Assembly (NCBI GenBank): GCA_949282555.1
Contig: CASDPK010000002.1
Location: 62,001 to 126,000 of the forward strand
Length of the DNA stretch: 64,000 bases
Direction: 5' to 3'
Source: an uncultured Lentisphaeraceae bacterium
GTDB taxonomy: Bacteria > Verrucomicrobiota > Kiritimatiellia > RFP12 > DVOR01
The notes under the pieces were generated by a model that saw nothing but the letters and a program-made list of their open reading frames with translations, made no database searches and had not been told where the DNA came from. The translations under genes and the position numbers were made by a program. Positions 1 to 64,000 of the stretch are shown here, piece after piece (the stretch's first letter is position 1; every line of letters begins with the position of its first letter).

Positions 1-956
1 TCGACCTTGGTTATCACCTCAGCGCCTACGCCCTCTTCCGCTCCGCCGCGGAAATGGCCCCCGCAGCCTTCACCGAGGAAGACCGTGCGAAGATCGGCCG
101 TATGGCGGCCTTCGCCGACGATCTCTTTTTCCCGGATGGCGGACATCCCTACTTTGCCGACACCCACACCCTAGGCCCCAAACGCCGCCGACTCACGGAA
201 GAGGCCAAAGCCCTTTTCCCAAAAGCGTTCGATCGCCCGGCGTTCGCCTCGCGCGCTTATCCCCATGGCGGATTTTACGTGTTGCGCGAAGGGACGCCCG
301 AGACGGGCTCCATGGTCGTGCTCAAAGCCGGGCCGCCCGCGTTTTGGCACAATCAGCCCGACAACGGGACCTTCTCCTACTGGCATCGCGGGCGAGACTT
401 CTTCCCCGACGCCGGGTCTTACGTCTACGGAGGCCCCGACACCGATGCGGCGCGAGCGACCTTCCGAGCCTCCAAGGTCCATTCGACCCTCACGTTGGAC
501 GACAAGGACATTGCCCCCGGTTCTCAGTGTACCCATTGGGAGGTCCGCGAGGGAGGAGAGACAACGGTCTCGGTGAGCACCCCCGTCTATCCCGGGGTCA
601 TCCATCAACGCTCCATGCGCTTGCGCCCAGGAGGTGTTTTGGAAGTTGAGGATCAGCTTTCCGGCGCACCGGAGGGATGCGTGAGGATTCGGTTCTGTCT
701 CGCCCCCGGCGCCAATCCGATCCGCCTCCCCGACGGTTCTTGGCGCACACGTTTCCCGGATGGGAACAATATCCGCCTGCGGCCGTCGGATGCCGACTGG
801 ACGGCCGAGTTGGAGCATGGCTGGCATTCGCGCACCTCCGGACAAAAGGAAGCCCGCCCCATCCTTCGATTCGAAAAGCGAACGTCCGGCGCACACCCTC
901 TCAAACTGACCACCATCATTGAGCCCATCTCCGACAAAACGGAAGAAAACCCATGA
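1..956 (+). CDS. Heparinase II/III-like protein, 5' end outside the window
   Basis: The reading frame is open to the left window edge, so only about the last 317 residues are visible. The segment HNQPDNGTFSYWHRGR followed by FFPDAGSYVYGG matches the beta-sandwich half of heparinase II/III-type polysaccharide lyases, which carry a 'DNGSF...G...DSGtYxY' signature. In this family an alpha/alpha toroid precedes this half; it would lie outside the window. The likely role is cleavage of acidic polysaccharides such as glycosaminoglycans in the periplasm or outside the cell; the exact substrate cannot be read. The stop overlaps the next start (ATGA), so the gene is translationally coupled to the FAD oxidoreductase. 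The internal ATG at 54 is not the true start, because the frame and the homology continue upstream of it. Confidence 0.72.
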   Translation, partial: DLGYHLSAYALFRSAAEMAPAAFTEEDRAKIGRMAAFADDLFFPDGGHPYFADTHTLGPKRRRLTEEAKALFPKAFDRPAFASRAYPHGGFYVLREGTPETGSMVVLKAGPPAFWHNQPDNGTFSYWHRGRDFFPDAGSYVYGGPDTDAARATFRASKVHSTLTLDDKDIAPGSQCTHWEVREGGETTVSVSTPVYPGVIHQRSMRLRPGGVLEVEDQLSGAPEGCVRIRFCLAPGANPIRLPDGSWRTRFPDGNNIRLRPSDADWTAELEHGWHSRTSGQKEARPILRFEKRTSGAHPLKLTTIIEPISDKTEENP

Positions 957-2815
957 GACGACGTGAGTTCCTGAAACTTTCGGGCCTTTCGGCCATCGCC
1001 GCCGCCGTTCCCGGAATCTCGGCGGCCGCAACCGACGGGCCGCCCTTGATCCTCCTTGAGACCGAACGCTTCCCCGACAAGGGCGGATGGTCCGTGGATC
1101 AGCAGTTCATGGACATGATGGGTTCACCATTCCTGCTGGCCCATGGCATGGGGCATCCCGTCGCCGACGCAACCGCGCAAGCGCTCTTGCCGGAGGCCGG
1201 CGAATGGCACGTTTGGGTCCGCACGCGCAACTGGGCCGCGGAATGGACGCCCAAGGCCCCGGGCCGTTTCCAAGTCGCGCTGAATGGGAAGCCGTTGCCC
1301 ACCATCCTTGGCACAAACGGCAAGGGCTGGGGATGGCAAAAGGCCGGCAGCCTCGCGCTCCCCAAGGGGAAAGTCACGGTGACCCTGCACGACCTCACGG
1401 GTTTTGACGCCCGGTGCGACGCCATCATCCTCTCCCGCGCGGCTCATCCCGAACTCCCCAACACGGTGGAAACCCTTGACGCCTTCCGACGCAAACACGG
1501 CAGCATCCAAGCCCCCACGCAGACCGAGACTTACGACCTCGTCGTCATCGGCGCCGGCATTGCGGGCCTTTGCGCGGCCATCGCTTCGGCCCGTCTCGGG
1601 CTTCGCGTCGCGTTGGTCAACGACCGCGCACGCCTTGGCGGGTGCAACAGCTCCGAAATCCGCGTGCACCTCGGCGGACGCATCCTTGTCGGCCCCTATC
1701 CCAAGCTGGGCAGTGTCGTGGCCGAGATCGGCCCCGCCCGCGGAGGCAATGCGGCCCCGCCCGAACGCTACGAGGATGGCCGTAAGCTCGCGGTCGTTCA
1801 GGCAGAGCCGAAGCTCACGCTCCTCTCCCCTTATCGTCTGACCGCCGCCGCGGCCACGGATGGGCACATCGAAACCGTGACGGTCCGCCACACGGAAACA
1901 GGGGTGGAACGCCGCCTCAAGGCCCCGCGCTTCGTGGATGCCACGGGTGACGGCACGTTGGGCGCCTTGGCCGGCGCGGACTTCCGTTATGGACGGGAAA
2001 GCCGGGGCGAAACCGGAGAACAACGCGCGCCGGAGAAAGCCGACCGCATGGTGCTGGGGGCCTCGGTGCAATGGTACTCCGTCCCCACCGAAAGCCCCTG
2101 TCCCTTCCCGGATTTGGATTGGGCCCTACCCTTTACGCAAGCCTCCTGTGAGCGCGTGACCATGGGTGAATGGACGTGGGAAACAGGCATGGCATGGGAT
2201 CAAATCACCGAGGCCGAGCGCATCCGCGACTATGGCCTCATGGTGGTCTATTCCAACTGGGCCTTCCTCAAGAACCATTCAACGCACCGGGCCGACTTCG
2301 AACGCCGCCGTTTGGGCTGGGTCGCTTACGTGATGGGCAAGCGGGAATCCCGCCGCCTCATGGGCGACGTGGTGCTGTCCGCGAACGACATCCTCTCCCG
2401 TCGGGCCTTCCCCGATGCCTGCTGTTGCACCAGTTGGAGCATCGATCTCCACGCGCCCGACCCGAAGAATGCCCGCCACTTCCCGGATGGCCCCTTCAAA
2501 TCCATCGCCATCCACACGCCCATCGGGGCGCCCTATCCCATCCCCTACCGTTGCCTCTACTCCCGCAACGTGGACAATCTCTTCATGGTCGGGCGTGACA
2601 TCAGCGTCACGCACGTCGCGCACGGCACCATCCGCGTGATGCGCACGGGCGGCATGATGGGCGAGGTCGTGGGCATGGCCGCCGCGATCTGCCAACGGCG
2701 CGGACTCTCCCCGCGTGGCGTCTATGAGCAGGCCCTCCCAGACCTTCAGGCCCTCATGGCGAAGGGCGTCGGCAACGGCACGCCTCAGCCCCCGCAACGC
2801 TACAACGGCGGTTGA
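953..2815 (+). CDS. Tat-exported FAD-dependent oxidoreductase
   Basis: The 620-residue product starts with a twin-arginine-like signal (RRREFLKLSG, then a hydrophobic Ala-rich stretch), so export in folded, FAD-loaded form is likely. Residues about 30-165 look like a beta-sandwich that is not part of the flavin fold. A dinucleotide-binding GAGIAGLCAAIASARLG follows near residues 198-215, with RLGGCNSSEIRVHLGG typical of the FAD_oxidored (PF12831) family. A C-terminal VGRDISVTHVAHGTIRVMRT segment fits the conserved end of that family. Such proteins are common in sugar-degradation loci of Verrucomicrobiota-like bacteria, but their substrate is unknown. The 4-bp ATGA overlap with the heparinase-like gene suggests joint expression and a role in uronate or sugar oxidation; that role is inference. 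Confidence 0.75.
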   Translation: MRRREFLKLSGLSAIAAAVPGISAAATDGPPLILLETERFPDKGGWSVDQQFMDMMGSPFLLAHGMGHPVADATAQALLPEAGEWHVWVRTRNWAAEWTPKAPGRFQVALNGKPLPTILGTNGKGWGWQKAGSLALPKGKVTVTLHDLTGFDARCDAIILSRAAHPELPNTVETLDAFRRKHGSIQAPTQTETYDLVVIGAGIAGLCAAIASARLGLRVALVNDRARLGGCNSSEIRVHLGGRILVGPYPKLGSVVAEIGPARGGNAAPPERYEDGRKLAVVQAEPKLTLLSPYRLTAAAATDGHIETVTVRHTETGVERRLKAPRFVDATGDGTLGALAGADFRYGRESRGETGEQRAPEKADRMVLGASVQWYSVPTESPCPFPDLDWALPFTQASCERVTMGEWTWETGMAWDQITEAERIRDYGLMVVYSNWAFLKNHSTHRADFERRRLGWVAYVMGKRESRRLMGDVVLSANDILSRRAFPDACCCTSWSIDLHAPDPKNARHFPDGPFKSIAIHTPIGAPYPIPYRCLYSRNVDNLFMVGRDISVTHVAHGTIRVMRTGGMMGEVVGMAAAICQRRGLSPRGVYEQALPDLQALMAKGVGNGTPQPPQRYNGG

Positions 2816-2836
2816 TCCCGCCCACCCTGCGCGCCG

Positions 2837-5581
2837 TCAACGGCGGAGAAGGCGGCGCACCAGCAGGGCAATCGGCAACGGCGTGAACAGGAGCGTCGCC
2901 GCGAGGAGGACGCCAAGCCCTTGCGTCAAGGGCTCCAGCGGCAGCACCAACGCCGAAGGCAACCCGCCGAAGGGCAGCCACGCGAGCGTCCAGCCCGTGA
3001 AGCCCCACCCCACCGTCAGCCCAAAGACCAACGAGAGAAACGCCGCCGCCACGCTCAGGAAAACCGCCTGCGCGAAGAGGAAGCGCCCCATCTGCGCCCG
3101 CGTCATGCCAATGGCATGGAGCGTGCGCAATTCGCCGGCTTGCACCCGCACGTTGGCCGCCAGCAACGAGACAAACCCCGTGCAGAGAATCAACAGCGAC
3201 CACAGCGGAATCCGCGCCAAATCCCCCAGCAACTCGGCGCTGTGGGCCAACGTGCCCTCGCTGATCTCATCGCGCAGATGCACGATCACATTGGGCGGAG
3301 GCGCCGGCTTTGCGCCCTTCCGAGGTTTGCCGCCGAAGAAGGACGCCACATAAGGACGCGCCGCCGCGTCATCGTTGGCCACCTGCTGGAAGGCCAGCTC
3401 CAAACGGTCCGAGACCGAATACAACGCCGCATCATCCGCGGCTTTCGGGAGGTCGGCCCATAAGAAGCGCACACGGTCCGCCCGCTCGGGGTCCCACGCA
3501 CGGAAGACCCCCTCCCCCACGAAAACGGGGCCCAGCGTGCCGAAGGGCGCGCCGTTGCGGGCCCGCAGACGGGCCCGCGCCGTGAAGAGGTGCCAATTCA
3601 CCTGACGCACGGCCGTGATCGTCAGCGGCAACGTGTGCACCGTGCCGTCGCGCTCCTTGCGCCGAAGCCGAAAGGTATCCCCCACGCCCAGGCCGCACTG
3701 CCGGGCGAACATCGCGGTGACCGTCACCCCGGTCTCACCCTCGGAGCCGATCAGCAAGAGATTGTTCTGCTTCGGGCGCCGCCCTGTCCGCGTCTCAATC
3801 GCCACGAAATCCTCCTCCGCGAGCGGATATTGCTCGGCATGGAAGACGCGCGGGGCCGCCGCTTCCCCCACGGCCCGTTCCCACGCCGCCTTCCCTTCGC
3901 GTTGCCAACCTTCCGCGCTGACCCCATTGGGGAGCAGCGAGACAATGGCATCGGGGAGATCCCGGGACGGGATGAAGGGATCGGTGAGCGAAGCCCCCCA
4001 AATGTGAATGGCAAAAAAGGCGCCCAAGCCCGCCGTGAGCGTCAGGGCCATGCGGGCGTTGCGTCCGGCCGCACGGGTCAGCGCCCCGCGCAGAAGCTCC
4101 GGACGCAGACGGAACACCGCCCCCAACGGAACCGCAAGCAAGCCTTCGGCCAACCACAGCGCAGGTTTGGCCAACCGCAACAGCCCCCACACCGCCAGCG
4201 GCAATCCCACAAAAAGGAACCACGCACTCCGCAGCAGGGGCGAGGCGGGGAACAGCACCAGCGTCAGCAACACGGGAAGCGTCAAAGCCAGCGAAACGAA
4301 GAGCCGCCCCCAAGGATGCGCACACCGCCACGCCTCAGGCGCGGCACGCAGTTCGTAAGGGCGCAAACGGAGGATGCGCCGCAACGGCACCGCCAGCGCC
4401 ACGAGCGCGGACACCCCCAACAACGCGGCCACACCCACAGGCACCGGCCACCCCATCCACAGTCCGTCGGGGAAGACCAGCGGCTTGGCGCGGACGAAAC
4501 CCGCCAGCACCCCCCACCCCGTCAGGAAGCCCAACAGCCCGCCAACGCCCGCAAGGAAAAGTCCCTCACGGGCGACCCATGCGCACAACTGGCCCGCCGT
4601 CATGCCCAACGCACGGAGCCGCACATGGATGGGGCGGTTCTGCTCCAACCCCACACACAGCGCATTCACGATCATGCACAGCGTCGCCACGCACGCCAGC
4701 GCCACCAGCAACGGCACCTGCCGGGCAAGGTTCTGAATGGCGTCGGAGCGCAATTGCCGCAACAGATCGGCGCGCGTGGTGAGCGTGGCCGCGTCGTCAT
4801 CGGGCGCGATCGTGCGCACCAATTCCCGCAAGGCCTCGGGCGAACGGAAGGGACGCAGGCGGATGAGCATCAGATTGCAAAGCCCCTCCGTCTCGGCCAA
4901 CGCCGCGGCCTCCGCCAAGGCGTCGGAGGCGAACATCGTGGGGAAGCCGCCCACGGGGCGGATCCGCTCGGAAAGATAACCGCAAAGGGTCGCCATCCGC
5001 GTGCCCGCCGGCGTCACCACCGGGAGGCGCGTGCCGACCGGCGGCGCGGCCCGCAGCCCCTCTTCGCCGAAGGCGCGCGGGGAAATGGCGAACTCCGGCT
5101 CCGGCGCATCGGCGCGCGGCCACCGTCCGGCCGCCAACCCCTCGGGATAGGGACACTCAGGGAAATCCCGCACCGGGGCGATGCCGCCGGTCACCCCGGG
5201 GCCTTGGAGGGGACGGCCCTCCGGCCGCCAATCGAGCGAACAGCGGAAGACCGTCGTGGAAACGACGGAGGCCACATCGGGCGAAGCCTTGACGGCCTCC
5301 GCCACGGCGGCGGGGATCATCTTCACGGGGGAGCCATGCGCCAAGGTCTGCATCCCCGAGCCTTTGGGCGCGGCGGCGGAAGCGCGCCCCGTCGCCACCC
5401 AACAATCGTAGGGCCGGCCCATCGCCTCGCTCAGCGGGCGTCCCTGCCACCACGTGGTGGCCGCCAAACCCAGCGTCCACGTCAGAAGCGCGGCGGCGGC
5501 CGTCACGCCCAGCAGGGCACACGCCAAACGCACGCGGTCGCGGCGGAGCGTGTCCCGGAAGAGCAATCCCACCGCACTCAT
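2837..5581 (-). CDS. FtsX-type ABC transporter permease
   Basis: The 914-residue membrane protein has an N-terminal transmembrane helix, a large periplasmic region, and two FtsX-like blocks. One is near residues 285-400 (VARxxLFLAGVGGLLGFLTGWG style) and one lies in the last 120 residues (LHAIGMTRAQMGRFLFAQAV). This is the duplicated architecture of ABC3/MacB-like permeases that act by mechanotransmission rather than by moving solute through the membrane domain. The start overlaps the stop of the ATPase gene by ATGA, so the two form one transporter. The TonB receptor just upstream suggests a role in handling a metal, chelator or lipid at the envelope. The substrate is not readable. It converges on the FAD oxidoreductase gene with only 21 bp between them. 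Confidence 0.8.
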   Translation of the reverse strand: MSAVGLLFRDTLRRDRVRLACALLGVTAAAALLTWTLGLAATTWWQGRPLSEAMGRPYDCWVATGRASAAAPKGSGMQTLAHGSPVKMIPAAVAEAVKASPDVASVVSTTVFRCSLDWRPEGRPLQGPGVTGGIAPVRDFPECPYPEGLAAGRWPRADAPEPEFAISPRAFGEEGLRAAPPVGTRLPVVTPAGTRMATLCGYLSERIRPVGGFPTMFASDALAEAAALAETEGLCNLMLIRLRPFRSPEALRELVRTIAPDDDAATLTTRADLLRQLRSDAIQNLARQVPLLVALACVATLCMIVNALCVGLEQNRPIHVRLRALGMTAGQLCAWVAREGLFLAGVGGLLGFLTGWGVLAGFVRAKPLVFPDGLWMGWPVPVGVAALLGVSALVALAVPLRRILRLRPYELRAAPEAWRCAHPWGRLFVSLALTLPVLLTLVLFPASPLLRSAWFLFVGLPLAVWGLLRLAKPALWLAEGLLAVPLGAVFRLRPELLRGALTRAAGRNARMALTLTAGLGAFFAIHIWGASLTDPFIPSRDLPDAIVSLLPNGVSAEGWQREGKAAWERAVGEAAAPRVFHAEQYPLAEEDFVAIETRTGRRPKQNNLLLIGSEGETGVTVTAMFARQCGLGVGDTFRLRRKERDGTVHTLPLTITAVRQVNWHLFTARARLRARNGAPFGTLGPVFVGEGVFRAWDPERADRVRFLWADLPKAADDAALYSVSDRLELAFQQVANDDAAARPYVASFFGGKPRKGAKPAPPPNVIVHLRDEISEGTLAHSAELLGDLARIPLWSLLILCTGFVSLLAANVRVQAGELRTLHAIGMTRAQMGRFLFAQAVFLSVAAAFLSLVFGLTVGWGFTGWTLAWLPFGGLPSALVLPLEPLTQGLGVLLAATLLFTPLPIALLVRRLLRR

Positions 5582-6303
5582 GCCATCAACCCCAAATAGC
5601 GGGCGGCGACGGCGGCGGGATCGTGCTCGGAAGCGAACGCGCCACGGAAGGCGCCATCGCGCAACACATGGATGAGATCCGCGGCCGCGGCCACCTGCGG
5701 ATCGTGCGAGATGAGGAGGATGGCCGTGCCAAGCTCACGGTTGAGGCGCGTGAGCGTGGCGCAAAAGGCGTTGGCGGCGGGGGAATCGAGGTTGCCGGTG
5801 GGCTCATCGGCCAAAATGACGCCGGGCTCCATCGCGAACGCCCGGGCAATCGCCGTGCGCTGGGCTTCGCCGCCGGACAGACGGTCGGCGGGCTGATCGC
5901 GGCGGTGGCTGAGCCCCACGAGATCCAGCAGGCGGGCGAGCCGCGCCTCCGGCAGGGGGCGCCCATCGAGCAGCGCGGGCAACGCGATGTTCTCCGCCAC
6001 GGTGAGGGTCGGCACCAAATTGCAATCCTGGAAGACAATGCCGACCGTTCGGCGGCGCAACACGGTGAGCGCACGGTCGGAGAGCCCCGCAAGCGGCTTC
6101 CCCGCCACCGTCACCTCCCCGCCATCGGGCGGGAGCAGGCCGGCGAGCACGGCCATGAGCGTGCTCTTCCCGGAGCCGGAGGGGCCCATGACGGCGTGGA
6201 AGGCGCCCTCGGGCAACGTGAGGCTCACGCCACGCAACACCTCGAGGGTTTTGCCCTCCATACGGTAGGATTTGACGAGATCTTTGGCTTCAAGGGCATT
6301 CAT
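5578..6303 (-). CDS. ABC transporter ATP-binding protein, LolD/MacB type
   Basis: The 241-residue ATPase is full length for the LolD/MacB/FtsE class. It shows Walker A GPSGSGKST near residue 41, a Q-loop in VGIVFQDCNLVPTLT, the signature LSGGEAQR, and Walker B VILADEPTGNLDS with the D-loop, plus the switch histidine in LLISHD. The 'EPTGNLD' wording is typical of energisers of FtsX-fold permeases. It starts 6 bp after the stop of the TonB receptor and overlaps the permease, so all three probably sit on one transcript. It supplies ATP-driven force to the 914-residue permease on the cytoplasmic face. Confidence 0.88.
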   Translation of the reverse strand: MNALEAKDLVKSYRMEGKTLEVLRGVSLTLPEGAFHAVMGPSGSGKSTLMAVLAGLLPPDGGEVTVAGKPLAGLSDRALTVLRRRTVGIVFQDCNLVPTLTVAENIALPALLDGRPLPEARLARLLDLVGLSHRRDQPADRLSGGEAQRTAIARAFAMEPGVILADEPTGNLDSPAANAFCATLTRLNRELGTAILLISHDPQVAAAADLIHVLRDGAFRGAFASEHDPAAVAARYLGLMA

Positions 6304-6309
6304 GGGAGA

Positions 6310-8388
6310 TCAGAAACGGGCATGGAGCGAGAGCTCAAAGGTGCGGCCCTCATTGGCGAAGGCCTGAAGGTTGCGGGCGGATTCAATGCCGCGCGAATCG
6401 AAGATGTTGCGCACGGCCAACCCAAGGGAGAAGGTTTCCGTGATGGGGAAATCGAGCGAGGCATCGAACGTCAGCAACCGCTTGGCCACCTGGTCATCCC
6501 CCGCCGGGCCGCCGCGGAAGGTCATCATCCAGTCGTCGCGCCAGCGGCCGCCGAACCCAAAGACCGCATCATAGAACCACTCGGCCTTGTAGCTCGTCCA
6601 CAGCGAGACGGCGTGGGGCGGGAAGCGGTCAAAGCGCAGGCCGTTGGTTTTGTCGTAGTAATCGATGTAAGCGTAGGCGAGATAGATGGACCAATTCTCG
6701 GTGATGTCGCCCGTGGCGGAAAACTCAATGCCTTGGGAATAGGTTTTGCCGTCGTCGGCGTAATAGGCATCGCCGGAAGACGCATCGGTCATGGCGATGG
6801 GCGCGTTGGATTGGTCGATCCGGAAGACGGTGGCCGAAAGCCACAGGCTCTCCAACGGATTCACGCGGACGCCGGCCTCTTTCTGAACGGCACGCCACGT
6901 GGACGTGAGGTAATCCGAGGGGGACGTGCCGGTGTTTCCGGGCCAGCGCTTGAGATTGAAGTTGGGCGTATCCGTGAGGGAGACGTTCGCGAAGAGGATG
7001 ACCCATCCGGCCTCGGCGACGTCATACGAAAGGCCCAAGCGCGGGGAATAGGTCCACATATGCGTGTGATTGACGCTGCGGTGCCAATCGGCGCGCAGGC
7101 CGGCAAGCAGGCTCAGGCCCTTCCATTCGGCGAGTTCTTGGGCGGTCAGGCCAATCTTTCCCTGCGTCGTTTTGTCCGGCGTGGTGTCGGGTGTGCCGAA
7201 CCAGCTCCAGCCCTGCGACTGCTTGAGGGTGCCGTTGGCGCCGACAAGAAACTTGTGGCTCACGCCAAAGGTATCGAAGCTGAAAATGGCGTCCTGCCCA
7301 AAATACCAGTTGCGCATGAGGCGGTCGCCGGCGGCATATTCGTAGTACTTATTGGGATTGTCGGGGGAAAAGCCGATGTTGGAATAAGGCCCGCGGTAAT
7401 CGTAACGGTTTTCCGATTGGAACATGGAGGCGCGCGTGCGCAGGGCCAACCAGTCATTCACCTCACCGTCGAGGCGGAACGTTCCGCCGTGCGTCTGGAA
7501 CTTCATGCGGTCGCCCGGCCGGGTGTAAGTGTCGTCCCATCCGCTGCCATAAGGTTTCCCGTAGCGCGTCCGGATGCCTTGATAGGCCGGCTGATCGCTG
7601 TACTGATAAAAGAGGTCAAGCCCCGCGTCAAGGCGGTCCGCCAGACGAAAGGTCAAACTCGGCGCGGCGGAGAGGGTCTTCCCATGGCGCGCACCGGAGG
7701 GGGCCCACCCCGGATCGCGCCACTCATAAGCCACGGGCACCCGCGCCGCGAATCCCTCGTCGGGCAAGGCTTGGTTCACGTCCGCCGCCACCTTCAAGCG
7801 GTTGCCGGAGGCCTTGGAATAGGAACCTTTGAAGAGGATGTCGCGGAAATCTTCCTCGAAACTCGGCCGCTTGGTCTGCAACAAAATCGACCCGCCGGCG
7901 CCCATCAAGTCGCTCATGCTCCCCATCTGCGAGCCGTAGGCCCCGCCCACCGGCCCTTTGACGATGTCCACACGCTCCAGCAAGGTGGGGTCCAAAAAGG
8001 TTGCCACACCCCCCGTCAGCGGAACGCCGCCCAAGAGCACCTCACTGCCGGAATAGCCACGGAGCGTGTAGGTGCCCGCTTGGCGGGCCATCACCGTTTT
8101 TCCGCCCTGGTAGACGCCGGGCTGAAGGGCCAAGAGTTGGTCAAGATCGGTGGCATTGCGCTCACGGATGAAATCCTCCGTGAGGGTGTCCACCGTGAAG
8201 GGCGAACGCTCGGGCGGAAGCTCCACCAGCATTCCCGCGTCGTTGGTCTCCACGCGGTACTTCGGCAACGGCGCAGCCGTCACGACCACGGTCTCATTCG
8301 TCTCCGCCGCGGGGCGGAGAGGCTCTTCGGCCATCATCACTCCGGGGAGCACGGCCAGTGCCAACATCGGGGAAATGCGATTTCTCAT
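6310..8388 (-). CDS. TonB-dependent outer-membrane receptor, siderophore-receptor-like
   Basis: The 692-residue product has a signal peptide (about residues 1-20), a TonB box-like ETVVVTA near residue 32, and a plug domain with the usual LLALQPGVYQGG and GVPLTGG style motifs to about residue 150. A 22-stranded barrel would follow, ending in LSLHARF with terminal Phe, as outer-membrane proteins require. The YSPRLGLSYD stretch and the order of barrel motifs resemble siderophore receptors. It imports a bulky ligand across the outer membrane using TonB energy. It is the first gene of a probable operon with the ABC ATPase and permease. A perfect 14-bp dyad lies 45 bp upstream, suggesting metal-type repression. 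The ligand is unknown. Confidence 0.85.
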   Translation of the reverse strand: MRNRISPMLALAVLPGVMMAEEPLRPAAETNETVVVTAAPLPKYRVETNDAGMLVELPPERSPFTVDTLTEDFIRERNATDLDQLLALQPGVYQGGKTVMARQAGTYTLRGYSGSEVLLGGVPLTGGVATFLDPTLLERVDIVKGPVGGAYGSQMGSMSDLMGAGGSILLQTKRPSFEEDFRDILFKGSYSKASGNRLKVAADVNQALPDEGFAARVPVAYEWRDPGWAPSGARHGKTLSAAPSLTFRLADRLDAGLDLFYQYSDQPAYQGIRTRYGKPYGSGWDDTYTRPGDRMKFQTHGGTFRLDGEVNDWLALRTRASMFQSENRYDYRGPYSNIGFSPDNPNKYYEYAAGDRLMRNWYFGQDAIFSFDTFGVSHKFLVGANGTLKQSQGWSWFGTPDTTPDKTTQGKIGLTAQELAEWKGLSLLAGLRADWHRSVNHTHMWTYSPRLGLSYDVAEAGWVILFANVSLTDTPNFNLKRWPGNTGTSPSDYLTSTWRAVQKEAGVRVNPLESLWLSATVFRIDQSNAPIAMTDASSGDAYYADDGKTYSQGIEFSATGDITENWSIYLAYAYIDYYDKTNGLRFDRFPPHAVSLWTSYKAEWFYDAVFGFGGRWRDDWMMTFRGGPAGDDQVAKRLLTFDASLDFPITETFSLGLAVRNIFDSRGIESARNLQAFANEGRTFELSLHARF

Positions 8389-8432
8389 GATACGAAAAGT
8401 AACAAAAAGCGCACCCCTTGCGCAAGCATTTT

Positions 8433-8446
8433 TTAGTTTATACTAA
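8433..8446 (-). promoter_or_regulatory. Dyad operator candidate at the TonB receptor promoter
   Basis: A perfect inverted repeat, TTAGT-4 bp-ACTAA, covers a TATAAA hexamer (minus strand) that could be the -10 of the TonB receptor promoter. It differs from the PerR box upstream of rubrerythrin. It resembles metalloregulator sites in its A/T-rich dyad form, but the cognate regulator cannot be named. Confidence 0.45.
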
Positions 8447-8486
8447 CAATCGCACCCCCCAAGCCCTCCCCAAAAAGCAAAAAGCA

Positions 8487-8517
8487 AAAAGCGTGCACCT
8501 TCCGGGGACACGCTTTT
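8487..8517 (-). terminator. Terminator after perR
   Basis: The 9-bp stem AAAAGCGTG/CACGCTTTT, read on the minus strand, is followed by TTTTTGC repeats. It lies 23 bp past the PerR stop and closes the rubrerythrin-perR transcript before the TonB receptor promoter. Confidence 0.75.
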
Positions 8518-8539
8518 CAGCCATGCGAAACGTCAATGC

Positions 8540-8974
8540 TCAGGCTTCGCCACGGGATTTCGCCGCGCAAGCGGGGCACAATCCCCACAGCGTCAGCCCG
8601 ATCGATTCCACCGAGCACCGCTCGGGAAGGCGAAGGTCAGGCAAGGCCCCCTGGAGCGACCCCTCAACATCCAGCAACGCACCGCAAGCGGTACACTTGA
8701 AGTGCGCGTGAGGCTGGGTGTTTCCGTCGTAACGAAGCTCCAAATCCTCCGTGCGGACCTTCTCGGCCAAACCGTGCGCCACAAATGCGTGAAGCACATT
8801 GTAAACCGTGGTCCGGGAAAGGGTCCTCATCTTCGGACGCAAGGCCCGATAGATCGCATCGATCGTGGGATGCGTGGGGTGCCCCATCAGCCATTCATAG
8901 ATGGCCGTGCGCGGCGCGGAGGGGGAAAGCCCATGCGCGCGCAACACGGCGGGGATATCCTGAACGGCAGCCAT
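8540..8974 (-). CDS. perR: Fur-family repressor, PerR-like
   Basis: The 144-residue Fur-family protein has a winged-helix N-terminal half (SPxRTAIYEWLMGHPTHPTIDAIY, then SRTTVYNVLHAF). The metal-site motif HAHFKCTACG comes next, and a second CxxC near the end (LCPACAAK) completes the Cys4 structural zinc site. The ATG at 8974 was chosen because it begins the conserved DNA-binding domain and lies 2 bp after the rubrerythrin stop; an in-frame extension to 9043 would run back into that gene. Co-transcription with rubrerythrin and a PerR-type box at that promoter argue for peroxide sensing (PerR) over iron sensing (Fur). It probably represses its own operon until peroxide oxidises the metal-binding histidines. 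Confidence 0.82.
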   Translation of the reverse strand: MAAVQDIPAVLRAHGLSPSAPRTAIYEWLMGHPTHPTIDAIYRALRPKMRTLSRTTVYNVLHAFVAHGLAEKVRTEDLELRYDGNTQPHAHFKCTACGALLDVEGSLQGALPDLRLPERCSVESIGLTLWGLCPACAAKSRGEA

Positions 8975-8976
8975 GC

Positions 8977-9528
8977 TTACTTCGCGAAGTAACGCTTGAG
9001 CAAGCCCTCGAAGCCGGCGCCATGGCGGGCCTCGTCCTTGCACATCTCATGCACGGTGTCGTGGATGGCGTCAAGGCCCAGCTGCTTGGCCTTCTTGGCG
9101 AGGTCGAGCTTGCCCTGGCAGGCGCCCTGCTCGGCGGCGGCGCGGAGCTCGAGGTTCTTCTTGGTGGAATCGGTGATCACCTCACCCAACAGCTCGGCGA
9201 ACTTGCTGGCGTGCTCGGCCTCTTCCCACGCGGCCTGCTGATAGAAGGCGCCGATCTCGGGATAACCCTCGCGGATCGCCACACGGGCCATCGCCAGGTA
9301 CATGCCCACTTCGGTGCACTCGCCGGTGAAGTTCATGCGCAGCCCTTCGATGATCTCAGGGTCCACGCCCTTGGCCACGCCCACGCGGTGCTCATCGGCC
9401 CATTCCATCTTGCCGGTCTCGGTCTTCTCGATGAACTTGGAGCCCACGCAACCGCACTGCGGGCACTTCTCGGGAGCCGCATCGCCCACATGGACGTAAC
9501 CGCAGATCGGGCAAACAAACTTCTTCAT
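8977..9528 (-). CDS. rbr: Reverse rubrerythrin (rubredoxin domain first)
   Basis: The 183-residue product begins with a rubredoxin-like iron site (CPICG, then CPQCG 13 residues later) and continues into a ferritin-like diiron four-helix bundle. That bundle carries the ExxH motifs [10 protein letters not shown] and [10 protein letters not shown]. The N-terminal position of the rubredoxin domain marks the 'reverse' rubrerythrins of anaerobes, which reduce hydrogen peroxide and oxygen in the cytoplasm with electrons from NADH via a reductase. It is the first gene of a two-gene operon with perR. A PerR box overlaps its promoter, so it is expected to be induced by oxidative stress. Confidence 0.9.
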
Positions 9529-9561
9529 GTCTCTCTCCTTTTGTTAGGGTTGGGAACAAAA

Positions 9562-9576
9562 CTGTAATCATTATAA
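9562..9576 (-). promoter_or_regulatory. PerR box over the -10 of the rbr-perR promoter
   Basis: On the minus strand the site reads TTATAATGATTACAG. It matches the Bacillus PerR consensus TTATAATNATTATAA at 12 of 14 defined positions. It includes a TATAAT -10 hexamer 34 bp upstream of the start codon, so bound repressor would block RNA polymerase. An AGGAGAG ribosome-binding site precedes the start. Confidence 0.72.
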
Positions 9577-9659
9577 CACATCCCGCAACAAAAGACCACC
9601 CCAAAATGAAACGATTTCACTCTCCAAGAAAATGGTACCCAAAGGCCCCCTCTCTAAGA

Positions 9660-9690
9660 TACGGTATATCTCGACATGAGACATACCGTA
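9660..9690. repeat. Intergenic inverted repeat, possible distant member of the hairpin family
   Basis: Arms TACGGTAT and ATACCGTA flank an inner CTC/GAG pair. Similar words (TATCTC, CCTCA) occur in the element at 58868-58931. The remainder of the 361-bp gap (9529-9889) holds the PerR box, this repeat and a terminator; no gene was found in it. Confidence 0.4.
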
Positions 9691-9827
9691 CCTCAACGTG
9701 AGATGCACTACAATCGACTATGGCTCGCCCAAGGATCCGCTTTCGCCATTGTCACAGTAAACATAAGGCTCCGATAACATTCGGGGGGAGACGTTGCGAG
9801 TAAAAGGGCACGCCCACAACATGGCTC

Positions 9828-9865
9828 TAAAACAACAGGCGGCTCCCCTCTTCCTAGGGAACCGC
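9828..9865 (-). terminator. Terminator after the frameshifted PEP-CTERM gene
   Basis: The stem GCGGTTCCC/GGGAGCCGC (one mismatch) on the minus strand is followed by a T-rich CTGTTGTTTT. It begins 25 bp past the stop at 9890. Confidence 0.55.
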
Positions 9866-9889
9866 TCGTTCCACTTCAACACACCACGC

Positions 9890-10568
9890 TTACGCTATCC
9901 GGCGACGAAGTGCCACACCGGCAACACCGAGCACGAATAGTCCCAATGCCGTTGGTTCGGGAAGGATTCCAGGAGCCGTCTCCACCTTACCCCCATCAAA
10001 ATCCGCATAGGCAAACCCATTGAAAAGAGCATCGTTGGCCCCAGGAAATGTTCCGAGACCGATCCAGTCTAACACGTCATTACTCTCAACATTCGCCAAT
10101 GTTTGCCAAAAGCATTCCATTGATATAGGCCGAAAGCGTTCCCTCCGCCTTGTCGTAATCAAAAATAAGTTCAATGGGAGTGCCAAAGCCAACGGTCACC
10201 TCTGAACCATGAAGGGTGCCTTTTTGCGTATAATCGCCCGTTGTATAAAGCCCAACGGTGCCCGTTGTGGCGTTGGTAGTTCCGGAGAGCGTGAACGAGT
10301 AATAGGTGTCCTTCAACCGTATATTCATCATCGTCGCGTAGGCATCCTTGCAGAACCAATCAACCGACCCATTGCCTAGAACGACGGTAGCCTTGGGTGC
10401 TAGGTGAGGAGTCGCCGCAAACGAAGGAAGTTTGCCACTTTCAGAAGTCTGCCAACAGAGATCATCGCCATCCACGACCATTTCAAGAGTCCCATTCCAA
10501 TTGGCGGTGATAGCGGCAACGGATCCAGTAAGTGTAAGTCCAATGGCCAATATGAAAGTCTTAAACAT
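9890..10568 (-). pseudogene. PEP-CTERM exported protein split by a frameshift
   Basis: The first frame starts at 10568 (MFKTFILAIG, a clear signal peptide ending near VAA) and runs to a stop at 10086. The +1 frame then carries the natural ending NDVLDWIGLG...LPEPTALGLFVLGVAGVALRRRIA, a PEP-CTERM sorting tail with its stop at 9890. The frames overlap near 10090-10120; dropping one base, for example in the CTTTTGG run, joins them into a protein of about 225 residues. The mature start ITANW matches the other three PEP-CTERM proteins here. The middle looks like a beta-sandwich (LIFDYDKAEGTLSAYINGM). Possible causes are recent decay, a sequencing error, or phase or programmed shifting. The strong promoter and terminator are still present, so loss would be recent. 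Confidence 0.75.
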
Positions 10569-10614
10569 CAAGAAGTCCCTATCAAAGTGACTGCAATCAA
10601 CAACGCTTTCTTGG

Positions 10615-10644
10615 AGCATAACGTTCTCCCATCGCTCATGTCAA
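10615..10644 (-). promoter_or_regulatory. Promoter of the frameshifted PEP-CTERM gene
   Basis: On the minus strand, TTGACA (10639-10644), an 18-bp spacer and TATGCT (10615-10620) lie about 46 bp upstream of the start. Unlike two sister genes, the spacer has no long homopolymer. Confidence 0.6.
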
Positions 10645-10742
10645 TCTCATTCATATTCGAGAAGGAACATATCCATTGCAATGCAGGAAAGGATATGCCA
10701 TGATGGCAACCATCCAGGATATCGCAGAAAGGAACCCCGACC

Positions 10743-11153
10743 ATGAGACAGATGTTGATGATTCTCGCTGCCGTCACCGCCGGAGCGCTCTTTGCCGCCG
10801 CTCCCACGGGGGCCAAGCACCAACTGAGCACCCATATTCTCGATATCAGCCAGGGCGCACCGGCCTCGGGCGTAACGATCGTGCTCTACCGGATGACGGA
10901 GGATGGGGGCTGGACAAAAGTTGCCGAGGGTGTGACGGATCAGAATGGCCGAATCGGCAACTTCCTCCCGGAGACTCAGTCAAACGACGGCATTTACAAA
11001 CTTCGCTTCGAGACGCGCGGTTATTTCAAGGCACAGGGCTTGGACTCCATCTATCCCTTCGTGGAGGTCGTCTTTGAAATCAAAGGCTCCTCGCACTACC
11101 ATATTCCCATCACGCTCTCGGCCAACGGGTACGGCACCTACCGCGGCAACTGA
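10743..11153 (+). CDS. hiuH: Exported 5-hydroxyisourate hydrolase (transthyretin-related)
   Basis: The 136-residue protein has a signal peptide (about residues 1-24) before the HIU hydrolase domain. The N-terminal LSTHILD motif, YKLRF with the conserved Arg, HYHIPITLS, and the C-terminal YRGN (family norm YRGS) are all present. The enzyme hydrolyses 5-hydroxyisourate, the product of urate oxidation, towards allantoin. The signal peptide places it in the periplasm, as in some enterobacterial homologues. No urate oxidase, OHCU decarboxylase or allantoinase is near, so the pathway context is missing. An AAAGGAA ribosome-binding site precedes the ATG, and the gene is divergent from the PEP-CTERM pseudogene. 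Confidence 0.85.
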   Translation: MRQMLMILAAVTAGALFAAAPTGAKHQLSTHILDISQGAPASGVTIVLYRMTEDGGWTKVAEGVTDQNGRIGNFLPETQSNDGIYKLRFETRGYFKAQGLDSIYPFVEVVFEIKGSSHYHIPITLSANGYGTYRGN

Positions 11154-11334
11154 GGGCCACCCATCAACACGCACGTTCCCCACTGACCGCACGTGCCCGC
11201 GCAGTCTTGCTTCGCGGAGTCCGGAGTTTTGCGAACTTCGGCACCTCTTTTCCCATTCAATGTGAGCCCAAGAACCCCCAAGCCTCAAAGACTCTTTCGG
11301 ACAAGGGGCGGGCTTTTGATATACTACGGAAGTT

Positions 11335-12714
11335 ATGGATCAACTGACTTATCTTGTGGCGTTTCTCGCATTGATTGCATTGATTGCCGTGGTTCCGGCG
11401 GTGGTTCGGCGGTGGCACGTGCCGTCCGTGGTTGCCATCATGGCGGTGGGCATTCTCATTGGCCCCCACGGATTGGGGCTTTTGGGGTGGATCGCTGAGG
11501 TGATTCCCTCGGGCGTGGACGCCCAGGCGCTCCGCAATGTGGTGGATGCGTTCGGTTTCTTGGGATTGGTCTTCCTCATGGCCTTGGCCGGCGCGGAGAC
11601 GGATCTCCGGATGTTGGCCAACGAAAAACGCGCGGTGACGGCCCTCTCGATCTTGACCTTTGCGTTGCCGGCGGCGGCGGGCTATTTCGTTTATTGGCTC
11701 TTCGACCGGAATCACCCCATCAGTGCGTGGGTGTATGCCTCGCTCTTCGCGTCGCACTCCATCGGCATCGTCTTCCCGGTGATTCGCGAGATGGGGCTGG
11801 TGCGTTCCCGCTTCGGCATCGCGGTGCTCTCCTCGACGGTCATCACGGACATCCTCTCCTTGGTGCTTTTGGCGGTGTGCGTGCAATTGCAGTCGCTCAA
11901 TCTCGCCGGGGATTCCACGCTGACCCAGAGCATTTCCTTGCTGGATCGCTTCGATCTTTCATGGCTGGGGGCATGGTTCACGCCGGCGTTTCTCCTGCTG
12001 ATCGCGCTCTTTGTGGCGGCGGTGCTGTGGCTGGTGCCGCTGTTGTGGCGGGTGGTGGAGTGGATTTTGCCCAGCGGGGACGAGACGAAGGTGACCTTCT
12101 TCCTGCTGGTGGTGCTGGCCATCGTGTTGGCCGGGGAGATGCTGGGCGTCAATCTCATCGTGGGGGCCTTCGTCGCGGGCATGGCGGTGGCCCGCTCTCC
12201 GGGCTTCCGCACGTCGGGCGAGGACATTCACCGGAAGCTGGAGGCCATCGGTTTTGGGTTGGTGATTCCCTTCCTCTTCCTAAGCGTGGGCTTTCACGCG
12301 GACCTCGGCGTCTTCTTCGGCATGGGTGAGGGCGACGACGTGACGCGTAGCCTGCTCATCGCCGGCGCCACGGTGCTGGGCCTCGTCGGGAGCAAGGTGC
12401 TGAGCGGATGGCTGGCGCTGAGGATCTCCGGCTTCGGCAATCGCCAAGGGCTCTGCGCGGGCTTGATGACGGTGCCCCAGCTCTCCGCCACGCTTGCCGC
12501 CGCGGCGGTGGCGCTCAACCTCCGCTTGCTCGACGAGACCTTCTTCAACGCCATTGTGGTGCTCTCGCTGGCAACGACCCTGCCGGTGCCCACGTTGGTG
12601 CGTCTGCTCATCGCCCGTAGCGGGGTGACGTTCGACACGCAGGAGCGCGGCGGCGCGGCCATCAAAGAGGCCGATTCCGTCGCGGAGCTCGAACATCTTG
12701 ACCTGACCGTTTGA
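11335..12714 (+). CDS. Cation/proton antiporter, CPA2/Kef-like membrane domain
   Basis: The 459-residue integral membrane protein has about 12 hydrophobic helices. The conserved VGILIGPHGLGLL, FLMALAGAETDLRML, LVGAFVAGMAV-type segment (here IVGAFVAGMAVARS) and FLFLSVGFHADL fit the CPA2 Na+(K+)/H+ exchanger family. No TrkA-N nucleotide-binding domain follows, so it is shorter than KefB/KefC. It would exchange Na+ or K+ for H+ at the inner membrane for pH or ion homeostasis. A TATACT box lies only 9 bp before the ATG, suggesting a very short or absent leader. Ion choice cannot be read from the sequence. Confidence 0.8.
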   Translation: MDQLTYLVAFLALIALIAVVPAVVRRWHVPSVVAIMAVGILIGPHGLGLLGWIAEVIPSGVDAQALRNVVDAFGFLGLVFLMALAGAETDLRMLANEKRAVTALSILTFALPAAAGYFVYWLFDRNHPISAWVYASLFASHSIGIVFPVIREMGLVRSRFGIAVLSSTVITDILSLVLLAVCVQLQSLNLAGDSTLTQSISLLDRFDLSWLGAWFTPAFLLLIALFVAAVLWLVPLLWRVVEWILPSGDETKVTFFLLVVLAIVLAGEMLGVNLIVGAFVAGMAVARSPGFRTSGEDIHRKLEAIGFGLVIPFLFLSVGFHADLGVFFGMGEGDDVTRSLLIAGATVLGLVGSKVLSGWLALRISGFGNRQGLCAGLMTVPQLSATLAAAAVALNLRLLDETFFNAIVVLSLATTLPVPTLVRLLIARSGVTFDTQERGGAAIKEADSVAELEHLDLTV

Positions 12715-12728
12715 GGCGTAACCACAAC

Positions 12729-13724
12729 ATGGAGGCAATGAAAGCGATGGAAGCGAAGCCCGCAGGCCCTGCGTGTGCCACGCCCCTCCTTGAGGTCGAG
12801 CACCTGAGCGTGACCTTCCGGACCCCGTCGGGCGAGGTGACGCCCGTGCCGGACGTCAGCCTAAAGGTCGGCGTTGGGGAGCGTGTGGCTTTGGTCGGCG
12901 AGAGTGGGTGCGGCAAATCCGTGACGGCGCTGAGCCTCACCGCGTTGCCGCCGACGGATCGCGCCCACCGCCACGGCTCCATCCGCTTCGACGGCAAGGA
13001 CCTGCTGAAGGACCCCACCGCTTTGGGCGCCGTGCGCCGTTCGGGCATCGCCTACGTCTTCCAAGACCCCATGGCAAGCCTCAACCCCGTGCTCCGCATC
13101 CGGGATCAAATCGCCGAGGCGTTGCCGAAATTGTCCGCCGATGCCCGCCGGACGCGCATCGTCTCCCTGCTGGCGGATGTGGGCTTGCCCGATCCCGCCC
13201 GCGCGGCGGACGCCTACCCTTGCGAACTCTCCGGCGGACAATGCCAGCGCGTCATGCTGGCGATGGCGTTGGCCGCCGAGCCGCGCCTGCTCATCGCCGA
13301 CGAGCCCACCACCGCGCTGGACGTCACCACCCAGCGGCGCATCTTGGGACTGATGGACCGTTTGGCCCGGGAACGCGGCATGACGCTCCTCCTCATCACC
13401 CACAATCTCGGGATTGTGGCCAGCTATATGCAACGGCTCTACGTGATGTATGCCGGGCGCATTGTCGAGGGCGGCACCGTGCGCGATGTGCTGTCCGCCC
13501 CTCGCCACCCTTACACTCAAGGTCTGCTTGCCGCCGTGCCCAGCCTGCGCCTCGACCGTCCCCGTCTGCGCGACATCCCCGGCACCGTGCCCCCTCCCGG
13601 CCGTTTCCCTCCCGGATGCGCCTTCGCGCCGCGCTGTCCGCTCGCCCGCCCGGCGTGTTCCGAGGCCGTGCCGGAGCTCCGCACGGAGGGCAACCGCTCC
13701 GTCCGTTGCCCTGTCGTGCTTTGA
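12729..13724 (+). CDS. Oligopeptide/dipeptide ABC transporter ATPase (OppD/DppD type), orphan
   Basis: The 331-residue protein has Walker A GESGCGKS, Q-loop YVFQDPMASLNPVL, signature LSGGQCQRV and Walker B LLIADEPTTALD. The C-terminal oligo_HPY region ends with a Cys-containing segment (PPGCAFAPRCPLARPAC) that in Opp/Dpp ATPases can bind an iron-sulfur cluster. It would energise peptide or nickel import, but no permease, binding protein or second ATPase is adjacent. The start is uncertain: ATG at 12729 is used, while ATGs at 12738 and 12747 and a TTG at 12711 are in frame. It lies 14 bp behind the antiporter gene and may share its transcript. Confidence 0.8.
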   Translation: MEAMKAMEAKPAGPACATPLLEVEHLSVTFRTPSGEVTPVPDVSLKVGVGERVALVGESGCGKSVTALSLTALPPTDRAHRHGSIRFDGKDLLKDPTALGAVRRSGIAYVFQDPMASLNPVLRIRDQIAEALPKLSADARRTRIVSLLADVGLPDPARAADAYPCELSGGQCQRVMLAMALAAEPRLLIADEPTTALDVTTQRRILGLMDRLARERGMTLLLITHNLGIVASYMQRLYVMYAGRIVEGGTVRDVLSAPRHPYTQGLLAAVPSLRLDRPRLRDIPGTVPPPGRFPPGCAFAPRCPLARPACSEAVPELRTEGNRSVRCPVVL

Positions 13725-13732
13725 GATTCCCC

Positions 13733-13777
13733 AAAAAAAGCAAACGCCGCCTAGGGCGCTCGGCCCCGGGCGGCGTT
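13733..13777. terminator. Bidirectional terminator between the OppD-like gene and ruvA
   Basis: The stem is AACGCCGCC/GGCGGCGTT. The minus-strand reading is followed by a seven-T run, and the plus reading by CGTTTT. It serves two converging genes. Confidence 0.7.
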
Positions 13778-13794
13778 CGTTTTGGCGCGTCTGC

Positions 13795-14394
13795 TCACTT
13801 CCGAAGCGCCAGCCGGATAAGCTCCTGGACGGTTGCCTTGGGATTCGCCTCATACGCCGCCTGCGCCATGGCTCGGGCCTCCTCGGGACGGTTCCCAAGG
13901 GCGACCAGCGACAGAATCGCGTCACGCAACGCTGGGGCCGTGGCTTCCGCATTGGCCGCACCGCTCTTGAGGGCGATGGCTTCCAACGGATCGACCTTGT
14001 CCTTCAGTTCCACGATGATGCGCTCGGCGGTCTTCTTGCCAATGCCCGAAATGGACGAAAGGCGGCGCACGTCCCCTTCCGTGATCGCTGTGGCCAATTC
14101 GCCAGGGGTGAGCCCGCTCAGCACCGCGAGGGCAAGCTTCGGCCCGATGCCGGAAATGCCCAAGAGCGTCCCGAAGAAGGCCCGTTCGCGCTCGGTGGCG
14201 AAGCCGAAGAGCAACTGATCATCCTCACGGATCACATGGGCAATCCGCAACGTCACCTCCTCGCCCACGGCAGGGAGACGGTCAAAGGTGGACAGGGGCA
14301 CGGTGACACCATAACCCACGCCCCCGCAGTCGATCAGAAGACCGGCAGGCGTTTTTTCGGCAAGGATGCCGCGAAGCTGGCGGATGTAGGGCAT
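13795..14394 (-). CDS. ruvA: Holliday junction branch-migration protein RuvA
   Basis: The 199-residue protein matches the usual RuvA length. The OB-fold N-terminal domain begins MPYIRQLRGIL, and the two helix-hairpin-helix motifs are LLGISGIGPKLALAVL and LSSISGIGKKTAERIIVELKDK. A small C-terminal three-helix RuvB-contact domain carries ALVALGNRPEEA-like features. RuvA tetramers bind Holliday junctions and load the RuvB motor. The ATG at 14394 was chosen because the OB fold begins there; an in-frame extension to 14445 adds residues that do not match the family. No ruvB or ruvC is adjacent. Confidence 0.93.
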   Translation of the reverse strand: MPYIRQLRGILAEKTPAGLLIDCGGVGYGVTVPLSTFDRLPAVGEEVTLRIAHVIREDDQLLFGFATERERAFFGTLLGISGIGPKLALAVLSGLTPGELATAITEGDVRRLSSISGIGKKTAERIIVELKDKVDPLEAIALKSGAANAEATAPALRDAILSLVALGNRPEEARAMAQAAYEANPKATVQELIRLALRK

Positions 14395-14470
14395 TGCAAG
14401 CAAAGAACGGATGGTGAAACCTTCCGAAGACGGCGCAAGGCGCACCCATGCGCCCCGCCGGCCTCCGGCC

Positions 14471-15772
14471 TCAGTCGCTGTTTCTCATGCCGTATTTACG
14501 GATGAGGCGCTGGAGATACGCGCGTTCGATCCCGGCGTTGCGGGCGGACTGGGAAATGTTTTGGGCGTTGCGGGCCAACAAATCGCTGAGGTATTTCCGC
14601 TCAAACTCCTCAATGATTTCGTTCTTCATGTCCTTGAAGGGGCGGTCGGCCGACACTTGGAAGGGCTGTTCGCTCTCCTCTTCCGCCTCTTCCGCCTTCG
14701 CGGAGCCTTGCAGGAACGCGCCGATGTCCGCCGGGATCCGACCCAGCGAATGCAACTTCTCCACCAGCATCCGAAGTTCACGGATATTCCCCGGCCAATT
14801 GTAGCGCCGAAGGAAGGCGATCGTGGCGGGCTGTTCACACCAAGCGCGCACCTCGTCGTTCACGTGCAGGCGGTCCGCCAGCGAGCGCAACAGCAACGGG
14901 ATGTCGTCACGGCGGCGGCGCAAGGCAGGAAGATCAATGACGATCACGGCAAGCGCATAGTAAAGCGGCGGGTAAAACGCATTCCCCTTCGCCATCTCGT
15001 AAAGGTTCTGCTTGGTGGCGCAGATGAAACGGATATCCTTGCGCGTCTCCACCGCACGCAAGAGGAGCGGCTGGGTATCCGCGGGAAGCAGGCTGATGGA
15101 GTCCACAAAGAGCGTTCCGCCGCTGGCGAGGTCAAGGGCGCCTTTGGTGCGCGCATCCCCGAACAACTCACGCTTGGCGCGCTCCAATGAATCAAACCCA
15201 TTGCAATCCAACACGATGAAGGGGGCCCCCGCACGCGAAGACTCCGCATGGATGTCGCCCGCGAGCTCCTCCTTGCCGGTGCCCGACTCGCCCAGAATCA
15301 ACACCGGGCTGTCGCTTGCGGCCGCCTGCTCCGCCAGATGGAACACATGGCGCATGAGCGGCGTCCGCCCGATGCTGTGCCCAAACTGTTCGCGGGCGCT
15401 CATCGTCAGCTCCGGGCGATCCTGAATCAACGGCACCACCAGCCGCGTGCGCCCCAGTTGCACCTCCGTGTTCGGGGCCAACCGGGCGGACGTCACCTTC
15501 ACGCCCTCAATGCTCGTGCCGTTGGTGGACCCCAAATCGTTCACCGTGAGCGTGCCGTGTTCATCGGCCACAATCTCGCAATGGCGGCGGGAAACCGTGG
15601 AATCGGCGATGGAAAGGTCGTTCGACAAACCGGAACCGATGGTGTAGGGAAACTTTCCGATGACGTACTCACGCCCCTCCAGCGGCCCCGCCGTGACCAG
15701 CAAACGAGGCTTCTGCCCCACGCCACTGGAAGGCGCAACCGTCGGCAGGACAATGGTATGCTGTTCATTCAT
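14471..15772 (-). CDS. FHA-domain bacterial enhancer-binding-like regulator with degenerate AAA+ domain
   Basis: The 433-residue protein has an N-terminal FHA domain (IGSGLSNDLSIADSTVSRRH, then NDLGSTNGTSI), an AAA+ domain resembling sigma-54 activators, and a Fis-type helix-turn-helix at the end (NISQSARNAGIERAYLQRLI). Walker A GESGTGKE is intact. Other parts are not. The sigma-54 contact loop GAFTGA is absent, with only about 12 residues between ELFG and GGTLF. The Walker B acidic pair is DS instead of DE (GGTLFVDSI). The expected FREDLYYRL is FYPPLYYAL, losing the arginine-finger region. It probably reads a phosphothreonine signal through FHA and controls transcription without driving sigma-54 open-complex formation. 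Confidence 0.82.
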   Translation of the reverse strand: MNEQHTIVLPTVAPSSGVGQKPRLLVTAGPLEGREYVIGKFPYTIGSGLSNDLSIADSTVSRRHCEIVADEHGTLTVNDLGSTNGTSIEGVKVTSARLAPNTEVQLGRTRLVVPLIQDRPELTMSAREQFGHSIGRTPLMRHVFHLAEQAAASDSPVLILGESGTGKEELAGDIHAESSRAGAPFIVLDCNGFDSLERAKRELFGDARTKGALDLASGGTLFVDSISLLPADTQPLLLRAVETRKDIRFICATKQNLYEMAKGNAFYPPLYYALAVIVIDLPALRRRRDDIPLLLRSLADRLHVNDEVRAWCEQPATIAFLRRYNWPGNIRELRMLVEKLHSLGRIPADIGAFLQGSAKAEEAEEESEQPFQVSADRPFKDMKNEIIEEFERKYLSDLLARNAQNISQSARNAGIERAYLQRLIRKYGMRNSD

Positions 15773-15827
15773 GGAAGGGACTCCGTTGCCTTGTTCTCCA
15801 AGAGCATAGCAAACCCTCGCGCACTCG

Positions 15828-16289
15828 TCACGCCCAAGACGCCCGAACCTTTTTCATGACCACGTTTGTGAGCGCGATTCCCTGTCGCACGACCTCCTGC
15901 ACCCTGACCACCTGATACCCTCGCTTCGCGAAAAACGGTTTTGCGGAGAGGGAGGCCTGCGTGACAATGTCCCCTTGAACGGAGGCCTCCAGTTGGTCGC
16001 AAAGCGCCGTCGCAATCCCACGCCGCTGAAACCCCGCGTGGACGTACAAACGGTCAAGATAGCCCGAAGGCGCCATGTCCCCGAACCCCACGACACATCC
16101 CCCCTCTTCCGCCACCACCGTGAAATGTTCCCGGAACGAGCGATCCCACGCCGCGAGATCCACCCGCCCCGTCGCCCACGCATCCAGTTGCGCCTTCGTG
16201 TAATCCCGCGCATTGACCGCATGGACCGTGTCGTAGAAGAGTTCCGCCAACGCCTTGCAGTCCGTGGAACGATAACGCCGAATCTCCAT
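15828..16289 (-). CDS. GNAT-family N-acetyltransferase
   Basis: The 153-residue protein fits one GNAT fold: N-terminal MEIRRYRSTDCKALAELF, core strands with CVVGFGDM, and the acetyl-CoA pyrophosphate loop FQRRGIATALCDQLE (Q/RxxGxG/A). The C-terminal PFFAKRGYQVVR is the usual 'FYeKrGF' end. Similar proteins (ElaA/PhnO-like, YafP-like) acetylate small amines, peptides or protein termini; the substrate cannot be told. The ATG at 16289 follows a GGAGGG site, which decided the start over upstream in-frame ATGs. Confidence 0.8.
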   Translation of the reverse strand: MEIRRYRSTDCKALAELFYDTVHAVNARDYTKAQLDAWATGRVDLAAWDRSFREHFTVVAEEGGCVVGFGDMAPSGYLDRLYVHAGFQRRGIATALCDQLEASVQGDIVTQASLSAKPFFAKRGYQVVRVQEVVRQGIALTNVVMKKVRASWA

Positions 16290-16411
16290 ATCCCTCCTTC
16301 CGCCAAGGCTCACGCCGCGATGGTGCCATTGTATCATGTGCGCGCCTTCCACGAGAAAATCCGAGACTCCATGGCGACGTGTTACAATGTCCCCTAGAAA
16401 GGTTCTTCCCG

Positions 16412-17254
16412 ATGCGCATTGTATCCCTGCTGCTGATGTTGTCGCTGGCCGTTCCCGCTCTGGCAGGCAAGACCCTGCACGTCTACATTCTCACAGGGCA
16501 ATCCAACTCCCTCGGCGCCATCAAGGGCAATCCCGCCGCGCCCGAACGCCTCCGCCCCGCGCCCGAACGCCTGCGGTTCTGGCAGGCGAACTTCGGCTCG
16601 TACAACCGCGTGACGCCTCCCCACATTCCGCACTGGGAAAAGGTGCGCCCCCAACGCGCCGCCCAAGAGGTCATGGGGCCGGAATATGGGTTCGCCCAAG
16701 CGTTGGAGGCGGCGAACCCCTGGCCCGGCGACGACATTGCGCTCATCAAAGCCTCCCGCGATGGCGGCGGCAACACCCACTGGCTCCCGGGGGGCGATGC
16801 CTACACCGCCGTCACCAACGCCGTGGCCTCCGCCATCGCCGCCCTTCCCAAAGACACCTACGACGCCGTGCGGCTGGAGGCCCTCCTCTATCTCCAAGGC
16901 GAATCCAACAAAGGCGACGAGATTTCCGCCGCCCCAAAGCGTTTCGCCGCCCTCCTCGACAATCTCCGGCGAGACCTTCCCCCTCTCACCGGCGCCGACG
17001 CCTCCTCCCTCAAGGCCGTCCTCTGCGAACCCGCCACGTGGCACGGGCGCGACCTCCTCCACAACGGCGTGACCACCCGCGACGGCCTAAAGGCCTTGGC
17101 GGACGCGCGGGAGGACATCGGCTGGGTGCCGACGCGCGATCAACCCAAGATCACCCACGGCGACGCCATGGGCGTCCACTACAACGGTGACGCCCAAATC
17201 GTCATTGGCCGCCGCCTCGCCGCCGAAGCCCTCCGCCTCGCAAAGCCCGAATAA
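16412..17254 (+). CDS. Secreted SASA-type carbohydrate esterase (sialate O-acetylesterase-like)
   Basis: The 280-residue product has a signal peptide ending VPALAG. It carries the SGNH/SASA block LTGQSNSLG with the catalytic Ser, an LLYLQGESNKGD middle motif, and MGVHYNGDAQ near the end that supplies the catalytic His. This is the DUF303/SASA family, which removes acetyl groups from sialic acids or from plant polysaccharides. Among the GH101 and GH18 genes of this window a host-glycan substrate is plausible but not shown. A TACAAT box lies 23 bp before the ATG; the ribosome-binding site is weak (AAAGG). Confidence 0.8.
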   Translation: MRIVSLLLMLSLAVPALAGKTLHVYILTGQSNSLGAIKGNPAAPERLRPAPERLRFWQANFGSYNRVTPPHIPHWEKVRPQRAAQEVMGPEYGFAQALEAANPWPGDDIALIKASRDGGGNTHWLPGGDAYTAVTNAVASAIAALPKDTYDAVRLEALLYLQGESNKGDEISAAPKRFAALLDNLRRDLPPLTGADASSLKAVLCEPATWHGRDLLHNGVTTRDGLKALADAREDIGWVPTRDQPKITHGDAMGVHYNGDAQIVIGRRLAAEALRLAKPE

Positions 17255-17289
17255 CGCCCACGCCCTCCCTTCCTGCTATACTTGAACGC

Positions 17290-18654
17290 ATGGTTCCACC
17301 CCCTTCCGCCAAACGCAAGACCCCACGCACTCCGGCGCCGCGACGCGCCGGCGGTCGTCCGTCGCCCGCCTCTGCCCCCTCGGGGAGGTGGCCGGTGGGG
17401 CCGTTGTGGTTCCTGTTGTGTGCCTTGACGGTGGGGGCGGCGGCCTTCCCCGTGGCGGCCACGCGGCTGATGAACGACGAGACCGTGACCGGGGCCTTCT
17501 TCGCCCCGCTGGCCCTATGGACGGTCGCGGCGGCGCTGGCCTTTTGGTGGAGTCGACCCAAAGTGTATGGCGGCGATCGCGCCTTCGTGACGCTGACGAT
17601 GCTCCTGCTGGGCCTCGGGGTGGCGGTGCAATTGCGGCTGGGGACCTGGGAGGAATCATGGACGGCGTGGCGGGCCTATGCCCCGCTCTTGGCCGGGCTG
17701 GCCGGGTTTCTCTTCGGGGAACGGTGGCTCTCGCCGGGGATGTTGGCGCGGTGGTTGCCGCGCTTGCGGTGGGGATTGTGGCTGGCGGCGCTGGGGACGC
17801 TGGGCGTGCTCTTCCTCTTCGGGCGCAACTACCGCGGCGGCCTCTTCCTGCCCGGGCAGATCAATCCCACGGAGCTGGTGAAACTCTTCTTGGTGATGTT
17901 CGCGGCGGCTTGGCTGCCCACCCGGGCGGAAGGTTTGTCGCGGACGGTCTGCGGCGTGCCGTTGCCGCCGTTGCGCGACGCGCTGGCCTTGGCGGTGGCA
18001 TGGGGTGCGCCGCTGTTGGGGGCGGTGGCCGTGCGGGATCTCGGACTGGTGCTGATCCTTTGCCTCACGCTCGTGCTGATGCTCACGGCCCTGACGCGCC
18101 GCCCGGGCTGGCTGATCTTCGGCGTGGGGGCGGCGGCGTTGGCCGGCTGGGCGGTACGGCTGGTCTCGGCGCACACGCGGGCGCGCTTCGACGTGTGGCT
18201 CAATCCCTTCCAAGATCCGCTGGGGAAGGGCTGGCAAATCGGGCAAAGCCTCTGCGCGCAATATGCCGGCGGCCTGTGGGGCACGGGTTTGGGAGAGGGG
18301 ACGCCACGTGCGGTGCCCATCGTCTCCAGCGATTTCGTCTATGCCGCCGTGGCCGAAGAATGGGGCTTGGTGGGCTGTGCCCTCCTGCTGGGGCTCTACT
18401 GGCTCTGGGTGATGCGGGCGGCACGAACCGGCGCCGCGGCCGAAAACCCAACGCTCCGACTTTTGGGGGCGGGCATTGCGTCCGTGCTCGGCGTGCAAAT
18501 CCTTCTGAACGTCGGCGGCGTGACCAAAGCGCTGCCGATGACGGGCATCACCCTGCCCTTCCTCTCCCAAGGCGGCTTTTCCCTGCTCACCGTGCTCCTG
18601 CTCTGCGGGCTCGTGGCCGCCCTTTCCAAGCCCAACGCAAGCAAACGGCGCTGA
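17290..18654 (+). CDS. SEDS-family protein (FtsW/RodA-like) with Arg/Pro-rich N-terminal tail
   Basis: The 454-residue polytopic protein has the SEDS motifs FLPGQINPTELVKLFLV and RFDVWLNPFQDPLGKGWQIG. GGLWGTGLGEG and a late TKALPMTGITLPFLSQGG complete the pattern of peptidoglycan glycosyltransferases. It would polymerise lipid II in the inner membrane. An unusual cytoplasmic N-terminus of about 35 residues is rich in Pro, Arg and Lys. No class B PBP partner (PBP2/PBP3), mreC or fts gene is next to it, so assignment to division (FtsW) or elongation (RodA) is open. TATACT ends only 7 bp before the ATG and there is no ribosome-binding site, suggesting leaderless transcription. Confidence 0.85.
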   Translation: MVPPPSAKRKTPRTPAPRRAGGRPSPASAPSGRWPVGPLWFLLCALTVGAAAFPVAATRLMNDETVTGAFFAPLALWTVAAALAFWWSRPKVYGGDRAFVTLTMLLLGLGVAVQLRLGTWEESWTAWRAYAPLLAGLAGFLFGERWLSPGMLARWLPRLRWGLWLAALGTLGVLFLFGRNYRGGLFLPGQINPTELVKLFLVMFAAAWLPTRAEGLSRTVCGVPLPPLRDALALAVAWGAPLLGAVAVRDLGLVLILCLTLVLMLTALTRRPGWLIFGVGAAALAGWAVRLVSAHTRARFDVWLNPFQDPLGKGWQIGQSLCAQYAGGLWGTGLGEGTPRAVPIVSSDFVYAAVAEEWGLVGCALLLGLYWLWVMRAARTGAAAENPTLRLLGAGIASVLGVQILLNVGGVTKALPMTGITLPFLSQGGFSLLTVLLLCGLVAALSKPNASKRR

Positions 18655-18876
18655 CGGCACCCCACCGCCTTCGCCAACAGGCCCAAGCCGACGCCCCACA
18701 CCTCACCTCGCCCCCCTCCATCCTTCAGTGTCCAGTAAATGACGAACACCTTCCCTCCCCTCTCGCCCCTTCGGTGTCTTTTCTATTTGACGAATAGCGC
18801 ACCCTGCGTCTCTCCCCGTTTTCTCACAGTGACGCCATAGCGTGAGGTCGCTTTCCATTGCGCCAAGGGAAGGGGC

Positions 18877-18906
18877 TGGACAAGGTGGGGTATCTTCGCG
18901 TACACT
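18877..18906 (+). promoter_or_regulatory. Promoter of the exported thioredoxin gene
   Basis: TGGACA (18877-18882), an 18-bp spacer and TACACT (18901-18906) give a leader of about 30 bases. The rest of the 289-bp gap from 18655 contains only short dyads (for example CTATT/AATAG near 18783) and no gene. Confidence 0.5.
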
Positions 18907-18943
18907 GTCTCTGTCGTTAGCCAATACCGAAAGGAATCATGAC

Positions 18944-19684
18944 ATGAAGACAAAGACCCTTTTCGCCGCCATGCTTGCCGCCGGGTGCTGTCTGGCCCAG
19001 GAGACCGTTCCCGCCGCCAAACTGATGCCCGCGCCCACCGCGAAGGCCGCCGCCGAAGCGCCCGCGGAGAAGGCCGCCATCGCCACCAAAGGCGCCGTGC
19101 TTGGACAGTGGACGATGGATGCCGAAGCCGCGCTCGCACTCGCGAAGAAGGAGGGCAAGCCGGTGTTCCTCAACTTCACCGGGAGCGATTGGTGCGGTTG
19201 GTGCAAGCTGATGGAGAACAAAGTGTTCTCCAAGCCCGCTTGGCAGGCCTACACCAAGGAGAACCTCGTGCTCGTGTGGGTCGATTTCCCGCGCAACAAG
19301 CAATTGGTTCCCGAAGAGATCGTCCCCAAAAACAAGGAGTTGGCCAAGCAGTATGGCATCCAAGGTTATCCCACCTACGTGCTGCTCTCGTCCGAGGGCA
19401 AGGAGATTGGCCGCCTGGGTGCGGATCGCGACGCGACCCCCGAAAGCTTCATCGAGGACGTGGAAGGCGTGCTGGTGCTCCAGCGCATGGATAAGTTGCT
19501 CGCCGCCGAGGATCTCGCCGTCTACAACTCCCTGATGACCCAAAAGAAGGAACTCGAGGAGAAGATTGAGGCATGGCAGACGAAGTTGCGCAAGGAAGGT
19601 GAGGCTTTCCAGACCACCTTCACCAGCCTAGAGAACCGCTTGGAAGTGTACAAGAAAAAGGCGATCGAGGCTTCCAAGAAGTAA
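18944..19684 (+). CDS. Exported thioredoxin-fold protein with C-terminal coiled coil
   Basis: The 246-residue product has a short signal peptide. AAGC could be a lipobox, or cleavage may fall after CLA, so lipoprotein or periplasmic location is open. A low-complexity Ala/Pro linker comes next. The thioredoxin fold has WCGWCK (Cys84, Cys87) and the cis-proline loop GYPTYVLL. The last 60 residues are charged and probably coiled coil. It likely reduces or relays disulfides in envelope proteins, or assists their folding. The ATG at 18944 begins the signal peptide; an upstream in-frame ATG at 18842 would add a non-signal sequence. A strong terminator follows. Confidence 0.8.
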   Translation: MKTKTLFAAMLAAGCCLAQETVPAAKLMPAPTAKAAAEAPAEKAAIATKGAVLGQWTMDAEAALALAKKEGKPVFLNFTGSDWCGWCKLMENKVFSKPAWQAYTKENLVLVWVDFPRNKQLVPEEIVPKNKELAKQYGIQGYPTYVLLSSEGKEIGRLGADRDATPESFIEDVEGVLVLQRMDKLLAAEDLAVYNSLMTQKKELEEKIEAWQTKLRKEGEAFQTTFTSLENRLEVYKKKAIEASKK

Positions 19685-19708
19685 GCCTCGGCTCTTCCCA
19701 ATGACCAC

Positions 19709-19740
19709 AAGGCCCGTCGGCATCGACGGGCCTTGATTCT
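19709..19740 (+). terminator. Terminator after the thioredoxin gene
   Basis: A perfect 11-bp stem AAGGCCCGTCG/CGACGGGCCTT with loop GCAT is followed by GATTCTTTTC, 24 bp past the stop. Confidence 0.85.
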
Positions 19741-19742
19741 TT

Positions 19743-20555
19743 TCATCGAATGAGATGGACGTCGCGTTGCGGGAAGGGGATGGTGAGCCCGGCGGCCTCA
19801 ATGGCCAGTTTCACGCGGCGGTTCAAATCGAAGGTCGTCGGCCAATAATCCTCGACGCTTGTCCACCCGCGCAGGGTCAGCGTCACCGCGCTGTCGCCCA
19901 ATGCCGTCACCGCCACCGAGGGCTCCGGATCGGGCAAGAGGCGCGGTTCCTCGGCGGCAACGGCCCGCAAGACCTCCAGGCCTTGGTCGATGCTGTCGCC
20001 ATAGGCGATGCCGACGGAAACGGCCAGCCGCCGCCGTCCATTGCGGGTGTAATTCACCACGTCCGACGACCAAATGGTGCCGTTGGGGATGGAAACGTAC
20101 AGGCCATCCGCCGCCCGCAGAATGGTGGTGAAGAGACCCACCGTCTCCACCGTGCCGGAACGCGGGCCGCAGTCCACCACGTCCCCCGCCCGGAAAGGGC
20201 GCAACAGCAACAGCATAATTCCGGCGGCAATGTTGCTCAGCGTCTCCCGGAGCGCCAACCCAACCGTGAGTCCGGCCGCGCCGATGAGCGCCACCAGCCC
20301 ATTGGCATTCACGCCGCAGATATCCAGCACCGCCACGCCACCGAGCGCCCAAATGCCAATCGACGTCACGGTGCGCAACACCGGCACAAGCGTGGGGTCA
20401 AGCCGACGCCGCGCCGCCCTCCCCAGCAACCATCGCACCACGAGCGTCGCACCCTTGCAAACCGCCAACGCCAACACACTCAGCGCAATCCGCGTGGACC
20501 ATACGGTCACCGTGTGCCCATACGTCGCCCAAAACGCGCTCAAAGCCGAAGTCAT
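19743..20555 (-). CDS. mscS: MscS-family mechanosensitive channel
   Basis: The 270-residue product is near the length of E. coli MscS (286). Three N-terminal membrane helices end in the pore helix with GAAGLTVGLALRETLSNIAAG. The beta domain follows with FRAGDVVDCGPRSGTVETVGL and SIPNGTIWSSDVVNYTRNGRRR, and then the alpha/beta C-terminus. It opens on membrane tension to release osmolytes after hypo-osmotic shock. The ATG at 20555, preceded by GGAGCACTGGAG, was preferred over an in-frame ATG at 20636 that would lie before the first helix without homology. It is divergent from gatC. Confidence 0.9.
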   Translation of the reverse strand: MTSALSAFWATYGHTVTVWSTRIALSVLALAVCKGATLVVRWLLGRAARRRLDPTLVPVLRTVTSIGIWALGGVAVLDICGVNANGLVALIGAAGLTVGLALRETLSNIAAGIMLLLLRPFRAGDVVDCGPRSGTVETVGLFTTILRAADGLYVSIPNGTIWSSDVVNYTRNGRRRLAVSVGIAYGDSIDQGLEVLRAVAAEEPRLLPDPEPSVAVTALGDSAVTLTLRGWTSVEDYWPTTFDLNRRVKLAIEAAGLTIPFPQRDVHLIR

Positions 20556-20683
20556 CTCCAGTGCTCCTTCCTCAAAAGAGCGCCCAGTGTAGCGAGCCAT
20601 GCCGTTCCCCGTCAAGCCGCGCGTCGCAGGGGGCAATCCGCAGACGCCAAGTTTGGTATACTCCGGTCTTTCAGGAGATTTTT

Positions 20684-20965
20684 ATGGCAGGATTCGACAT
20701 CGACCGCGTGGCGTATCTCGCACGCTTGGCGCTGACCGACGAAGAGCGCAAGGCCTTCGGCGCGCAGCTGGAGACCATCGTCGCCTATGTGGACCGCATT
20801 GCAGGATTGGACGTGGAGGGACTCCCGGCCACGGTGCATGGGCACGACGTGAACAACATCTTCCGCGAGGACGTCCCGACCGAGGGCCTGCCGACCGAGG
20901 TGGCGTTGGCAAACGCCCCCGCCCGCGTGGGCGACGAAATCCGAATGCCGCGCGTGGTGGAGTGA
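20684..20965 (+). CDS. gatC: Asp-tRNA(Asn)/Glu-tRNA(Gln) amidotransferase subunit C
   Basis: The 93-residue GatC begins MAGFDIDRVAYLARLALTDE, with the typical 'LARL.l...E' helix and a conserved C-terminal RxDxPTEG-like segment. GatC wraps around GatA and stabilises the complex that converts misacylated Glu-tRNA(Gln) or Asp-tRNA(Asn) to the amide form. It is the first gene of a gatC-gatA-gatB operon. An AGGAG site lies 7 bp before the ATG and a TATACT box 21 bp upstream of it. Confidence 0.93.
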   Translation: MAGFDIDRVAYLARLALTDEERKAFGAQLETIVAYVDRIAGLDVEGLPATVHGHDVNNIFREDVPTEGLPTEVALANAPARVGDEIRMPRVVE

Positions 20966-20972
20966 GGGCCGC

Positions 20973-22418
20973 ATGATGGAACTGAACAAACTGACGATTG
21001 CCGAGGCCCTGGCCGGATTGCGGTCGGGCGCCTTCACCTCCGTGGAGCTGACGCAAGCCCTGCTGAAGACGATGGAAGCCTCGCAGAAGGACATCCACGC
21101 CTACGTGACCATCGATGCCGAGGGCGCGCTGGCCCAAGCCGCCGAAGCCGACCGCCGCCGCGCGGCGGGCGAAGATGCGCCCCTGTTGGGTGTGCCCATC
21201 GCCGTGAAGGACAACATGAACGTGAAGGGCCAGCCCTGCACCGCCTCCTCGCGCATCCTGGAAGGCTACGTCGCCCCTTACGACGCCACCGTCATCGCCA
21301 AACTGCGGGCCGCGGGCGCCGTCTTCCTCGGCCGCACCAACATGGACGAATTCGCGCTGGGCTCCACCACGCAGACCTCCGGCTTCGGGCCGACGGAAAA
21401 CCCGGTGGCGCGCGGTTGCGTGCCCGGCGGCTCCTCGGGCGGCAGCGCGGCGGCCGTCGGCGGCGACTTGGCCATCGCCGCGCTGGGCACGGACACCGGC
21501 GGCTCCATCCGCCAGCCGGCCTCGCATTGCGGCATCGTGGGCGTGAAGCCCACCTATGGCCGCGTCTCCCGCTACGGCGTGGTGGCCTGCGCCTCCTCGC
21601 TCGACCAAGTGGGCCCCATGACCAAGACCGTCGAGGACGCCGCCCTCCTCATGAACGTCCTCGCCGGGCCCGACCCCATGGACGCCACCAGCTTGGATGA
21701 GCCGGTGCCCGATTACACGCAGGCATGGGCCGGCGCCGATCCGGAGCGTCCCCTCGCCGGCATGACGCTCGGCATCCCGAAGGAATACTACGGGGAAGGT
21801 CTCGACCCTGAGGTCCGCGCGTTGGCCGAAGACGCGAAGGCTCGGGCCATCGCCCTCGGCGCCACGCTGAAGGAAGTCTCGCTCCCGCACGCGTCCTACG
21901 GCATCCCCACCTACTACATCTGCATGACCGCCGAGATCTCCGCCAACCTCGCGCGCTTCGACGGCGTGCGTTACGGTCTGCGCGTGCCGTGCGACGACGT
22001 GGTCGAGCAATACCGCCGCACCCGTGCCGAGGGCTTCGGCGCCGAGGTGAAGCGCCGCGTGCTGCTGGGCACCTTCGTGCTTTCCAGCGGGTATTACGAC
22101 GCCTACTACGGCCGCGCCCAAAAGGTGCGCACCCTCATCCGCCGCGATTTCGAGGCCGCCTTCGCCGAGTGCGACGCGCTCCTCGCGCCCGTCACGCCCG
22201 AACCGGCCTGGCCGCTCGGCGCCTACCAGGATGACCCCATCCGCAACTACCTCTCCGACGTGCTGACCGTGGGGGTCAATCTCGCCGGGTGCTGCGCGCT
22301 GGCCCTGCCCGCCGGCCAGACCAAGGCCGGCAAGCCCGTGGGCGTGCAGCTCATCGGCCCCAACTTCGGGGAAATGGCCCTCTTCCGCGTGGCCAAGGCG
22401 CTGGAACTGAAGAAGTAA
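20973..22418 (+). CDS. gatA: Asp/Glu-tRNA amidotransferase subunit A
   Basis: The 481-residue amidase-signature protein has the Lys (GVPIAVKDNM), cis-Ser (VPGGSSGGSAAAVGG) and Ser nucleophile (LGTDTGGSIRQPAS) triad. VKPTYGRVSRYGVVA is typical of GatA. It hydrolyses glutamine and passes ammonia to GatB. It lies 7 bp behind gatC and 11 bp before gatB. The length is normal. The presence of GatCAB implies that the organism forms Gln-tRNA and/or Asn-tRNA by the indirect route. Confidence 0.95.
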   Translation: MMELNKLTIAEALAGLRSGAFTSVELTQALLKTMEASQKDIHAYVTIDAEGALAQAAEADRRRAAGEDAPLLGVPIAVKDNMNVKGQPCTASSRILEGYVAPYDATVIAKLRAAGAVFLGRTNMDEFALGSTTQTSGFGPTENPVARGCVPGGSSGGSAAAVGGDLAIAALGTDTGGSIRQPASHCGIVGVKPTYGRVSRYGVVACASSLDQVGPMTKTVEDAALLMNVLAGPDPMDATSLDEPVPDYTQAWAGADPERPLAGMTLGIPKEYYGEGLDPEVRALAEDAKARAIALGATLKEVSLPHASYGIPTYYICMTAEISANLARFDGVRYGLRVPCDDVVEQYRRTRAEGFGAEVKRRVLLGTFVLSSGYYDAYYGRAQKVRTLIRRDFEAAFAECDALLAPVTPEPAWPLGAYQDDPIRNYLSDVLTVGVNLAGCCALALPAGQTKAGKPVGVQLIGPNFGEMALFRVAKALELKK

Positions 22419-22429
22419 GGAGCACGGAG

Positions 22430-23857
22430 ATGGATTACGAAGTCGTCATCGGGCTTGAAACCCACGTGCAGTTGAAGACCCGCACCAAGATGTTCTGCGG
22501 GTGCGGCACCTCCTTCGGCGCAAGCCCCAATTCCCACGTCTGCCCCGTCTGCCTCGGCTACCCCGGCGCCCTGCCCAGCATGAACCGCGAAGCCATCCGC
22601 TACACCGTGATGGCCGGCCTCATGCTCGGCTGCAAGATCGCCGATTACGCCAAGTTCGACCGCAAGAACTACTTTTATCCCGATTCCTCCAAGGATTACC
22701 AGATCACCCAGCTCGACCATCCCCTCTGCCTCGGCGGCGGCGTGGACATCACGGGCGAGGACGGCGCACGCAAGACCGTCCGCATCCACCACATCCACCT
22801 GGAGGAAGACGTCGGCAAACTGACCCACCGCGCCGGGTGTTCGGGCGTGGACTTCAACCGCGCCGGGGTGCCGCTCATGGAGATTGTCTCCCAGCCCGAC
22901 CTCCGCTCGGCCGATGAAGCCATCGCCTACCTCACCGCCCTGCGCGAGATGATGATCTACGCCGGCGTCTCCGAGTGCAACCTCGAAGAGGGCAACATGC
23001 GCTCCGACGTCAACGTCTCCCTCCGCCCCCGCGGACAGACCGCCTACGGCACGAAGGTGGAAATCAAGAACATGAACACCTTCAGCGGCATCCACGCCGC
23101 CCTGCTCTTCGAGATCGAGCGCCAACGCGCCGCCTTGGAAGCCGGCCAAACCCTCCGTCAGGAAACCCGCCGCTGGGACCCCGACGCCGGCGAAACCTTC
23201 CCCATGCGCTCCAAGGAAAACGCCGACGATTACCGTTACTTCCCCGAGCCCGACCTCATGCCCATCGCCCTCTCCCCCGAGCAGGTCGCCGAATGGGCCA
23301 AGGCCCTCCCCGAGGCCCCCGCCGCCCGCCGCGAACGCATGATGGCCGACTATGGCATCCCGGAATACGACGCCGGCGTGCTCTCCGCCGACCGCGCCCT
23401 GGCCGACTTCTTCGAGGCCGCCGCCAAACGTTGCGGCAATGGCAAACTCGCCTCCAACTGGGTCATGGCCGAAGTCCTCGCCCTCACCGCCAAAACCGGC
23501 AAGGCGCTCGCCGACGCCGCCCTCACCCCTGAGGCCCTCGGCGACCTCCTACGCCTGCTGGAGGCCAAAACCATCAACGGCCCCACCGCCAAGGCCCTCC
23601 TTCCCGAACTCTTCGAGAAGGGCGGAGACCCCGAAGCCATCGTCCGCGAACGCGGGCTCGGGCAAGTCTCCGACACCGCCGCGCTGGAGGCCTTCGTCGA
23701 TGCCGCCCTGGAAGCCAATCCCAAGGTCGTCGCCGACTTCCGCGCCGGCAAGCAGGCCGCCCTCGGCTTCCTTGTCGGGCAGGTGATGAAGCAATCCAAA
23801 GGCAAGGCCAGCCCCCAAATGGTGCAGCGGCTCTTGCGCACGAAATTGGGCGTGTGA
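22430..23857 (+). CDS. gatB: Asp/Glu-tRNA amidotransferase subunit B
   Basis: The 475-residue protein starts DYEVVIGLETHVQLKTRTKM and shows the GatB catalytic kinase-like region (CPVCLGYPGALPSMN). The tRNA-interacting tail and YqeY-like domain end with GFLVGQVMKQSKGKASPQMV. GatB phosphorylates the tRNA-bound carboxylate and amidates it. The ATG at 22430 (site GGAGCACGGAG) matches the family start. Last gene of the gat operon, followed by a strong terminator. Confidence 0.95.
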   Translation: MDYEVVIGLETHVQLKTRTKMFCGCGTSFGASPNSHVCPVCLGYPGALPSMNREAIRYTVMAGLMLGCKIADYAKFDRKNYFYPDSSKDYQITQLDHPLCLGGGVDITGEDGARKTVRIHHIHLEEDVGKLTHRAGCSGVDFNRAGVPLMEIVSQPDLRSADEAIAYLTALREMMIYAGVSECNLEEGNMRSDVNVSLRPRGQTAYGTKVEIKNMNTFSGIHAALLFEIERQRAALEAGQTLRQETRRWDPDAGETFPMRSKENADDYRYFPEPDLMPIALSPEQVAEWAKALPEAPAARRERMMADYGIPEYDAGVLSADRALADFFEAAAKRCGNGKLASNWVMAEVLALTAKTGKALADAALTPEALGDLLRLLEAKTINGPTAKALLPELFEKGGDPEAIVRERGLGQVSDTAALEAFVDAALEANPKVVADFRAGKQAALGFLVGQVMKQSKGKASPQMVQRLLRTKLGV

Positions 23858-23872
23858 CCGCGCCTCTTCCCG

Positions 23873-23902
23873 AAGACGGGGGCCCCGCGGCCCCCGTCTT
23901 TC
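23873..23902 (+). terminator. Terminator of the gatCAB operon
   Basis: A 12-bp perfect stem, AAGACGGGGGCC/GGCCCCCGTCTT with loop CCGC, is followed by TCC. It lies 15 bp past the gatB stop. Confidence 0.75.
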
Positions 23903-23983
23903 CGGCATAAGGGAGGCCTCCCGTCGCACCGACAAACGCGCCGAAGGCGATTGTGCTATGCTTGGTTGCGTCAGAGGGAGGCT

Positions 23984-24931
23984 ATGGCAATGGGAACGGA
24001 AACCAACAGCGTCTATCTCAGCTCCTTTTTCTCGGCGGCGGACGTCGTCATCGAGCACGGGGTGCCGTCGGGGTTCAACTTGGTTCACGCACTGGTGGGG
24101 CGCCTGGCGGCGAACCATCTGCCGGGCGTGGACCCCTCGCCCATCGTGAATGCCGTGTTGCAGCGCGAACGGGCCTCGCACACCGTGGTGGGCGAAGGCG
24201 TCGCCCTGCCGCACGCCCGCATTGAAGGGCTGACCCGCCCCTACCTCGCGCTGGGCATCTATCCCGCGGGCATCCCCTCCCCGGAAGAGGGCGGCGCCCC
24301 GGTGCGGCTGGTCTTCCTGTTGCTCGTCCCCGAAAGCCAGCCCGCGCGTTACCTCCAAATCCTGAGGGCCTTGGCCAATCTCCTGCGCGAGCCGGGCATG
24401 ACCGACCGTCTGGCGGCGGTCACCTCCGGCGAAGAGGTCATGCAGCTGCTCCGGCGCAGTGAGCGCCGCCTGCCGGATTACCTCTGCGCGGACGACGTGA
24501 TGGACCCTGTCACCCTCAGCCTTCGCTCCGCCGAGCCCCTCTCCGCCGCGCTCGACCTCTTCATGACCCAGCAGGTCACGGAGTTGCCCATCGTGGACGA
24601 GGCGGGGCGCCTTGTGGGCACGGTCGATTCCCGCGCACTGCTGGGGTGCTTCATCCCCACCGGCTTTCGGCGCCTTTTCCCGACGCTCCAGCACACCCCC
24701 GCGCCCACCATGGGCGTTTTGGCCGAACGCCTGCGCGAAGCCTCCCGCACGCGCGTGACCGAAGACATGAACACCGATGTCTGCACCTGCCAGCCCGAGA
24801 CCCCGGCCAAAGAAATCGCCGCCGATCTCGCCGAACGCAACGCCACGCACTGTTACGTGCTCGATGGCGACCATCGTTTGGTCGGCATCATCACCCTCTC
24901 CGGCTTCTTCCGCCGTCTCCTCAAAGATTGA
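23984..24931 (+). CDS. PTS EIIA (Ntr-type) fused to a CBS-domain pair
   Basis: The 315-residue protein has an EIIA-type-2 domain at residues about 15-155, with the phosphoryl-acceptor motif GVALPHARIEG (His77). Two CBS domains follow at about 165-225 and 260-315 (DVMDPVTLSLRSAEPLSAAL; DMNTDVCTCQPETPAKEIAA). EIIA(Ntr) domains usually regulate ion transporters through phosphorylation state, and CBS pairs sense adenine nucleotides. No PTS permease is near. The gene sits 3 bp before the ClC channel gene, so it probably senses energy or PTS state and modulates that channel. A GGGAGG site precedes the ATG. Confidence 0.83.
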   Translation: MAMGTETNSVYLSSFFSAADVVIEHGVPSGFNLVHALVGRLAANHLPGVDPSPIVNAVLQRERASHTVVGEGVALPHARIEGLTRPYLALGIYPAGIPSPEEGGAPVRLVFLLLVPESQPARYLQILRALANLLREPGMTDRLAAVTSGEEVMQLLRRSERRLPDYLCADDVMDPVTLSLRSAEPLSAALDLFMTQQVTELPIVDEAGRLVGTVDSRALLGCFIPTGFRRLFPTLQHTPAPTMGVLAERLREASRTRVTEDMNTDVCTCQPETPAKEIAADLAERNATHCYVLDGDHRLVGIITLSGFFRRLLKD

Positions 24932-24934
24932 CCC

Positions 24935-26497
24935 ATGGGCGCGCTCTCCCCTCGGGCCCCCGTGGCCGAACTGCTCCGCGGCTGGCGCACCTCATGGCGC
25001 TGGATCAAGTTTTGGGTGCCCGCCGAGCGCGAAACGTGGCGGACGGGCCGCATGGTCCTCATCTGTGCGCTGGTGGGCGTGCTCGTGGGGCTGATGTCCG
25101 TTTGGTTCTTCACGACGATCGACTTCGTGTGCGCCTACACCCTTGAGATGCTCGGCCATGCCGAGATTCCCTTGCCCGATGGCGAGCTCCCCGTGGCGCA
25201 CCCGCCCGAGGTTCACTACACGTTGCTCAACCGCCTTTGGCCCGGCGGCGCCCTGGGCGAGGTCTTCGCCGGGCTTGTGCGCTTCCTCCTGCCCGGCGTG
25301 GGCGCGCTCTTGGCCTGTTTGGTGGCGCGGCGCTTCGCCCCCTCGGCCAGCGGGCACGGCACCGACACCGTCATCGCCGCCTACCACCACTCCGCCACCC
25401 GCCTTCCCCTCGGCGTGGCCCCGGTGAAGGTGATCGCCTCCTCCCTCGTCATCGGCACGGGCGGCAGCGCGGGAGCCGAAGGCCCCATCACGCAAATCGG
25501 CGCGGTGATGGGCTCCGCCGTGGCCCGCGTGCTCCGCCTCTCCCGCCACGAAGCGCGCCTTCTGCTGGCCGCCGGCATGGCCGCCGGCATCGGCGCCATC
25601 TTCCGCGCGCCCATGGCCGGGGCGCTCTTCGCCGCCGAAATCCTCTACCGTGGGTTCGACCTCGAGGGCGACGTGCTCATCCCCTCCATGGTCGCCTCCA
25701 CCATTTCCTACATGACCTACGCCTGCGTGTTCGGCTGGGACCCCGTCTTCTACACCCCGCAGGAGTTCTTCAACTCCCCCGTCAAGTTCCTCTGCTACGC
25801 CGCCCTCGCCTTCCTCATCGCCGCCGCCGTCCGCTTCAACATCCTCTTCTTCCGGCAAGCCGAGATCGTCTTCCACCGCCTCACCCTCCCCTACTGGGCC
25901 AAGCCGATGATCGGCGGCCTGCTCGTGGGGTTGATCGGCCTCTTCGTCCCGGAAATCCTCTCCACCGGCTACGGTTGCATCCAAGAGACCCTGCGCGGCA
26001 ACGACGAAGTGCTCCGCACCTTCGGCGGCGGGCTCGTGGGCTTCCTCTTCCTGCTGGGCGTCCTGAAATCCATCGCCACCTCCTTCACCGTCGGCTCCGG
26101 CGGCGCGGGCGGCATGCTCGGCCCCGCCCTCTTCTGCGGCGCGATGTACGGCGCCTGCGTGGGGGCCTTCTTCCACTGGTGCCTCCCCGGCCTCAACGTT
26201 TCCATCGCCAACTGTGCCATGCTCGGCATGGCCGGCTACCTCACGGCCGCCGTCCGCACGCCGCTGGCCGCCATTCTCATGGTGGGGGAATTCACCGGCA
26301 ACCACAATCTCCTGTTGCCCTCCATGTGGGTGTGCGGGCTCTCCTTCCTGCTCACCCCCGGCTGGACGCTCTATAAGAGCCAAGTGCGCGACCGCGACTC
26401 CTCCCCCGCCCACCGCCTCCGCCATGGCTCCCTCCGCCACGACGTCGCCGTGCGCCTCCGCCGCACCCCCAGCAAAAAACGCACCCGCCGCGGATAA
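24935..26497 (+). CDS. ClC-family chloride channel or H+/Cl- antiporter
   Basis: The 520-residue membrane protein has the ClC selectivity-filter motifs. GTGGSAGAEGPITQIG corresponds to GREGP with the gating glutamate retained, but Ala replaces the usual Arg/Lys. GGAGGMLGPALFCGAMYG corresponds to GGxFxP. About 12-14 helices are visible. No CBS domains follow the membrane part; the C-terminus is a short basic tail, and the CBS pair is encoded separately just upstream. It would conduct or exchange chloride at the inner membrane, perhaps for acid or osmotic stress. Tight spacing to both neighbours suggests one transcript. Confidence 0.87.
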   Translation: MGALSPRAPVAELLRGWRTSWRWIKFWVPAERETWRTGRMVLICALVGVLVGLMSVWFFTTIDFVCAYTLEMLGHAEIPLPDGELPVAHPPEVHYTLLNRLWPGGALGEVFAGLVRFLLPGVGALLACLVARRFAPSASGHGTDTVIAAYHHSATRLPLGVAPVKVIASSLVIGTGGSAGAEGPITQIGAVMGSAVARVLRLSRHEARLLLAAGMAAGIGAIFRAPMAGALFAAEILYRGFDLEGDVLIPSMVASTISYMTYACVFGWDPVFYTPQEFFNSPVKFLCYAALAFLIAAAVRFNILFFRQAEIVFHRLTLPYWAKPMIGGLLVGLIGLFVPEILSTGYGCIQETLRGNDEVLRTFGGGLVGFLFLLGVLKSIATSFTVGSGGAGGMLGPALFCGAMYGACVGAFFHWCLPGLNVSIANCAMLGMAGYLTAAVRTPLAAILMVGEFTGNHNLLLPSMWVCGLSFLLTPGWTLYKSQVRDRDSSPAHRLRHGSLRHDVAVRLRRTPSKKRTRRG

Positions 26498-26504
26498 CCC
26501 TCTT

Positions 26505-27707
26505 ATGAACGATGATGCCCTTCCTTCCGAGTTGTGCGACGAAATCCGCCGCCGTGTCTTTGCCCCAGGATTCATCCGCCTCACGCAGTCGCTGACGCGC
26601 GAGGGGCGCCCCTTCCGCATTTCCCTGCGGCCCGTACGCCTCAAAGGGGAGGCGTTCTTTCAGGCGGAGATGACCGACGATGGCCGCACCCAAGTGCGCA
26701 ATCTCTCCGAAGGCCCCGCCCGCAAGGGATTGGAGCAGATCCTCTCCCAAGCCGGCAAGCGCGATCTCCACCTCGTGACGGCCGAGGGGGATCTCCATGT
26801 CCGCGTCACCAAAAAGGGCCGTCCGCTCGTCTCCCGCGGCAAGGCCAAAGCGCCCGTCGAGGGCGCCGCCGTGCCCGAGGCGCCCACCCATGACCGCGTG
26901 AAGCGTCAGCCGCTCACCGATTTCGACGCCACGCTGCTCCTGCGCGTGCTCGGGCTGGCCGACGATCGGGGCGCCATAAAGCCCTCCATGCGCGGCAAAT
27001 ACGACCAAGTGAACGCCCTTTTGCGCGCCGTGGAGCCGCTGTTGCCCGACGCGCCGCCCGCGACCTTCACGGTGGTGGATTGCGGGTGCGGCAAGGCCTA
27101 CCTCACCCTCGCGCTCCAGCGCTTCCTCGTCTGCGCCAAAGGCTGGCCCTCCGTGCGCGTGATCGGCATCGACCGCAACGCGGAGGTGGTCGCCTCCGCA
27201 CGTGCGATGGCCAACGCCCTCGGGCTCGGCCCGGAAGAGGCGGACTTCCGCGCCTGCGCCATCGCCGACGCCGACCTCCCCAAGGCCCCCGACCTCGTGA
27301 TGAGCCTGCACGCCTGCGACACCGCCACCGACGACGCCCTCATCGCCGCCGTCCGCACCGAGGCCTCCCGCATCCTTTGCGTGCCCTGCTGCCAACATGA
27401 GCTCCACCATGCGCTCGTGGGCGGCGGCCCCATGCGTGCGGCGCTCCGCCACGGCATCCTGCGCGAACGCTTGGCCGACCTCCTCACCGACACCTTCCGC
27501 GCACAGGTGCTCCGCATCTGCGGCTACCGCGCCCGCGTGATGGAATTCGTCTCCCCCGAGGCCACCGGGCGCAACCTGCTCATCCGCGCCGAACGCGGCC
27601 TGCGCCCCGGCCTCGGCGAAGCGCTCGCCGAATATCGCGGTCTGTGCGACTTCTGGGGCGTGGAGCCCTACATCGGCAAAGCGCTGGTTCCCGCGTCCGA
27701 AGCCTAA
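26505..27707 (+). CDS. SAM-dependent methyltransferase (Methyltransf_32-like)
   Basis: The 400-residue product has an N-terminal domain of unclear fold (residues 1-125). A class I methyltransferase domain follows with motif I VVDCGCGKAYLTLAL near residue 190 and VIGIDRNAEVVASA next. SLHACDTATDDAL and CVPCCQHELHH come after, a pattern seen in the METTL25/GSTCD-like Methyltransf_32 group. The target, RNA or protein, is unknown. The ATG at 26505, 7 bp past the ClC stop, starts the family-like region, and the gene is probably the third of that operon. A hairpin repeat follows 46 bp after the stop. Confidence 0.72.
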   Translation: MNDDALPSELCDEIRRRVFAPGFIRLTQSLTREGRPFRISLRPVRLKGEAFFQAEMTDDGRTQVRNLSEGPARKGLEQILSQAGKRDLHLVTAEGDLHVRVTKKGRPLVSRGKAKAPVEGAAVPEAPTHDRVKRQPLTDFDATLLLRVLGLADDRGAIKPSMRGKYDQVNALLRAVEPLLPDAPPATFTVVDCGCGKAYLTLALQRFLVCAKGWPSVRVIGIDRNAEVVASARAMANALGLGPEEADFRACAIADADLPKAPDLVMSLHACDTATDDALIAAVRTEASRILCVPCCQHELHHALVGGGPMRAALRHGILRERLADLLTDTFRAQVLRICGYRARVMEFVSPEATGRNLLIRAERGLRPGLGEALAEYRGLCDFWGVEPYIGKALVPASEA

Positions 27708-27729
27708 CGCGCCCCCTCCTGCCCCCAAA

Positions 27730-27748
27730 CGGGATGCAGTGCATCCCG
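27730..27748. repeat. 19-bp palindrome
   Basis: Perfect arms CGGGATGCA/TGCATCCCG flank a single G. It sits directly before the larger hairpin repeat, downstream of the methyltransferase gene, and may be part of the same element. Confidence 0.5.
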
Positions 27749-27753
27749 ACCCC

Positions 27754-27790
27754 AGAGGCTCCGTATCTCACCCCGGGATACGGAGCCTCT
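27754..27790. repeat. Hairpin repeat element, copy 1
   Basis: Perfect 14-bp arms AGAGGCTCCGTATC/GATACGGAGCCTCT enclose a 9-base loop. The same stem recurs at 40952-40986, and its left half recurs at 58868. It lies 46 bp after a stop codon and could also stop transcription, though no T-run follows. Confidence 0.7.
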
Positions 27791-27812
27791 CGCATTTCGC
27801 CCCTGTGAGAAA

Positions 27813-27841
27813 CAAAAAAGCCCGGTGCGGAAGCACCGGGC
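27813..27841 (-). terminator. Terminator of the PEP-CTERM remnant
   Basis: The stem GCCCGGTGC/GCACCGGGC with a TTCC loop is followed, on the minus strand, by a six-T run. It starts 23 bp after the stop of the PEP-CTERM remnant, the same spacing as for the intact sister genes. Confidence 0.8.
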
Positions 27842-27863
27842 AAAGGAATCCGCCGCGCCGACC

Positions 27864-28001
27864 TCACGCGACCTTTCGGCGCAATGCCAGCCCCGCCACG
27901 CCCACGGCAAGCAACGCCAACACGGTGGGTCCCGGGAGCGATGTGAAATCCTCTGCCGTGGCGTTCCTAAGTGGGCCGCAACGGTTTTCCCGCGTCCCCA
28001 T
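27864..28001 (-). pseudogene. Orphan PEP-CTERM sorting tail
   Basis: The minus-strand frame ends LPGPTVLALLAVGVAG followed by LALRRKVA and a stop, clearly a PEP-CTERM tail in which the second motif residue is Gly instead of Glu (PGP for PEP). Only about 45 residues are open back to an ATG at 28001; the rest (GTRENRCGPLRN) is not a signal peptide. No exported domain precedes it. A good terminator still follows. This is best read as the 3' remnant of a PEP-CTERM gene whose body was deleted, lying head-to-head with the intact gene at 28143. Confidence 0.7.
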
Positions 28002-28017
28002 CCGCCAAAATAACACA

Positions 28018-28045
28018 TTGACGATGGGGGGGGTTATGTTATTGT
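28018..28045 (+). promoter_or_regulatory. PEP-CTERM gene promoter with a G8 tract in the spacer
   Basis: TTGACG (28018-28023), a 16-bp spacer containing eight consecutive G (28026-28033), and TATTGT (28040-28045). Gain or loss of G would change the -35/-10 distance, the classic slipped-strand switch. The leader of about 90 bases contains a hairpin at 28070-28098 (CCGTTG/CAACGG with an inner GC stem). Confidence 0.6.
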
Positions 28046-28142
28046 GAGGGCAGTCGCGAGGGGAGTCCGCCGTTGGGCGGGGAGCTTTCCCGCAACGGAT
28101 TCACCGCAGGGCGACCTGCTTCTTGGAAAGAATGAGGGACGT

Positions 28143-28760
28143 ATGAAAAAGCTGTTCGCATGTGCCATCGCGGCGCTCGTTGTCGGTGCCGCCGGCGCCA
28201 TCAACACCACTTGGGAATCGCCTGGTTCCGGCTCAACCACGATTGCCCTGCCCGGCGGATGGGCGAACCACCCAACGCTCGTGGTCTCCATCACATATAC
28301 CATCGCGAACGACTTCAACCAAGGCACCACGGGAGGCGGCAGTGACATCTTCCGCCTTGGTTGGAACGGCAACACGAGCACGGACGTATCCAACCCGCAA
28401 ATGCTGGCGTTGCGCAAGCCTGGCAATGGCGACCCGGGCGTGAACGTTTCGTTCAACGGCGGCCAATTTGCGAACACGGCGGTGGAGGGATTGTTCTCCG
28501 TGGGAGACCACACGCTGACGCTGACGTTTGAGAATTGGTCGGATTCCAACCGTAGCTTGACAGCGAAGCTGGACGACGGCAGTGAGATTAACATTGCCAT
28601 GCCGGAGAATAATGTGACCTTTAGCTCCAACGGCTCGTTGGTGCTATGGGATTCGGGGCGCGCAGGTAACCTAGAGGTGACCGTCACGCCCGAGCCGACG
28701 GCGTTGGCATTGCTGGCGCTGGGTGTGGCTGGAGTGGCGTTGCGCCGGCGAGTGGCGTAA
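28143..28760 (+). CDS. PEP-CTERM exported protein
   Basis: The 205-residue protein has a signal peptide (MKKLFACAIAALVVGAAGA), a mature start INTTWESPG, and a beta-rich middle of about 150 residues resembling a lectin-like sandwich. The tail is TPEPTALALLALGVAG followed by VALRRRVA. The tail holds the Pro-Glu-Pro motif, a membrane helix and an Arg cluster, as needed for exosortase processing. Mature proteins of this kind reach the surface or the extracellular matrix; no enzyme motif is visible. The ATG at 28143 follows GAGGG. It is transcribed from the G8-containing promoter and has its own terminator. Confidence 0.85.
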   Translation: MKKLFACAIAALVVGAAGAINTTWESPGSGSTTIALPGGWANHPTLVVSITYTIANDFNQGTTGGGSDIFRLGWNGNTSTDVSNPQMLALRKPGNGDPGVNVSFNGGQFANTAVEGLFSVGDHTLTLTFENWSDSNRSLTAKLDDGSEINIAMPENNVTFSSNGSLVLWDSGRAGNLEVTVTPEPTALALLALGVAGVALRRRVA

Positions 28761-28783
28761 GCGGGTTTTCCGCTTCCGGTCGG

Positions 28784-28820
28784 AGGGTTCTTCGTGATAC
28801 CACGGAGAACCCTTTGGTTT
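28784..28820 (+). terminator. Terminator after the PEP-CTERM gene
   Basis: The stem AGGGTTCTTCGTG/CACGGAGAACCCT (one mismatch) with a 4-base loop is followed by TTGGTTT, 24 bp after the stop. Confidence 0.75.
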
Positions 28821-28930
28821 AGTGTGTGACGCGATGCATCTTACCGGAGGGGAAACGATCTTGACGCAGGGCTTTTTGTGGGGATTGGGCGCGAGCGAAC
28901 GACCGTGACGAAACGGCAACGCAGACCCCG

Positions 28931-30865
28931 TCAGTCCGTGAGGGCCTCAAGGGCGGTGGCGGCTTCTTCCCACTCAAGGGACAGTTTGCCAAGGTCGAAT
29001 TGAAGGGCGCGGAGACGCTTCCCGGCATCGGCGAGGCCCTGGGCGTCCAAGGAACCATCGCCAAGGCGGGCCGTGAGCTCGGCTTGCTCGGCCTCCAATT
29101 GGGCGATGGCGGCCTCGGCTTCGGCGACTTTGCGCTTGAGGCGTTTGACCTCGGGGGCCTTGGCGGCGCGTTCTTGGGCGCGTTGGCGGCGGAGATCCTT
29201 GGAGGAGACCTTGGGGGCCTCGACGGGGCGCGGGGCCTCCTCAACGGGGGCCTCGCCGGCAATCTTCTCAAGATAATAATCATAGCCGCCGGGGAATCGG
29301 CGGATGCCGCGGCGGGAGACTTCGAGGATGTTTTGGGCGGTGCCGCGGACGAACTCGACGTCGTGGGAGACGAGGACGACGGTGCCATCGTAGTCACGGA
29401 CGGCCTGCTGGAGACGCTCGCGGCCCTCGAGGTCGAGGTGGGTGGTGGGTTCGTCGAGCAACAGGAAGTTGGGCGGATTGAGGAAGAGGCGCAGGAAGGC
29501 CAAACGGATCTTCTCACCGCCGGAGAGCACCTTCACGCACTTGGCACAGTCGCCCGCATCAAAGCCAAAGCCGCCCAAGCGGTTGCGCAGTTCCTTTTCG
29601 GGCAGTGCGCCGGCGGCGGCCTTGGCCACGGCAAAGACCGTTTCATCGGGGTTCATGGTCTCCGCAAAATCCTGGCTCTGATAGCCGGGGGCCACATGGT
29701 AGCCGAAGACGGCCTTGCCCTCGGTGGGGGCGCGGACGCCGGCCAGCACGCGCAGAAGCGTGGTTTTGCCCATGCCGTTGTAGCCCACGATGGCAATCTT
29801 GTCGCCGTTCATCACGCGCAGGTCGAGCCCGGAGAAGACGGGGTGATCGCTTCCCGGATAGGCATAGGCCGCGCCCTCCAGCCGCACGATCTCGGCCCCC
29901 GCGTGGGGGGCCTTGGGCAGGCGGAGGTAGCCCGCGGAACGGGAACGCGCGGGGAGGCGGATCTCCTCCATCTTTTCCAGCTGGCGTTCGCGGCTCTGCG
30001 CTTGGGAGGCCTTGGTGGCCTGTGCGCGGAAGCGTTCCACGAAGCGCTCCAACTGCTCGCGTTTGCGATCCTGGTTGGCCTTGGCTTGGAGAAGCTGGCG
30101 GTAGCGGGTCTCGCGCTCGGTGAGATAGTAATCCAAGGGGCCGTTGTAGCGGGTCACGGTGCCGCCATCCACCTCCACGGTGATGCGCGTGATGGCCCGC
30201 AACAGATAGCGGTCGTGCGAGATGAGCACCAACGTGCCCTCAAAGCCGCGCAGGAAACGCTGGAGCCACTCCACCGCGGGGAGGTCGAGATAGTTGGAAG
30301 GCTCGTCGAGCAGGAGCAATTCGGGCTTGGAGGCCAGCACGCGCGAGAGCTCCGCACGCATTCGCCATCCGCCGGAGAAGGTGGCGAAGGGGCGACCAAA
30401 ATCCTCCGTGGCGTAGCCAAGGCCGCCGAGCGACTCCTTCACGCGGGCTTCCAGCGACCATCCCCCCATCTGCTCGAAGCGCGTGTGCGCCTCGCCCAAT
30501 TCGCGCAACATCCGCGCCTTCGCCGTGGGGTCCTTTTCGACCGCCAAGGCTTCCTCCAACCGCGCGATGTCACGCTCGGTGCGCTCGAACCCGGGGATGC
30601 CCTCCAGGCAATACTGCAACAACGTCTGCTCCGGGGAATCCGGCTCCAAGTGCTGACGCACGAACCCAATGCGCGGGGCGCCCTCGTGAAGGACGTCGCC
30701 CACATCGGGCGTCAAATCCCCGAGGATCAGCCGAAAGAGCGTGGATTTCCCCGAGCCGTTCGGCCCGACGATTCCCACGCGTTCGCCCGCATTGATCTTG
30801 AAAGAGGCGTGCTCAAAGAGTGCCTTGGGCCCATACCGTACGCTGACATCGCGAAACTCAATCAT
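28931..30865 (-). CDS. ABC-F family ATPase
   Basis: The 644-residue soluble protein has two ABC ATPase domains. Walker A motifs are VGPNGSGKSTL (near residue 35) and VGYNGMGKTTL, signature motifs are FSGGWRMRAEL and LSGGEKIRLAF, and Walker B motifs are LLLLDEPSNYLDL and LLLDEPTTHLDL. A charged linker (about 235-320) joins them and a C-terminal coiled coil closes the protein. There are no membrane segments. This is the ABC-F layout of Uup/EttA/YheS-type ribosome-associated factors; the exact subfamily was not resolved. The ATG at 30865 starts the first ABC domain; a longer in-frame start at 31045 lies inside the neighbouring gene's opposite side and lacks homology. Confidence 0.9.
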   Translation of the reverse strand: MIEFRDVSVRYGPKALFEHASFKINAGERVGIVGPNGSGKSTLFRLILGDLTPDVGDVLHEGAPRIGFVRQHLEPDSPEQTLLQYCLEGIPGFERTERDIARLEEALAVEKDPTAKARMLRELGEAHTRFEQMGGWSLEARVKESLGGLGYATEDFGRPFATFSGGWRMRAELSRVLASKPELLLLDEPSNYLDLPAVEWLQRFLRGFEGTLVLISHDRYLLRAITRITVEVDGGTVTRYNGPLDYYLTERETRYRQLLQAKANQDRKREQLERFVERFRAQATKASQAQSRERQLEKMEEIRLPARSRSAGYLRLPKAPHAGAEIVRLEGAAYAYPGSDHPVFSGLDLRVMNGDKIAIVGYNGMGKTTLLRVLAGVRAPTEGKAVFGYHVAPGYQSQDFAETMNPDETVFAVAKAAAGALPEKELRNRLGGFGFDAGDCAKCVKVLSGGEKIRLAFLRLFLNPPNFLLLDEPTTHLDLEGRERLQQAVRDYDGTVVLVSHDVEFVRGTAQNILEVSRRGIRRFPGGYDYYLEKIAGEAPVEEAPRPVEAPKVSSKDLRRQRAQERAAKAPEVKRLKRKVAEAEAAIAQLEAEQAELTARLGDGSLDAQGLADAGKRLRALQFDLGKLSLEWEEAATALEALTD

Positions 30866-30903
30866 TCCGTGATTATAACAAACCCTTCCGCGAAGGGCCC
30901 CGC

Positions 30904-33903
30904 TCAGCGTTCGGCGCGGAGGCGAAAGAAGGCGGAGGGCTCGGAGAGCGAAAAGGTGAGGACGCGCACGCCGGGTTCGGATGCGTCTGTCGCAATCAAC
31001 GGAAGCGGCGCCTTTGCGGTGTTCCCCGCGACATCGCAGGGCCAAACGGAGACTTCGGTGCCTTCAGCATAGTCCGCCGGGGCGCCGGCCTTCCCAGAGA
31101 CGGAGGCCTCGACCGTGAGCGTATGCGCACCGGTTTCGTCCGGGACGGAGAGATCAAGCGCGGTGACGGCAAATGTCCACTCCGCAGAGATCGCTTGGAC
31201 ACCGTCCACAGGGTCACCTTGGAACTCGGGAGCAATGCCCGAGAAGAGATGCAGGGCCTCCGCGGCGGCTTCGGAAACAACGCGGAGCGTATGCACGCCG
31301 GTCGAGGGCACAAAAGGCAATGTCCCCATAAGAGCCGTAGCGAGATCATCCGCGAGGGGTTCTTCCCCTGCGTCTCCCATCAGTGTGAGGGTGATCCGGC
31401 GGATTGCCTCGGGCAAAACCGTCTCTCGAATCCAAAGCGTGTCAGCCGTCCACGGGAAGTTGCCACCAAGGAGCGTGAGGGAGCCTGCGGCGGCGAGACT
31501 GGGGGCCGAGGCTTTCGCAGAGCCATTGCGGTTGGCAATCCACGGCTGAGCCCGGAAGGGATCGGCAGAGGATGACGTGATGGAGGCCCCGGCGCACCAC
31601 GTGACACCGAGGGCTTTGAGGAAGTCGGCAGGCAATTTGTTCAGGTTGCCAATGGCGCCTCCCGCGGCATTTAGGCTTCCGTCACGGGCTTCCAATCGGG
31701 CCGTTGGGCGCAGGATGACCGAGCAATCGGAGAAGGTGATGGCGGGGGCGTTGTCCCAGTTGAATTGCCCCACCAAGCCGCCAACGTCGGCATTGGCCGT
31801 CATCGTCACGGCATTCCCTAGGGAGTCGACGGCACGAGAGGTCACCGTACCGGCGAGATCAAGCGAGACCTCTCGCACGGTGATGGCCCCGTTTTCGGTG
31901 TAGAACTGTCCCGTAAGGGCTCCCACCTCGTGTTGTCCCCGCAATTCCGCGCCTTCGCGGAGGATCAGGCGGACTCGTTCCACGGTGGCCCCGGCATTGA
32001 GGTAGGCCGAGAGGAGCCCCGCGCAGGCCCCTTGCCCCCCGCGCGTGGTGAGCCTAACCTCATTCCCTCGGCCTGTCCCGGCGTCCTGCTTCCGATCTCG
32101 CCGGGAGATGATGCGCCCGGAGCAATCCACCGTAAGGTCACGGACGGTTCCGGAGAGATGGATGAAGAGGGCGGCTTCGTCGTATGAAACGATCCACGTA
32201 TCCCTGGGCAATGTGAGTGTGTGTCCCTCTCCCTCCAGCACGCCGGAGAAGGCCGGGACCGGGCGCGGGTCATGCGAGAACACGATGTCGGCCCCAAGGC
32301 GCGCCATTTTCACGTCGGCGGCGTGATCGGCAAACCAAAACCAATCCTCCTCGGTGCGAAGCGTCACAGTGCCATCGGCAGCCGTCTCGGGGGTGGGCCA
32401 ATCCCACGCGGTGCGAGGCCAAATGACCTGAGCTTGTGCGCGCCCAAGCGATTGGCTGTGTGTCCACTCGGTGTCGGAGTAATAGCCCCAACTCATGACG
32501 CCGCCCAAATCCCATTCCAAACAGGCCCGCACCTTCCCGCGATAGGTCGTGGGGCCCGTGAAGGTTTGGAGCACCTCTCGGAAGGGGCAAGCATCGCAAT
32601 CGTCACCGGTGTACCCGGGCTGACCCACCACCGTGGCCCACCCCGGCTGACTCCACGTATTGGTGTCGTTGCCATAAATCGCCTGGCCCATCACCAGCCT
32701 CCGGGCGGGGACTGCGCGGGTGTCGCGAAGCGTCTCGACACTTTCACGTTGGAGACGGAAGGGTGCATTCAGGGAGGTGCCGTCATAGGCCATCACGTTG
32801 ATGTAGTCAAAAAGTGCGAGCGTTCCCTTCGGTTGCGACCGATAATATGCCGCTATCGCCGCCGAAAGTTCCCACCCATGGGCAAAAAAGGCATCCTTGA
32901 GCGCCCCCATCGTCTTGGCGTAATTCTGGAATTGCTCCGGCGTTGCGCAATACTCCCAGTCCACGTCCAGCCCATCGGCCCCCAGCGTCTCCAAAGCGGA
33001 AACCACCGAAGCCACAAACGCGGTGCGATGCGCATCACTCATCGCTTGCCGAAGCGCCTCGCTTTTCTCGGGGCTTCCATTGGTCACGACCTTCAGATGC
33101 AATGCGGGATGATGCGCCGCCCGCAACTCTTTGAGTCGCCGAAAGGTCGCCGCGTAGCCCTCCGAAACGTTGAGTACATAGGCCCCATCCTTCTCCACCA
33201 CTTCACAAGGCGCCGACCCATTGCCGATCACCAGCACTTCCGTGAGCGTGGCAAGGCGCGATGGCTCCTTCTCCCAAAACGCAAGGAGATCTGCCTTGGT
33301 ATACGCGCCAATCCGATGCCGGAAGGGATAGATCCGGTGGACACCACCCGCTGCGGGATCCGCAAACACCTCTCGCGCGTAAACCGTTTCCCCCACCCGA
33401 ACATCCCCCGCGAGTTCCACCGAGAGGGAGGCCTCCGGCGAAATGCCCACCTTCGGGTTCACCACCACCCAAAGCGAATCCCCCGCCTGCAACGTTGCAT
33501 CGATCCCGTTATCGAACGTCAGCGTGAAATCCGTCGCCTCGGCCGGCCCATTCTGCCAGCGCAAACTCTCCGAAGCCGTCTGTCGCGGCTCACCGAAATG
33601 CGGCAAGGCATAGCTGAAAGACTGGCCGATCGAACACTCATTTGCCGCCGCTGTCGCCGTCGCCGGTTGCCGGAAAAGACGGAAACTCGTGAAGTCATCC
33701 GCCGTGCAATGCTCCAACCGAAACCTCACCGGAAGGCTCACCGAATGCTTCCCTGCCGAAGGCACCAACCCTCGAAACCCCAACACCGCCTCTTCCCCGG
33801 CTCCGCGCGTCAGCCAAGGATGCGCACGCACCATCTGCGCCGTCTCCGCCCAAAGCGGGCCCACCACCAGCGCCACCACGAGGCCAAGCATCTGTTTGTA
33901 CAT
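30904..33903 (-). CDS. Large secreted GH18-family protein
   Basis: The 999-residue product has a signal peptide (about 1-19, ending LWAE), a beta-rich N-terminal region to about residue 215, and a GH18 TIM barrel. The barrel carries the catalytic signature DGLDVDWEY (acid Glu intact) and YINVMAYDG. A further 450 residues contain GLUG/beta-helix-like repeats (VGALTGQFY..., VGGLVGQFN...) and a C-terminal beta-domain. GH18 enzymes cleave chitin or the chitobiose core of N-glycans; with mucin-type enzymes nearby, an endo-beta-N-acetylglucosaminidase role is possible. The ATG at 33903 follows GAGGAGC. It is not fused to a PEP-CTERM tail. Confidence 0.8.
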   Translation of the reverse strand: MYKQMLGLVVALVVGPLWAETAQMVRAHPWLTRGAGEEAVLGFRGLVPSAGKHSVSLPVRFRLEHCTADDFTSFRLFRQPATATAAANECSIGQSFSYALPHFGEPRQTASESLRWQNGPAEATDFTLTFDNGIDATLQAGDSLWVVVNPKVGISPEASLSVELAGDVRVGETVYAREVFADPAAGGVHRIYPFRHRIGAYTKADLLAFWEKEPSRLATLTEVLVIGNGSAPCEVVEKDGAYVLNVSEGYAATFRRLKELRAAHHPALHLKVVTNGSPEKSEALRQAMSDAHRTAFVASVVSALETLGADGLDVDWEYCATPEQFQNYAKTMGALKDAFFAHGWELSAAIAAYYRSQPKGTLALFDYINVMAYDGTSLNAPFRLQRESVETLRDTRAVPARRLVMGQAIYGNDTNTWSQPGWATVVGQPGYTGDDCDACPFREVLQTFTGPTTYRGKVRACLEWDLGGVMSWGYYSDTEWTHSQSLGRAQAQVIWPRTAWDWPTPETAADGTVTLRTEEDWFWFADHAADVKMARLGADIVFSHDPRPVPAFSGVLEGEGHTLTLPRDTWIVSYDEAALFIHLSGTVRDLTVDCSGRIISRRDRKQDAGTGRGNEVRLTTRGGQGACAGLLSAYLNAGATVERVRLILREGAELRGQHEVGALTGQFYTENGAITVREVSLDLAGTVTSRAVDSLGNAVTMTANADVGGLVGQFNWDNAPAITFSDCSVILRPTARLEARDGSLNAAGGAIGNLNKLPADFLKALGVTWCAGASITSSSADPFRAQPWIANRNGSAKASAPSLAAAGSLTLLGGNFPWTADTLWIRETVLPEAIRRITLTLMGDAGEEPLADDLATALMGTLPFVPSTGVHTLRVVSEAAAEALHLFSGIAPEFQGDPVDGVQAISAEWTFAVTALDLSVPDETGAHTLTVEASVSGKAGAPADYAEGTEVSVWPCDVAGNTAKAPLPLIATDASEPGVRVLTFSLSEPSAFFRLRAER

Positions 33904-33990
33904 ACGTTGCTCCTCTCCAAAAATCCCAAAATCCCAAACGTTAGCGGTAATTCTAGCACACCGTTCTCTTGCAATGGGGGCCCAATCAAG

Positions 33991-34019
33991 CAAAAAGGGG
34001 CGGACACACGTCCGCCCCT
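33991..34019 (-). terminator. Terminator of the minus-strand PEP-CTERM gene
   Basis: The 10-bp perfect stem AGGGGCGGAC/GTCCGCCCCT with loop ACAC is followed on the minus strand by CTTTTTGC. It starts 26 bp past the stop at 34045. Confidence 0.85.
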
Positions 34020-34044
34020 AAACTCAGCGCCACGGCGCCAGTTC

Positions 34045-34713
34045 TCACGCTACATGGCGGCGAAGTGCCAAGCCAGCCACGCCCAAGGCCAAAAGCGCTA
34101 GCGCCGTCGGCTCGGGAAGAGCTGCAATCTGCGCTGGGGTCATATACGTGTCCGACAAAAATAACCGAATGTCATCTGTACTCTTGAACAAATTATTGTC
34201 AAGGCTGCCCTCCTGCATGTTTTGTCCTATGACGTATTTATACATCCAGAATTCGCCAAGTCCCGTTGTAGGTTCTGTCAGGGAGAAGAAGACGGTTCCG
34301 TTCACCGAAACCTCCAACTTCGAGAAGTTCGCCCCATCACGCTTCATCGAAATCCCAATTACCGCTTGCCCCTCCTCCACTACAGGATTATTAGAGGTTG
34401 CGGCACCCGTCGAGACCCCCTCAAACGAAGCGTGCCATTTACCCGCCCACGTCGAAACGCGAACGTACTTGGTGTCATCTCCAAACGAGATCACCGTCCC
34501 GTTCCCAGGGGAAGTTGAGTTTCCTCCCCCGACCGTTGCGGCTTCCGTCATGTTCGCGATGATCGCAATCGTTCCTTCTCTTCCGGCCGTTATTCTGAAA
34601 TCACTGGGCACTTCCGTTTTCTCGCGATACGCGGCCGTAGACCACGACGTCGTTACGGCCTGCATTGAACACCCAATGGCTGTTGCAATCACAATTGTCA
34701 GTAGGTTTCTCAT
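34045..34713 (-). CDS. PEP-CTERM exported protein, poly-G promoter
   Basis: The 222-residue protein has a signal peptide (MRNLLTIVIATAIGCSMQA) and mature start VTTSWSTAAYREK. Its middle is concanavalin/LamG-like (VSTWAGKWHASFEGV, FSKLEVSVNGTVFFSLTEP). The tail is LPEPTALALLALGVAG followed by LALRRHVA. It probably binds a carbohydrate or forms part of the surface layer or matrix; no catalytic motif is seen. A G10 tract lies in the promoter spacer. The DNA is visibly A+T-richer than its neighbours. An in-frame ATG at 34728 is possible, but the signal peptide begins best at 34713 (site AAAGGGAATGAC). Confidence 0.85.
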   Translation of the reverse strand: MRNLLTIVIATAIGCSMQAVTTSWSTAAYREKTEVPSDFRITAGREGTIAIIANMTEAATVGGGNSTSPGNGTVISFGDDTKYVRVSTWAGKWHASFEGVSTGAATSNNPVVEEGQAVIGISMKRDGANFSKLEVSVNGTVFFSLTEPTTGLGEFWMYKYVIGQNMQEGSLDNNLFKSTDDIRLFLSDTYMTPAQIAALPEPTALALLALGVAGLALRRHVA

Positions 34714-34783
34714 GTCATTCCCTTTCATCTCCTCAGGTTCAGCTGGTGCGCGGACACCCCGCCATTGCTCACCTGTGATGCAC

Positions 34784-34812
34784 ATAGTACCACCCCCCCC
34801 CCATTTGCGCAA
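34784..34812 (-). promoter_or_regulatory. PEP-CTERM gene promoter with a G10 tract in the spacer
   Basis: On the minus strand, TTGCGC (34807-34812), a spacer of exactly 17 bp containing ten consecutive G (C at 34793-34802 on the plus strand), and TACTAT (34784-34789). The tract sits where slippage would change promoter spacing. The leader is about 64 bases. Confidence 0.6.
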
Positions 34813-34911
34813 GCAAAAAAAATAGCCCCCTTTCCCACAGACGTCCCCACGCTTGAACATGCCAAGGGCCGGACACATCGACAGGCGGGGACGTGGTATA
34901 CTTTGGGTGTT

Positions 34912-35559
34912 ATGGATGCACCGACGATTTTCTTTGATTTGGACGGAACGCTGATCGACTCGCGAGGGGACATCGCCAACAGCGTCAATCTCACACGCGC
35001 GGATTATGGATTGCCGCCCCTTCCCTTGACGGAGGTCACCAAAATGGTGGGCAATGGGGCGCGTCAGCTGATGTTGCGGGCGATGCCGGGGTTTGAGGAG
35101 CGGATCGACGAGCTGGTGGAAAACAATCGGCGGCAATACGCGGAGCATTTGGTGGTGCACACGTTCGTCTATCCCGGCGTGGCGGAAGGTCTGGCGGAGC
35201 TTCGGGCGCTGGGGTGCCGGATGGCGGTGACCTCGAACAAGACCTCCTGCCTCATCCCGCGCATCCTGGAGACGCTGGGGTTGTTGCAGTTCTTCGACGT
35301 GACGGTGGGCGGGGGCGATGTGCCCGTGCTGAAGCCGGACCCCGGGCTGTTGCGTTTGGCGGCGGAACGCATGGGCGTGACCGTCCGCCCCACGGATTGG
35401 GTGGTGGGCGACCACTACACCGATTTGGAAGTCGGCCGCCGGGCGGGCCTGCACGTGTGCCACTGCGCCTATGGTTTCGGTCAGCCGCGCGGCGAACCCT
35501 TCAACGTGGAGGTGAACGATCTGCGCGACTTTGCGGCGTATCTGCGCGCGCACATGTGA
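34912..35559 (+). CDS. gph: HAD-family phosphatase, phosphoglycolate phosphatase-like
   Basis: The 215-residue HAD hydrolase has motif I FFDLDGTLIDS (nucleophile Asp), a helical C1 cap, motif II MAVTSNK, the motif III lysine in VLKPDP, and motif IV VVGDHYTDLEVG. This is the Gph/PGPase-like subgroup, which dephosphorylates 2-phosphoglycolate from DNA repair; close relatives act on pyrophosphate or sugar phosphates. It is followed at 10 bp by the TPR-like gene and then the exonuclease gene, so it leads a three-gene operon. A TATACT box ends 9 bp before the ATG with no clear ribosome-binding site, suggesting a leaderless message. Confidence 0.82.
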   Translation: MDAPTIFFDLDGTLIDSRGDIANSVNLTRADYGLPPLPLTEVTKMVGNGARQLMLRAMPGFEERIDELVENNRRQYAEHLVVHTFVYPGVAEGLAELRALGCRMAVTSNKTSCLIPRILETLGLLQFFDVTVGGGDVPVLKPDPGLLRLAAERMGVTVRPTDWVVGDHYTDLEVGRRAGLHVCHCAYGFGQPRGEPFNVEVNDLRDFAAYLRAHM

Positions 35560-35569
35560 GGCGAGGCCG

Positions 35570-36400
35570 ATGGCATTCGCGGGACGTTTCGGCGGTTGGG
35601 CGCGTGGGCTCGTGGGGGTGGGTCTCTTGGGGGCGTTGGCGCTCTCGGGGCTTGCGACCCGCCGGGCGCTGCCGCCAACGATGGGAGCGGATTCCCCGAT
35701 GCTCTCAACGCTCTTGGTGGCGTTGGGCGGGAGCCGAGGCATCATTGCGGAGGTGCTGTGGTGGCGCATCGGCGATCTGCAACGGCAAAACCGCTACGCC
35801 GAACTGGTGCCGCTCACCGACCTGTTGGTGACGCTGGAGCCCTCGTCGCCCGACGTTTGGGCCTACAACGCGTGGAACCTCGCCTACAACATCAGCGTGA
35901 TGCACCAAGACCCGGAGGAACGGTGGCGCTGGGTGCGCCGGGGCATCGACCTGCTGGCGCGCGGTCTGCGCCATGCCCCCACCTCACAAACCCTCCTGCG
36001 GCAGATGGGGTGGATCTTCGAAGACAAACTCGGGGGTGACTTGGACACCGCGGCGGCCTATTACCGCGCCCACCTCGGCGAATTGGGCGTGCCGGAGGAT
36101 GCGGAGGCCTTTGCGCGACACGTGGGGTTCCGGCCCGATTGGTCCCTGCCGCGCACGCACGCGCTCTATTGGTACGTCCGCTCCGGCCATAGCCTAGACA
36201 CCCTCCGTGCGCTCACAATGCTCTTGCGGCAGACCGGCGATGCGGCGTTGATTCCCTTCTTTGCGGCGACGGCCCGCGCCGCCCTGCCCGACCTCGCCCC
36301 GCGCCAAGTCGAGCAGCAACGGGCCTTCATCCGTTCACTCCTGAAAGCTTTCCCCGGACAACCCGATCTCGAAGCCCTGCTCAAGGAACCTCTGCCATGA
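35570..36400 (+). CDS. Membrane-anchored TPR-like protein of unknown function
   Basis: The 276-residue product has an N-terminal membrane helix (VGVGLLGALALSGLA) and then helical repeats resembling tetratricopeptides (AELVPLTDLLVTLEPSSPDVWAYNA; GIDLLARGLRHAPTS). Trp, Tyr and Arg are frequent. It is not recognised as a named family. Its body probably sits in the periplasm as a protein-contact scaffold. It lies 10 bp behind the phosphatase and overlaps the exonuclease start by ATGA, which argues for co-translation but not for a shared pathway. The start at 35570 was chosen by the membrane helix and a GAGG site. Confidence 0.6.
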   Translation: MAFAGRFGGWARGLVGVGLLGALALSGLATRRALPPTMGADSPMLSTLLVALGGSRGIIAEVLWWRIGDLQRQNRYAELVPLTDLLVTLEPSSPDVWAYNAWNLAYNISVMHQDPEERWRWVRRGIDLLARGLRHAPTSQTLLRQMGWIFEDKLGGDLDTAAAYYRAHLGELGVPEDAEAFARHVGFRPDWSLPRTHALYWYVRSGHSLDTLRALTMLLRQTGDAALIPFFAATARAALPDLAPRQVEQQRAFIRSLLKAFPGQPDLEALLKEPLP

Positions 36401-37272
36401 TCCGAACCATCGGCGAAACGGTCGTCGCCTTCGATTGCGAGTGGATTCCCGATGCCGCCTCCGCGCGGCTCCTCGTGCCCGATGCGGAAGGGTTGGGCGA
36501 GACGGCGTTGTTGGATCGCCTTTGGGCGCTCAATGGCGCCACCGAGGCCGAGCCGCGCCCCTTCGTGCGCCTCATGCAGAGCCGCGTCGTCTCCGTGGCC
36601 ATGCTCATGCGCGTGGCGCCGAAGACGCCCGGCGGCACGCCGGAATTGCGCCTCGTTTGGCTTCCCAAAGACCCCGACGACCCGGCTTGCCGCGCCGAAC
36701 GGAAGGTCGTGGGCAGTTTCCTCGCCGCCGTGGGCCGCAGCCATCCGCAACTGGTGGGCTTCAACTCCCGCAATTCCGACCTGCGCATCCTCGCCCAGCG
36801 CGCCCTGGCCCTCGGCATTCCCGCCAAAGGCTTCCTGAACCGTCCGGCCAAGCCATGGGAGGGCGTGGACTACTTCGCGCGCGACAACGAGGCCTCCATC
36901 GACCTGATGGAGCTGATCGCGGGCGGGTTCTCCGGGCGAAACGCCGCCGTGAGCCTCCACGAGGCCGCCACCCTCTGCGGCATTCCCGGGAAATTCGGCA
37001 CGCACGGCGATGAGGTGCTCGCCCTCTGGCAGGCCGGGCGTTACCGCGACATCGTGCGATACAACTGCTTCGACGCCCTCACCACCTATCTGCTTTGGCT
37101 CCGCTTGGCCTGGATCTCCGGCCGCTTCGCCACCGACGAATACGAAAACGAACGCGCTCTCCTGCGCGATTACGTCATGGGCCTGTGCGAGGAGCCCGAA
37201 ACCGCCTTCCTCGAAGCCTACCTCACCGAGTGGGAGCGCCTCGAAGCCATCCAAGAGAGCCTTGACCGCTGA
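36397..37272 (+). CDS. PolB-like 3'-5' exonuclease (DEDD family)
   Basis: The 291-residue protein has the DEDD-type exonuclease motifs: ExoI TVVAFDCEWIPD (Asp, Glu), ExoII LVGFNSRNSDLRIL (Asp), and ExoIII RYNCFDALTTYLLWLR (Asp with Tyr). This matches the 'predicted 3'-5' exonuclease related to PolB' family. It would trim single-stranded or mismatched DNA in repair with two metal ions. No polymerase domain is attached. It overlaps the upstream TPR-like gene by 4 bp. Confidence 0.8.
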   Translation: MIRTIGETVVAFDCEWIPDAASARLLVPDAEGLGETALLDRLWALNGATEAEPRPFVRLMQSRVVSVAMLMRVAPKTPGGTPELRLVWLPKDPDDPACRAERKVVGSFLAAVGRSHPQLVGFNSRNSDLRILAQRALALGIPAKGFLNRPAKPWEGVDYFARDNEASIDLMELIAGGFSGRNAAVSLHEAATLCGIPGKFGTHGDEVLALWQAGRYRDIVRYNCFDALTTYLLWLRLAWISGRFATDEYENERALLRDYVMGLCEEPETAFLEAYLTEWERLEAIQESLDR

Positions 37273-37418
37273 CCCGCCGCATACGGGCGGACGCAGGGCA
37301 AAGCGCCTCGTCCTTTCTTGCTGACGGCGGGGACAAATTGGGCTACCCTCGTAATGGGCGTCCGTGCGTCATGCGGCTCCCCATCGGATTGTGCCCACCG
37401 TCCATCGAAGGAATCACT

Positions 37419-40400
37419 ATGCGCGCCCTCCTGTTGGCCTCCATCGTCGCCGTTGTTTCCCTTTCCGCCTGGGCCTCCGAACCGCCGGAAGGCTGGCGGC
37501 GACTGGGAGGCGCCGGCACCGTTGCCCTTGAGCAAGGCGTCCTCCGCCTCAAGGGCGAAACGCACCTGTTGCACCTCCCCTCCCCCGCAACGCAGGATGG
37601 TGAGGTGGAAGTGGCCTTTGAGCCGCTGAACGACGATGGCCAATTCGGCATTCTCTTCCGCGCGACCGAAGATGGGACGTGGCAAGGCCTCTGCAATGCC
37701 GAATCGGCCCAACGTCTCTACCACGTCGCCCAGTGGGACTATCGCGCCAACGGCGGAGCGTCCAAGCGGTTATTCACCGACGGCACCGCCCTCCTGCGGC
37801 GGCCGAAGGGCGTGGACGTCACGCTCAAACTCCGCTTTGAGGGCCCGGCCCTGACCGTTTGGATGGATGGCAATCCCATCTATTCCGGCGAATTGCCCGA
37901 CAAAACCCTCCGTTCCGGCCGTGTGGGTCTTCTCACGGGCCCGAAGGCGGACGTGCTGGTGAAAAGCATCACCTTCCGCCCCTTGCCCAACGCGGCGCTC
38001 ACCGCCCACGCCGCCGCCCAACCCAAAGAAACGGCCCCTCTCCGAATCGCCCGTGACGGTTTGGCGGTGACGCTCTCGTCGCGCTTTCCCGCCATTCTCG
38101 GCTATGCGCTGGGCGACGCCACGCTGGAGGGGTGCGGCGAGCCCTCCTTCCGCGTCACCGTGAACGGCACGGACTGGCCGGCCACGGCACGCCTGAAAGA
38201 AAAACCCCGCGAGGACGCCGCGACTTACGCCGTGCGCGTGACGATGGGCAAAGGCAAGGAGGCCGCCTTCAACGTCACCTACCGCGTGCTCCCCGGCGCC
38301 ATCGTGGAGATGCGCCTTTCCGACATCGACGAACGCCGCTCCGGCGTGATTTGGACGCTGAATCTCCCCGATCCGTTCATGCGCGCGCGCAAATCCCAAA
38401 AGCCGGGCGCCACCCTCAGCCTTGCCGGACGTTTCGGTGAGCGCCACGTGGGCCTTGCCGGCGGCGCACTCCCGAAGACCTTCACCACCTACGCCGAAAT
38501 CCCCGTCCTTTCGACGGGCGCCGTGGCGGCCGCCGCCTACAACACCGTCTGCAACAACCGCATGGAGTTCTCCTGCCGCTCCTTCGACCTGCCGAACGGC
38601 GACACCGTCACCGACGTTTGGAACACCGATTTCTACTGGCGCGGCCTCGACGGGAAGCCCATCCTCCCGGAAGGCGAAACGCCCACGTGCTGGATCGCCC
38701 TGACCCAAGACGCGAACGGGGACGGCGCCGTGGATTGGCAGGATGGCGCCATTGCCCTCCGGCGCGTCACCGACGGCAAGATCCCGGGCTCGGACAAAGT
38801 CCGCCGCAGCATGATCCACGTGGGCTACAACTTCGTGAGTGAGGCGCAGCAACCCTTCCTCAAGGTGGCCGACAACTACAAACGCCTGAGCAACCTCATC
38901 GACGGGTTTGAGCAAATCGTGCTCCTGAAAGGTTATGCCAACGAAGGCCACGACTCCGGGCACGCCGATTATGCCGACATCAACCGGCGCGCCGGCGGCG
39001 CAAAGGACCTCAACCGCCTCACCGAGATCCTCAAGGAAAACGGCCTCGGCACCTTCGGCATCCACATCAACCACGCCGAAGCCTACCCCGAAGCCAAGAT
39101 GTACGACAGCGAAACCATCTCCACGAAACCGGGCTGGCAATGGATGGACCAATCCCACTACATCCGCACCTACGTGGACATCCTCGGCGGAGGATTGGCC
39201 AAGCGCATTGACGACCTCTTCCGCGCCTGCCCCGGCATCGGCTTCGTCTACGTGGACACCTTCCGCAACGACGGCTTCGGCGCCGCCCGCTTGGCGGGGC
39301 TGTTGGTCGCCCATGGCGCCATCGTCGCCACCGAAGAGGGCGGCAAGCTCGATCGCTGGTGCGCCTGGTCGCACGGCCCGGCGAACCTTGGCAACCTCCA
39401 CCGTTTCGTCTGGCACACGCAGAAGGACGTCTATCCCCGCAGCGACCTCTTTTGGGGCGGCTACAGCCGCGCGCAGAGCATGATGTCATGGCAGCACCGC
39501 AACGCCATCGGCCCGATGGTCAAGGATTTCTACACCAACCAGCTCCCGCAAAAATACCTCATGCACCACGCCTTGCTCCGTCTCGACCGCGAAGGCGCCG
39601 CCCACTTCGAGGGTGGCCTCCGCACCAAAGGCGGAAAACTGTGGAAGGATGGCCGCCTCATGGTCGGCGATGGCGGCTGGCTCATCCCTTGGTATGCCAA
39701 AGAGAGCCGCACGCGCCACCCCGACGACGCCGACAAGCTCTACTACTGGGCCTCCGACAACCGCCCCAGGACATGGGCGCTCCCCAACGCCGCCTGGGCG
39801 GCCCGCCCCACCGTGAAGCTCTACGAAACCACCCAAACGGGCCGGCGCTTCGTGCGCGACATTGAGGTCCAAAACGGCGCCATCACCCTCGCCGTCAACC
39901 CCGAGACCCCCTATGTGCTCTATCCCGAGGCCCCGAAGGAAACGCCCACCCGCTGGAGCGAAGGCAGCCCGATCGAAGACACCGGCTTCAACACCCGCGA
40001 CTTCTCCGTGTGGAAACCCGCCGGCAAGGCCGACATCGCCTTCCAAGACGATGCCAACGGCGTCTCCCTGCTGACGCTCTCGGGCAAGGAAGCCGGCGAA
40101 GTCTCCCAAACCATGCGCGGCCTCACCCCCGGCCAGCGTTATCGCGCGGTGGTTTGGGCCGGGGCGACCGGCGGCAAAACCGCCCGCATCGCCGTCACCA
40201 CCCCCGATGGCGCCCGCGTCGAGAACGCCATCGCCCAGGTCTCCCGCCCCTCCGACGCCTCCGACACCTACGCCTGCGGCAAACCGCTCACCCGCCTGTG
40301 GGTGGATTTCACCCAGCCCGCCGGCCACACCACCGCCCACCTCGCGCTCAAGGCCGATCCCTGCGCCGCCCCCGAAGGCAAGGTCACCTTCATGGAAACG

Positions 40401-40901
40401 CGCATCGTCGAGACCCGCGACCCCGGCCTTCCCAAGCGCCCCGGAAAGACCTTCGTGGCCTACGAGACCTTCGAGTACGTGGAGCAAGGCGGCACCGGCA
40501 TCTTCATCCCCGAAGGCGGGAAAGACGGCGGCTACCACCTCTCCGAGACCCACCTCCCCTACACGCAAGACACCATCCCCACCGGCCCCGAAGGGGAGCC
40601 CAGTCACTTCTCCCTCAAACTCTTCGGCCACGGACAGGCCCGCGTGCGCACCACCCCCGCCACCGTCCGCCTCCGCCCGGAGACCACCTACACCTTGGAG
40701 TTCGACACCCTCGGCCCCGGCAATGTCTCCGTGCTTTCCGACAACACCCCCAACGACGCCCCCTTCAAGGCCGCCTTCAAGGCCGGCCACACCATCCTCT
40801 CCTTCACCACGGGAAAGGCCGAAGACTACGTCTTGCGCTTCGATGGCGGAAGGGTGCTCGACAACGTCCAAATCTATCACGCCGCCAACGCTTCGGAGTG
40901 A
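37419..40901 (+). CDS. Secreted endo-alpha-N-acetylgalactosaminidase (GH101)
   Basis: The 1160-residue product has a signal peptide (1-20) and an N-terminal beta-sandwich resembling LamG or 3-keto-disaccharide hydrolase domains (about 25-190). A second sandwich precedes the GH101 TIM barrel. Barrel motifs are DSGHADYADINRRAGGAKDL, TFGIHINHAEAYPEAKMY, FVYVDTFRND (candidate nucleophile Asp613), and ATEEGG with a candidate acid Glu639, followed by WSHGPANLGN. C-terminal beta-domains end the protein. GH101 enzymes release Gal-beta-1,3-GalNAc from Ser/Thr of mucin O-glycans. This is the clearest evidence for host-mucin use. The ATG at 37419 follows GAAGGA. No adjacent PUL-type transporter is present. 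Confidence 0.87.
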   Translation: MRALLLASIVAVVSLSAWASEPPEGWRRLGGAGTVALEQGVLRLKGETHLLHLPSPATQDGEVEVAFEPLNDDGQFGILFRATEDGTWQGLCNAESAQRLYHVAQWDYRANGGASKRLFTDGTALLRRPKGVDVTLKLRFEGPALTVWMDGNPIYSGELPDKTLRSGRVGLLTGPKADVLVKSITFRPLPNAALTAHAAAQPKETAPLRIARDGLAVTLSSRFPAILGYALGDATLEGCGEPSFRVTVNGTDWPATARLKEKPREDAATYAVRVTMGKGKEAAFNVTYRVLPGAIVEMRLSDIDERRSGVIWTLNLPDPFMRARKSQKPGATLSLAGRFGERHVGLAGGALPKTFTTYAEIPVLSTGAVAAAAYNTVCNNRMEFSCRSFDLPNGDTVTDVWNTDFYWRGLDGKPILPEGETPTCWIALTQDANGDGAVDWQDGAIALRRVTDGKIPGSDKVRRSMIHVGYNFVSEAQQPFLKVADNYKRLSNLIDGFEQIVLLKGYANEGHDSGHADYADINRRAGGAKDLNRLTEILKENGLGTFGIHINHAEAYPEAKMYDSETISTKPGWQWMDQSHYIRTYVDILGGGLAKRIDDLFRACPGIGFVYVDTFRNDGFGAARLAGLLVAHGAIVATEEGGKLDRWCAWSHGPANLGNLHRFVWHTQKDVYPRSDLFWGGYSRAQSMMSWQHRNAIGPMVKDFYTNQLPQKYLMHHALLRLDREGAAHFEGGLRTKGGKLWKDGRLMVGDGGWLIPWYAKESRTRHPDDADKLYYWASDNRPRTWALPNAAWAARPTVKLYETTQTGRRFVRDIEVQNGAITLAVNPETPYVLYPEAPKETPTRWSEGSPIEDTGFNTRDFSVWKPAGKADIAFQDDANGVSLLTLSGKEAGEVSQTMRGLTPGQRYRAVVWAGATGGKTARIAVTTPDGARVENAIAQVSRPSDASDTYACGKPLTRLWVDFTQPAGHTTAHLALKADPCAAPEGKVTFMETRIVETRDPGLPKRPGKTFVAYETFEYVEQGGTGIFIPEGGKDGGYHLSETHLPYTQDTIPTGPEGEPSHFSLKLFGHGQARVRTTPATVRLRPETTYTLEFDTLGPGNVSVLSDNTPNDAPFKAAFKAGHTILSFTTGKAEDYVLRFDGGRVLDNVQIYHAANASE

Positions 40902-40951
40902 CCTCCCCTCCGCCCGTCGCCCGACGCGCGCCACAGAGCATCCGCCCCCAA

Positions 40952-40986
40952 GAGGCTCCGTATCCCGCCCCGGGATACGGAGCCTC
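40952..40986. repeat. Hairpin repeat element, copy 2
   Basis: Perfect 15-bp arms GAGGCTCCGTATCCC/GGGATACGGAGCCTC enclose a 5-base loop. It is almost identical to copy 1 at 27754-27790 and also lies about 50 bp after a stop codon. On the plus strand CCGAAAAAG follows, so it is not a simple terminator. Confidence 0.75.
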
Positions 40987-41058
40987 CCGAAAAAGTCCCT
41001 TCCCAAGGGTCTCCAAAGGGTTCCCATGGCCAAGCCGGTGTGCTATCCTATCGGGGCT

Positions 41059-42351
41059 ATGAAACCCGAAACGACGAAAGCTTTGTATTTCCCCCGTGTG
41101 CGACTGCTGGACCCCACCTCCGGCCGCGACGAGGAAGGCGCACTGTTCGTGGATGCCGAGGGGCGCATCGCCCCGGTGCCTGAGCGGCTCCCGTCGGCCT
41201 CGCGGCTCACGATCGTGGATCGGCCGGGGCTGACGATCGTGCCGGGCCTGTGCGACGTCCACGTCCACTTCCGCGATCCCGGCGCCACCGATGCCGAGGA
41301 TTTGGTTTCCGGCAGCGCGGCGGCGGCCAACGGCGGCTTCACCCGCGTGGTGACCATGCCCAACACCAACCCCGCCACCGACACCCCGGAACTCGTGCGC
41401 CGCGCCCGGAGCGCCCAGACGGCCGTCGCCATCTATCCCTCCGCCTGCGCCACCGTTGGGCGCATGGGCAAAACGTGCGCCGCGCTGGAGACCCTCGAAC
41501 AGGCCGGGGCCGTCGCCTTCTCCGACGATGGCGCCATGGTCTCCGATCCCGCCGTGATGAAGGTGGTGATGCTGCGCGCCAAAAAGTTGGGCCGCCCGGT
41601 GATGGACCATGCCGTGCTGCCCGAGCTCAGCCAAGGCGGCGTGGTGCGCGATTGCCCCACCGCCCAAGCCCTCGGCCTGCCCATCTTCCCCCCGGAAGCC
41701 GAAGTGGAGGCCGTGCGCGCGGACATCGCCCTGTGCCGTGAGACCGGCTGTGCGCTCCACCTCCAGCACCTCTCCTGCGCGGAAAGCGTGGAGCTGGTGC
41801 GTGCCGCCCGCGCCGAAGGGTTGCCCGTCACCGCCGAAGCCACGCCCCACCACCTCGCCCTCGCCGCGGAGGATATCCCCGGCAACGATGGCAACTGGCG
41901 CATGAATCCGCCCCTCGGCACCCGCGCCGACGTGGAAGCCCTCCGCCAAGGCGTGCTGGATGGCACCCTCACCCTCTTCGCCACCGACCACGCCCCCCAC
42001 ACCCGCGCCTCAAAGGCCAAAGGCTTCAAGACAGCCCCCTTCGGGGTGATTGGGCTGGAGACGGCGGTGGGCGTGACGTGGGACACCATGGTGCGCCAGT
42101 GCGGCATGGCGCCCTTGGCATGGGCCGCCTGCTGGGTCACCCACCCCAACCGCCTCATCGGCCTGCGCCCGCCCACCTTGGAGATCGGCGCCCCGGCGGA
42201 ATTCGCGGTGCTGGATCTGGAAGAGACATGGACGGTGGACCCCGACCGCCTCGCCAGCAAATCCGCCGACACGCCATGGGCCGGGAAGACCCTGCGCGGA
42301 CGTGCCGTCGCGACCTACCGCAACGGACGTTTCCGCACGCCTTTCCTCTGA
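41059..42351 (+). CDS. pyrC: Dihydroorotase
   Basis: The 430-residue amidohydrolase has the metal-site HxH in CDVHVHFRDPG near residue 67, the substrate motif MPNTNPATD, later metal ligands in HLQHLS and TPHHL, and catalytic Asp in LFATDHAPH. This is the type I dihydroorotase layout of pyrimidine biosynthesis, converting carbamoyl-aspartate to dihydroorotate. Other pyr genes are not in the window. A TATCCT box ends 9 bp before the ATG, so the message may be leaderless. The repeat element lies just upstream, and a GC-rich terminator follows. Confidence 0.92.
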   Translation: MKPETTKALYFPRVRLLDPTSGRDEEGALFVDAEGRIAPVPERLPSASRLTIVDRPGLTIVPGLCDVHVHFRDPGATDAEDLVSGSAAAANGGFTRVVTMPNTNPATDTPELVRRARSAQTAVAIYPSACATVGRMGKTCAALETLEQAGAVAFSDDGAMVSDPAVMKVVMLRAKKLGRPVMDHAVLPELSQGGVVRDCPTAQALGLPIFPPEAEVEAVRADIALCRETGCALHLQHLSCAESVELVRAARAEGLPVTAEATPHHLALAAEDIPGNDGNWRMNPPLGTRADVEALRQGVLDGTLTLFATDHAPHTRASKAKGFKTAPFGVIGLETAVGVTWDTMVRQCGMAPLAWAACWVTHPNRLIGLRPPTLEIGAPAEFAVLDLEETWTVDPDRLASKSADTPWAGKTLRGRAVATYRNGRFRTPFL

Positions 42352-42379
42352 TCCCGCGGCGATTCGCGCGCCATGACAC

Positions 42380-42417
42380 AACGGCGCCCACCCGCGCGGG
42401 TGGGCGCCGTTCCGTTT
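42380..42417. terminator. Terminator hairpin between pyrC and nnr
   Basis: The 14-bp perfect stem AACGGCGCCCACCC/GGGTGGGCGCCGTT with loop GCGC is followed by CCGTTTG on the plus strand. It lies between two converging genes and probably serves both. Confidence 0.7.
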
Positions 42418-42434
42418 GTCCGTTCGGCCGCGCG

Positions 42435-43997
42435 TCAGAGGCGGAGCGTCGCGAACAAATCCGTGGCGATGAGGGATTCCTGTCCGTGCGCGAAGGCGGC
42501 GGCATCCCCGGCGAGGGCGTGATGGTAAACGCCAAGGGTGGCGGCATCCTCCGTGCCAAGCCCGCGCGCCAAGAGGCCGACGATGAGGCCGGTGAGCAAA
42601 TCGCCCGTGCCGGCGGTGGCCATGCCGGGATTGCCCCCCATGCACATCCGCACGCGGCCGCCGGGCTCAGCCACAAGGGTGTTGTGCCCCTTGAGCACGG
42701 CGATGGCATGATAGTTCGCGGCGATGGCGCGGGCGGCGGCGGGCCGATCGCTCTGCACCTCCTTCGGCGTGAGCCCCAAAAGGCGGGCGGCCTCGCCGGG
42801 GTGCGGGGTGAGGATGAGCCGCAGGGCGGAGCCATCGGGCGACCATCCCTTCTGCCGAAGCGTCGCCAGCGCGGTGAGCGCATCGGCATCCACCACCGTC
42901 CGCGGGGCGGTGGCATCGCTGACAAGCCGCCGCAACCACTCCAGCCGTTCGCCCTTCAAAAGCCCCATCCCCGGGCCAACGGCGACGGCGTCATAATCGG
43001 AAAGCGAGGCGGAGGCATACGGCGGCACGGGGCCGGGCACCCACCCCGGGCCGCCAAAGATGGCCTCGGGCACCCAGTGGGCGGCGGCCACACGGGATTC
43101 CGGCGGGACGTCGAGCGTCACGAGGCCGCACCCGGCGCGATAGGCCGCGAGGGCGGAGAGCACGGGGGCGTGGGGATACTGCGGGGAACCGCCCACCACG
43201 AGGGCGTGCCCATAGGTGCGCTTGTGCGAATCGAGACTGCGCTCCGGACGGAGAATGTGGCGGATCTCCGGCGCGGCAATCAGTTCGGCGCCATCGGGCG
43301 GGATTTGCGCGTGAGGCTCCAGCAGGTCATTGGGGATGCCGATGTCGGCCACGGTGAGATCGCCCACGTAGGCGCGGGCGGCAGGGTTGGCAAAGCCGAT
43401 CTTCGGCCGGGAAAAGGTGATGGTGGCGTCGGCGCGGATGGCCTCGCCGGGGGCCGTGCCGGAATCGGCGTCAAGTCCGCTGGGCACATCCACGGAAAGG
43501 ATCGGGCACGCGGCGCCGGTGCCATTGGCCCAATGGATGGCGGCCGCGACGGCGCCGACGGGGACGCCTTGGGAGCCGATGCCCAACAGCGCGTCGATGA
43601 TCAAGGATTTGCGCGGCGAGACGGAGGGATCGGCCCACGAGTTTTCCAGCCACGCATCGCCGGAAGGGAAGACATGGGCCTCGATGCCCAGCGCGGACAT
43701 ATCCTTCCACGCGCGGGCGGCATCGCCTTTGAGCCGGGCCGGCACGCAGGTGAGGCACACGCTCACGTCGTGGCCATCGATCTTCAGGCAACGGGCGGCC
43801 ACAAACCCATCGCCGCCGTTGTTGCCCGGTCCGCAGAGGATGACGAAGCGGTGGATTCCGGCAAGGGCGGCAATGGCCTCGGCACGGCGGGCGACGGCGG
43901 CGCCCGCGCGGCACATCGCGGTGTAGGAAGGGAGATTGCGCTGGGCGAAGGCCACGGCCTCCGCCTCACGGATGCCGGCAACGGAAATCCATTTCAT
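42435..43997 (-). CDS. nnr: Bifunctional NAD(P)H-hydrate epimerase / ADP-dependent dehydratase
   Basis: The 520-residue fusion has an N-terminal YjeF_N epimerase (VILCGPGNNGGDGFVAAR, then SVDVPSGLDADSG). The C-terminal ribokinase-like dehydratase has VVGGSPQYPHAP near residue 270, LTPHPGEAARLLG, VLKGHNTLV and MATAGTGDLLTG. It repairs hydrated NADH and NADPH in the cytoplasm. The length and order match E. coli Nnr. The start overlaps the rarA stop by ATGA, so the two genes are co-transcribed; this pairing is not functionally obvious. Confidence 0.92.
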   Translation of the reverse strand: MKWISVAGIREAEAVAFAQRNLPSYTAMCRAGAAVARRAEAIAALAGIHRFVILCGPGNNGGDGFVAARCLKIDGHDVSVCLTCVPARLKGDAARAWKDMSALGIEAHVFPSGDAWLENSWADPSVSPRKSLIIDALLGIGSQGVPVGAVAAAIHWANGTGAACPILSVDVPSGLDADSGTAPGEAIRADATITFSRPKIGFANPAARAYVGDLTVADIGIPNDLLEPHAQIPPDGAELIAAPEIRHILRPERSLDSHKRTYGHALVVGGSPQYPHAPVLSALAAYRAGCGLVTLDVPPESRVAAAHWVPEAIFGGPGWVPGPVPPYASASLSDYDAVAVGPGMGLLKGERLEWLRRLVSDATAPRTVVDADALTALATLRQKGWSPDGSALRLILTPHPGEAARLLGLTPKEVQSDRPAAARAIAANYHAIAVLKGHNTLVAEPGGRVRMCMGGNPGMATAGTGDLLTGLIVGLLARGLGTEDAATLGVYHHALAGDAAAFAHGQESLIATDLFATLRL

Positions 43998-45334
43998 GGG
44001 GTGGCTCCCGGGGAGTTGGCCACGCGCGCCCGGAGGAAGGCAAGCCGCTTGGCGATGGTGTCCTCATAACCGGTGGGTTTGGGACGGTAGTAAGTCTTGG
44101 GGACGGTGAGATAGTCCTGCGCGACGGCGGCGCCCTCGTAGTCGTGCGGATACTTGTAGGCCGGGGCCTCGGCTTTGCCCTCGGCCTTGACGTGGACGTT
44201 TTTGAGGTGCTCGGGAACCGGTTGCACCCGTCCGGAACGGACGTCGGCGGCGGCCTCTTCCACCGCGAGGTAGGCGGCGTTGGATTTGGGGGCGGAGGCA
44301 AGATAGGTCGTGGCCTGCGCCAGCGTGATGCGCGCCTCGGGCATTCCGATGAACTCCACCGCCTGCATGGCCGCCACCGCGACGGTAAGGCCGCGGGGAT
44401 CGGCGTTGCCGATGTCCTCGGAGGCGGAGATGATCAGCCGGCGGGCAATGAAGCGGGGGTCCTCGCCGCCCTCAAGCATCTTTGCGAGCCAGTAAACGGC
44501 GGCGTCGGGGTCGGAACCGCGAATGGACTTGATGAAGGCGGAGATGGTGTCGTAGTGCTGATCCTCGTCCTTGTCATAGGCGATGACGCGGCGCTGCACG
44601 CACTCGGCCATCACGTCGGCCGTCACGCGGATGCGGCCCGTGGCATCGGGCGGGGTGGAGCGCACGGCAATCTCCAGCGCCGTGAGGGCCCGGCGGGCGT
44701 CGCCATCGCAAATCTGCGCCAAAAAGTCGGCCGCCTCGGGGTCGAGCGTCGCGCCGGAGCCGCCTAGGCCGCGTTCGGGATCGGTCAGCGCCCGGGTCAG
44801 CAACGTCTTGATGGCCTCGGGCCCCAAGGCGTGAAGCTCAAAGACAAGCGAACGGGAAACCAACGGGGTGTTGATGAAAATGCCGGGATTGTGGGTGGTC
44901 GCGCCGATGAGGGTGACGGTGCCATCCTCCACATAGGGCAACAACACGTCCTGCTGCGATTTGCTGAACCGGTGGATCTCATCGACAAAGAGGACCGTCC
45001 CCACCTGTCCGCGCAAGGTTTTGGCGCGCTCGCAGACGGCGCGGAGCTGGGCGACGTTGCTCATCACCCCGCTGGTGCGCTCGAAGCGCCGATGGGTGGT
45101 GCGGGCAATCACCTCGGCAAGGGTGGTTTTGCCCGTGCCGGGAGGCCCGTAGAAGATCAGGTTGGTGAAGCGGTCGCTCTCGATGACCCGGCGCAACAGA
45201 CGACCCGGAGCCAGAATGTGATCCTGGCCCACAATGTCCTCCAAGCGACGGGGGCGCATCCGTGCAGGGAGCGGCCCCAGCCGCCCGGGGTCCGTCGCCT
45301 CCGGCCCTTCTTCCCGCTCAAAAAGATCGTCCAT
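43994..45334 (-). CDS. rarA: Replication-associated recombination protein A
   Basis: The 446-residue AAA+ ATPase starts with RMRPRRLEDIVGQDHIL and has Walker A YGPPGTGKTTLAEV, Walker B LFVDEIHRFSKSQQD, and sensor 1 IGATTHNPG. The MgsA/RarA C-terminal tetramerisation domain (ADPRGLTVAVAAMQAVEFIGMPE) completes it. RarA (MgsA) acts at stalled replication forks and interacts with SSB. The length is normal. It lies first in a two-gene operon with nnr, divergent from the glycosyltransferase cluster. Confidence 0.93.
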   Translation of the reverse strand: MDDLFEREEGPEATDPGRLGPLPARMRPRRLEDIVGQDHILAPGRLLRRVIESDRFTNLIFYGPPGTGKTTLAEVIARTTHRRFERTSGVMSNVAQLRAVCERAKTLRGQVGTVLFVDEIHRFSKSQQDVLLPYVEDGTVTLIGATTHNPGIFINTPLVSRSLVFELHALGPEAIKTLLTRALTDPERGLGGSGATLDPEAADFLAQICDGDARRALTALEIAVRSTPPDATGRIRVTADVMAECVQRRVIAYDKDEDQHYDTISAFIKSIRGSDPDAAVYWLAKMLEGGEDPRFIARRLIISASEDIGNADPRGLTVAVAAMQAVEFIGMPEARITLAQATTYLASAPKSNAAYLAVEEAAADVRSGRVQPVPEHLKNVHVKAEGKAEAPAYKYPHDYEGAAVAQDYLTVPKTYYRPKPTGYEDTIAKRLAFLRARVANSPGATP

Positions 45335-45474
45335 GCGGACTATTGTAACAGAATAAAGGCCACGCTTCGCCCCGGCACCGAGTCGGGCTGGCCGTAAAGG
45401 GTTTGCGTCCCCTCAATCACCTCTCCTGAGACCATCCACCCGCGATAACGGACAAATGGCCGCCGAATAACCGT

Positions 45475-45544
45475 TTCGTTTGGCGTGTACTATGCCATGT
45501 GCTATACTGAAAGAACTCGTGGCGAATATGACGCTTCGTTTGGC
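45475..45544. repeat. Direct repeat TTCGTTTGGC flanking the glycosyltransferase promoter
   Basis: TTCGTTTGGC occurs at 45475-45484, overlapping the -35, and again at 45535-45544, downstream of the predicted start site, 60 bp apart. The rest of the 321-bp gap (45335-45655) is an untranslated leader with no gene. Confidence 0.4.
45480..45508 (+). promoter_or_regulatory. Promoter of the three-gene glycosyltransferase operon
   Basis: TTGGCG (45480-45485), a 17-bp spacer and TATACT (45503-45508). Transcription from about 45515 would leave a leader of roughly 140 bases before the first start codon, unusually long for this window. Confidence 0.6.
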
Positions 45545-45655
45545 ATGGGGTTCCTCCCGATGGTGGCCCCGCCTGTTTTGTTGCCGACTGTTTGCACGGG
45601 AATACTTGCGGAGAGCGAACCTCGACGCTTCCGCCCTTGTGGATGGTAAGACCTA

Positions 45656-46681
45656 ATGGAAGCACCGATACAAATGCCCCCTCCACCCTCCGTCGCCATT
45701 ATCGTTCCGGCCTATCAAGTGGAACGGTGGGTGGCGCAGTGCTTGGAATCCGTGCTGGCGCAAACCTTTAAGGCGTTCGAGGTGATTGTGGTGGATGACG
45801 GCTCCACCGATGGCACGGCGGACACCGTCAAACGCTTTTGCGCCGACCCGCGTGTGCGTCTCATCGTACAGCGAAACCAAGGCACTTCGGTTGTCCGTAA
45901 CCGCGGTCTCGGACTTGCGGAGCGACAGGGCATCCCTTTTATCTACTTCTTGGACGCGGACGATGCCATTCATCCACGTTTGCTTGAGCGGTGTATTGGG
46001 CTCTTGCAAGCACATCCGGAAGCCGAGTTCGTACGCTTCCGTTGCCACGAGGTTCCAATGGACGAGCCTTCCTTGGTGGGGAAGTTGCCGACCTATCCCA
46101 CATGGGGAGAACCCGAGCGTTGGGCAAGGCCATTCGATGACTTCCGCTTGTCCGATGCGTGGGCCGCGGTTTGTTTTTGGGTTTACAGACGTTCCGCAAT
46201 AGGCGATCTCCGCTTCCCGAGGGGCATTCGACACGAAGATCTCTCCTTTACGTGGAGTTTCGTGCGAAGGGCTCGGATGGGATTCGCCATCCCTGAGGAA
46301 CTTTACGCCTATCGCTTCAATCCCGATTCGCGATGCCATAAAAAGTTGCGCCCCGTGAATCTTCGGTCTTACGCACAGAACCTTCGCAATCTGGTCGCGG
46401 AATACGCGAGCGAGCCCGAGCTGCTCACGCTCCTTGGCAAAACGTTGCTTGCGGCGCTTGCCACGAAGGTCATCTGGAAGCGCACCAAGCGCGAAAGCGG
46501 GAGGCACTCGGAAATGTTCCGCTTGGCGTGCGCCACGCTGGGGAAACGCGTGGCGGATGGAACGTTGCGCTTGGCGTGGTTCCCCTTCCGCTGGCGGCTC
46601 CGTTTGCTCTATTACCGAACATTCGCAAAAACACCCAGAGGCGGCGGCATCCCCGCGGAAGCCCCCATCGATGGCCAATGA
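45656..46681 (+). CDS. GT2 glycosyltransferase, tandem copy 1
   Basis: The 341-residue GT-A fold begins SVAIIVPAYQVERWVAQCLES, has the nucleotide site VIVVDDGSTDGT, and the DXD-type FLDADDAIHP. There is no export signal; a basic amphipathic C-terminus (LAWFPFRWRLRLLYYRTF) may dock it on the membrane. It would transfer a sugar from a nucleotide donor to a surface-glycan or lipid-linked acceptor on the cytoplasmic side. Donor and acceptor are unknown. It is the first of three related genes, with ATGA-type spacing to the next, all probably read from the promoter at 45480. Confidence 0.82.
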   Translation: MEAPIQMPPPPSVAIIVPAYQVERWVAQCLESVLAQTFKAFEVIVVDDGSTDGTADTVKRFCADPRVRLIVQRNQGTSVVRNRGLGLAERQGIPFIYFLDADDAIHPRLLERCIGLLQAHPEAEFVRFRCHEVPMDEPSLVGKLPTYPTWGEPERWARPFDDFRLSDAWAAVCFWVYRRSAIGDLRFPRGIRHEDLSFTWSFVRRARMGFAIPEELYAYRFNPDSRCHKKLRPVNLRSYAQNLRNLVAEYASEPELLTLLGKTLLAALATKVIWKRTKRESGRHSEMFRLACATLGKRVADGTLRLAWFPFRWRLRLLYYRTFAKTPRGGGIPAEAPIDGQ

Positions 46682-46698
46682 CCTTAGGAAAGACGCAG

Positions 46699-47661
46699 AT
46701 GCCATCATCCTCACTGCACACAACCGTATCCGTCATTGTTCCGACATATCGCGCGGAACGGTTTGTGGAGCGTTGCGTGGAGTCGGTGTTGGCGCAGACC
46801 TTCCGTGACTTCGAGCTCGTGATTGTGGACGATGGTTCCACGGATGCCTCAAGCGAGCGTTTGAAACGTTTCCTCGCAGATGACCGCGTGACGCTCTTGT
46901 CCCAACCCAATCACGGGCTCTCCTGTGCGCGCAACACAGGGCTGAGGCTTCGAAGGAAAACAAGCGATTTCGTTTACTTCTTGGATGCCGACGACTTCAT
47001 CCACCCGGAGCTTTTGGAGGTTTGCGTGAGGACGTTGCGGGACCATCCCTCCGCAGACTTTGCACTCTTGGAGACCAAGAAATGTGCCGCATGCGAAACA
47101 CCCCCTTGGGAGGCTCTGCCCACGTTTGCGCCGCGCGAGCTCACCTATCCCGCGCGTAAACTGCTCGTGCCAGATTTTCACTACGAGACGCTGGCGGTGT
47201 GGCGTTTCTTCTTTAGGGCAGAGAGCATCGCAGGGGTGTTTTTCGAACCGGGTCTAAGCTATGTGGAAGATCTCGACTTTCTGTTCCGCGTGTTCCGGCG
47301 CGGAGGACACGGAGTGGCCATCCCCTGTTGTCTCCATTGCTACGCGCAAACCGAACAATCCCTGGCAAGAAGCCCGGTCTCCGCGGCCAAGGTGCATGCG
47401 AATGTGTGGTTGATCCGTCGGCTGCTCGAGCTCTATCGAGACGATCGCCCCACCTTGAGGCAATTGCGGAAACGCCTTTTCGTGAAACGCATCAAGGTGC
47501 TCTACAAGGAAGTGCACTCGTCCAATGAGGCCATCGTGCGGCTCTTCAACGCGCTCTTGCAAGCGCTTTTCTCGGAACGAAGCATCACGCTCACAATGTT
47601 CTCGTGGCGAATGCGTTGGCGCTTGTTGCCACAATGGTGGAGGGCACACTTCCATGACTGA
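46699..47661 (+). CDS. GT2 glycosyltransferase, tandem copy 2
   Basis: The 320-residue protein is similar in layout to its neighbours: TVSVIVPTYRAERFVERCVES, LVIVDDGSTDAS, and FLDADDFIHP. A Cys-containing middle (ETKKCAACETPPWE) is followed by a shared C-terminal region (FVKRIKVLYKEVHSS; MFSWRMRWRLLPQWWRAH). The ATG at 46699 follows AGGAAAG; an in-frame ATG at 46678 overlaps the previous stop and is also possible. It probably adds the next sugar in the same glycan. It ends with an 8-bp overlap into copy 3. Confidence 0.8.
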   Translation: MPSSSLHTTVSVIVPTYRAERFVERCVESVLAQTFRDFELVIVDDGSTDASSERLKRFLADDRVTLLSQPNHGLSCARNTGLRLRRKTSDFVYFLDADDFIHPELLEVCVRTLRDHPSADFALLETKKCAACETPPWEALPTFAPRELTYPARKLLVPDFHYETLAVWRFFFRAESIAGVFFEPGLSYVEDLDFLFRVFRRGGHGVAIPCCLHCYAQTEQSLARSPVSAAKVHANVWLIRRLLELYRDDRPTLRQLRKRLFVKRIKVLYKEVHSSNEAIVRLFNALLQALFSERSITLTMFSWRMRWRLLPQWWRAHFHD

Positions 47662-48622
47662 ACCCACCGTCTCCGTGATTATCCCCGCTTGGAATGCGCA
47701 ACGCTGGCTTGAACGGTGCCACCGCTCGCTCGCTTGGCAAACGTTCCAAAACTTCGAAGCCATTGTCGTGGACGATGGCAGCACGGAAGCCCCCGAACCA
47801 CTCCTCGGCATCCTCCGCAAAGACCCCCGTGTCCGCGCCATCTTCCACCGGCACAAAGGCCTCTCAGCGGCGCGCAATCGTGGGATCGGCTCTGCTCGAG
47901 GCGACTACCTCGGTTTCCTCGACGCCGACGATCTTCTGTATCCAACGATGCTCGAGCATACGGTCACGGCGTTGTGCGCCGATTCCTCCGCCGACTTCTG
48001 CCACTTCGACGTCACGCGCGCCACCCTTTCGGAGGGCGAACTTCCCACATTGAAGCCCCTTCCCAAGCCCAAACCCATCGCCATCGAAGGTTCCCTCTGC
48101 AAGGCTTTTTGCACGCACCCCAATCTTAAGATCGGGGTCTGCAACATGCTTTACCGTCGCACAAAGCTCACGATACGTTTCTGGGAAGAGATTTACTTGG
48201 CGGAAGACATCGACTTCTTGTTTCGTTTCCTTGCCCGCGCGCAACGTGGCCTCCTCCTCTCAGTGCCCCTTTACGTTTACACGCGCACTCCCAATTCCAT
48301 CGTCACACGTCCCTTTACCGCGAATCACCTAAACGAGGGCGAGAAACTCTTGCGCCACCTCGTCGATGCCTTCCAAAATGCCCCGCGGACGCTCACAACC
48401 CTCCGGCGGACGCTCTTCGTAAAGCAAATCAAGGTGGCGCGCAAGGCCGTCCGCAAAGCGACGGACGCAAAGCAACTGACACGCGTCAATCTCACTCGCG
48501 AGACCCGTCTCTTCGCCGATGGCATCTTGCGCTTGCGCGACTTCCCCTTTGAGTGGAAGTTCCGTTTGCTCAAGCCGTGGTTAAGGGCTCACCTGCTCTC
48601 ACGCAAGACGTCGCGCCCATAA
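47654..48622 (+). CDS. GT2 glycosyltransferase, tandem copy 3
   Basis: The 322-residue protein begins PTVSVIIPAWNAQRWLERCH, with AIVVDDGSTEAP and FLDADDLLYP. The C-terminus repeats the family ending (FVKQIKVARKAVRKA; LRDFPFEWKFRLLKPWLRAH), so all three tandem genes are paralogues. The 8-bp overlap with copy 2 indicates translational coupling. No O-antigen polymerase, flippase or sugar-nucleotide gene accompanies the cluster, so it probably extends an oligosaccharide made elsewhere. Confidence 0.82.
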   Translation: MTEPTVSVIIPAWNAQRWLERCHRSLAWQTFQNFEAIVVDDGSTEAPEPLLGILRKDPRVRAIFHRHKGLSAARNRGIGSARGDYLGFLDADDLLYPTMLEHTVTALCADSSADFCHFDVTRATLSEGELPTLKPLPKPKPIAIEGSLCKAFCTHPNLKIGVCNMLYRRTKLTIRFWEEIYLAEDIDFLFRFLARAQRGLLLSVPLYVYTRTPNSIVTRPFTANHLNEGEKLLRHLVDAFQNAPRTLTTLRRTLFVKQIKVARKAVRKATDAKQLTRVNLTRETRLFADGILRLRDFPFEWKFRLLKPWLRAHLLSRKTSRP

Positions 48623-48765
48623 GCTTCGCACGTTTGTGCGAAACCTTGGGTGATGGGACCCAAAAAAGCCCTTGCGCTGGAGTTCGCTCCAAGATGTATC
48701 TTGGGCGCATCCAAAGGGAAACGGCACCGTGCCGCCATCCCCTTGGGGTGAAAAAGGAGGTTCCC

Positions 48766-49908
48766 ATGTATTCTCGCCGCATGTTTCTTGCCGCCGCCGC
48801 GCTCTCCGGAGCGAGGGCAACGTTGGCCCGTCCGGCCATGATTCCCATCTCCGGAGGCGCCGCACCTCTGGGGGCCGTGCCTTCCGGGACAAAGGGGCTG
48901 ATGCCTTACCGCAGGACCATCGGACGTGGCGAGGCTGCCTTGGAGGTCTCTTCCATCGGGCTGGGATGCATGGGAATGAGCTTCCTGCGCGGCACACATC
49001 CCGACCGCAAAACGTGCGTGGCGCTCATTCGTTACGCCGTGGAACAGGGCGTGACGCTCTTCGACACCGCCGAGGCTTATGGCCCCTTTGAGAACGAATC
49101 CATCGTTGGCGAGGCTTTGGAGCCCTTCCGGGGAGAGATCCCGCTCACAACGAAGATTGGCTTTGAATACGACGGCACACGCTACCTTCGGGAGAACAGC
49201 TCCGAGGCGAACCTGAGACGGGCGCTGGAGGCCAGTCTCCGGAGAATGCGCACGGAGTGTTTGGATCTCGTTTACATTCACCGGCGCGACAAGACGCGGC
49301 CCATTGAGGAAACCGCGGCACTCATGCTGGCCTTCAAGAAGGAGGGGAAACTCCGCCGTTGGGGGCTGAGCGAAGTCGGCGCAGGGACGCTTCGGCGCGC
49401 GCACGCCGTCTTTCCCGTCACGGCGCTTCAGAGTGAATTCGGCCTCACATGGCGTGCACCGCTCACCAATGGGGTGATGGCCGCCTGTGCGGAATTGGGC
49501 GTGGGCTTGGTGCCGTTTGGCCCGCTGGGCAAAGGCTTCCTTGGCGGTTTCGTGAACGAAGCCACGGTGTACGTGGATCAACCGATGGACAACCGCAAAA
49601 ACTTTCCGCGCTATTCCCCTGAGAACATCCGCGCCTCACTTCCCTTTTTGGCCGCACTGGAGGAATTCGGGAAGGCCCGCGGCATCACGGTGCCGCAACT
49701 CGGCCTCGCGTGGTGTCTGGCCAAGGCCCCGTGGGTCGTGCCGATTCCGGGCACCTGCCGCCTGTCGCACCTGGAAGAAGACCTCCGCGCCGCCTCCATC
49801 GCCCTCTCGCCGGAGGACGTGGCCGCCCTTGACCGCATCGCAGAGGAGCATCCCATCGCAGGCGATCGTTATCCGCCCTCCGAGCAGGCCCGCGTGGACG
49901 AAGCATGA
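48766..49908 (+). CDS. Exported aldo/keto reductase
   Basis: The 380-residue product starts with a Tat-like signal (YSRRMFLAAAALSG, then Ala-rich). An AKR TIM barrel of about 320 residues follows with VSSIGLGCMGMS, the catalytic Asp and Tyr in LFDTAEAYG, the Lys in TTKIGFEY and the His in YIHRRD. NADPH-site features are in the last third (PIPGTCRLSHLEEDLRA). AKR13/YakC-like enzymes reduce aldehydes and ketones with NADPH, so export is surprising. The start at 48766 follows a perfect AAAGGAGG. The MerR-type gene 57 bp downstream suggests induction by a reactive aldehyde; that is inference. Confidence 0.82.
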   Translation: MYSRRMFLAAAALSGARATLARPAMIPISGGAAPLGAVPSGTKGLMPYRRTIGRGEAALEVSSIGLGCMGMSFLRGTHPDRKTCVALIRYAVEQGVTLFDTAEAYGPFENESIVGEALEPFRGEIPLTTKIGFEYDGTRYLRENSSEANLRRALEASLRRMRTECLDLVYIHRRDKTRPIEETAALMLAFKKEGKLRRWGLSEVGAGTLRRAHAVFPVTALQSEFGLTWRAPLTNGVMAACAELGVGLVPFGPLGKGFLGGFVNEATVYVDQPMDNRKNFPRYSPENIRASLPFLAALEEFGKARGITVPQLGLAWCLAKAPWVVPIPGTCRLSHLEEDLRAASIALSPEDVAALDRIAEEHPIAGDRYPPSEQARVDEA

Positions 49909-49965
49909 AAGCCTTCCTTCCGTTTGCTACGCTAAGAACCGCCAACCGCATACGAAAGGAGCCTC

Positions 49966-50445
49966 ATGAATATCCGTGAAGTGAGCCAACGCACCGGGCT
50001 GAGCCCCGACACGCTCCGCTGGTACGAAAAGGTGGGCCTCCTCGCCCCCGTCCGAAAGAAGGGCGGCAGACGCGATTACAGCGAGCGCGAGATCCGCTGG
50101 ATCGGCTACGTGAAGTGCATGCGCCGGGCAAACCTGCCCGTGGAGGCCATCGTGGAATACATCCGCCTCTACCGTGCGGGAGACGAATCCTCCCGTGCGC
50201 GGCGGCGGGCGATTCTCGCCGATCACTACGAACGCCTGAGTCGAGACCTTGAGGAACGGCGGCAAGCGCTCGAATATCTCCGCCTCAAGATTGATTGGTT
50301 CGACGGTCGGGTGAAGGATCTGGAAGAGGCCCTGAAAAATGCCTCCGCCGAAGCCCTTTCCGCAGACCCGGAATTGGCCGATGCCGCCCACGCGCGCCTC
50401 TCCAACGTCGCCCCCGCCATCCAACATCCCAATCAACACGGCTGA
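49966..50445 (+). CDS. MerR-family transcriptional regulator
   Basis: The 159-residue protein has an N-terminal MerR winged helix (MNIREVSQRTGLSPDTLRWYEKVGLL, with the family's RWYEkxGLL), then RRDYSEREIRWIGYVKCMRRANLPVEAI. A long dimer coiled coil follows (residues 75-125). No Cys cluster for metals is present, so an AdhR-like role in carbonyl stress is more likely than metal sensing. It lies behind the aldo/keto reductase gene and probably controls it. An AAAGGAG site precedes the ATG. Confidence 0.83.
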   Translation: MNIREVSQRTGLSPDTLRWYEKVGLLAPVRKKGGRRDYSEREIRWIGYVKCMRRANLPVEAIVEYIRLYRAGDESSRARRRAILADHYERLSRDLEERRQALEYLRLKIDWFDGRVKDLEEALKNASAEALSADPELADAAHARLSNVAPAIQHPNQHG

Positions 50446-50473
50446 CACTCACGGTGACGCAAGACAGATTAAA

Positions 50474-50505
50474 CGAAGGGCCGCACCGATCGGTGCGGCC
50501 CTTCG
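50474..50505. terminator. Bidirectional terminator between the MerR gene and ppdK
   Basis: Perfect arms CGAAGGGCCGCACCG/CGGTGCGGCCCTTCG enclose an AT centre. The minus reading is followed by TTTAATC, fitting the ppdK end 21 bp before it, and the plus reading serves the MerR gene. Confidence 0.8.
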
Positions 50506-50525
50506 TTGCGGGATAATCCCTAGCT

Positions 50526-53321
50526 TTACTTCGCCTTGCGGGCGGCCTTGATGGCGGCCTGCGCGGCGGCGAGGCGGGCGATCGGCACGCGGTAGGGAGA
50601 GCAGCTCACGTAGGTGAGGCCGATGGAGTTGGCGAACTCCACGGAGTGCGGCTCACCGCCATGCTCACCGCAGATGCCCATGCGAATGGAGGGATTGACC
50701 TCCTTGGCCTGGGTGACGGCGAACTTCATGAGCTTGCCCACGCCCTGCTGATCGAGCACGATGAAGGGATCGTAGTCGTAGAAGCCCTTGGAGACATAGT
50801 CACGGAGGAACTTGCCGGCGTCGTCGCGCGAGAAGGCGCAGGTGGTCTGCGTGAGGTCGTTGGTGCCGAAGGAGAAGAAGTCCACTTCCTTGGCGATCTC
50901 ATCGGAGGTGAGCGCCGCGCGGGGCACTTCGATCATCGTGCCGATGAGCACCTCAAGCTTGACGCCCTTCTCCTTCTCAACGGCGGCGATGGTGTCTTGG
51001 ATGATCTTCTTCTGGGAGAGAAGTTCCTTGACGTTGCCGACGAGGGGAACCATGATCTCGGGACGGGCCCCGGGGACGTTGGCGGCGGCTTCGCAAATGG
51101 CGCGCACCTGCATCTCGGTGACTTCGGGATAGGAGATGCCGAGGCGGCAACCGCGGTGACCGAGCATGGGGTTGAACTCGTGGAGCTCATCGACCAGCTT
51201 CTTCACCTCTTCAACGGTGATGCCCATGACCTTGGCCATCTCGGCCTGACCGGCCTCGTCGTGCGGGACGAACTCGTGCAAGGGCGGGTCGAGCAGGCGC
51301 ACGGTGCACTCGCGGCCGTCGAGCGCCTTGAACATGCCCTCGAAGTCGCCGCGCTGAAGCGGGAGGAGGGTGGCGAGGGCGGCGTTGTACTGCGCGAGGG
51401 GCGCGTCGAGCTGAGCCTGAAGGGCGGCCTTCTCGGCGGCGGTGGCGGCAGCGGCGATCGCCTCTTTGAGCTTCTTGACCTTCTCGGCCACGAGGATCAT
51501 GCGGCGGAAGGCCACGATGCGGTCCTCAGAGAAGAACATGTGCTCGGTGCGGCAGAGGCCAACGCCCTCGGCGCCGAAGCGGACGGCCACCTGGGTGTCA
51601 CGCGGGGTGTCGGCATTGGTGCGCACGCCCATGGTGCGGTACTTGTCGGCCAACGCCATGATTTCGGCGAAGGGGCCGGTGAGCTCAGGATCGCGGGTCT
51701 CGATGCGGCCTTCGTAGACCTTGCCGGTGGAGCCGTTGAGAGAGATCCAATCGCCTTCGCGCAAGGTCACGTCGCCCACCTTGAGGGTCTTGGCCTTGGC
51801 GTCGATGAGCGCGTCACCGCAACCGGCCACGCAGCACTTGCCCATGCCGCGGGCCACGACGGCCGCGTGGGAGGTCATGCCGCCGCGGGCGGTGAGGATG
51901 CCCTGCGCGGAAACCATGCCGGCGATGTCCTCAGGGGAGGTCTCGGCACGGCAGAGGATGACCTTCTTGCCAAGCTTGCCCTGGGTCTCGGCGTCCTCAG
52001 CCGTGAAGACGACGGTGCCGGTGGCCACGCCCGGGGAAGCGGGAAGGCCGGTGGCGATGACCTTGGCCTTCTTCTCGGCGAGGGCGTTGAACACGGGGTG
52101 CAGGAGCTGATCGAGCTGCTGGGGCTCCACGCGCAACACGGCGGTCTGCTCGTCGATGAGCCCTTCCTTCACGAGATCCGTGGCGATGCGGACGGCGGCG
52201 GCGGCGGTGCGCTTGCCGTTGCGGGTCTGGAGCATGTAGAGCTTGCCATCCTCGATGGTGAACTCCATGTCCTGCATGTCCTTGTTGTGACGCTCGAGCT
52301 TCTCACGGATGGCGTCGAACTCACGGAAGACCTCAGGCATGGCCTCTTCGAGGGAGGGATACTTCGCGACGCGCTCTTCCTCGGAAATGCCGGAGCGCTT
52401 GGCCCACTCGCGGGAACCGGCGATGGTGATTTCCTGCGGGGTGCGGATGCCGGCCACCACGTCTTCGCCCTGGGCGTTGATGAGGTATTCGCCGTAGAAG
52501 TAGGAATTGTCGCCCGTGGAGGGGTCGCGCGAGAAGGCGACGCCCGTGGCGGAATTGGGGCCGGAGTTGCCGAAGACCATCGTCTGCACGTTCACGGCGG
52601 TGCCGGCGAGGCCACGGATGTCGTTCAGCTCACGGTACTTGATGGCGCGGGGGTTGTTCCAGCTGCCGAAGACGGCGCGGATGCCCATCCGCAGCTGCTC
52701 GTGGGCGTCGGTCGGGAAGTCCTTGCCCAACTGATTCTTGATGACGACCTTGTAGCGGGCGATGACCTCCTCGAGGTCCTCAGCCGTGAGCTCGGTGTCG
52801 AGCGTCACGCCCTTGGCGGCCTTCACGCTCTCCAACTCATGCTCAAAGTCGTGGTGCTCCATGCCCATGACCACGTTGCCGAACATCTGGATGAAGCGGC
52901 GGTAACTGTCCATCACGAAGCGCTTGTTGCCGGTCTTGGCGATCATCGCCTCAACGGTCTCAGGGTTCAAGCCAAGGTTGAGCACCGTGTCCATCATGCC
53001 CGGCATCGAAACCGCCGCGCCCGAACGCACTGACACGAGCAACGGATTCGGCCCCTTGCCGAAGCTCTTCCCCGTCACCTCCTGAAGACGCGCCAATGCC
53101 GCCTCAACCTCCGGCATGATCTTGGCGAACAACTTCTCCTCGCCGATCTCGTAATATTTTCCGCAAGCCTCGGTGGTGATCGTGAAACCAGGGGGCACCG
53201 GCAATCCCATCGACGCCATTTCCGCAAGGTTCGCGCCCTTGCCGCCCAGCAGTTGCTTCATGGAACCATTGCCCTCGGAAGTGTCGCCGCCGAAGAAATA
53301 GACATACTTTTCGTTGCTCAT
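50526..53321 (-). CDS. ppdK: Pyruvate, phosphate dikinase
   Basis: The 931-residue enzyme has an N-terminal nucleotide-binding domain (LLGGKGANLAEMASMGLPVPPGFTI) and a central phosphohistidine domain with GGMTSHAAVVARGMG (catalytic His). The C-terminal PEP/pyruvate barrel carries RTEHMFF and GICGEHGGEP. It interconverts pyruvate, ATP and phosphate with PEP, AMP and PPi; in anaerobes it often runs in glycolysis to spare ATP. It is slightly longer than the usual 870-900 residues. The ATG at 53321 (site AAGGAG) matches the family start; an in-frame extension to 53381 would be non-homologous. Confidence 0.95.
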   Translation of the reverse strand: MSNEKYVYFFGGDTSEGNGSMKQLLGGKGANLAEMASMGLPVPPGFTITTEACGKYYEIGEEKLFAKIMPEVEAALARLQEVTGKSFGKGPNPLLVSVRSGAAVSMPGMMDTVLNLGLNPETVEAMIAKTGNKRFVMDSYRRFIQMFGNVVMGMEHHDFEHELESVKAAKGVTLDTELTAEDLEEVIARYKVVIKNQLGKDFPTDAHEQLRMGIRAVFGSWNNPRAIKYRELNDIRGLAGTAVNVQTMVFGNSGPNSATGVAFSRDPSTGDNSYFYGEYLINAQGEDVVAGIRTPQEITIAGSREWAKRSGISEEERVAKYPSLEEAMPEVFREFDAIREKLERHNKDMQDMEFTIEDGKLYMLQTRNGKRTAAAAVRIATDLVKEGLIDEQTAVLRVEPQQLDQLLHPVFNALAEKKAKVIATGLPASPGVATGTVVFTAEDAETQGKLGKKVILCRAETSPEDIAGMVSAQGILTARGGMTSHAAVVARGMGKCCVAGCGDALIDAKAKTLKVGDVTLREGDWISLNGSTGKVYEGRIETRDPELTGPFAEIMALADKYRTMGVRTNADTPRDTQVAVRFGAEGVGLCRTEHMFFSEDRIVAFRRMILVAEKVKKLKEAIAAAATAAEKAALQAQLDAPLAQYNAALATLLPLQRGDFEGMFKALDGRECTVRLLDPPLHEFVPHDEAGQAEMAKVMGITVEEVKKLVDELHEFNPMLGHRGCRLGISYPEVTEMQVRAICEAAANVPGARPEIMVPLVGNVKELLSQKKIIQDTIAAVEKEKGVKLEVLIGTMIEVPRAALTSDEIAKEVDFFSFGTNDLTQTTCAFSRDDAGKFLRDYVSKGFYDYDPFIVLDQQGVGKLMKFAVTQAKEVNPSIRMGICGEHGGEPHSVEFANSIGLTYVSCSPYRVPIARLAAAQAAIKAARKAK

Positions 53322-53450
53322 CTGTACTCCTTGTAAGGGCGGCAGGGCCTCCCGCCGCACTGAGGTAAGATAGGGTAGCACAATTCCTTTCTTACTGCAA
53401 ACACTTCTTGTGCATCAAGGCCATAACACGTCCCCGACCGAGGAGAATGT

Positions 53451-53479
53451 TTGTTTTTGCCCCCGAAATAAGGTACACT
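53451..53479 (+). promoter_or_regulatory. Promoter of the adenylation/ACP/FrhB-LbH/GT2 operon
   Basis: TTGTTT (53451-53456), a 17-bp spacer and TACACT (53474-53479), then a strong AAGGAGG site 8 bp before the ATG at 53506. Confidence 0.6.
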
Positions 53480-53505
53480 GGAACCGCTTTTAAGGAGGCC
53501 AAGCG

Positions 53506-55056
53506 ATGCGTCTGAGAACTGGTTATTATCCGATCTTCCGAGCCACAGCCGAGCGGCTGGCGGACACCGTCGCCGTTGTGGAGCCAGGGAAGTCGGCAAC
53601 GTTCGGCGAATTGCTGGCACACGAGACGGCGTTTGCCCGACAGCTCGAGAAGGCCGCCCCGGAAACCATCGGCCGCCCCGTCGCGGTGTTGCTGCCCAAG
53701 AGCATCGCCGGTGTTGCCGCGGATCTCGCGGCCCTGCACACAGGCAACGCTTACATGAACCTCGACCCGGGGGTCCCCTCGGAGCGTTTGGGCAATATCC
53801 TCCGCCAAAGCGCGCCCATCGCGATCTTCACCGATGCGAAGGGCGCCGAGCGCCTCACGGCGGCAGGCTGGCAAGGCGCCGTGGTGCGCACGGATCTCCC
53901 CGACGAGGGAAATGATGGGCCGGAGCCAAACGGATGGGAGCGCGTCATCGACACCGACCCCATGTGCCTGATCAACACCTCCGGCTCCACCGGCACCCCC
54001 AAGTGTGTGGCCCTCTGCCACCGGAGTTTCTTCGACTTCATGGATTGCGTGGAGGAGACGTGGGGACTGAATGCGCCCTTGACGATGGGGTCGCTTTCGC
54101 CGGCTATCTTCGACATCCACAGCTTCGAGCTGTGCCATCTGATGACCTATGGCACCCGATTGGCGCTGATTCCGCAAACGTGGGCAATGTTTCCCGCAAA
54201 GATCCTCGCATGGATGGGCGAGCAGAAGGTCGATTTCATCTTCTGGGTGCCCACCATCATGGTGAATATGGCCAATCTCGGCCTGCTGGACAAAATGCCG
54301 CCCACCACCCTGCGCTGGGTGTGGTTCGCGGGGGAAGTCTTTCCAACCAAGCAATTCAACGTTTGGCGGGCGGCCCTGCCGGAAGCGCGCTTCGTCAACC
54401 TCTACGGCCCCATCGAAATCACCTTGGACTGCACGTGGTACGAAGTGCGGCGTCCGTTCGCCGACAGTGAGCCCCTCCCCATCGGCTTCCCCTGCCGCAA
54501 CACGGATGTGCTCATCCTAGGCGAAGACGATCGCCCGGTGGCCGATGGCGAGGAAGGCGAACTCTGCGTCCGGGGCTCCTCGCTGGCCCTCGGCTACTAC
54601 AACGACCCGGAGAAAACCGCCGCGGCCTTCGTCCAAAACCCGTTGCAGACGGCCTACCCCGAGCGTATCTACCGCACCGGGGACATCGTCTGCCGAAACG
54701 CGCAGGGGGAAATCCTCTTCCGTGGCCGGCGCGACACGCTCGTGAAGCACTCCGGCTACCGCATTGAACTGGGCGAAGTGGAGCACGTGGCCCTCAACCG
54801 CCTCGGCCTCTTCCCCAATGCCTGCGTTGTCTACGATTGGCTCCGCCGCCGGATTGTCCTGTGGTATGAAGGCCCGGAGCACCCCGTGAAAGAACTGCGC
54901 GCCGCCTTGGCCGCCGTGTTGCCCAAATACATGATCCCCGACCATTTCATCCATCGCGACCCGTTGCCGCGCGGCGGCACGGGCAAGATTGACCGCGCTC
55001 TCTTGGCGCGCCTTGCCAATGAACCCGATCCCGACGGAGCCAGCCCCCATGCGTGA
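53506..55056 (+). CDS. AMP-forming adenylation enzyme, DltA/NRPS A-domain-like
   Basis: The 516-residue ANL-family enzyme has the P-loop-like INTSGSTGTPK, FVNLYGPIEIT (YGPTE motif), the ATP-ribose Asp in RIYRTGDIV, and hinge and catalytic Lys near the end (GGTGKIDRALL). Order and length match stand-alone adenylation enzymes such as DltA, which charge an amino acid onto a carrier protein. The pocket residues were not read, so the substrate is unknown. It overlaps the acyl carrier gene by 8 bp, strongly implying that it loads that carrier. It leads a four-gene operon with a glycosyltransferase and an acyltransferase-like fusion. Confidence 0.85.
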   Translation: MRLRTGYYPIFRATAERLADTVAVVEPGKSATFGELLAHETAFARQLEKAAPETIGRPVAVLLPKSIAGVAADLAALHTGNAYMNLDPGVPSERLGNILRQSAPIAIFTDAKGAERLTAAGWQGAVVRTDLPDEGNDGPEPNGWERVIDTDPMCLINTSGSTGTPKCVALCHRSFFDFMDCVEETWGLNAPLTMGSLSPAIFDIHSFELCHLMTYGTRLALIPQTWAMFPAKILAWMGEQKVDFIFWVPTIMVNMANLGLLDKMPPTTLRWVWFAGEVFPTKQFNVWRAALPEARFVNLYGPIEITLDCTWYEVRRPFADSEPLPIGFPCRNTDVLILGEDDRPVADGEEGELCVRGSSLALGYYNDPEKTAAAFVQNPLQTAYPERIYRTGDIVCRNAQGEILFRGRRDTLVKHSGYRIELGEVEHVALNRLGLFPNACVVYDWLRRRIVLWYEGPEHPVKELRAALAAVLPKYMIPDHFIHRDPLPRGGTGKIDRALLARLANEPDPDGASPHA

Positions 55057-55276
55057 ACAAATCGCCCAAATCCTTTCCGATATCCGCCCCGAAGTGGACT
55101 TTGCCGCCTCGGATGACTTCTTCGCCGACGGTCTGTTGGACTCCGCGGATGTGATGGCCCTCGTGGTTCGGCTCAGCGAAACCTTCGGCGTGACCATTGA
55201 CGGCATGGATCTGCTCCCGGAAAACCTCCAGAACCTCGACGCCATTGAGGCGTTCATCACCAGCCTCCGCGCATGA
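55049..55276 (+). CDS. Acyl/peptidyl carrier protein
   Basis: The 75-residue helical carrier has the phosphopantetheine site DGLLDSADVM (modified Ser). Acidic helix II follows, and the protein ends LDAIEAFITSLRA. It most resembles DltC-like and other discrete peptidyl carriers. The ATG at 55049 overlaps the previous stop and leaves a normal-size carrier; upstream ATGs are also in frame but add a Pro-rich stretch. It should receive the residue activated by the adenylation enzyme and pass it to a membrane or soluble acceptor. Confidence 0.85.
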   Translation: MREQIAQILSDIRPEVDFAASDDFFADGLLDSADVMALVVRLSETFGVTIDGMDLLPENLQNLDAIEAFITSLRA

Positions 55277-57084
55277 TCCCGCTCTCCCCCCATCTGCCAA
55301 CGGCGACGCAATGCGTGGGCTGCGGGGCCTGCGTTGAGGTCTGCCCCTCCGGAGCGCTGACCGAGACCGCTGACGCTTGGGGGTTCCCCACACCTAAGTT
55401 TGATGCGGCCCACTGTCAAGCGTGTGGGGCATGCGGCAAGGTTTGCCCCGTCCTCGCGTCCGAGGAACCACCCGCATCCGAGGAGAAGAAGAGGCTGACC
55501 GGGGCCTGCAAAAGCGACGCCGTGCTTTTCGGCAGTTCCGCCGGTGGGTTGTTCTCCGCTTTGGCCATGCGAACCTTGCGGGCGGGCGGGGCGGTGTTGG
55601 GCGCCGCGTTCGACAACGCTTTTTCCTTGGTGGAGACCTGGGCCGAGACCCCGGAGGCCCTCACGGCGCTCCGTGGCCTCAAATATCCCCAAGCCTTGGC
55701 GAATGGCTGTTTCCGCTCGATAAGGGAACGATTGGAGGCGGGGCAACCCGTCTTCGCCTGCCTGCCGCCCTGCCGTGCCGAGGCGTTGCTCCGTTTCCTC
55801 GGAGGCCCCTCCGAACACTTGCTCTTGGCCGACGTTGCCTGTTCCGGCGTTGCCTCGCCGTTTGCCTTCCAAACGTACGTGAAGGGCGTGGCCTCCCGCG
55901 AAACCGGCGCGGCCGTCTCCTTCCGCGCGACGTTGCGCGAACTCCTGCGCCCCACGGACGCCTGCAACCGCACCTTGCCCGCTTACGCATGGCATGATTC
56001 CGCCATCACCTTCGCCCATGGGCAGGGGCGCTTCCGCCAAGCCAGCGAGGAACCCTTTGTGCGGTTGGCGCTGGGGACCGACCTCTTCCTGCGCCCGGCC
56101 TGCCGCGATTGCCGATGGGCCAACCGCTCCGTCGCCGATCTCACCCTCTCCCGCGCCACCAACGACCGTTGGGGCAAAGGCGGCGTGATCGCCCACACGC
56201 CAAAAGGCCTCGCGGCCCTTCGGGCTCTCACAGGCGTGACCCTGGAGGACGTCACGGACGAAACCTCCTTGCGCCAACCGCCCCCACCCCGACGGCAGGT
56301 TCCGGAAACCATGCGGTCTGCCGTCTTGGAGGCGCTGAAGAGCGGCACCCCTTGGGATGAGGCCACCAACGCGGCTGAGGCGCTTTTGCCGCCAATGATG
56401 CCGAAGGAAACCTTCTCGCGACGGCTCCGATCGTTGCGCCGGTGTGCGCCCATTTGGCGTCCGCTACAGTTTGCCTTGGCATGCCGCCTCAACGGATGGC
56501 GCCGTCTGCTCTCGCCGGGGCATGGTGGGATTTTCCTCCCGGCGGGCTCTCGGGCGGTGATCCGTTGCAAAAATCCCAAAGGCCTCCATGTTGAGCAAGG
56601 CGTCTTTGTCTTCGGGCTTGACCATGTGAAGGGCGATGGCCTCACCTCCCGCATCGCGGTGGATCGCCTCTCCTCCATCCTCATCCGAGGCCATGGCCGC
56701 GTGAAATCCGGTTCGGAGTTCCTTGTCTACGCCGGCGGACGGCTGGAGATTGGCGTGGGGCTGGACGCGGAGAGCCATTTGGAGATCCGATGCGCCAGCC
56801 GAACGGTCATCGGGAACTATGTCGGCATGGGGCGCCATGTCACCATCGTGGACAACAACGGGCAACATCCCACCACCAACGCCTTCTCCAACACGCCGCG
56901 CGTCACGGAAATCTGCGACCACGCTTGGCTGTGCGATGGTTGCACCATCATGCCTGGCGTTCGCGTGGGCATCGGCGCGGTGGTCTCGGCCGGGGCCGTC
57001 GTCACGCACAGTGTCCCGCCCTACGCGGTCGTTGCGGGCAATCCTGCGGTCGTCGTCGGGAAAAATCTCCTTTGGGGAGGATAA
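55273..57084 (+). CDS. FrhB-like iron-sulfur protein fused to a left-handed beta-helix acyltransferase
   Basis: The 603-residue fusion starts with two [4Fe-4S] motifs (CVGCGACVEVCPSGAL; CQACGACGKVCPV). An FrhB/FdhB-type domain follows, of the kind found in exopolysaccharide loci (SSAGGLFSALA, LRGLKYPQAL, CLPPCRAEALL, ADVACSGVASPFAFQTYV, LRPACRDCRWANRS). From about residue 410 a hexapeptide-repeat acyltransferase follows (VGMGRHVTIVDNN, DHAWLCDGCTIMPGVRVG, GAVVTHSVPPYAVVAGNPAVV). It overlaps the carrier gene by ATGA. It may couple a redox step to acetyl or acyl transfer on a polysaccharide or carrier-bound residue; the reaction is unknown. Confidence 0.78.
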   Translation: MIPLSPHLPTATQCVGCGACVEVCPSGALTETADAWGFPTPKFDAAHCQACGACGKVCPVLASEEPPASEEKKRLTGACKSDAVLFGSSAGGLFSALAMRTLRAGGAVLGAAFDNAFSLVETWAETPEALTALRGLKYPQALANGCFRSIRERLEAGQPVFACLPPCRAEALLRFLGGPSEHLLLADVACSGVASPFAFQTYVKGVASRETGAAVSFRATLRELLRPTDACNRTLPAYAWHDSAITFAHGQGRFRQASEEPFVRLALGTDLFLRPACRDCRWANRSVADLTLSRATNDRWGKGGVIAHTPKGLAALRALTGVTLEDVTDETSLRQPPPPRRQVPETMRSAVLEALKSGTPWDEATNAAEALLPPMMPKETFSRRLRSLRRCAPIWRPLQFALACRLNGWRRLLSPGHGGIFLPAGSRAVIRCKNPKGLHVEQGVFVFGLDHVKGDGLTSRIAVDRLSSILIRGHGRVKSGSEFLVYAGGRLEIGVGLDAESHLEIRCASRTVIGNYVGMGRHVTIVDNNGQHPTTNAFSNTPRVTEICDHAWLCDGCTIMPGVRVGIGAVVSAGAVVTHSVPPYAVVAGNPAVVVGKNLLWGG

Positions 57085-57087
57085 TGC

Positions 57088-58104
57088 ATGGGTCGCCTGA
57101 TCTCCGTGCTGATCCCCGTCTACAACACCGGCACATTTTTAAGCGCGGCCATTGATTCCCTTCGCGCCCAAACGTGGGCCGATTGGGAAGGCATCTTTGT
57201 GGACGATGGCTCAAAGGATCACTCCCAAGCCACCCTCGCCGAAGCCCTACGCTCCGACGCGCGGATTCGCCTCATCTGCCAACGCAACGCAGGGATTTGC
57301 GGCGCCCGCAACCGTGCGTTGGAGGCGATGCGCGGCGATGCGTTCGTGCATATGGATCAGGACGACGTGTTGCTCCCTTGGGCGCTCGAAGCCTTTGCCC
57401 GGGCGGCGGAGGAGACGGGCGCCCCCTTGGTGCTTGGGCGAATGCAAACGTTTGAAGGGGCTCCGCCCACCCCGCCCTTCGTCCCGGGCGGCCATCTGCT
57501 GGAGGGGGAAGACTGGCGGCGCACCGTTCTCCGACTGATCGCCGATCCCTACGCCGAGGGGATGAACTTTCCCACATGGAACAAGCTCTACGACCGCCAA
57601 ACCTTTGGGCATTTCCGTTGCCTGCCGAATGGCGGTTACGGCGATGACACGTGGTATGTCCCCCTCACCCACCTGCACGCGCGCAAGGCTTACGTTCTGG
57701 ACACCGTCACTTACCTATGGCGCCGAGGACACATCTCCGGAAGTTTCGGCACCTGCTCCCCCGCTTGGGTGCGTGGTTACGCCCGTGCATTGAAAGCTGC
57801 TTCCTCGCTCGATTCCGGGCGCGACTACGCCGCCGCATGGGGAGCCATGCTCCACTGGGTGGTGCGTTACGCCTTCTATGCGTGGACGCACTCCGAAGCC
57901 ACCTTCCGGGACCCCGCCTTCCGTCGTGCCATGGGCGAAGACTTGGCCAGCCTTCTCAACACCGCGCTTCCTCTGCGCGCCCGCTGGCGTGCCCGCCTTT
58001 GGCTCCTGAAGTTGAGACTCTGGCGCCTCGCGCGGATGGCCTACGGCCACCACCGCGCCAACGGCACCTTCTTCCTTGCAAAAGAAACCGCCACCCAAGG
58101 GTGA
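57088..58104 (+). CDS. GT2 glycosyltransferase, fourth gene of the decoration operon
   Basis: The 338-residue GT-A fold begins LISVLIPVYNTGTFLSAAID and has IFVDDGSKDHS and the DXD motif HMDQDDVLLP. A C-terminal basic helix (LPLRARWRARLWLLKLRLWRLARM) probably contacts the membrane, as in the tandem GT2 trio at 45.6-48.6 kb. It lies 3 bp after the FrhB/acyltransferase fusion. The combination suggests that the operon builds and decorates a surface glycan. Donor and acceptor are unknown. Its 3' end overlaps the terminator of the converging PEP-CTERM gene. Confidence 0.82.
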   Translation: MGRLISVLIPVYNTGTFLSAAIDSLRAQTWADWEGIFVDDGSKDHSQATLAEALRSDARIRLICQRNAGICGARNRALEAMRGDAFVHMDQDDVLLPWALEAFARAAEETGAPLVLGRMQTFEGAPPTPPFVPGGHLLEGEDWRRTVLRLIADPYAEGMNFPTWNKLYDRQTFGHFRCLPNGGYGDDTWYVPLTHLHARKAYVLDTVTYLWRRGHISGSFGTCSPAWVRGYARALKAASSLDSGRDYAAAWGAMLHWVVRYAFYAWTHSEATFRDPAFRRAMGEDLASLLNTALPLRARWRARLWLLKLRLWRLARMAYGHHRANGTFFLAKETATQG

Positions 58105-58109
58105 CGGTT
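58082..58109 (-). terminator. Terminator of the converging PEP-CTERM gene
   Basis: On the minus strand, AACCGTCACCC/GGGTGGCGGTT (one mismatch) is followed by TCTTTTGC. It lies 24 bp past the stop at 58133 and overlaps the end of the glycosyltransferase gene. Confidence 0.6.
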
Positions 58110-58132
58110 CGGGCAAAACCATTGAACGCGCT

Positions 58133-58777
58133 TTAAGCGACCCGGCGGCGAAGGGCCAATCCTGCCACGCCCAATGCAAGCAGGGCAAGCGCCGTAGGCT
58201 CAGGCACGGAATATTGGCTCAGCTCCTCATCCGTCATTGTGCCCCCATAAAGAGTAAACCCAGTCATACTACCCTCGTTCAACACAAGGCTTTCCATCTC
58301 GCCAGCGGAAGCGAACGTGTTCTCCTTGTGGAGAAATGCGACATCACCTCCATTGAGGCTGAAACGCATTTGCCCTTGTTGCCGATCCTCACCCCGGGAA
58401 AAAGCAAAAACATATTTGCCGGCCTGTACATCACTAGTGACGACATCGCTGAAGCCTGTTCCCGCTTGCCCGAAAAATTCAACCTTCAAGTCTCCACCCT
58501 CCACGTAGAGCTTGATGTGTTGCTCTTTGTTCGCATCCGCTCCCTGTCCTGATAAGTTGAAAAGCGTTACATTGGAGGCGATCACATCGGCTGAAAGCGT
58601 GAAGGAGGCCACGAGCGAGAAATTCGTGTGGGTGCCTGTCAAAGGATTGCTCGAATCCCCGCGCGTTCCACTGATTGTATATCCATCTCGCTCAGAATCC
58701 CACGTCCAAGACGCCGTGACGGCTTGAACAAAGGAAGCACCCAAAATGCAAAGCAACGCAAACAACATCCGTCTCAT
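58133..58777 (-). CDS. PEP-CTERM exported protein with LamG-like body
   Basis: The 214-residue protein has a signal peptide (MRRMLFALLCILGASFVQA) and mature start VTASWTWDSERDG. The jelly-roll body has FTLSADVIASNVTLFNLSG, HIKLYVEGGDLKVEFFG and GQMRFSLNGGDVAF, resembling concanavalin A/LamG folds. The tail is VPEPTALALLALGVAG followed by LALRRRVA. It is likely an exosortase-processed surface or matrix lectin-like protein without enzyme activity. The start at 58777 (GGAAAGGC site) begins the signal peptide. The promoter spacer contains an interrupted C-rich tract. The DNA is A+T-richer than its flanks. Confidence 0.85.
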   Translation of the reverse strand: MRRMLFALLCILGASFVQAVTASWTWDSERDGYTISGTRGDSSNPLTGTHTNFSLVASFTLSADVIASNVTLFNLSGQGADANKEQHIKLYVEGGDLKVEFFGQAGTGFSDVVTSDVQAGKYVFAFSRGEDRQQGQMRFSLNGGDVAFLHKENTFASAGEMESLVLNEGSMTGFTLYGGTMTDEELSQYSVPEPTALALLALGVAGLALRRRVA

Positions 58778-58803
58778 AAATGCCTTTCCAACTCTGGAAT
58801 TTG

Positions 58804-58832
58804 ATACTAACACAACTGTAGGGAGGGGGCAA
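58804..58832 (-). promoter_or_regulatory. Promoter of the fourth PEP-CTERM gene, interrupted C tract
   Basis: On the minus strand, TTGCCC (58827-58832), a 17-bp spacer beginning CCTCCCTAC, and TAGTAT (58804-58809). The spacer tract is broken by T, unlike the pure G8 and G10 at the sister promoters. The predicted leader is about 20 bases. Confidence 0.5.
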
Positions 58833-58867
58833 GACTTATTTTTCGTACACCCCCGCGTTGCGGAAGA

Positions 58868-58931
58868 CTCCGTATCCCGACCCGAGGTCTAGTGTATCTC
58901 ATCTCGGGATCCAGTACATCCCAAGATGAGA
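58868..58931. repeat. Hairpin repeat element, degenerate copy
   Basis: It begins CTCCGTATCCCGACCCGAGG, closely matching the left half of copies 1 and 2. A separate 14-bp dyad follows, TCTCATCTCGGGAT/ATCCCAAGATGAGA (one mismatch, 58897-58931). It lies in the gap between the PEP-CTERM gene and the first phosphoesterase. Confidence 0.5.
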
Positions 58932-59067
58932 GACGGCCTACCTCAGGAAGCGATGAACTCCCTGCGTCACGTTGTAGGCAGGAGGGGGCTGAAAGGAACA
59001 AAAAGGTTGCGGCAAGCGGAAACGTGCGTTAGGGTAACACTGAACCTACACAGGAGCACATGACACC

Positions 59068-60300
59068 ATGAATCGCAGAGCCTTTCTCGTTTCCCTTGGA
59101 GCCGTTGGTGCCGGGGCGGCACTCGTCCCCGAACTCCGCGCCGCTGAGGCCCCCGCCGCACCCAAGGCGGAGGGCGGCAACGATGTGTTTGCCTTCCCTC
59201 CCTACGCCCAGCTCACCGCTCCCGGCACGCTTGACATCCGCTGGCGCACGAAGCGCCCGGCCACGGCCTTTGTCTATTGGACGCAAGACCCCGCGTCTCC
59301 CCGCGAGCAATGGGCCCGCGCCTGCCGGACGGAAGATGGCATGATCGCCGCCAACGAGACCTCCCACTGCGTGACCCTTCGTGGGCTCGACCCCGCCAAA
59401 CCCGTCTGCTTCGAGGCCGTCAGCGAGCCCATCCGCAGTTTCGGGGCCTACAGCATCAAGCGCGAGGCCGCGGCAGCCGGCGGCAAGCGCACCTTGCGGC
59501 CGACGCTCGGAGAGGCGGGAAGCCTCACGGCAGCCGTCTTCAATGACCTTCACGGCAAAGTTGAGCTGATACAGAAACTGCTCGCGGTGCCCACGGTGGC
59601 GGAGGCAAAACCCGCCTTCGCCGTCTTCAACGGCGACTGCGTGGACGACTGCGGCGACCAAGCGGGCGTGGAGCGGCGCTTCCTGCGGGCGCTCCCTCCC
59701 CTGAACGAAGCCGGCCTCGCGGCGCTTTTCCTGCGCGGCAACCACGAATATCGCGGGGCCATGGCGCGCCGTATCCGCAACAATCTCTCGCCCTTGGCCT
59801 GCGGTCGGTACTACGGCGCCTTCACCCTCGGCCCGGTGCGCTTCCTCTGCATCGACTCCGGCGAGGACAAACCGGATGACGCCCCCGTCTATGGCGGACT
59901 GCTCGCAACGGATGCCTACATTGAGGAACAAGCCGCTTGGCTCGCCCGCGAGATTGAGACGCCGGAGCACAAGGCCGCCCGTTGGCGCGTGGCGTTGCTC
60001 CACATCCCGCCCACCTGCGGCAACATCGGCGACAACGACAAATGGTATGGCCCCACCCGCCTGCGCGAACGTCTGGACCCCCTCTTTGCCAAAGCCGGCC
60101 TCACGGCCATGCTCTGCGCCCACACGCACGTCTACAGCTTCCATCCGCCGACCAAGACCGGGCGCCCCTATCCCATCATGATTGGCGGCGGCCCCTCCGA
60201 AAAGGCCGCCACCGTGATGCTCCTGCGCGCCGACGCCACGCGTTTTGACCTCACGGCCTACCGCGCCGACGGCTCGGCGCTCGATTCGGTGAAGGCTTGA
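59068..60300 (+). CDS. Exported metallophosphoesterase, tandem copy 1
   Basis: The 410-residue product starts with a Tat-like signal (MNRRAFLVSLGAVGAGA). A fibronectin-III-like N-terminal domain follows (residues 40-140), and then a calcineurin-fold phosphoesterase with FNDLHGK (Asp, His), FNGDCVDD (Asp), LRGNHEY (Asn, His), LLHIP and AHTHVYSF. This resembles purple-acid-type phosphatases without the N-terminal Asp of some relatives. It would cleave phosphate esters outside the cytoplasm. The gene is followed at 2 bp by its paralogue. An AGGAG site precedes the ATG. Confidence 0.82.
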   Translation: MNRRAFLVSLGAVGAGAALVPELRAAEAPAAPKAEGGNDVFAFPPYAQLTAPGTLDIRWRTKRPATAFVYWTQDPASPREQWARACRTEDGMIAANETSHCVTLRGLDPAKPVCFEAVSEPIRSFGAYSIKREAAAAGGKRTLRPTLGEAGSLTAAVFNDLHGKVELIQKLLAVPTVAEAKPAFAVFNGDCVDDCGDQAGVERRFLRALPPLNEAGLAALFLRGNHEYRGAMARRIRNNLSPLACGRYYGAFTLGPVRFLCIDSGEDKPDDAPVYGGLLATDAYIEEQAAWLAREIETPEHKAARWRVALLHIPPTCGNIGDNDKWYGPTRLRERLDPLFAKAGLTAMLCAHTHVYSFHPPTKTGRPYPIMIGGGPSEKAATVMLLRADATRFDLTAYRADGSALDSVKA

Positions 60301-60302
60301 AG

Positions 60303-61541
60303 ATGAAGCGCCGAACCTTCTTGGCCGCACTCGGGGCCTCCGCCGCGTTGCCTTCCCTCACCCTGGGGGAGGCCGCCGCCCCAACCTCCCCAAAAGAGGA
60401 GGGCAAGGCCGCGTTCGTCCAGCCGCCCACGGCGCAAATCGTGGGGGCGGACGCTTTGGCCATCTGCTGGCGCTCGGCCACGCCCAGCGCGGGAACCGTC
60501 TTTTGGACGCAAGACCCCGCACTTCCGCGCGAGCAATGGGCCGCCGCCCGGCGCACCTCCGAAGGGCTTGTCTGCTCCAACCGTTGCGACCATCTCGTGA
60601 CCCTGCGGGGCGTCGATTTCACCCGCCCGGTGCGCTTTGAGGTCGAGAATATCGCCGTGACCATGGACCCGTGGTGGACCCATTTCGGGAAGCGCGAGAC
60701 CTCCGGCATTCTCGAAGTGGGCCCGCTCGTCCGTGAGGGCGGCCTTTGCTTTGCCGTGCTCAACGACCTCCACGGCAAAGCCGCCACCCTCGTTCCCCAA
60801 TTGTTGGCGCTCCCCGCGGTGGCCAAGGCCCGCCCCGCCTTTGTGGTGCTCAACGGCGACTGCGCCGGCAATTGCGCTTCGCCCGAGGCGCTCCGCAAGG
60901 CACTGCTTGGCACCATGGCCGACCTCACGGCAAAGGGCATCCCCTTCCTCTTCGTCCGCGGCAATCACGAATACCGCGGCACCATGGCCCGCCGTTTCCG
61001 CGAAGCCTTCGCGCCGTTGGCCGACACGGGATTGGCCTATGGCGCCTTCACGCTGGGCGGTGTGCGGTTGCTTGTGTTGGACTCGGGAGAGGACAAGGTC
61101 GACGGTCACCGCGAGTATTGCGGCCTGCTGGCCTGTGAGGCGCACATGGCCGAGGGAAGCGCTTGGCTCCGCCGTGAGATTGCGTCCGAGGCGTGGAACG
61201 CCGCCACCCGCCGTCTGGCCTTCTGCCACATCCCGCCCACAAACGGGGACCCGAAGTCCGACGCTTGGCATGGAGCCACCCGTCTGCGCAAAGCGATTGC
61301 CCCGGCGCTCGCGGAAGGCCGGATTGACCTCCTCATTTCCGCGCACGATCACCGAGCCTCCAAGCTCCCCGCCAAGGGCCCCGAGCGCCCTTATCCCACG
61401 CTCATCGGCGGAGGCCCCACCGAAACCTCTGCCACGGTTCTGCTGGTTCAGGCCTCCGCCAAAGCGGCGCAGGCCACCACTTATCGCCTCGATGGTTCTG
61501 CCCCTGAAGCGTTGGCGGTGCAACTCGGCGCTCCTGCCTGA
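60303..61541 (+). CDS. Exported metallophosphoesterase, tandem copy 2
   Basis: The 412-residue paralogue of the preceding gene has a KRRTFLAALGASAA Tat-like signal and Fn3-like region. Metal motifs are LNDLHGK, LNGDCAGN, VRGNHEYRG, FCHIP and SAHDHRASK. Two differences are visible: the second Asp run is GDCAGN instead of GDCVDD, and the last His motif is AHDHRA instead of AHTHVY. The two genes are clearly duplicates and probably co-transcribed. The difference may tune metal or substrate. The ATG at 60303 was used; a TTG at 60297 is also in frame. Confidence 0.82.
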   Translation: MKRRTFLAALGASAALPSLTLGEAAAPTSPKEEGKAAFVQPPTAQIVGADALAICWRSATPSAGTVFWTQDPALPREQWAAARRTSEGLVCSNRCDHLVTLRGVDFTRPVRFEVENIAVTMDPWWTHFGKRETSGILEVGPLVREGGLCFAVLNDLHGKAATLVPQLLALPAVAKARPAFVVLNGDCAGNCASPEALRKALLGTMADLTAKGIPFLFVRGNHEYRGTMARRFREAFAPLADTGLAYGAFTLGGVRLLVLDSGEDKVDGHREYCGLLACEAHMAEGSAWLRREIASEAWNAATRRLAFCHIPPTNGDPKSDAWHGATRLRKAIAPALAEGRIDLLISAHDHRASKLPAKGPERPYPTLIGGGPTETSATVLLVQASAKAAQATTYRLDGSAPEALAVQLGAPA

Positions 61542-61606
61542 CGGAGGACTTCCATAACGCAAGTGCGCGACGCGACGTTTTCACCTCTCACTGAAAGGGT
61601 ACGGTT

Positions 61607-64000
61607 ATGCAACGAAACGTTTGGATGGCTGCTTGTTTGATGGGTGCGCTTTCGGGCGCAGACATCGTCGGCGCCGAGCAGGAGATTTACCGCGACAAGG
61701 CGTACACCTTCGGCGAACGGGCGGTGGATTTGGTGTCGCGGATGACGCTCTCGGAGAAGGCACAGCAATTGCTGTGCGGGCGGGCGCCAAGGGCCCCCGG
61801 GATTGAGCGCCTGGGGGTGCGTCAGTATGAATGGTGGAGTGAGGCGCTGCACGGCGTGGCGCGCGATGGCACGGCCACAAGCTTCCCCACGGGACTGGGC
61901 CTGGGGGCGACGTGGAACCCGGAGCTGATCGAACAGATGGGCCGGGTAACGTCGGACGAAGCGCGCGATAAGTTCAATGACAGCGAATCCCCGCACGGCC
62001 TCGCCTATTGGTCGCCCACCATCAATCTTTCCCGCGATCCGCGATGGGGACGGGCGGAAGAGGCCTATGGCGAAGACCCCTATCATACGGGGCGCATCGC
62101 GTGCGGCTTCATCCACGGCATGCAGGGCGAACACGAGCCAAACGGAAACGGAGCGTACCTCAAGACCTTCGCCACCCCGAAACATTTCTTGGCGAACAAC
62201 AGCGAATGCAACCGCCTCTTTGGATCATCCAACCTCACGGAGACCGCTCTGAGGGAATATTACACGTATGCCTTCAAGATGGCGATCGAAGAGGGGAAGG
62301 CGCAGTCGATCATGACCTCCTACAATGCCGTCAACGGCGTGCCCATGTCGGTGAACACGCCGATTTTGGATGAGATCCTCCGCAGGACCTGGGGATTTGA
62401 GGGCTACATCACAACGGATTGCGACACGATTGAACACATCATCCACCGGCACACGTGGCGGCCGGAGGGCTGGCAAGGGCCGTGGACGCTTGAGGGTGCG
62501 GTGGCGGCCTCCGTCCGTGCGGGCGTGGATGCGAACTGCGGGCGCTCGGTGAGTTGCGGCATCCTTGGGGCAATCAAGCAAGGTTTGCTGACGGAAGACG
62601 ACATGGACCGTTCACTGGTGCGACTCTTCACCGCGCGGATGCGCTCCGGAGAGTTCGATTCGGATGGCGGCCCCTTCGGGAAGATCAACGGCTGCACCCA
62701 CAACGCCAAGGCACAGGCGCTTGCGCAGAAGGTGGCGGAAGAAGCGGTGGTGCTCCTGAAAAATGCGGACGGCATCCTCCCCCTCACCAAGTCCCTGGGC
62801 GGGAAACGCAACCCACGGCTGGTGTTGGTTGGCCAGCGGGCGGACAAGGTGACGTTGGGCGACTATTCCACGCATGAGCCCAAGCACACCTCCACGATTT
62901 TGGAGGGCGTGCGCAGCGCCTTCTTGCGCCATTACCCGCAAGGCATCTTCACCCATATCCGCGGTGGCGGCACCGACAACGGCAATCGGCGGTTCCTGAT
63001 GAACGTTCAGCCGCCGGCGTTGTTGCGCGCGGATGGAAGCGTTGTCGCCCAGCTGGACTGGCGGAAGGCCTCCGCGTTGAACGGTTGCAAAGTCGAGGGA
63101 GCGGGCAATCTGGGATACATGGAGCCGAGCGCAAACCCGTGGGTGAAGTTTGACGAGCTCGATTTCTCCGAGGTGAAGACCTTCCGTGTGCCGATGTCGG
63201 GCGCCGACAACGCCTTCCCCACCACAATGGAAATCCGTCAGGGAACGCCCAATGGCACGTTGATGGCCACGGTGACGCAGGACAAAACGACGGGCGACTG
63301 GCACACCCGTTACCAGGCGAACCTCACCCCGCTCATCGAGGGCGGTTACAATTCCAAGCAGCGCGATGTCTACTTCGTGTTCAAGTCCGCCGCGCGCAAA
63401 AAGGACGTTCTGTGCCCGGTGTCGGAGGCTGTGATCCGTGAGGCCGACGCCGTGGTGGTGTTTGCCGACACCGCCCCCGGCGAATGCGGCTTCCGTGAAA
63501 ACCGTGATGGCGTGAACCTTGACCTGCCGCGTGGGCAGAGCGATTTGATCCGCCAAGTGGCCGCGCTCAACCCCAAAACGGTGGTCTACCTGCAAACCGT
63601 GTCGCAAGTGAACGCGGAACCTTTCCGGAACGAGGTGAAGGCCTTGCTGTGGTCGACCTACAATGGCCAGGCGCAAGGGAATGCGGCGGGGCGGCTGCTC
63701 TTCGGTGAGGCGTCGCCGAGTGCGCGTTTGCCCTTCACGTGGTATACCGACGTGGCACAGCTCGCACCGATCACGGACTACACGCTGACGGCGTCGGACT
63801 CCGGAAAGAACGCGAAGGCCGGCGCCTTGGGCCGCACCTACCTCTACTTCACGGGTGACGTCACCTATCCCTTCGGCTATGGGCTCACCTATTCCTCGTT
63901 CGATTATAAAGATCTGAAACTCTCCGCGGACCGTCTCACGCCGAACGACACGCTCACCGCGACCTTCACCCTCACCAACACCGGTGCCGTCACCGCCTCC
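61607..64000 (+). CDS. GH3 glycoside hydrolase with inserted CBM6-like domain, 3' end cut
   Basis: 798 codons are open from the ATG to the window edge. A signal peptide (about 1-23, ending VGAE) precedes the GH3 N-terminal barrel with EWWSEALHGVARDG, INLSRDPRWGRAEEAYGEDP and the nucleophile ITTDCDTI (Asp271). The second GH3 domain starts near EEAVVLLKNADG. It is interrupted by a CBM6-like beta-sandwich (KFDELDFSEVKTFRVPMSG to FKS, about residues 510-600), then resumes with ADTAPGECGFRENRDG. A fibronectin III-like domain begins at the edge. The layout matches beta-xylosidase/glucosidase relatives. The substrate is probably a beta-linked glycan. An AAAGGG site precedes the ATG. Confidence 0.85.
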   Translation, partial: MQRNVWMAACLMGALSGADIVGAEQEIYRDKAYTFGERAVDLVSRMTLSEKAQQLLCGRAPRAPGIERLGVRQYEWWSEALHGVARDGTATSFPTGLGLGATWNPELIEQMGRVTSDEARDKFNDSESPHGLAYWSPTINLSRDPRWGRAEEAYGEDPYHTGRIACGFIHGMQGEHEPNGNGAYLKTFATPKHFLANNSECNRLFGSSNLTETALREYYTYAFKMAIEEGKAQSIMTSYNAVNGVPMSVNTPILDEILRRTWGFEGYITTDCDTIEHIIHRHTWRPEGWQGPWTLEGAVAASVRAGVDANCGRSVSCGILGAIKQGLLTEDDMDRSLVRLFTARMRSGEFDSDGGPFGKINGCTHNAKAQALAQKVAEEAVVLLKNADGILPLTKSLGGKRNPRLVLVGQRADKVTLGDYSTHEPKHTSTILEGVRSAFLRHYPQGIFTHIRGGGTDNGNRRFLMNVQPPALLRADGSVVAQLDWRKASALNGCKVEGAGNLGYMEPSANPWVKFDELDFSEVKTFRVPMSGADNAFPTTMEIRQGTPNGTLMATVTQDKTTGDWHTRYQANLTPLIEGGYNSKQRDVYFVFKSAARKKDVLCPVSEAVIREADAVVVFADTAPGECGFRENRDGVNLDLPRGQSDLIRQVAALNPKTVVYLQTVSQVNAEPFRNEVKALLWSTYNGQAQGNAAGRLLFGEASPSARLPFTWYTDVAQLAPITDYTLTASDSGKNAKAGALGRTYLYFTGDVTYPFGYGLTYSSFDYKDLKLSADRLTPNDTLTATFTLTNTGAVTAS

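Follow-up and report, generated by a model that had tools for sequence, protein, structure and literature searches.

The homopolymeric G tracts that precede two PEP-CTERM genes of the 64-kb window (the whole stretch of DNA analysed here) are two cases of a promoter architecture that is both genome-wide and genus-wide. We consider it very likely that these promoters are phase variable in the manner of porA and tp0126, and that together they control a large contingency regulon whose products are exosortase-sorted (PEP-CTERM) or otherwise exported; both the slippage of tracts inside one strain and the switching of expression are inferred. Phase-variable promoter spacers are known from few pathogens, with few genes in each, and the purpose of PEP-CTERM proteins is largely unknown. 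Here, promoters with tract-containing spacers seem to be the rule for exosortase-sorted surface proteins of an uncultured gut lineage and, if this is true, a likely role of PEP-CTERM proteins is that of variable antigens, on the surface or in a matrix, or of structures resembling phage receptors.

Tract promoters of the window

The first-pass annotation had placed G8 and G10 runs between −35 and −10 hexamers, with spacers of 16 and 17 bp, before two genes for surface-sorted PEP-CTERM proteins. The layout was confirmed to the base (Table 1), and both products carry a signal peptide and a PF07589 tail that scores over the cut-off. The −35 hexamer of promoter 2 is weak taken alone; the remainder of that promoter fits the genus consensus ...AT-Gn-TGGTAnnnT. 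The two tracts are the sole G or C runs of at least seven in the window, and neither lies inside a real gene. Since 7.6 runs of at least eight are expected from a first-order Markov model of the window, the tracts are rarer than composition predicts, and the case rests on their position. A third promoter belongs to the poly-C class described below; its interrupted tract, CCCCCTCCC, is, by comparison with the intact C8–C10 loci, a putative stabilised (‘locked’) version of a poly-C promoter.

Table 1. Promoter elements and PEP-CTERM genes of the window
Feature	Position	Strand	Basis
Inverted repeat flanking G8 tract, left arm AATAACA (role unknown)	28009..28015	+	sequence
Promoter 1, −35 hexamer TTGACG	28018..28023	+	sequence
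Promoter 1, G8 tract, inside 16-bp spacer 28024-28039	28026..28033	+	sequence
Same inverted repeat, right arm TGTTATT, overlapping the −10	28037..28043	+	sequence
Promoter 1, −10 hexamer TATTGT, preceded by TG (extended −10-like TATGTTATTGT)	28040..28045	+	sequence
PEP-CTERM gene 1, 205 aa: signal peptide, passenger, PEPTALALLALGVAGVALRRRVA tail	28143..28760	+	PF07589 5.4e-6, over cut-off
PEP-CTERM gene 2, 222 aa; passenger predicted mostly beta-strand	34045..34713	-	PF07589 3.2e-4, over cut-off; structure model
Promoter 2, −10 hexamer TACTAT	34784..34789	-	sequence
Promoter 2, G10 tract, inside 17-bp spacer 34806-34790	34793..34802	-	sequence
Promoter 2, −35 hexamer TTGCGC	34807..34812	-	sequence
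PEP-CTERM gene 3, ~214 aa	58133..58777	-	PF07589 match C2:120142-120210
Third promoter (poly-C class), −10 hexamer TAGTAT	58804..58809	-	sequence
Interrupted C tract, overlapping the third-promoter −35; spacer 17	58821..58829	-	comparison with intact C8–C10 loci
Third promoter, −35 hexamer TTGCCC	58827..58832	-	sequence

The gene upstream of gene 1 is kept in ~11 relatives, and similarity stops at about window position 27690; as judged from this synteny, the gene 1 cassette is restricted to this species among the relatives compared. The HAD-phosphatase neighbour of gene 2 is kept in L107–L113, where the tract-promoter gene is missing, leaving gene 2 without an orthologous tract for comparison. 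A palindromic repeat (cgggatgcagtgcatcccg ... ctccgtatctcaccccgggatacggag, ~27730-27796), with ~20 similar copies in the genome, adjoins the gene 1 cassette. Just 5′ of promoter 1, on the opposite strand, lies a relic of a PEP-CTERM tail (LPGPTVLALLAVGVAGLALRRKVA, 27873-27929, minus strand) whose DNA resembles many PEP-CTERM tails of the genus, and which is possibly a trace of earlier recombination. Elsewhere in the window (9899-9961, minus strand) a PEP-CTERM tail sits in a short reading frame that lacks a signal peptide in the same frame, and looks like a broken gene.

Architecture across the genome and the genus

The host, which is placed in Kiritimatiellae near Candidatus Spyradenecus, has a genome of 2.43 Mb (94% complete) with 30 tracts of at least eight Gs, each of which was read in its context. 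Across the whole genome, TTGAC stands within 15 nt 5′ of nine of these 30 tracts, where 0.28 are expected (P ~7e-12), and on the 3′ side of none; at all nine a −10-like hexamer then follows. A poly-C version, TTG-C9/C10-...TATGCTATCTT, precedes two PEP-CTERM genes. The genome thus has ~12 tract promoters, ~9 of them before PEP-CTERM genes and three before very large exported proteins, an enrichment for PEP-CTERM genes (P ~2e-16) that rests on an assumed gene total of 2000. PF07589 matches number 24, with 23 over the cut-off, and the same genome encodes an exosortase (PF09721, 1.9e-36, C33:18268-19026), so that the hallmarks of the system are present: a PEP motif, transmembrane helix and basic end on the product, and the sorting enzyme. 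The other PEP-CTERM matches are mostly genes directly behind another gene (C9 and C10 clusters) or broken relics; one further gene (C30) has a G10 tract within its reading frame. MutS_V was found, and hypermutability through lost mismatch repair is therefore not indicated, a point that weighs against the switch reading.

Counts in related genomes, controlled with the same pattern read backwards, extend this picture. TTGA-N0-8-H-G8 gave ~116 matches in the genus as compared with 12 for the control, and 16 of 17 genomes were positive. A stricter pattern requiring TTGAC gave 64 matches against one in the genus, ~119 against 22 in the rest of the order and 36 against 14 in other orders of the class; in the other classes of the phylum (78 genomes) it stood at background, with 19 against 22. 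The poly-G or poly-C tract occupies different spacer positions in different lineages. Each lineage has a house style: this genus has TTGACNNNAT-Gn-TGGTAT and, as its second style, TTGAC-Gn-AAGTGTGNTA, and the styles of G086, G140 and G034 are TTGACAGCATA-G9, TTGACA-Gn-TAATTGCTAAAAT and TTGACTAAC-Gn, respectively.

In a second class of promoter, TTG-C8-10-GNNNTTATGCTATCTT, poly-C overlaps the −35 and is followed by a conserved extended −10. This class is genus-wide (L235–L254, with three control matches), occurs in the host genome at C1:150931-150959 and C41:14627-14656 (both minus strand), and stands before PEP-CTERM genes at 18 of 19 readable loci, three of which are duplicates. Its spacers are 17 bp long in 15 of 21 cases. 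No exact match to it was found in viral contigs. The ATAA/TTAT arms at these loci show no consistent co-variation, and one half of their palindrome is formed by the extended −10; a regulator–operator reading of the arms is therefore left open.

Genes behind tract promoters encode exported proteins far more often than chance positions do: a strict signal-peptide test was passed by 77%, as compared with 20% at random positions, and PEP-CTERM tails were present in 38%, as compared with 2%. A lenient version of the signal-peptide test passed 59% of random positions. In genomes beyond the genus, tract promoters precede genes for large exported proteins.

Tract length, spacing and the case for switching

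In 124 G-tract promoters the best −10 found up to 20 nt 3′ of the tract scored 5.5, against a background of 0.16 (P 2e-69). The modal spacer was 17 bp (32/124), and 73 spacers fell at 16–18 bp; because scoring picks the best hexamer, some outlying spacers are mis-assigned. Apart from one G30, tract length ranged from 8 to 14 and showed a correlation of −0.07 with the rest of the spacer. With no compensation elsewhere in the spacer, spacing shifts with tract length, and across the genus the two are correlated at 0.45. The earlier claim that a change in tract length alters the −35/−10 spacing is thus upheld, the spacer being seen to vary with the tract about a mode of 17.

Length differences are found between closely similar loci. 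L152 (G10) and L180 (G12), from two species, are identical over 40 bp upstream and 59 bp downstream save for one single-base deletion; the syntenic pairs L127/L165 and L120/L166 have G9 and G8, and G11 and G10, respectively; and in G140 tracts of G9, 10, 11 and 12 occur within near-constant flanks. Such change at constant flanks is the trace that slippage would be expected to leave, but it is seen between species or paralogues and not within one strain. With one genome per species and no reads, comparison of lengths was limited to paralogues and species, and assembled consensus sequences, mostly from draft assemblies, may misjudge homopolymer length. The question of switching can be tested with existing metagenome reads. 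At L198 (G034:C9:15353-19369) a G30 run lies between TTGACT and TATACT, and may be an extreme expansion or an assembly error; a G20 run (L186) stands at the end of a contig and looks erroneous.

The layout resembles systems already described. In Neisseria meningitidis porA and Treponema pallidum tp0126 a poly-G tract between the −35 and −10 controls transcription, with an optimum at 17 nt, and in Neisseria opc a poly-C tract encompasses the −35 (PMC7864442). The promoters described here share with porA the placing of a G tract in the promoter spacer of a surface-protein gene and an optimum of ~17 bp, and with tp0126 a poly-G run between the hexamers and the 17-nt spacing that gives best transcription there; a homopolymer between −35 and −10, tract-dependent spacing of ~17 bp and length variation among related sequences are all present. 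However, porA is a single gene, whereas here, in Kiritimatiellae and with exosortase-sorted products, one genome has about ten loci and a relative has about twenty; tp0126 and the tpr genes belong to a distant phylum and lack a PEP-CTERM tail. The C class meets the opc description in that its TTGC8-10 tract likewise overlaps the −35, but here the tract also reaches into the spacer beyond the −35, with the extended −10 conserved, so that spacing changes. Akkermansia muciniphila, a broadly related bacterium, shares tracts of >8 bp and a PEP-CTERM system (21 proteins), and phase variation has been proposed for it; its tracts, however, sit inside genes, for example capsule genes, and its genome paper reports neither promoter-spacer tracts nor a link between tracts and PEP-CTERM genes (PMC3048395). 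In the literature searched, which left subscription journals largely outside, we found no paper that joins Kiritimatiell* with phase variation or PEP-CTERM, and none that combines exosortase, promoter and homopolymeric.

In the mechanism that we propose, each promoter would be of the sigma-70 type, with a TTGACA-like −35, a homopolymer and a TATAAT-like −10, an assignment supported by sequence and statistics. Gain or loss of one tract unit would move the spacing 1 bp off or onto the 17-bp optimum; here it is the variation of spacer with tract that is observed. Replication slippage in runs of 8–14 would make such changes frequent and reversible, an inference for which differences in length among paralogues and syntenic loci are the visible counterpart. 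Transcription of each gene would then differ from cell to cell, with combinatorial variation of the surface as the outcome; this too is inferred here, and is established for porA and tp0126. The sister class, with its C8–10 tract overlapping the −35, may play the same role for more PEP-CTERM genes, its layout being observed and its effect inferred.

Three other explanations need to be weighed. That stretches of G-rich DNA fall by chance between sequences resembling the hexamers can be set aside: the tract count of the window, being below compositional expectation, is compatible with it, but the position of the tracts is enriched over reversed-pattern controls in the host genome, the genus and the order, which already refutes it. 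The first-pass annotation had argued that two unrelated positions with the same layout speak against chance; that argument is weak by itself, and it is the genome and genus counts that exclude chance. Passive tolerance or artefact, in which slippage or sequencing error lengthens non-coding G runs without any function, is improbable. Most assemblies are indeed drafts, the G20 run looks erroneous and the G30 run may be so; nevertheless, the tracts adjoin a −35 and precede exported proteins across independent assemblies, and a neutral process would not pick out promoter spacers or PEP-CTERM genes.

A more serious objection, though still an unlikely one in our judgement, is that the tract is a promoter element of fixed length, recognised by a regulator or shaping the spacer, and not a switch. 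All nine tracts of the outgroup G086 (L207–L215) are exactly G9 (P ~1e-4 if lengths follow the pooled distribution), and the most natural reading of their −10-like hexamers gives a spacer of 19; these tracts look fixed, not freely variable, and count against switching. Few such promoters with 5–7 Gs were found in a relaxed search of four genomes, so that a minimum length seems to be kept, and the preference of C-class spacers for 17 bp and the ATAA/TTAT arms beside some tracts point the same way. Against this, tracts of 8–14 occur in unchanged flanks, where the total spacer follows the tract and nothing compensates; moreover, G and C runs are both used, and their position in the spacer differs by lineage, unlike a single binding site. 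The phase-variable expression proposed in the first-pass annotation is supported by the genus-wide layout, the 17-bp mode, the exported targets and the differences in tract length; variation within a population, and its effect on expression, are inferred.

Some long G tracts lie within reading frames (L042 4064, G10; L044 4416, G12; L050 4070, G10; L040 4049, G11), namely those of a sugar-transferase-like gene, a 1566-aa surface-protein-like gene, a PEP-CTERM gene and a small membrane protein; these tracts are candidate translational switches.

Passenger exchange and the exported products

At seven syntenic pairs of loci (L152/L180, L127/L165, L124/L159, L117/L120, L120/L166, L150/L182 and L154/L185) the promoter and gene start are 84–94% identical in DNA sequence, and from about the PEP-CTERM tail onward identity is 85–93% across 2–3 kb, while the passenger in between is unalignable or alignable only in part. 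In the clearest three (L124/L159, L152/L180 and L127/L165) the passengers share 27–28% amino acid identity, as compared with an all-pair mean of 24%. The L152 passenger instead shares 75% identity with the one at L179, which belongs to the L180 genome and has another promoter style. L117 and L150 are colinear throughout, and passenger exchange is therefore not universal. The simplest reading of this between-species pattern is that passengers are swapped as cassettes by recombination in the conserved ends.

Independently of tract slippage, then, the passenger may be exchanged between the promoter/signal-peptide end and the PEP-CTERM end, by a mechanism that is inferred. We incline, with limited confidence, to the view that these uncultured gut Kiritimatiellae diversify in two layers, dozens of poly-G and poly-C switches choosing which proteins are made while cassette recombination replaces the passengers. 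What this adds is passenger exchange at loci that retain their switch: the locus keeps its switch and changes its protein.

No Pfam domain was found in the gene 2 passenger, whose structure model (pLDDT 78.5) is mostly beta. A structure search with it returned many jelly-roll matches at E 1e-5, with weak TM-scores of only 0.3–0.45. The modelled fold, a weak match to the Concanavalin A/LamG-like, lectin-type jelly roll, suggests binding of sugar or matrix, which is not established. The top structural matches were receptor-binding domains of clostridial neurotoxins; at these TM-scores they are taken to reflect a common lectin-type jelly-roll fold, and they lend no support to a toxin function.

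The large exported proteins encoded behind tract promoters in G018, G034, G086 and G140 often end in a hydrophobic stretch and a final arginine or lysine (GFSLTIR, GFALMVR, GFMMIVK, GAAIIIR), for example at L207, L211, L214, L216–L219 and L228–L233. These ends are possibly an undescribed C-terminal sorting tag.
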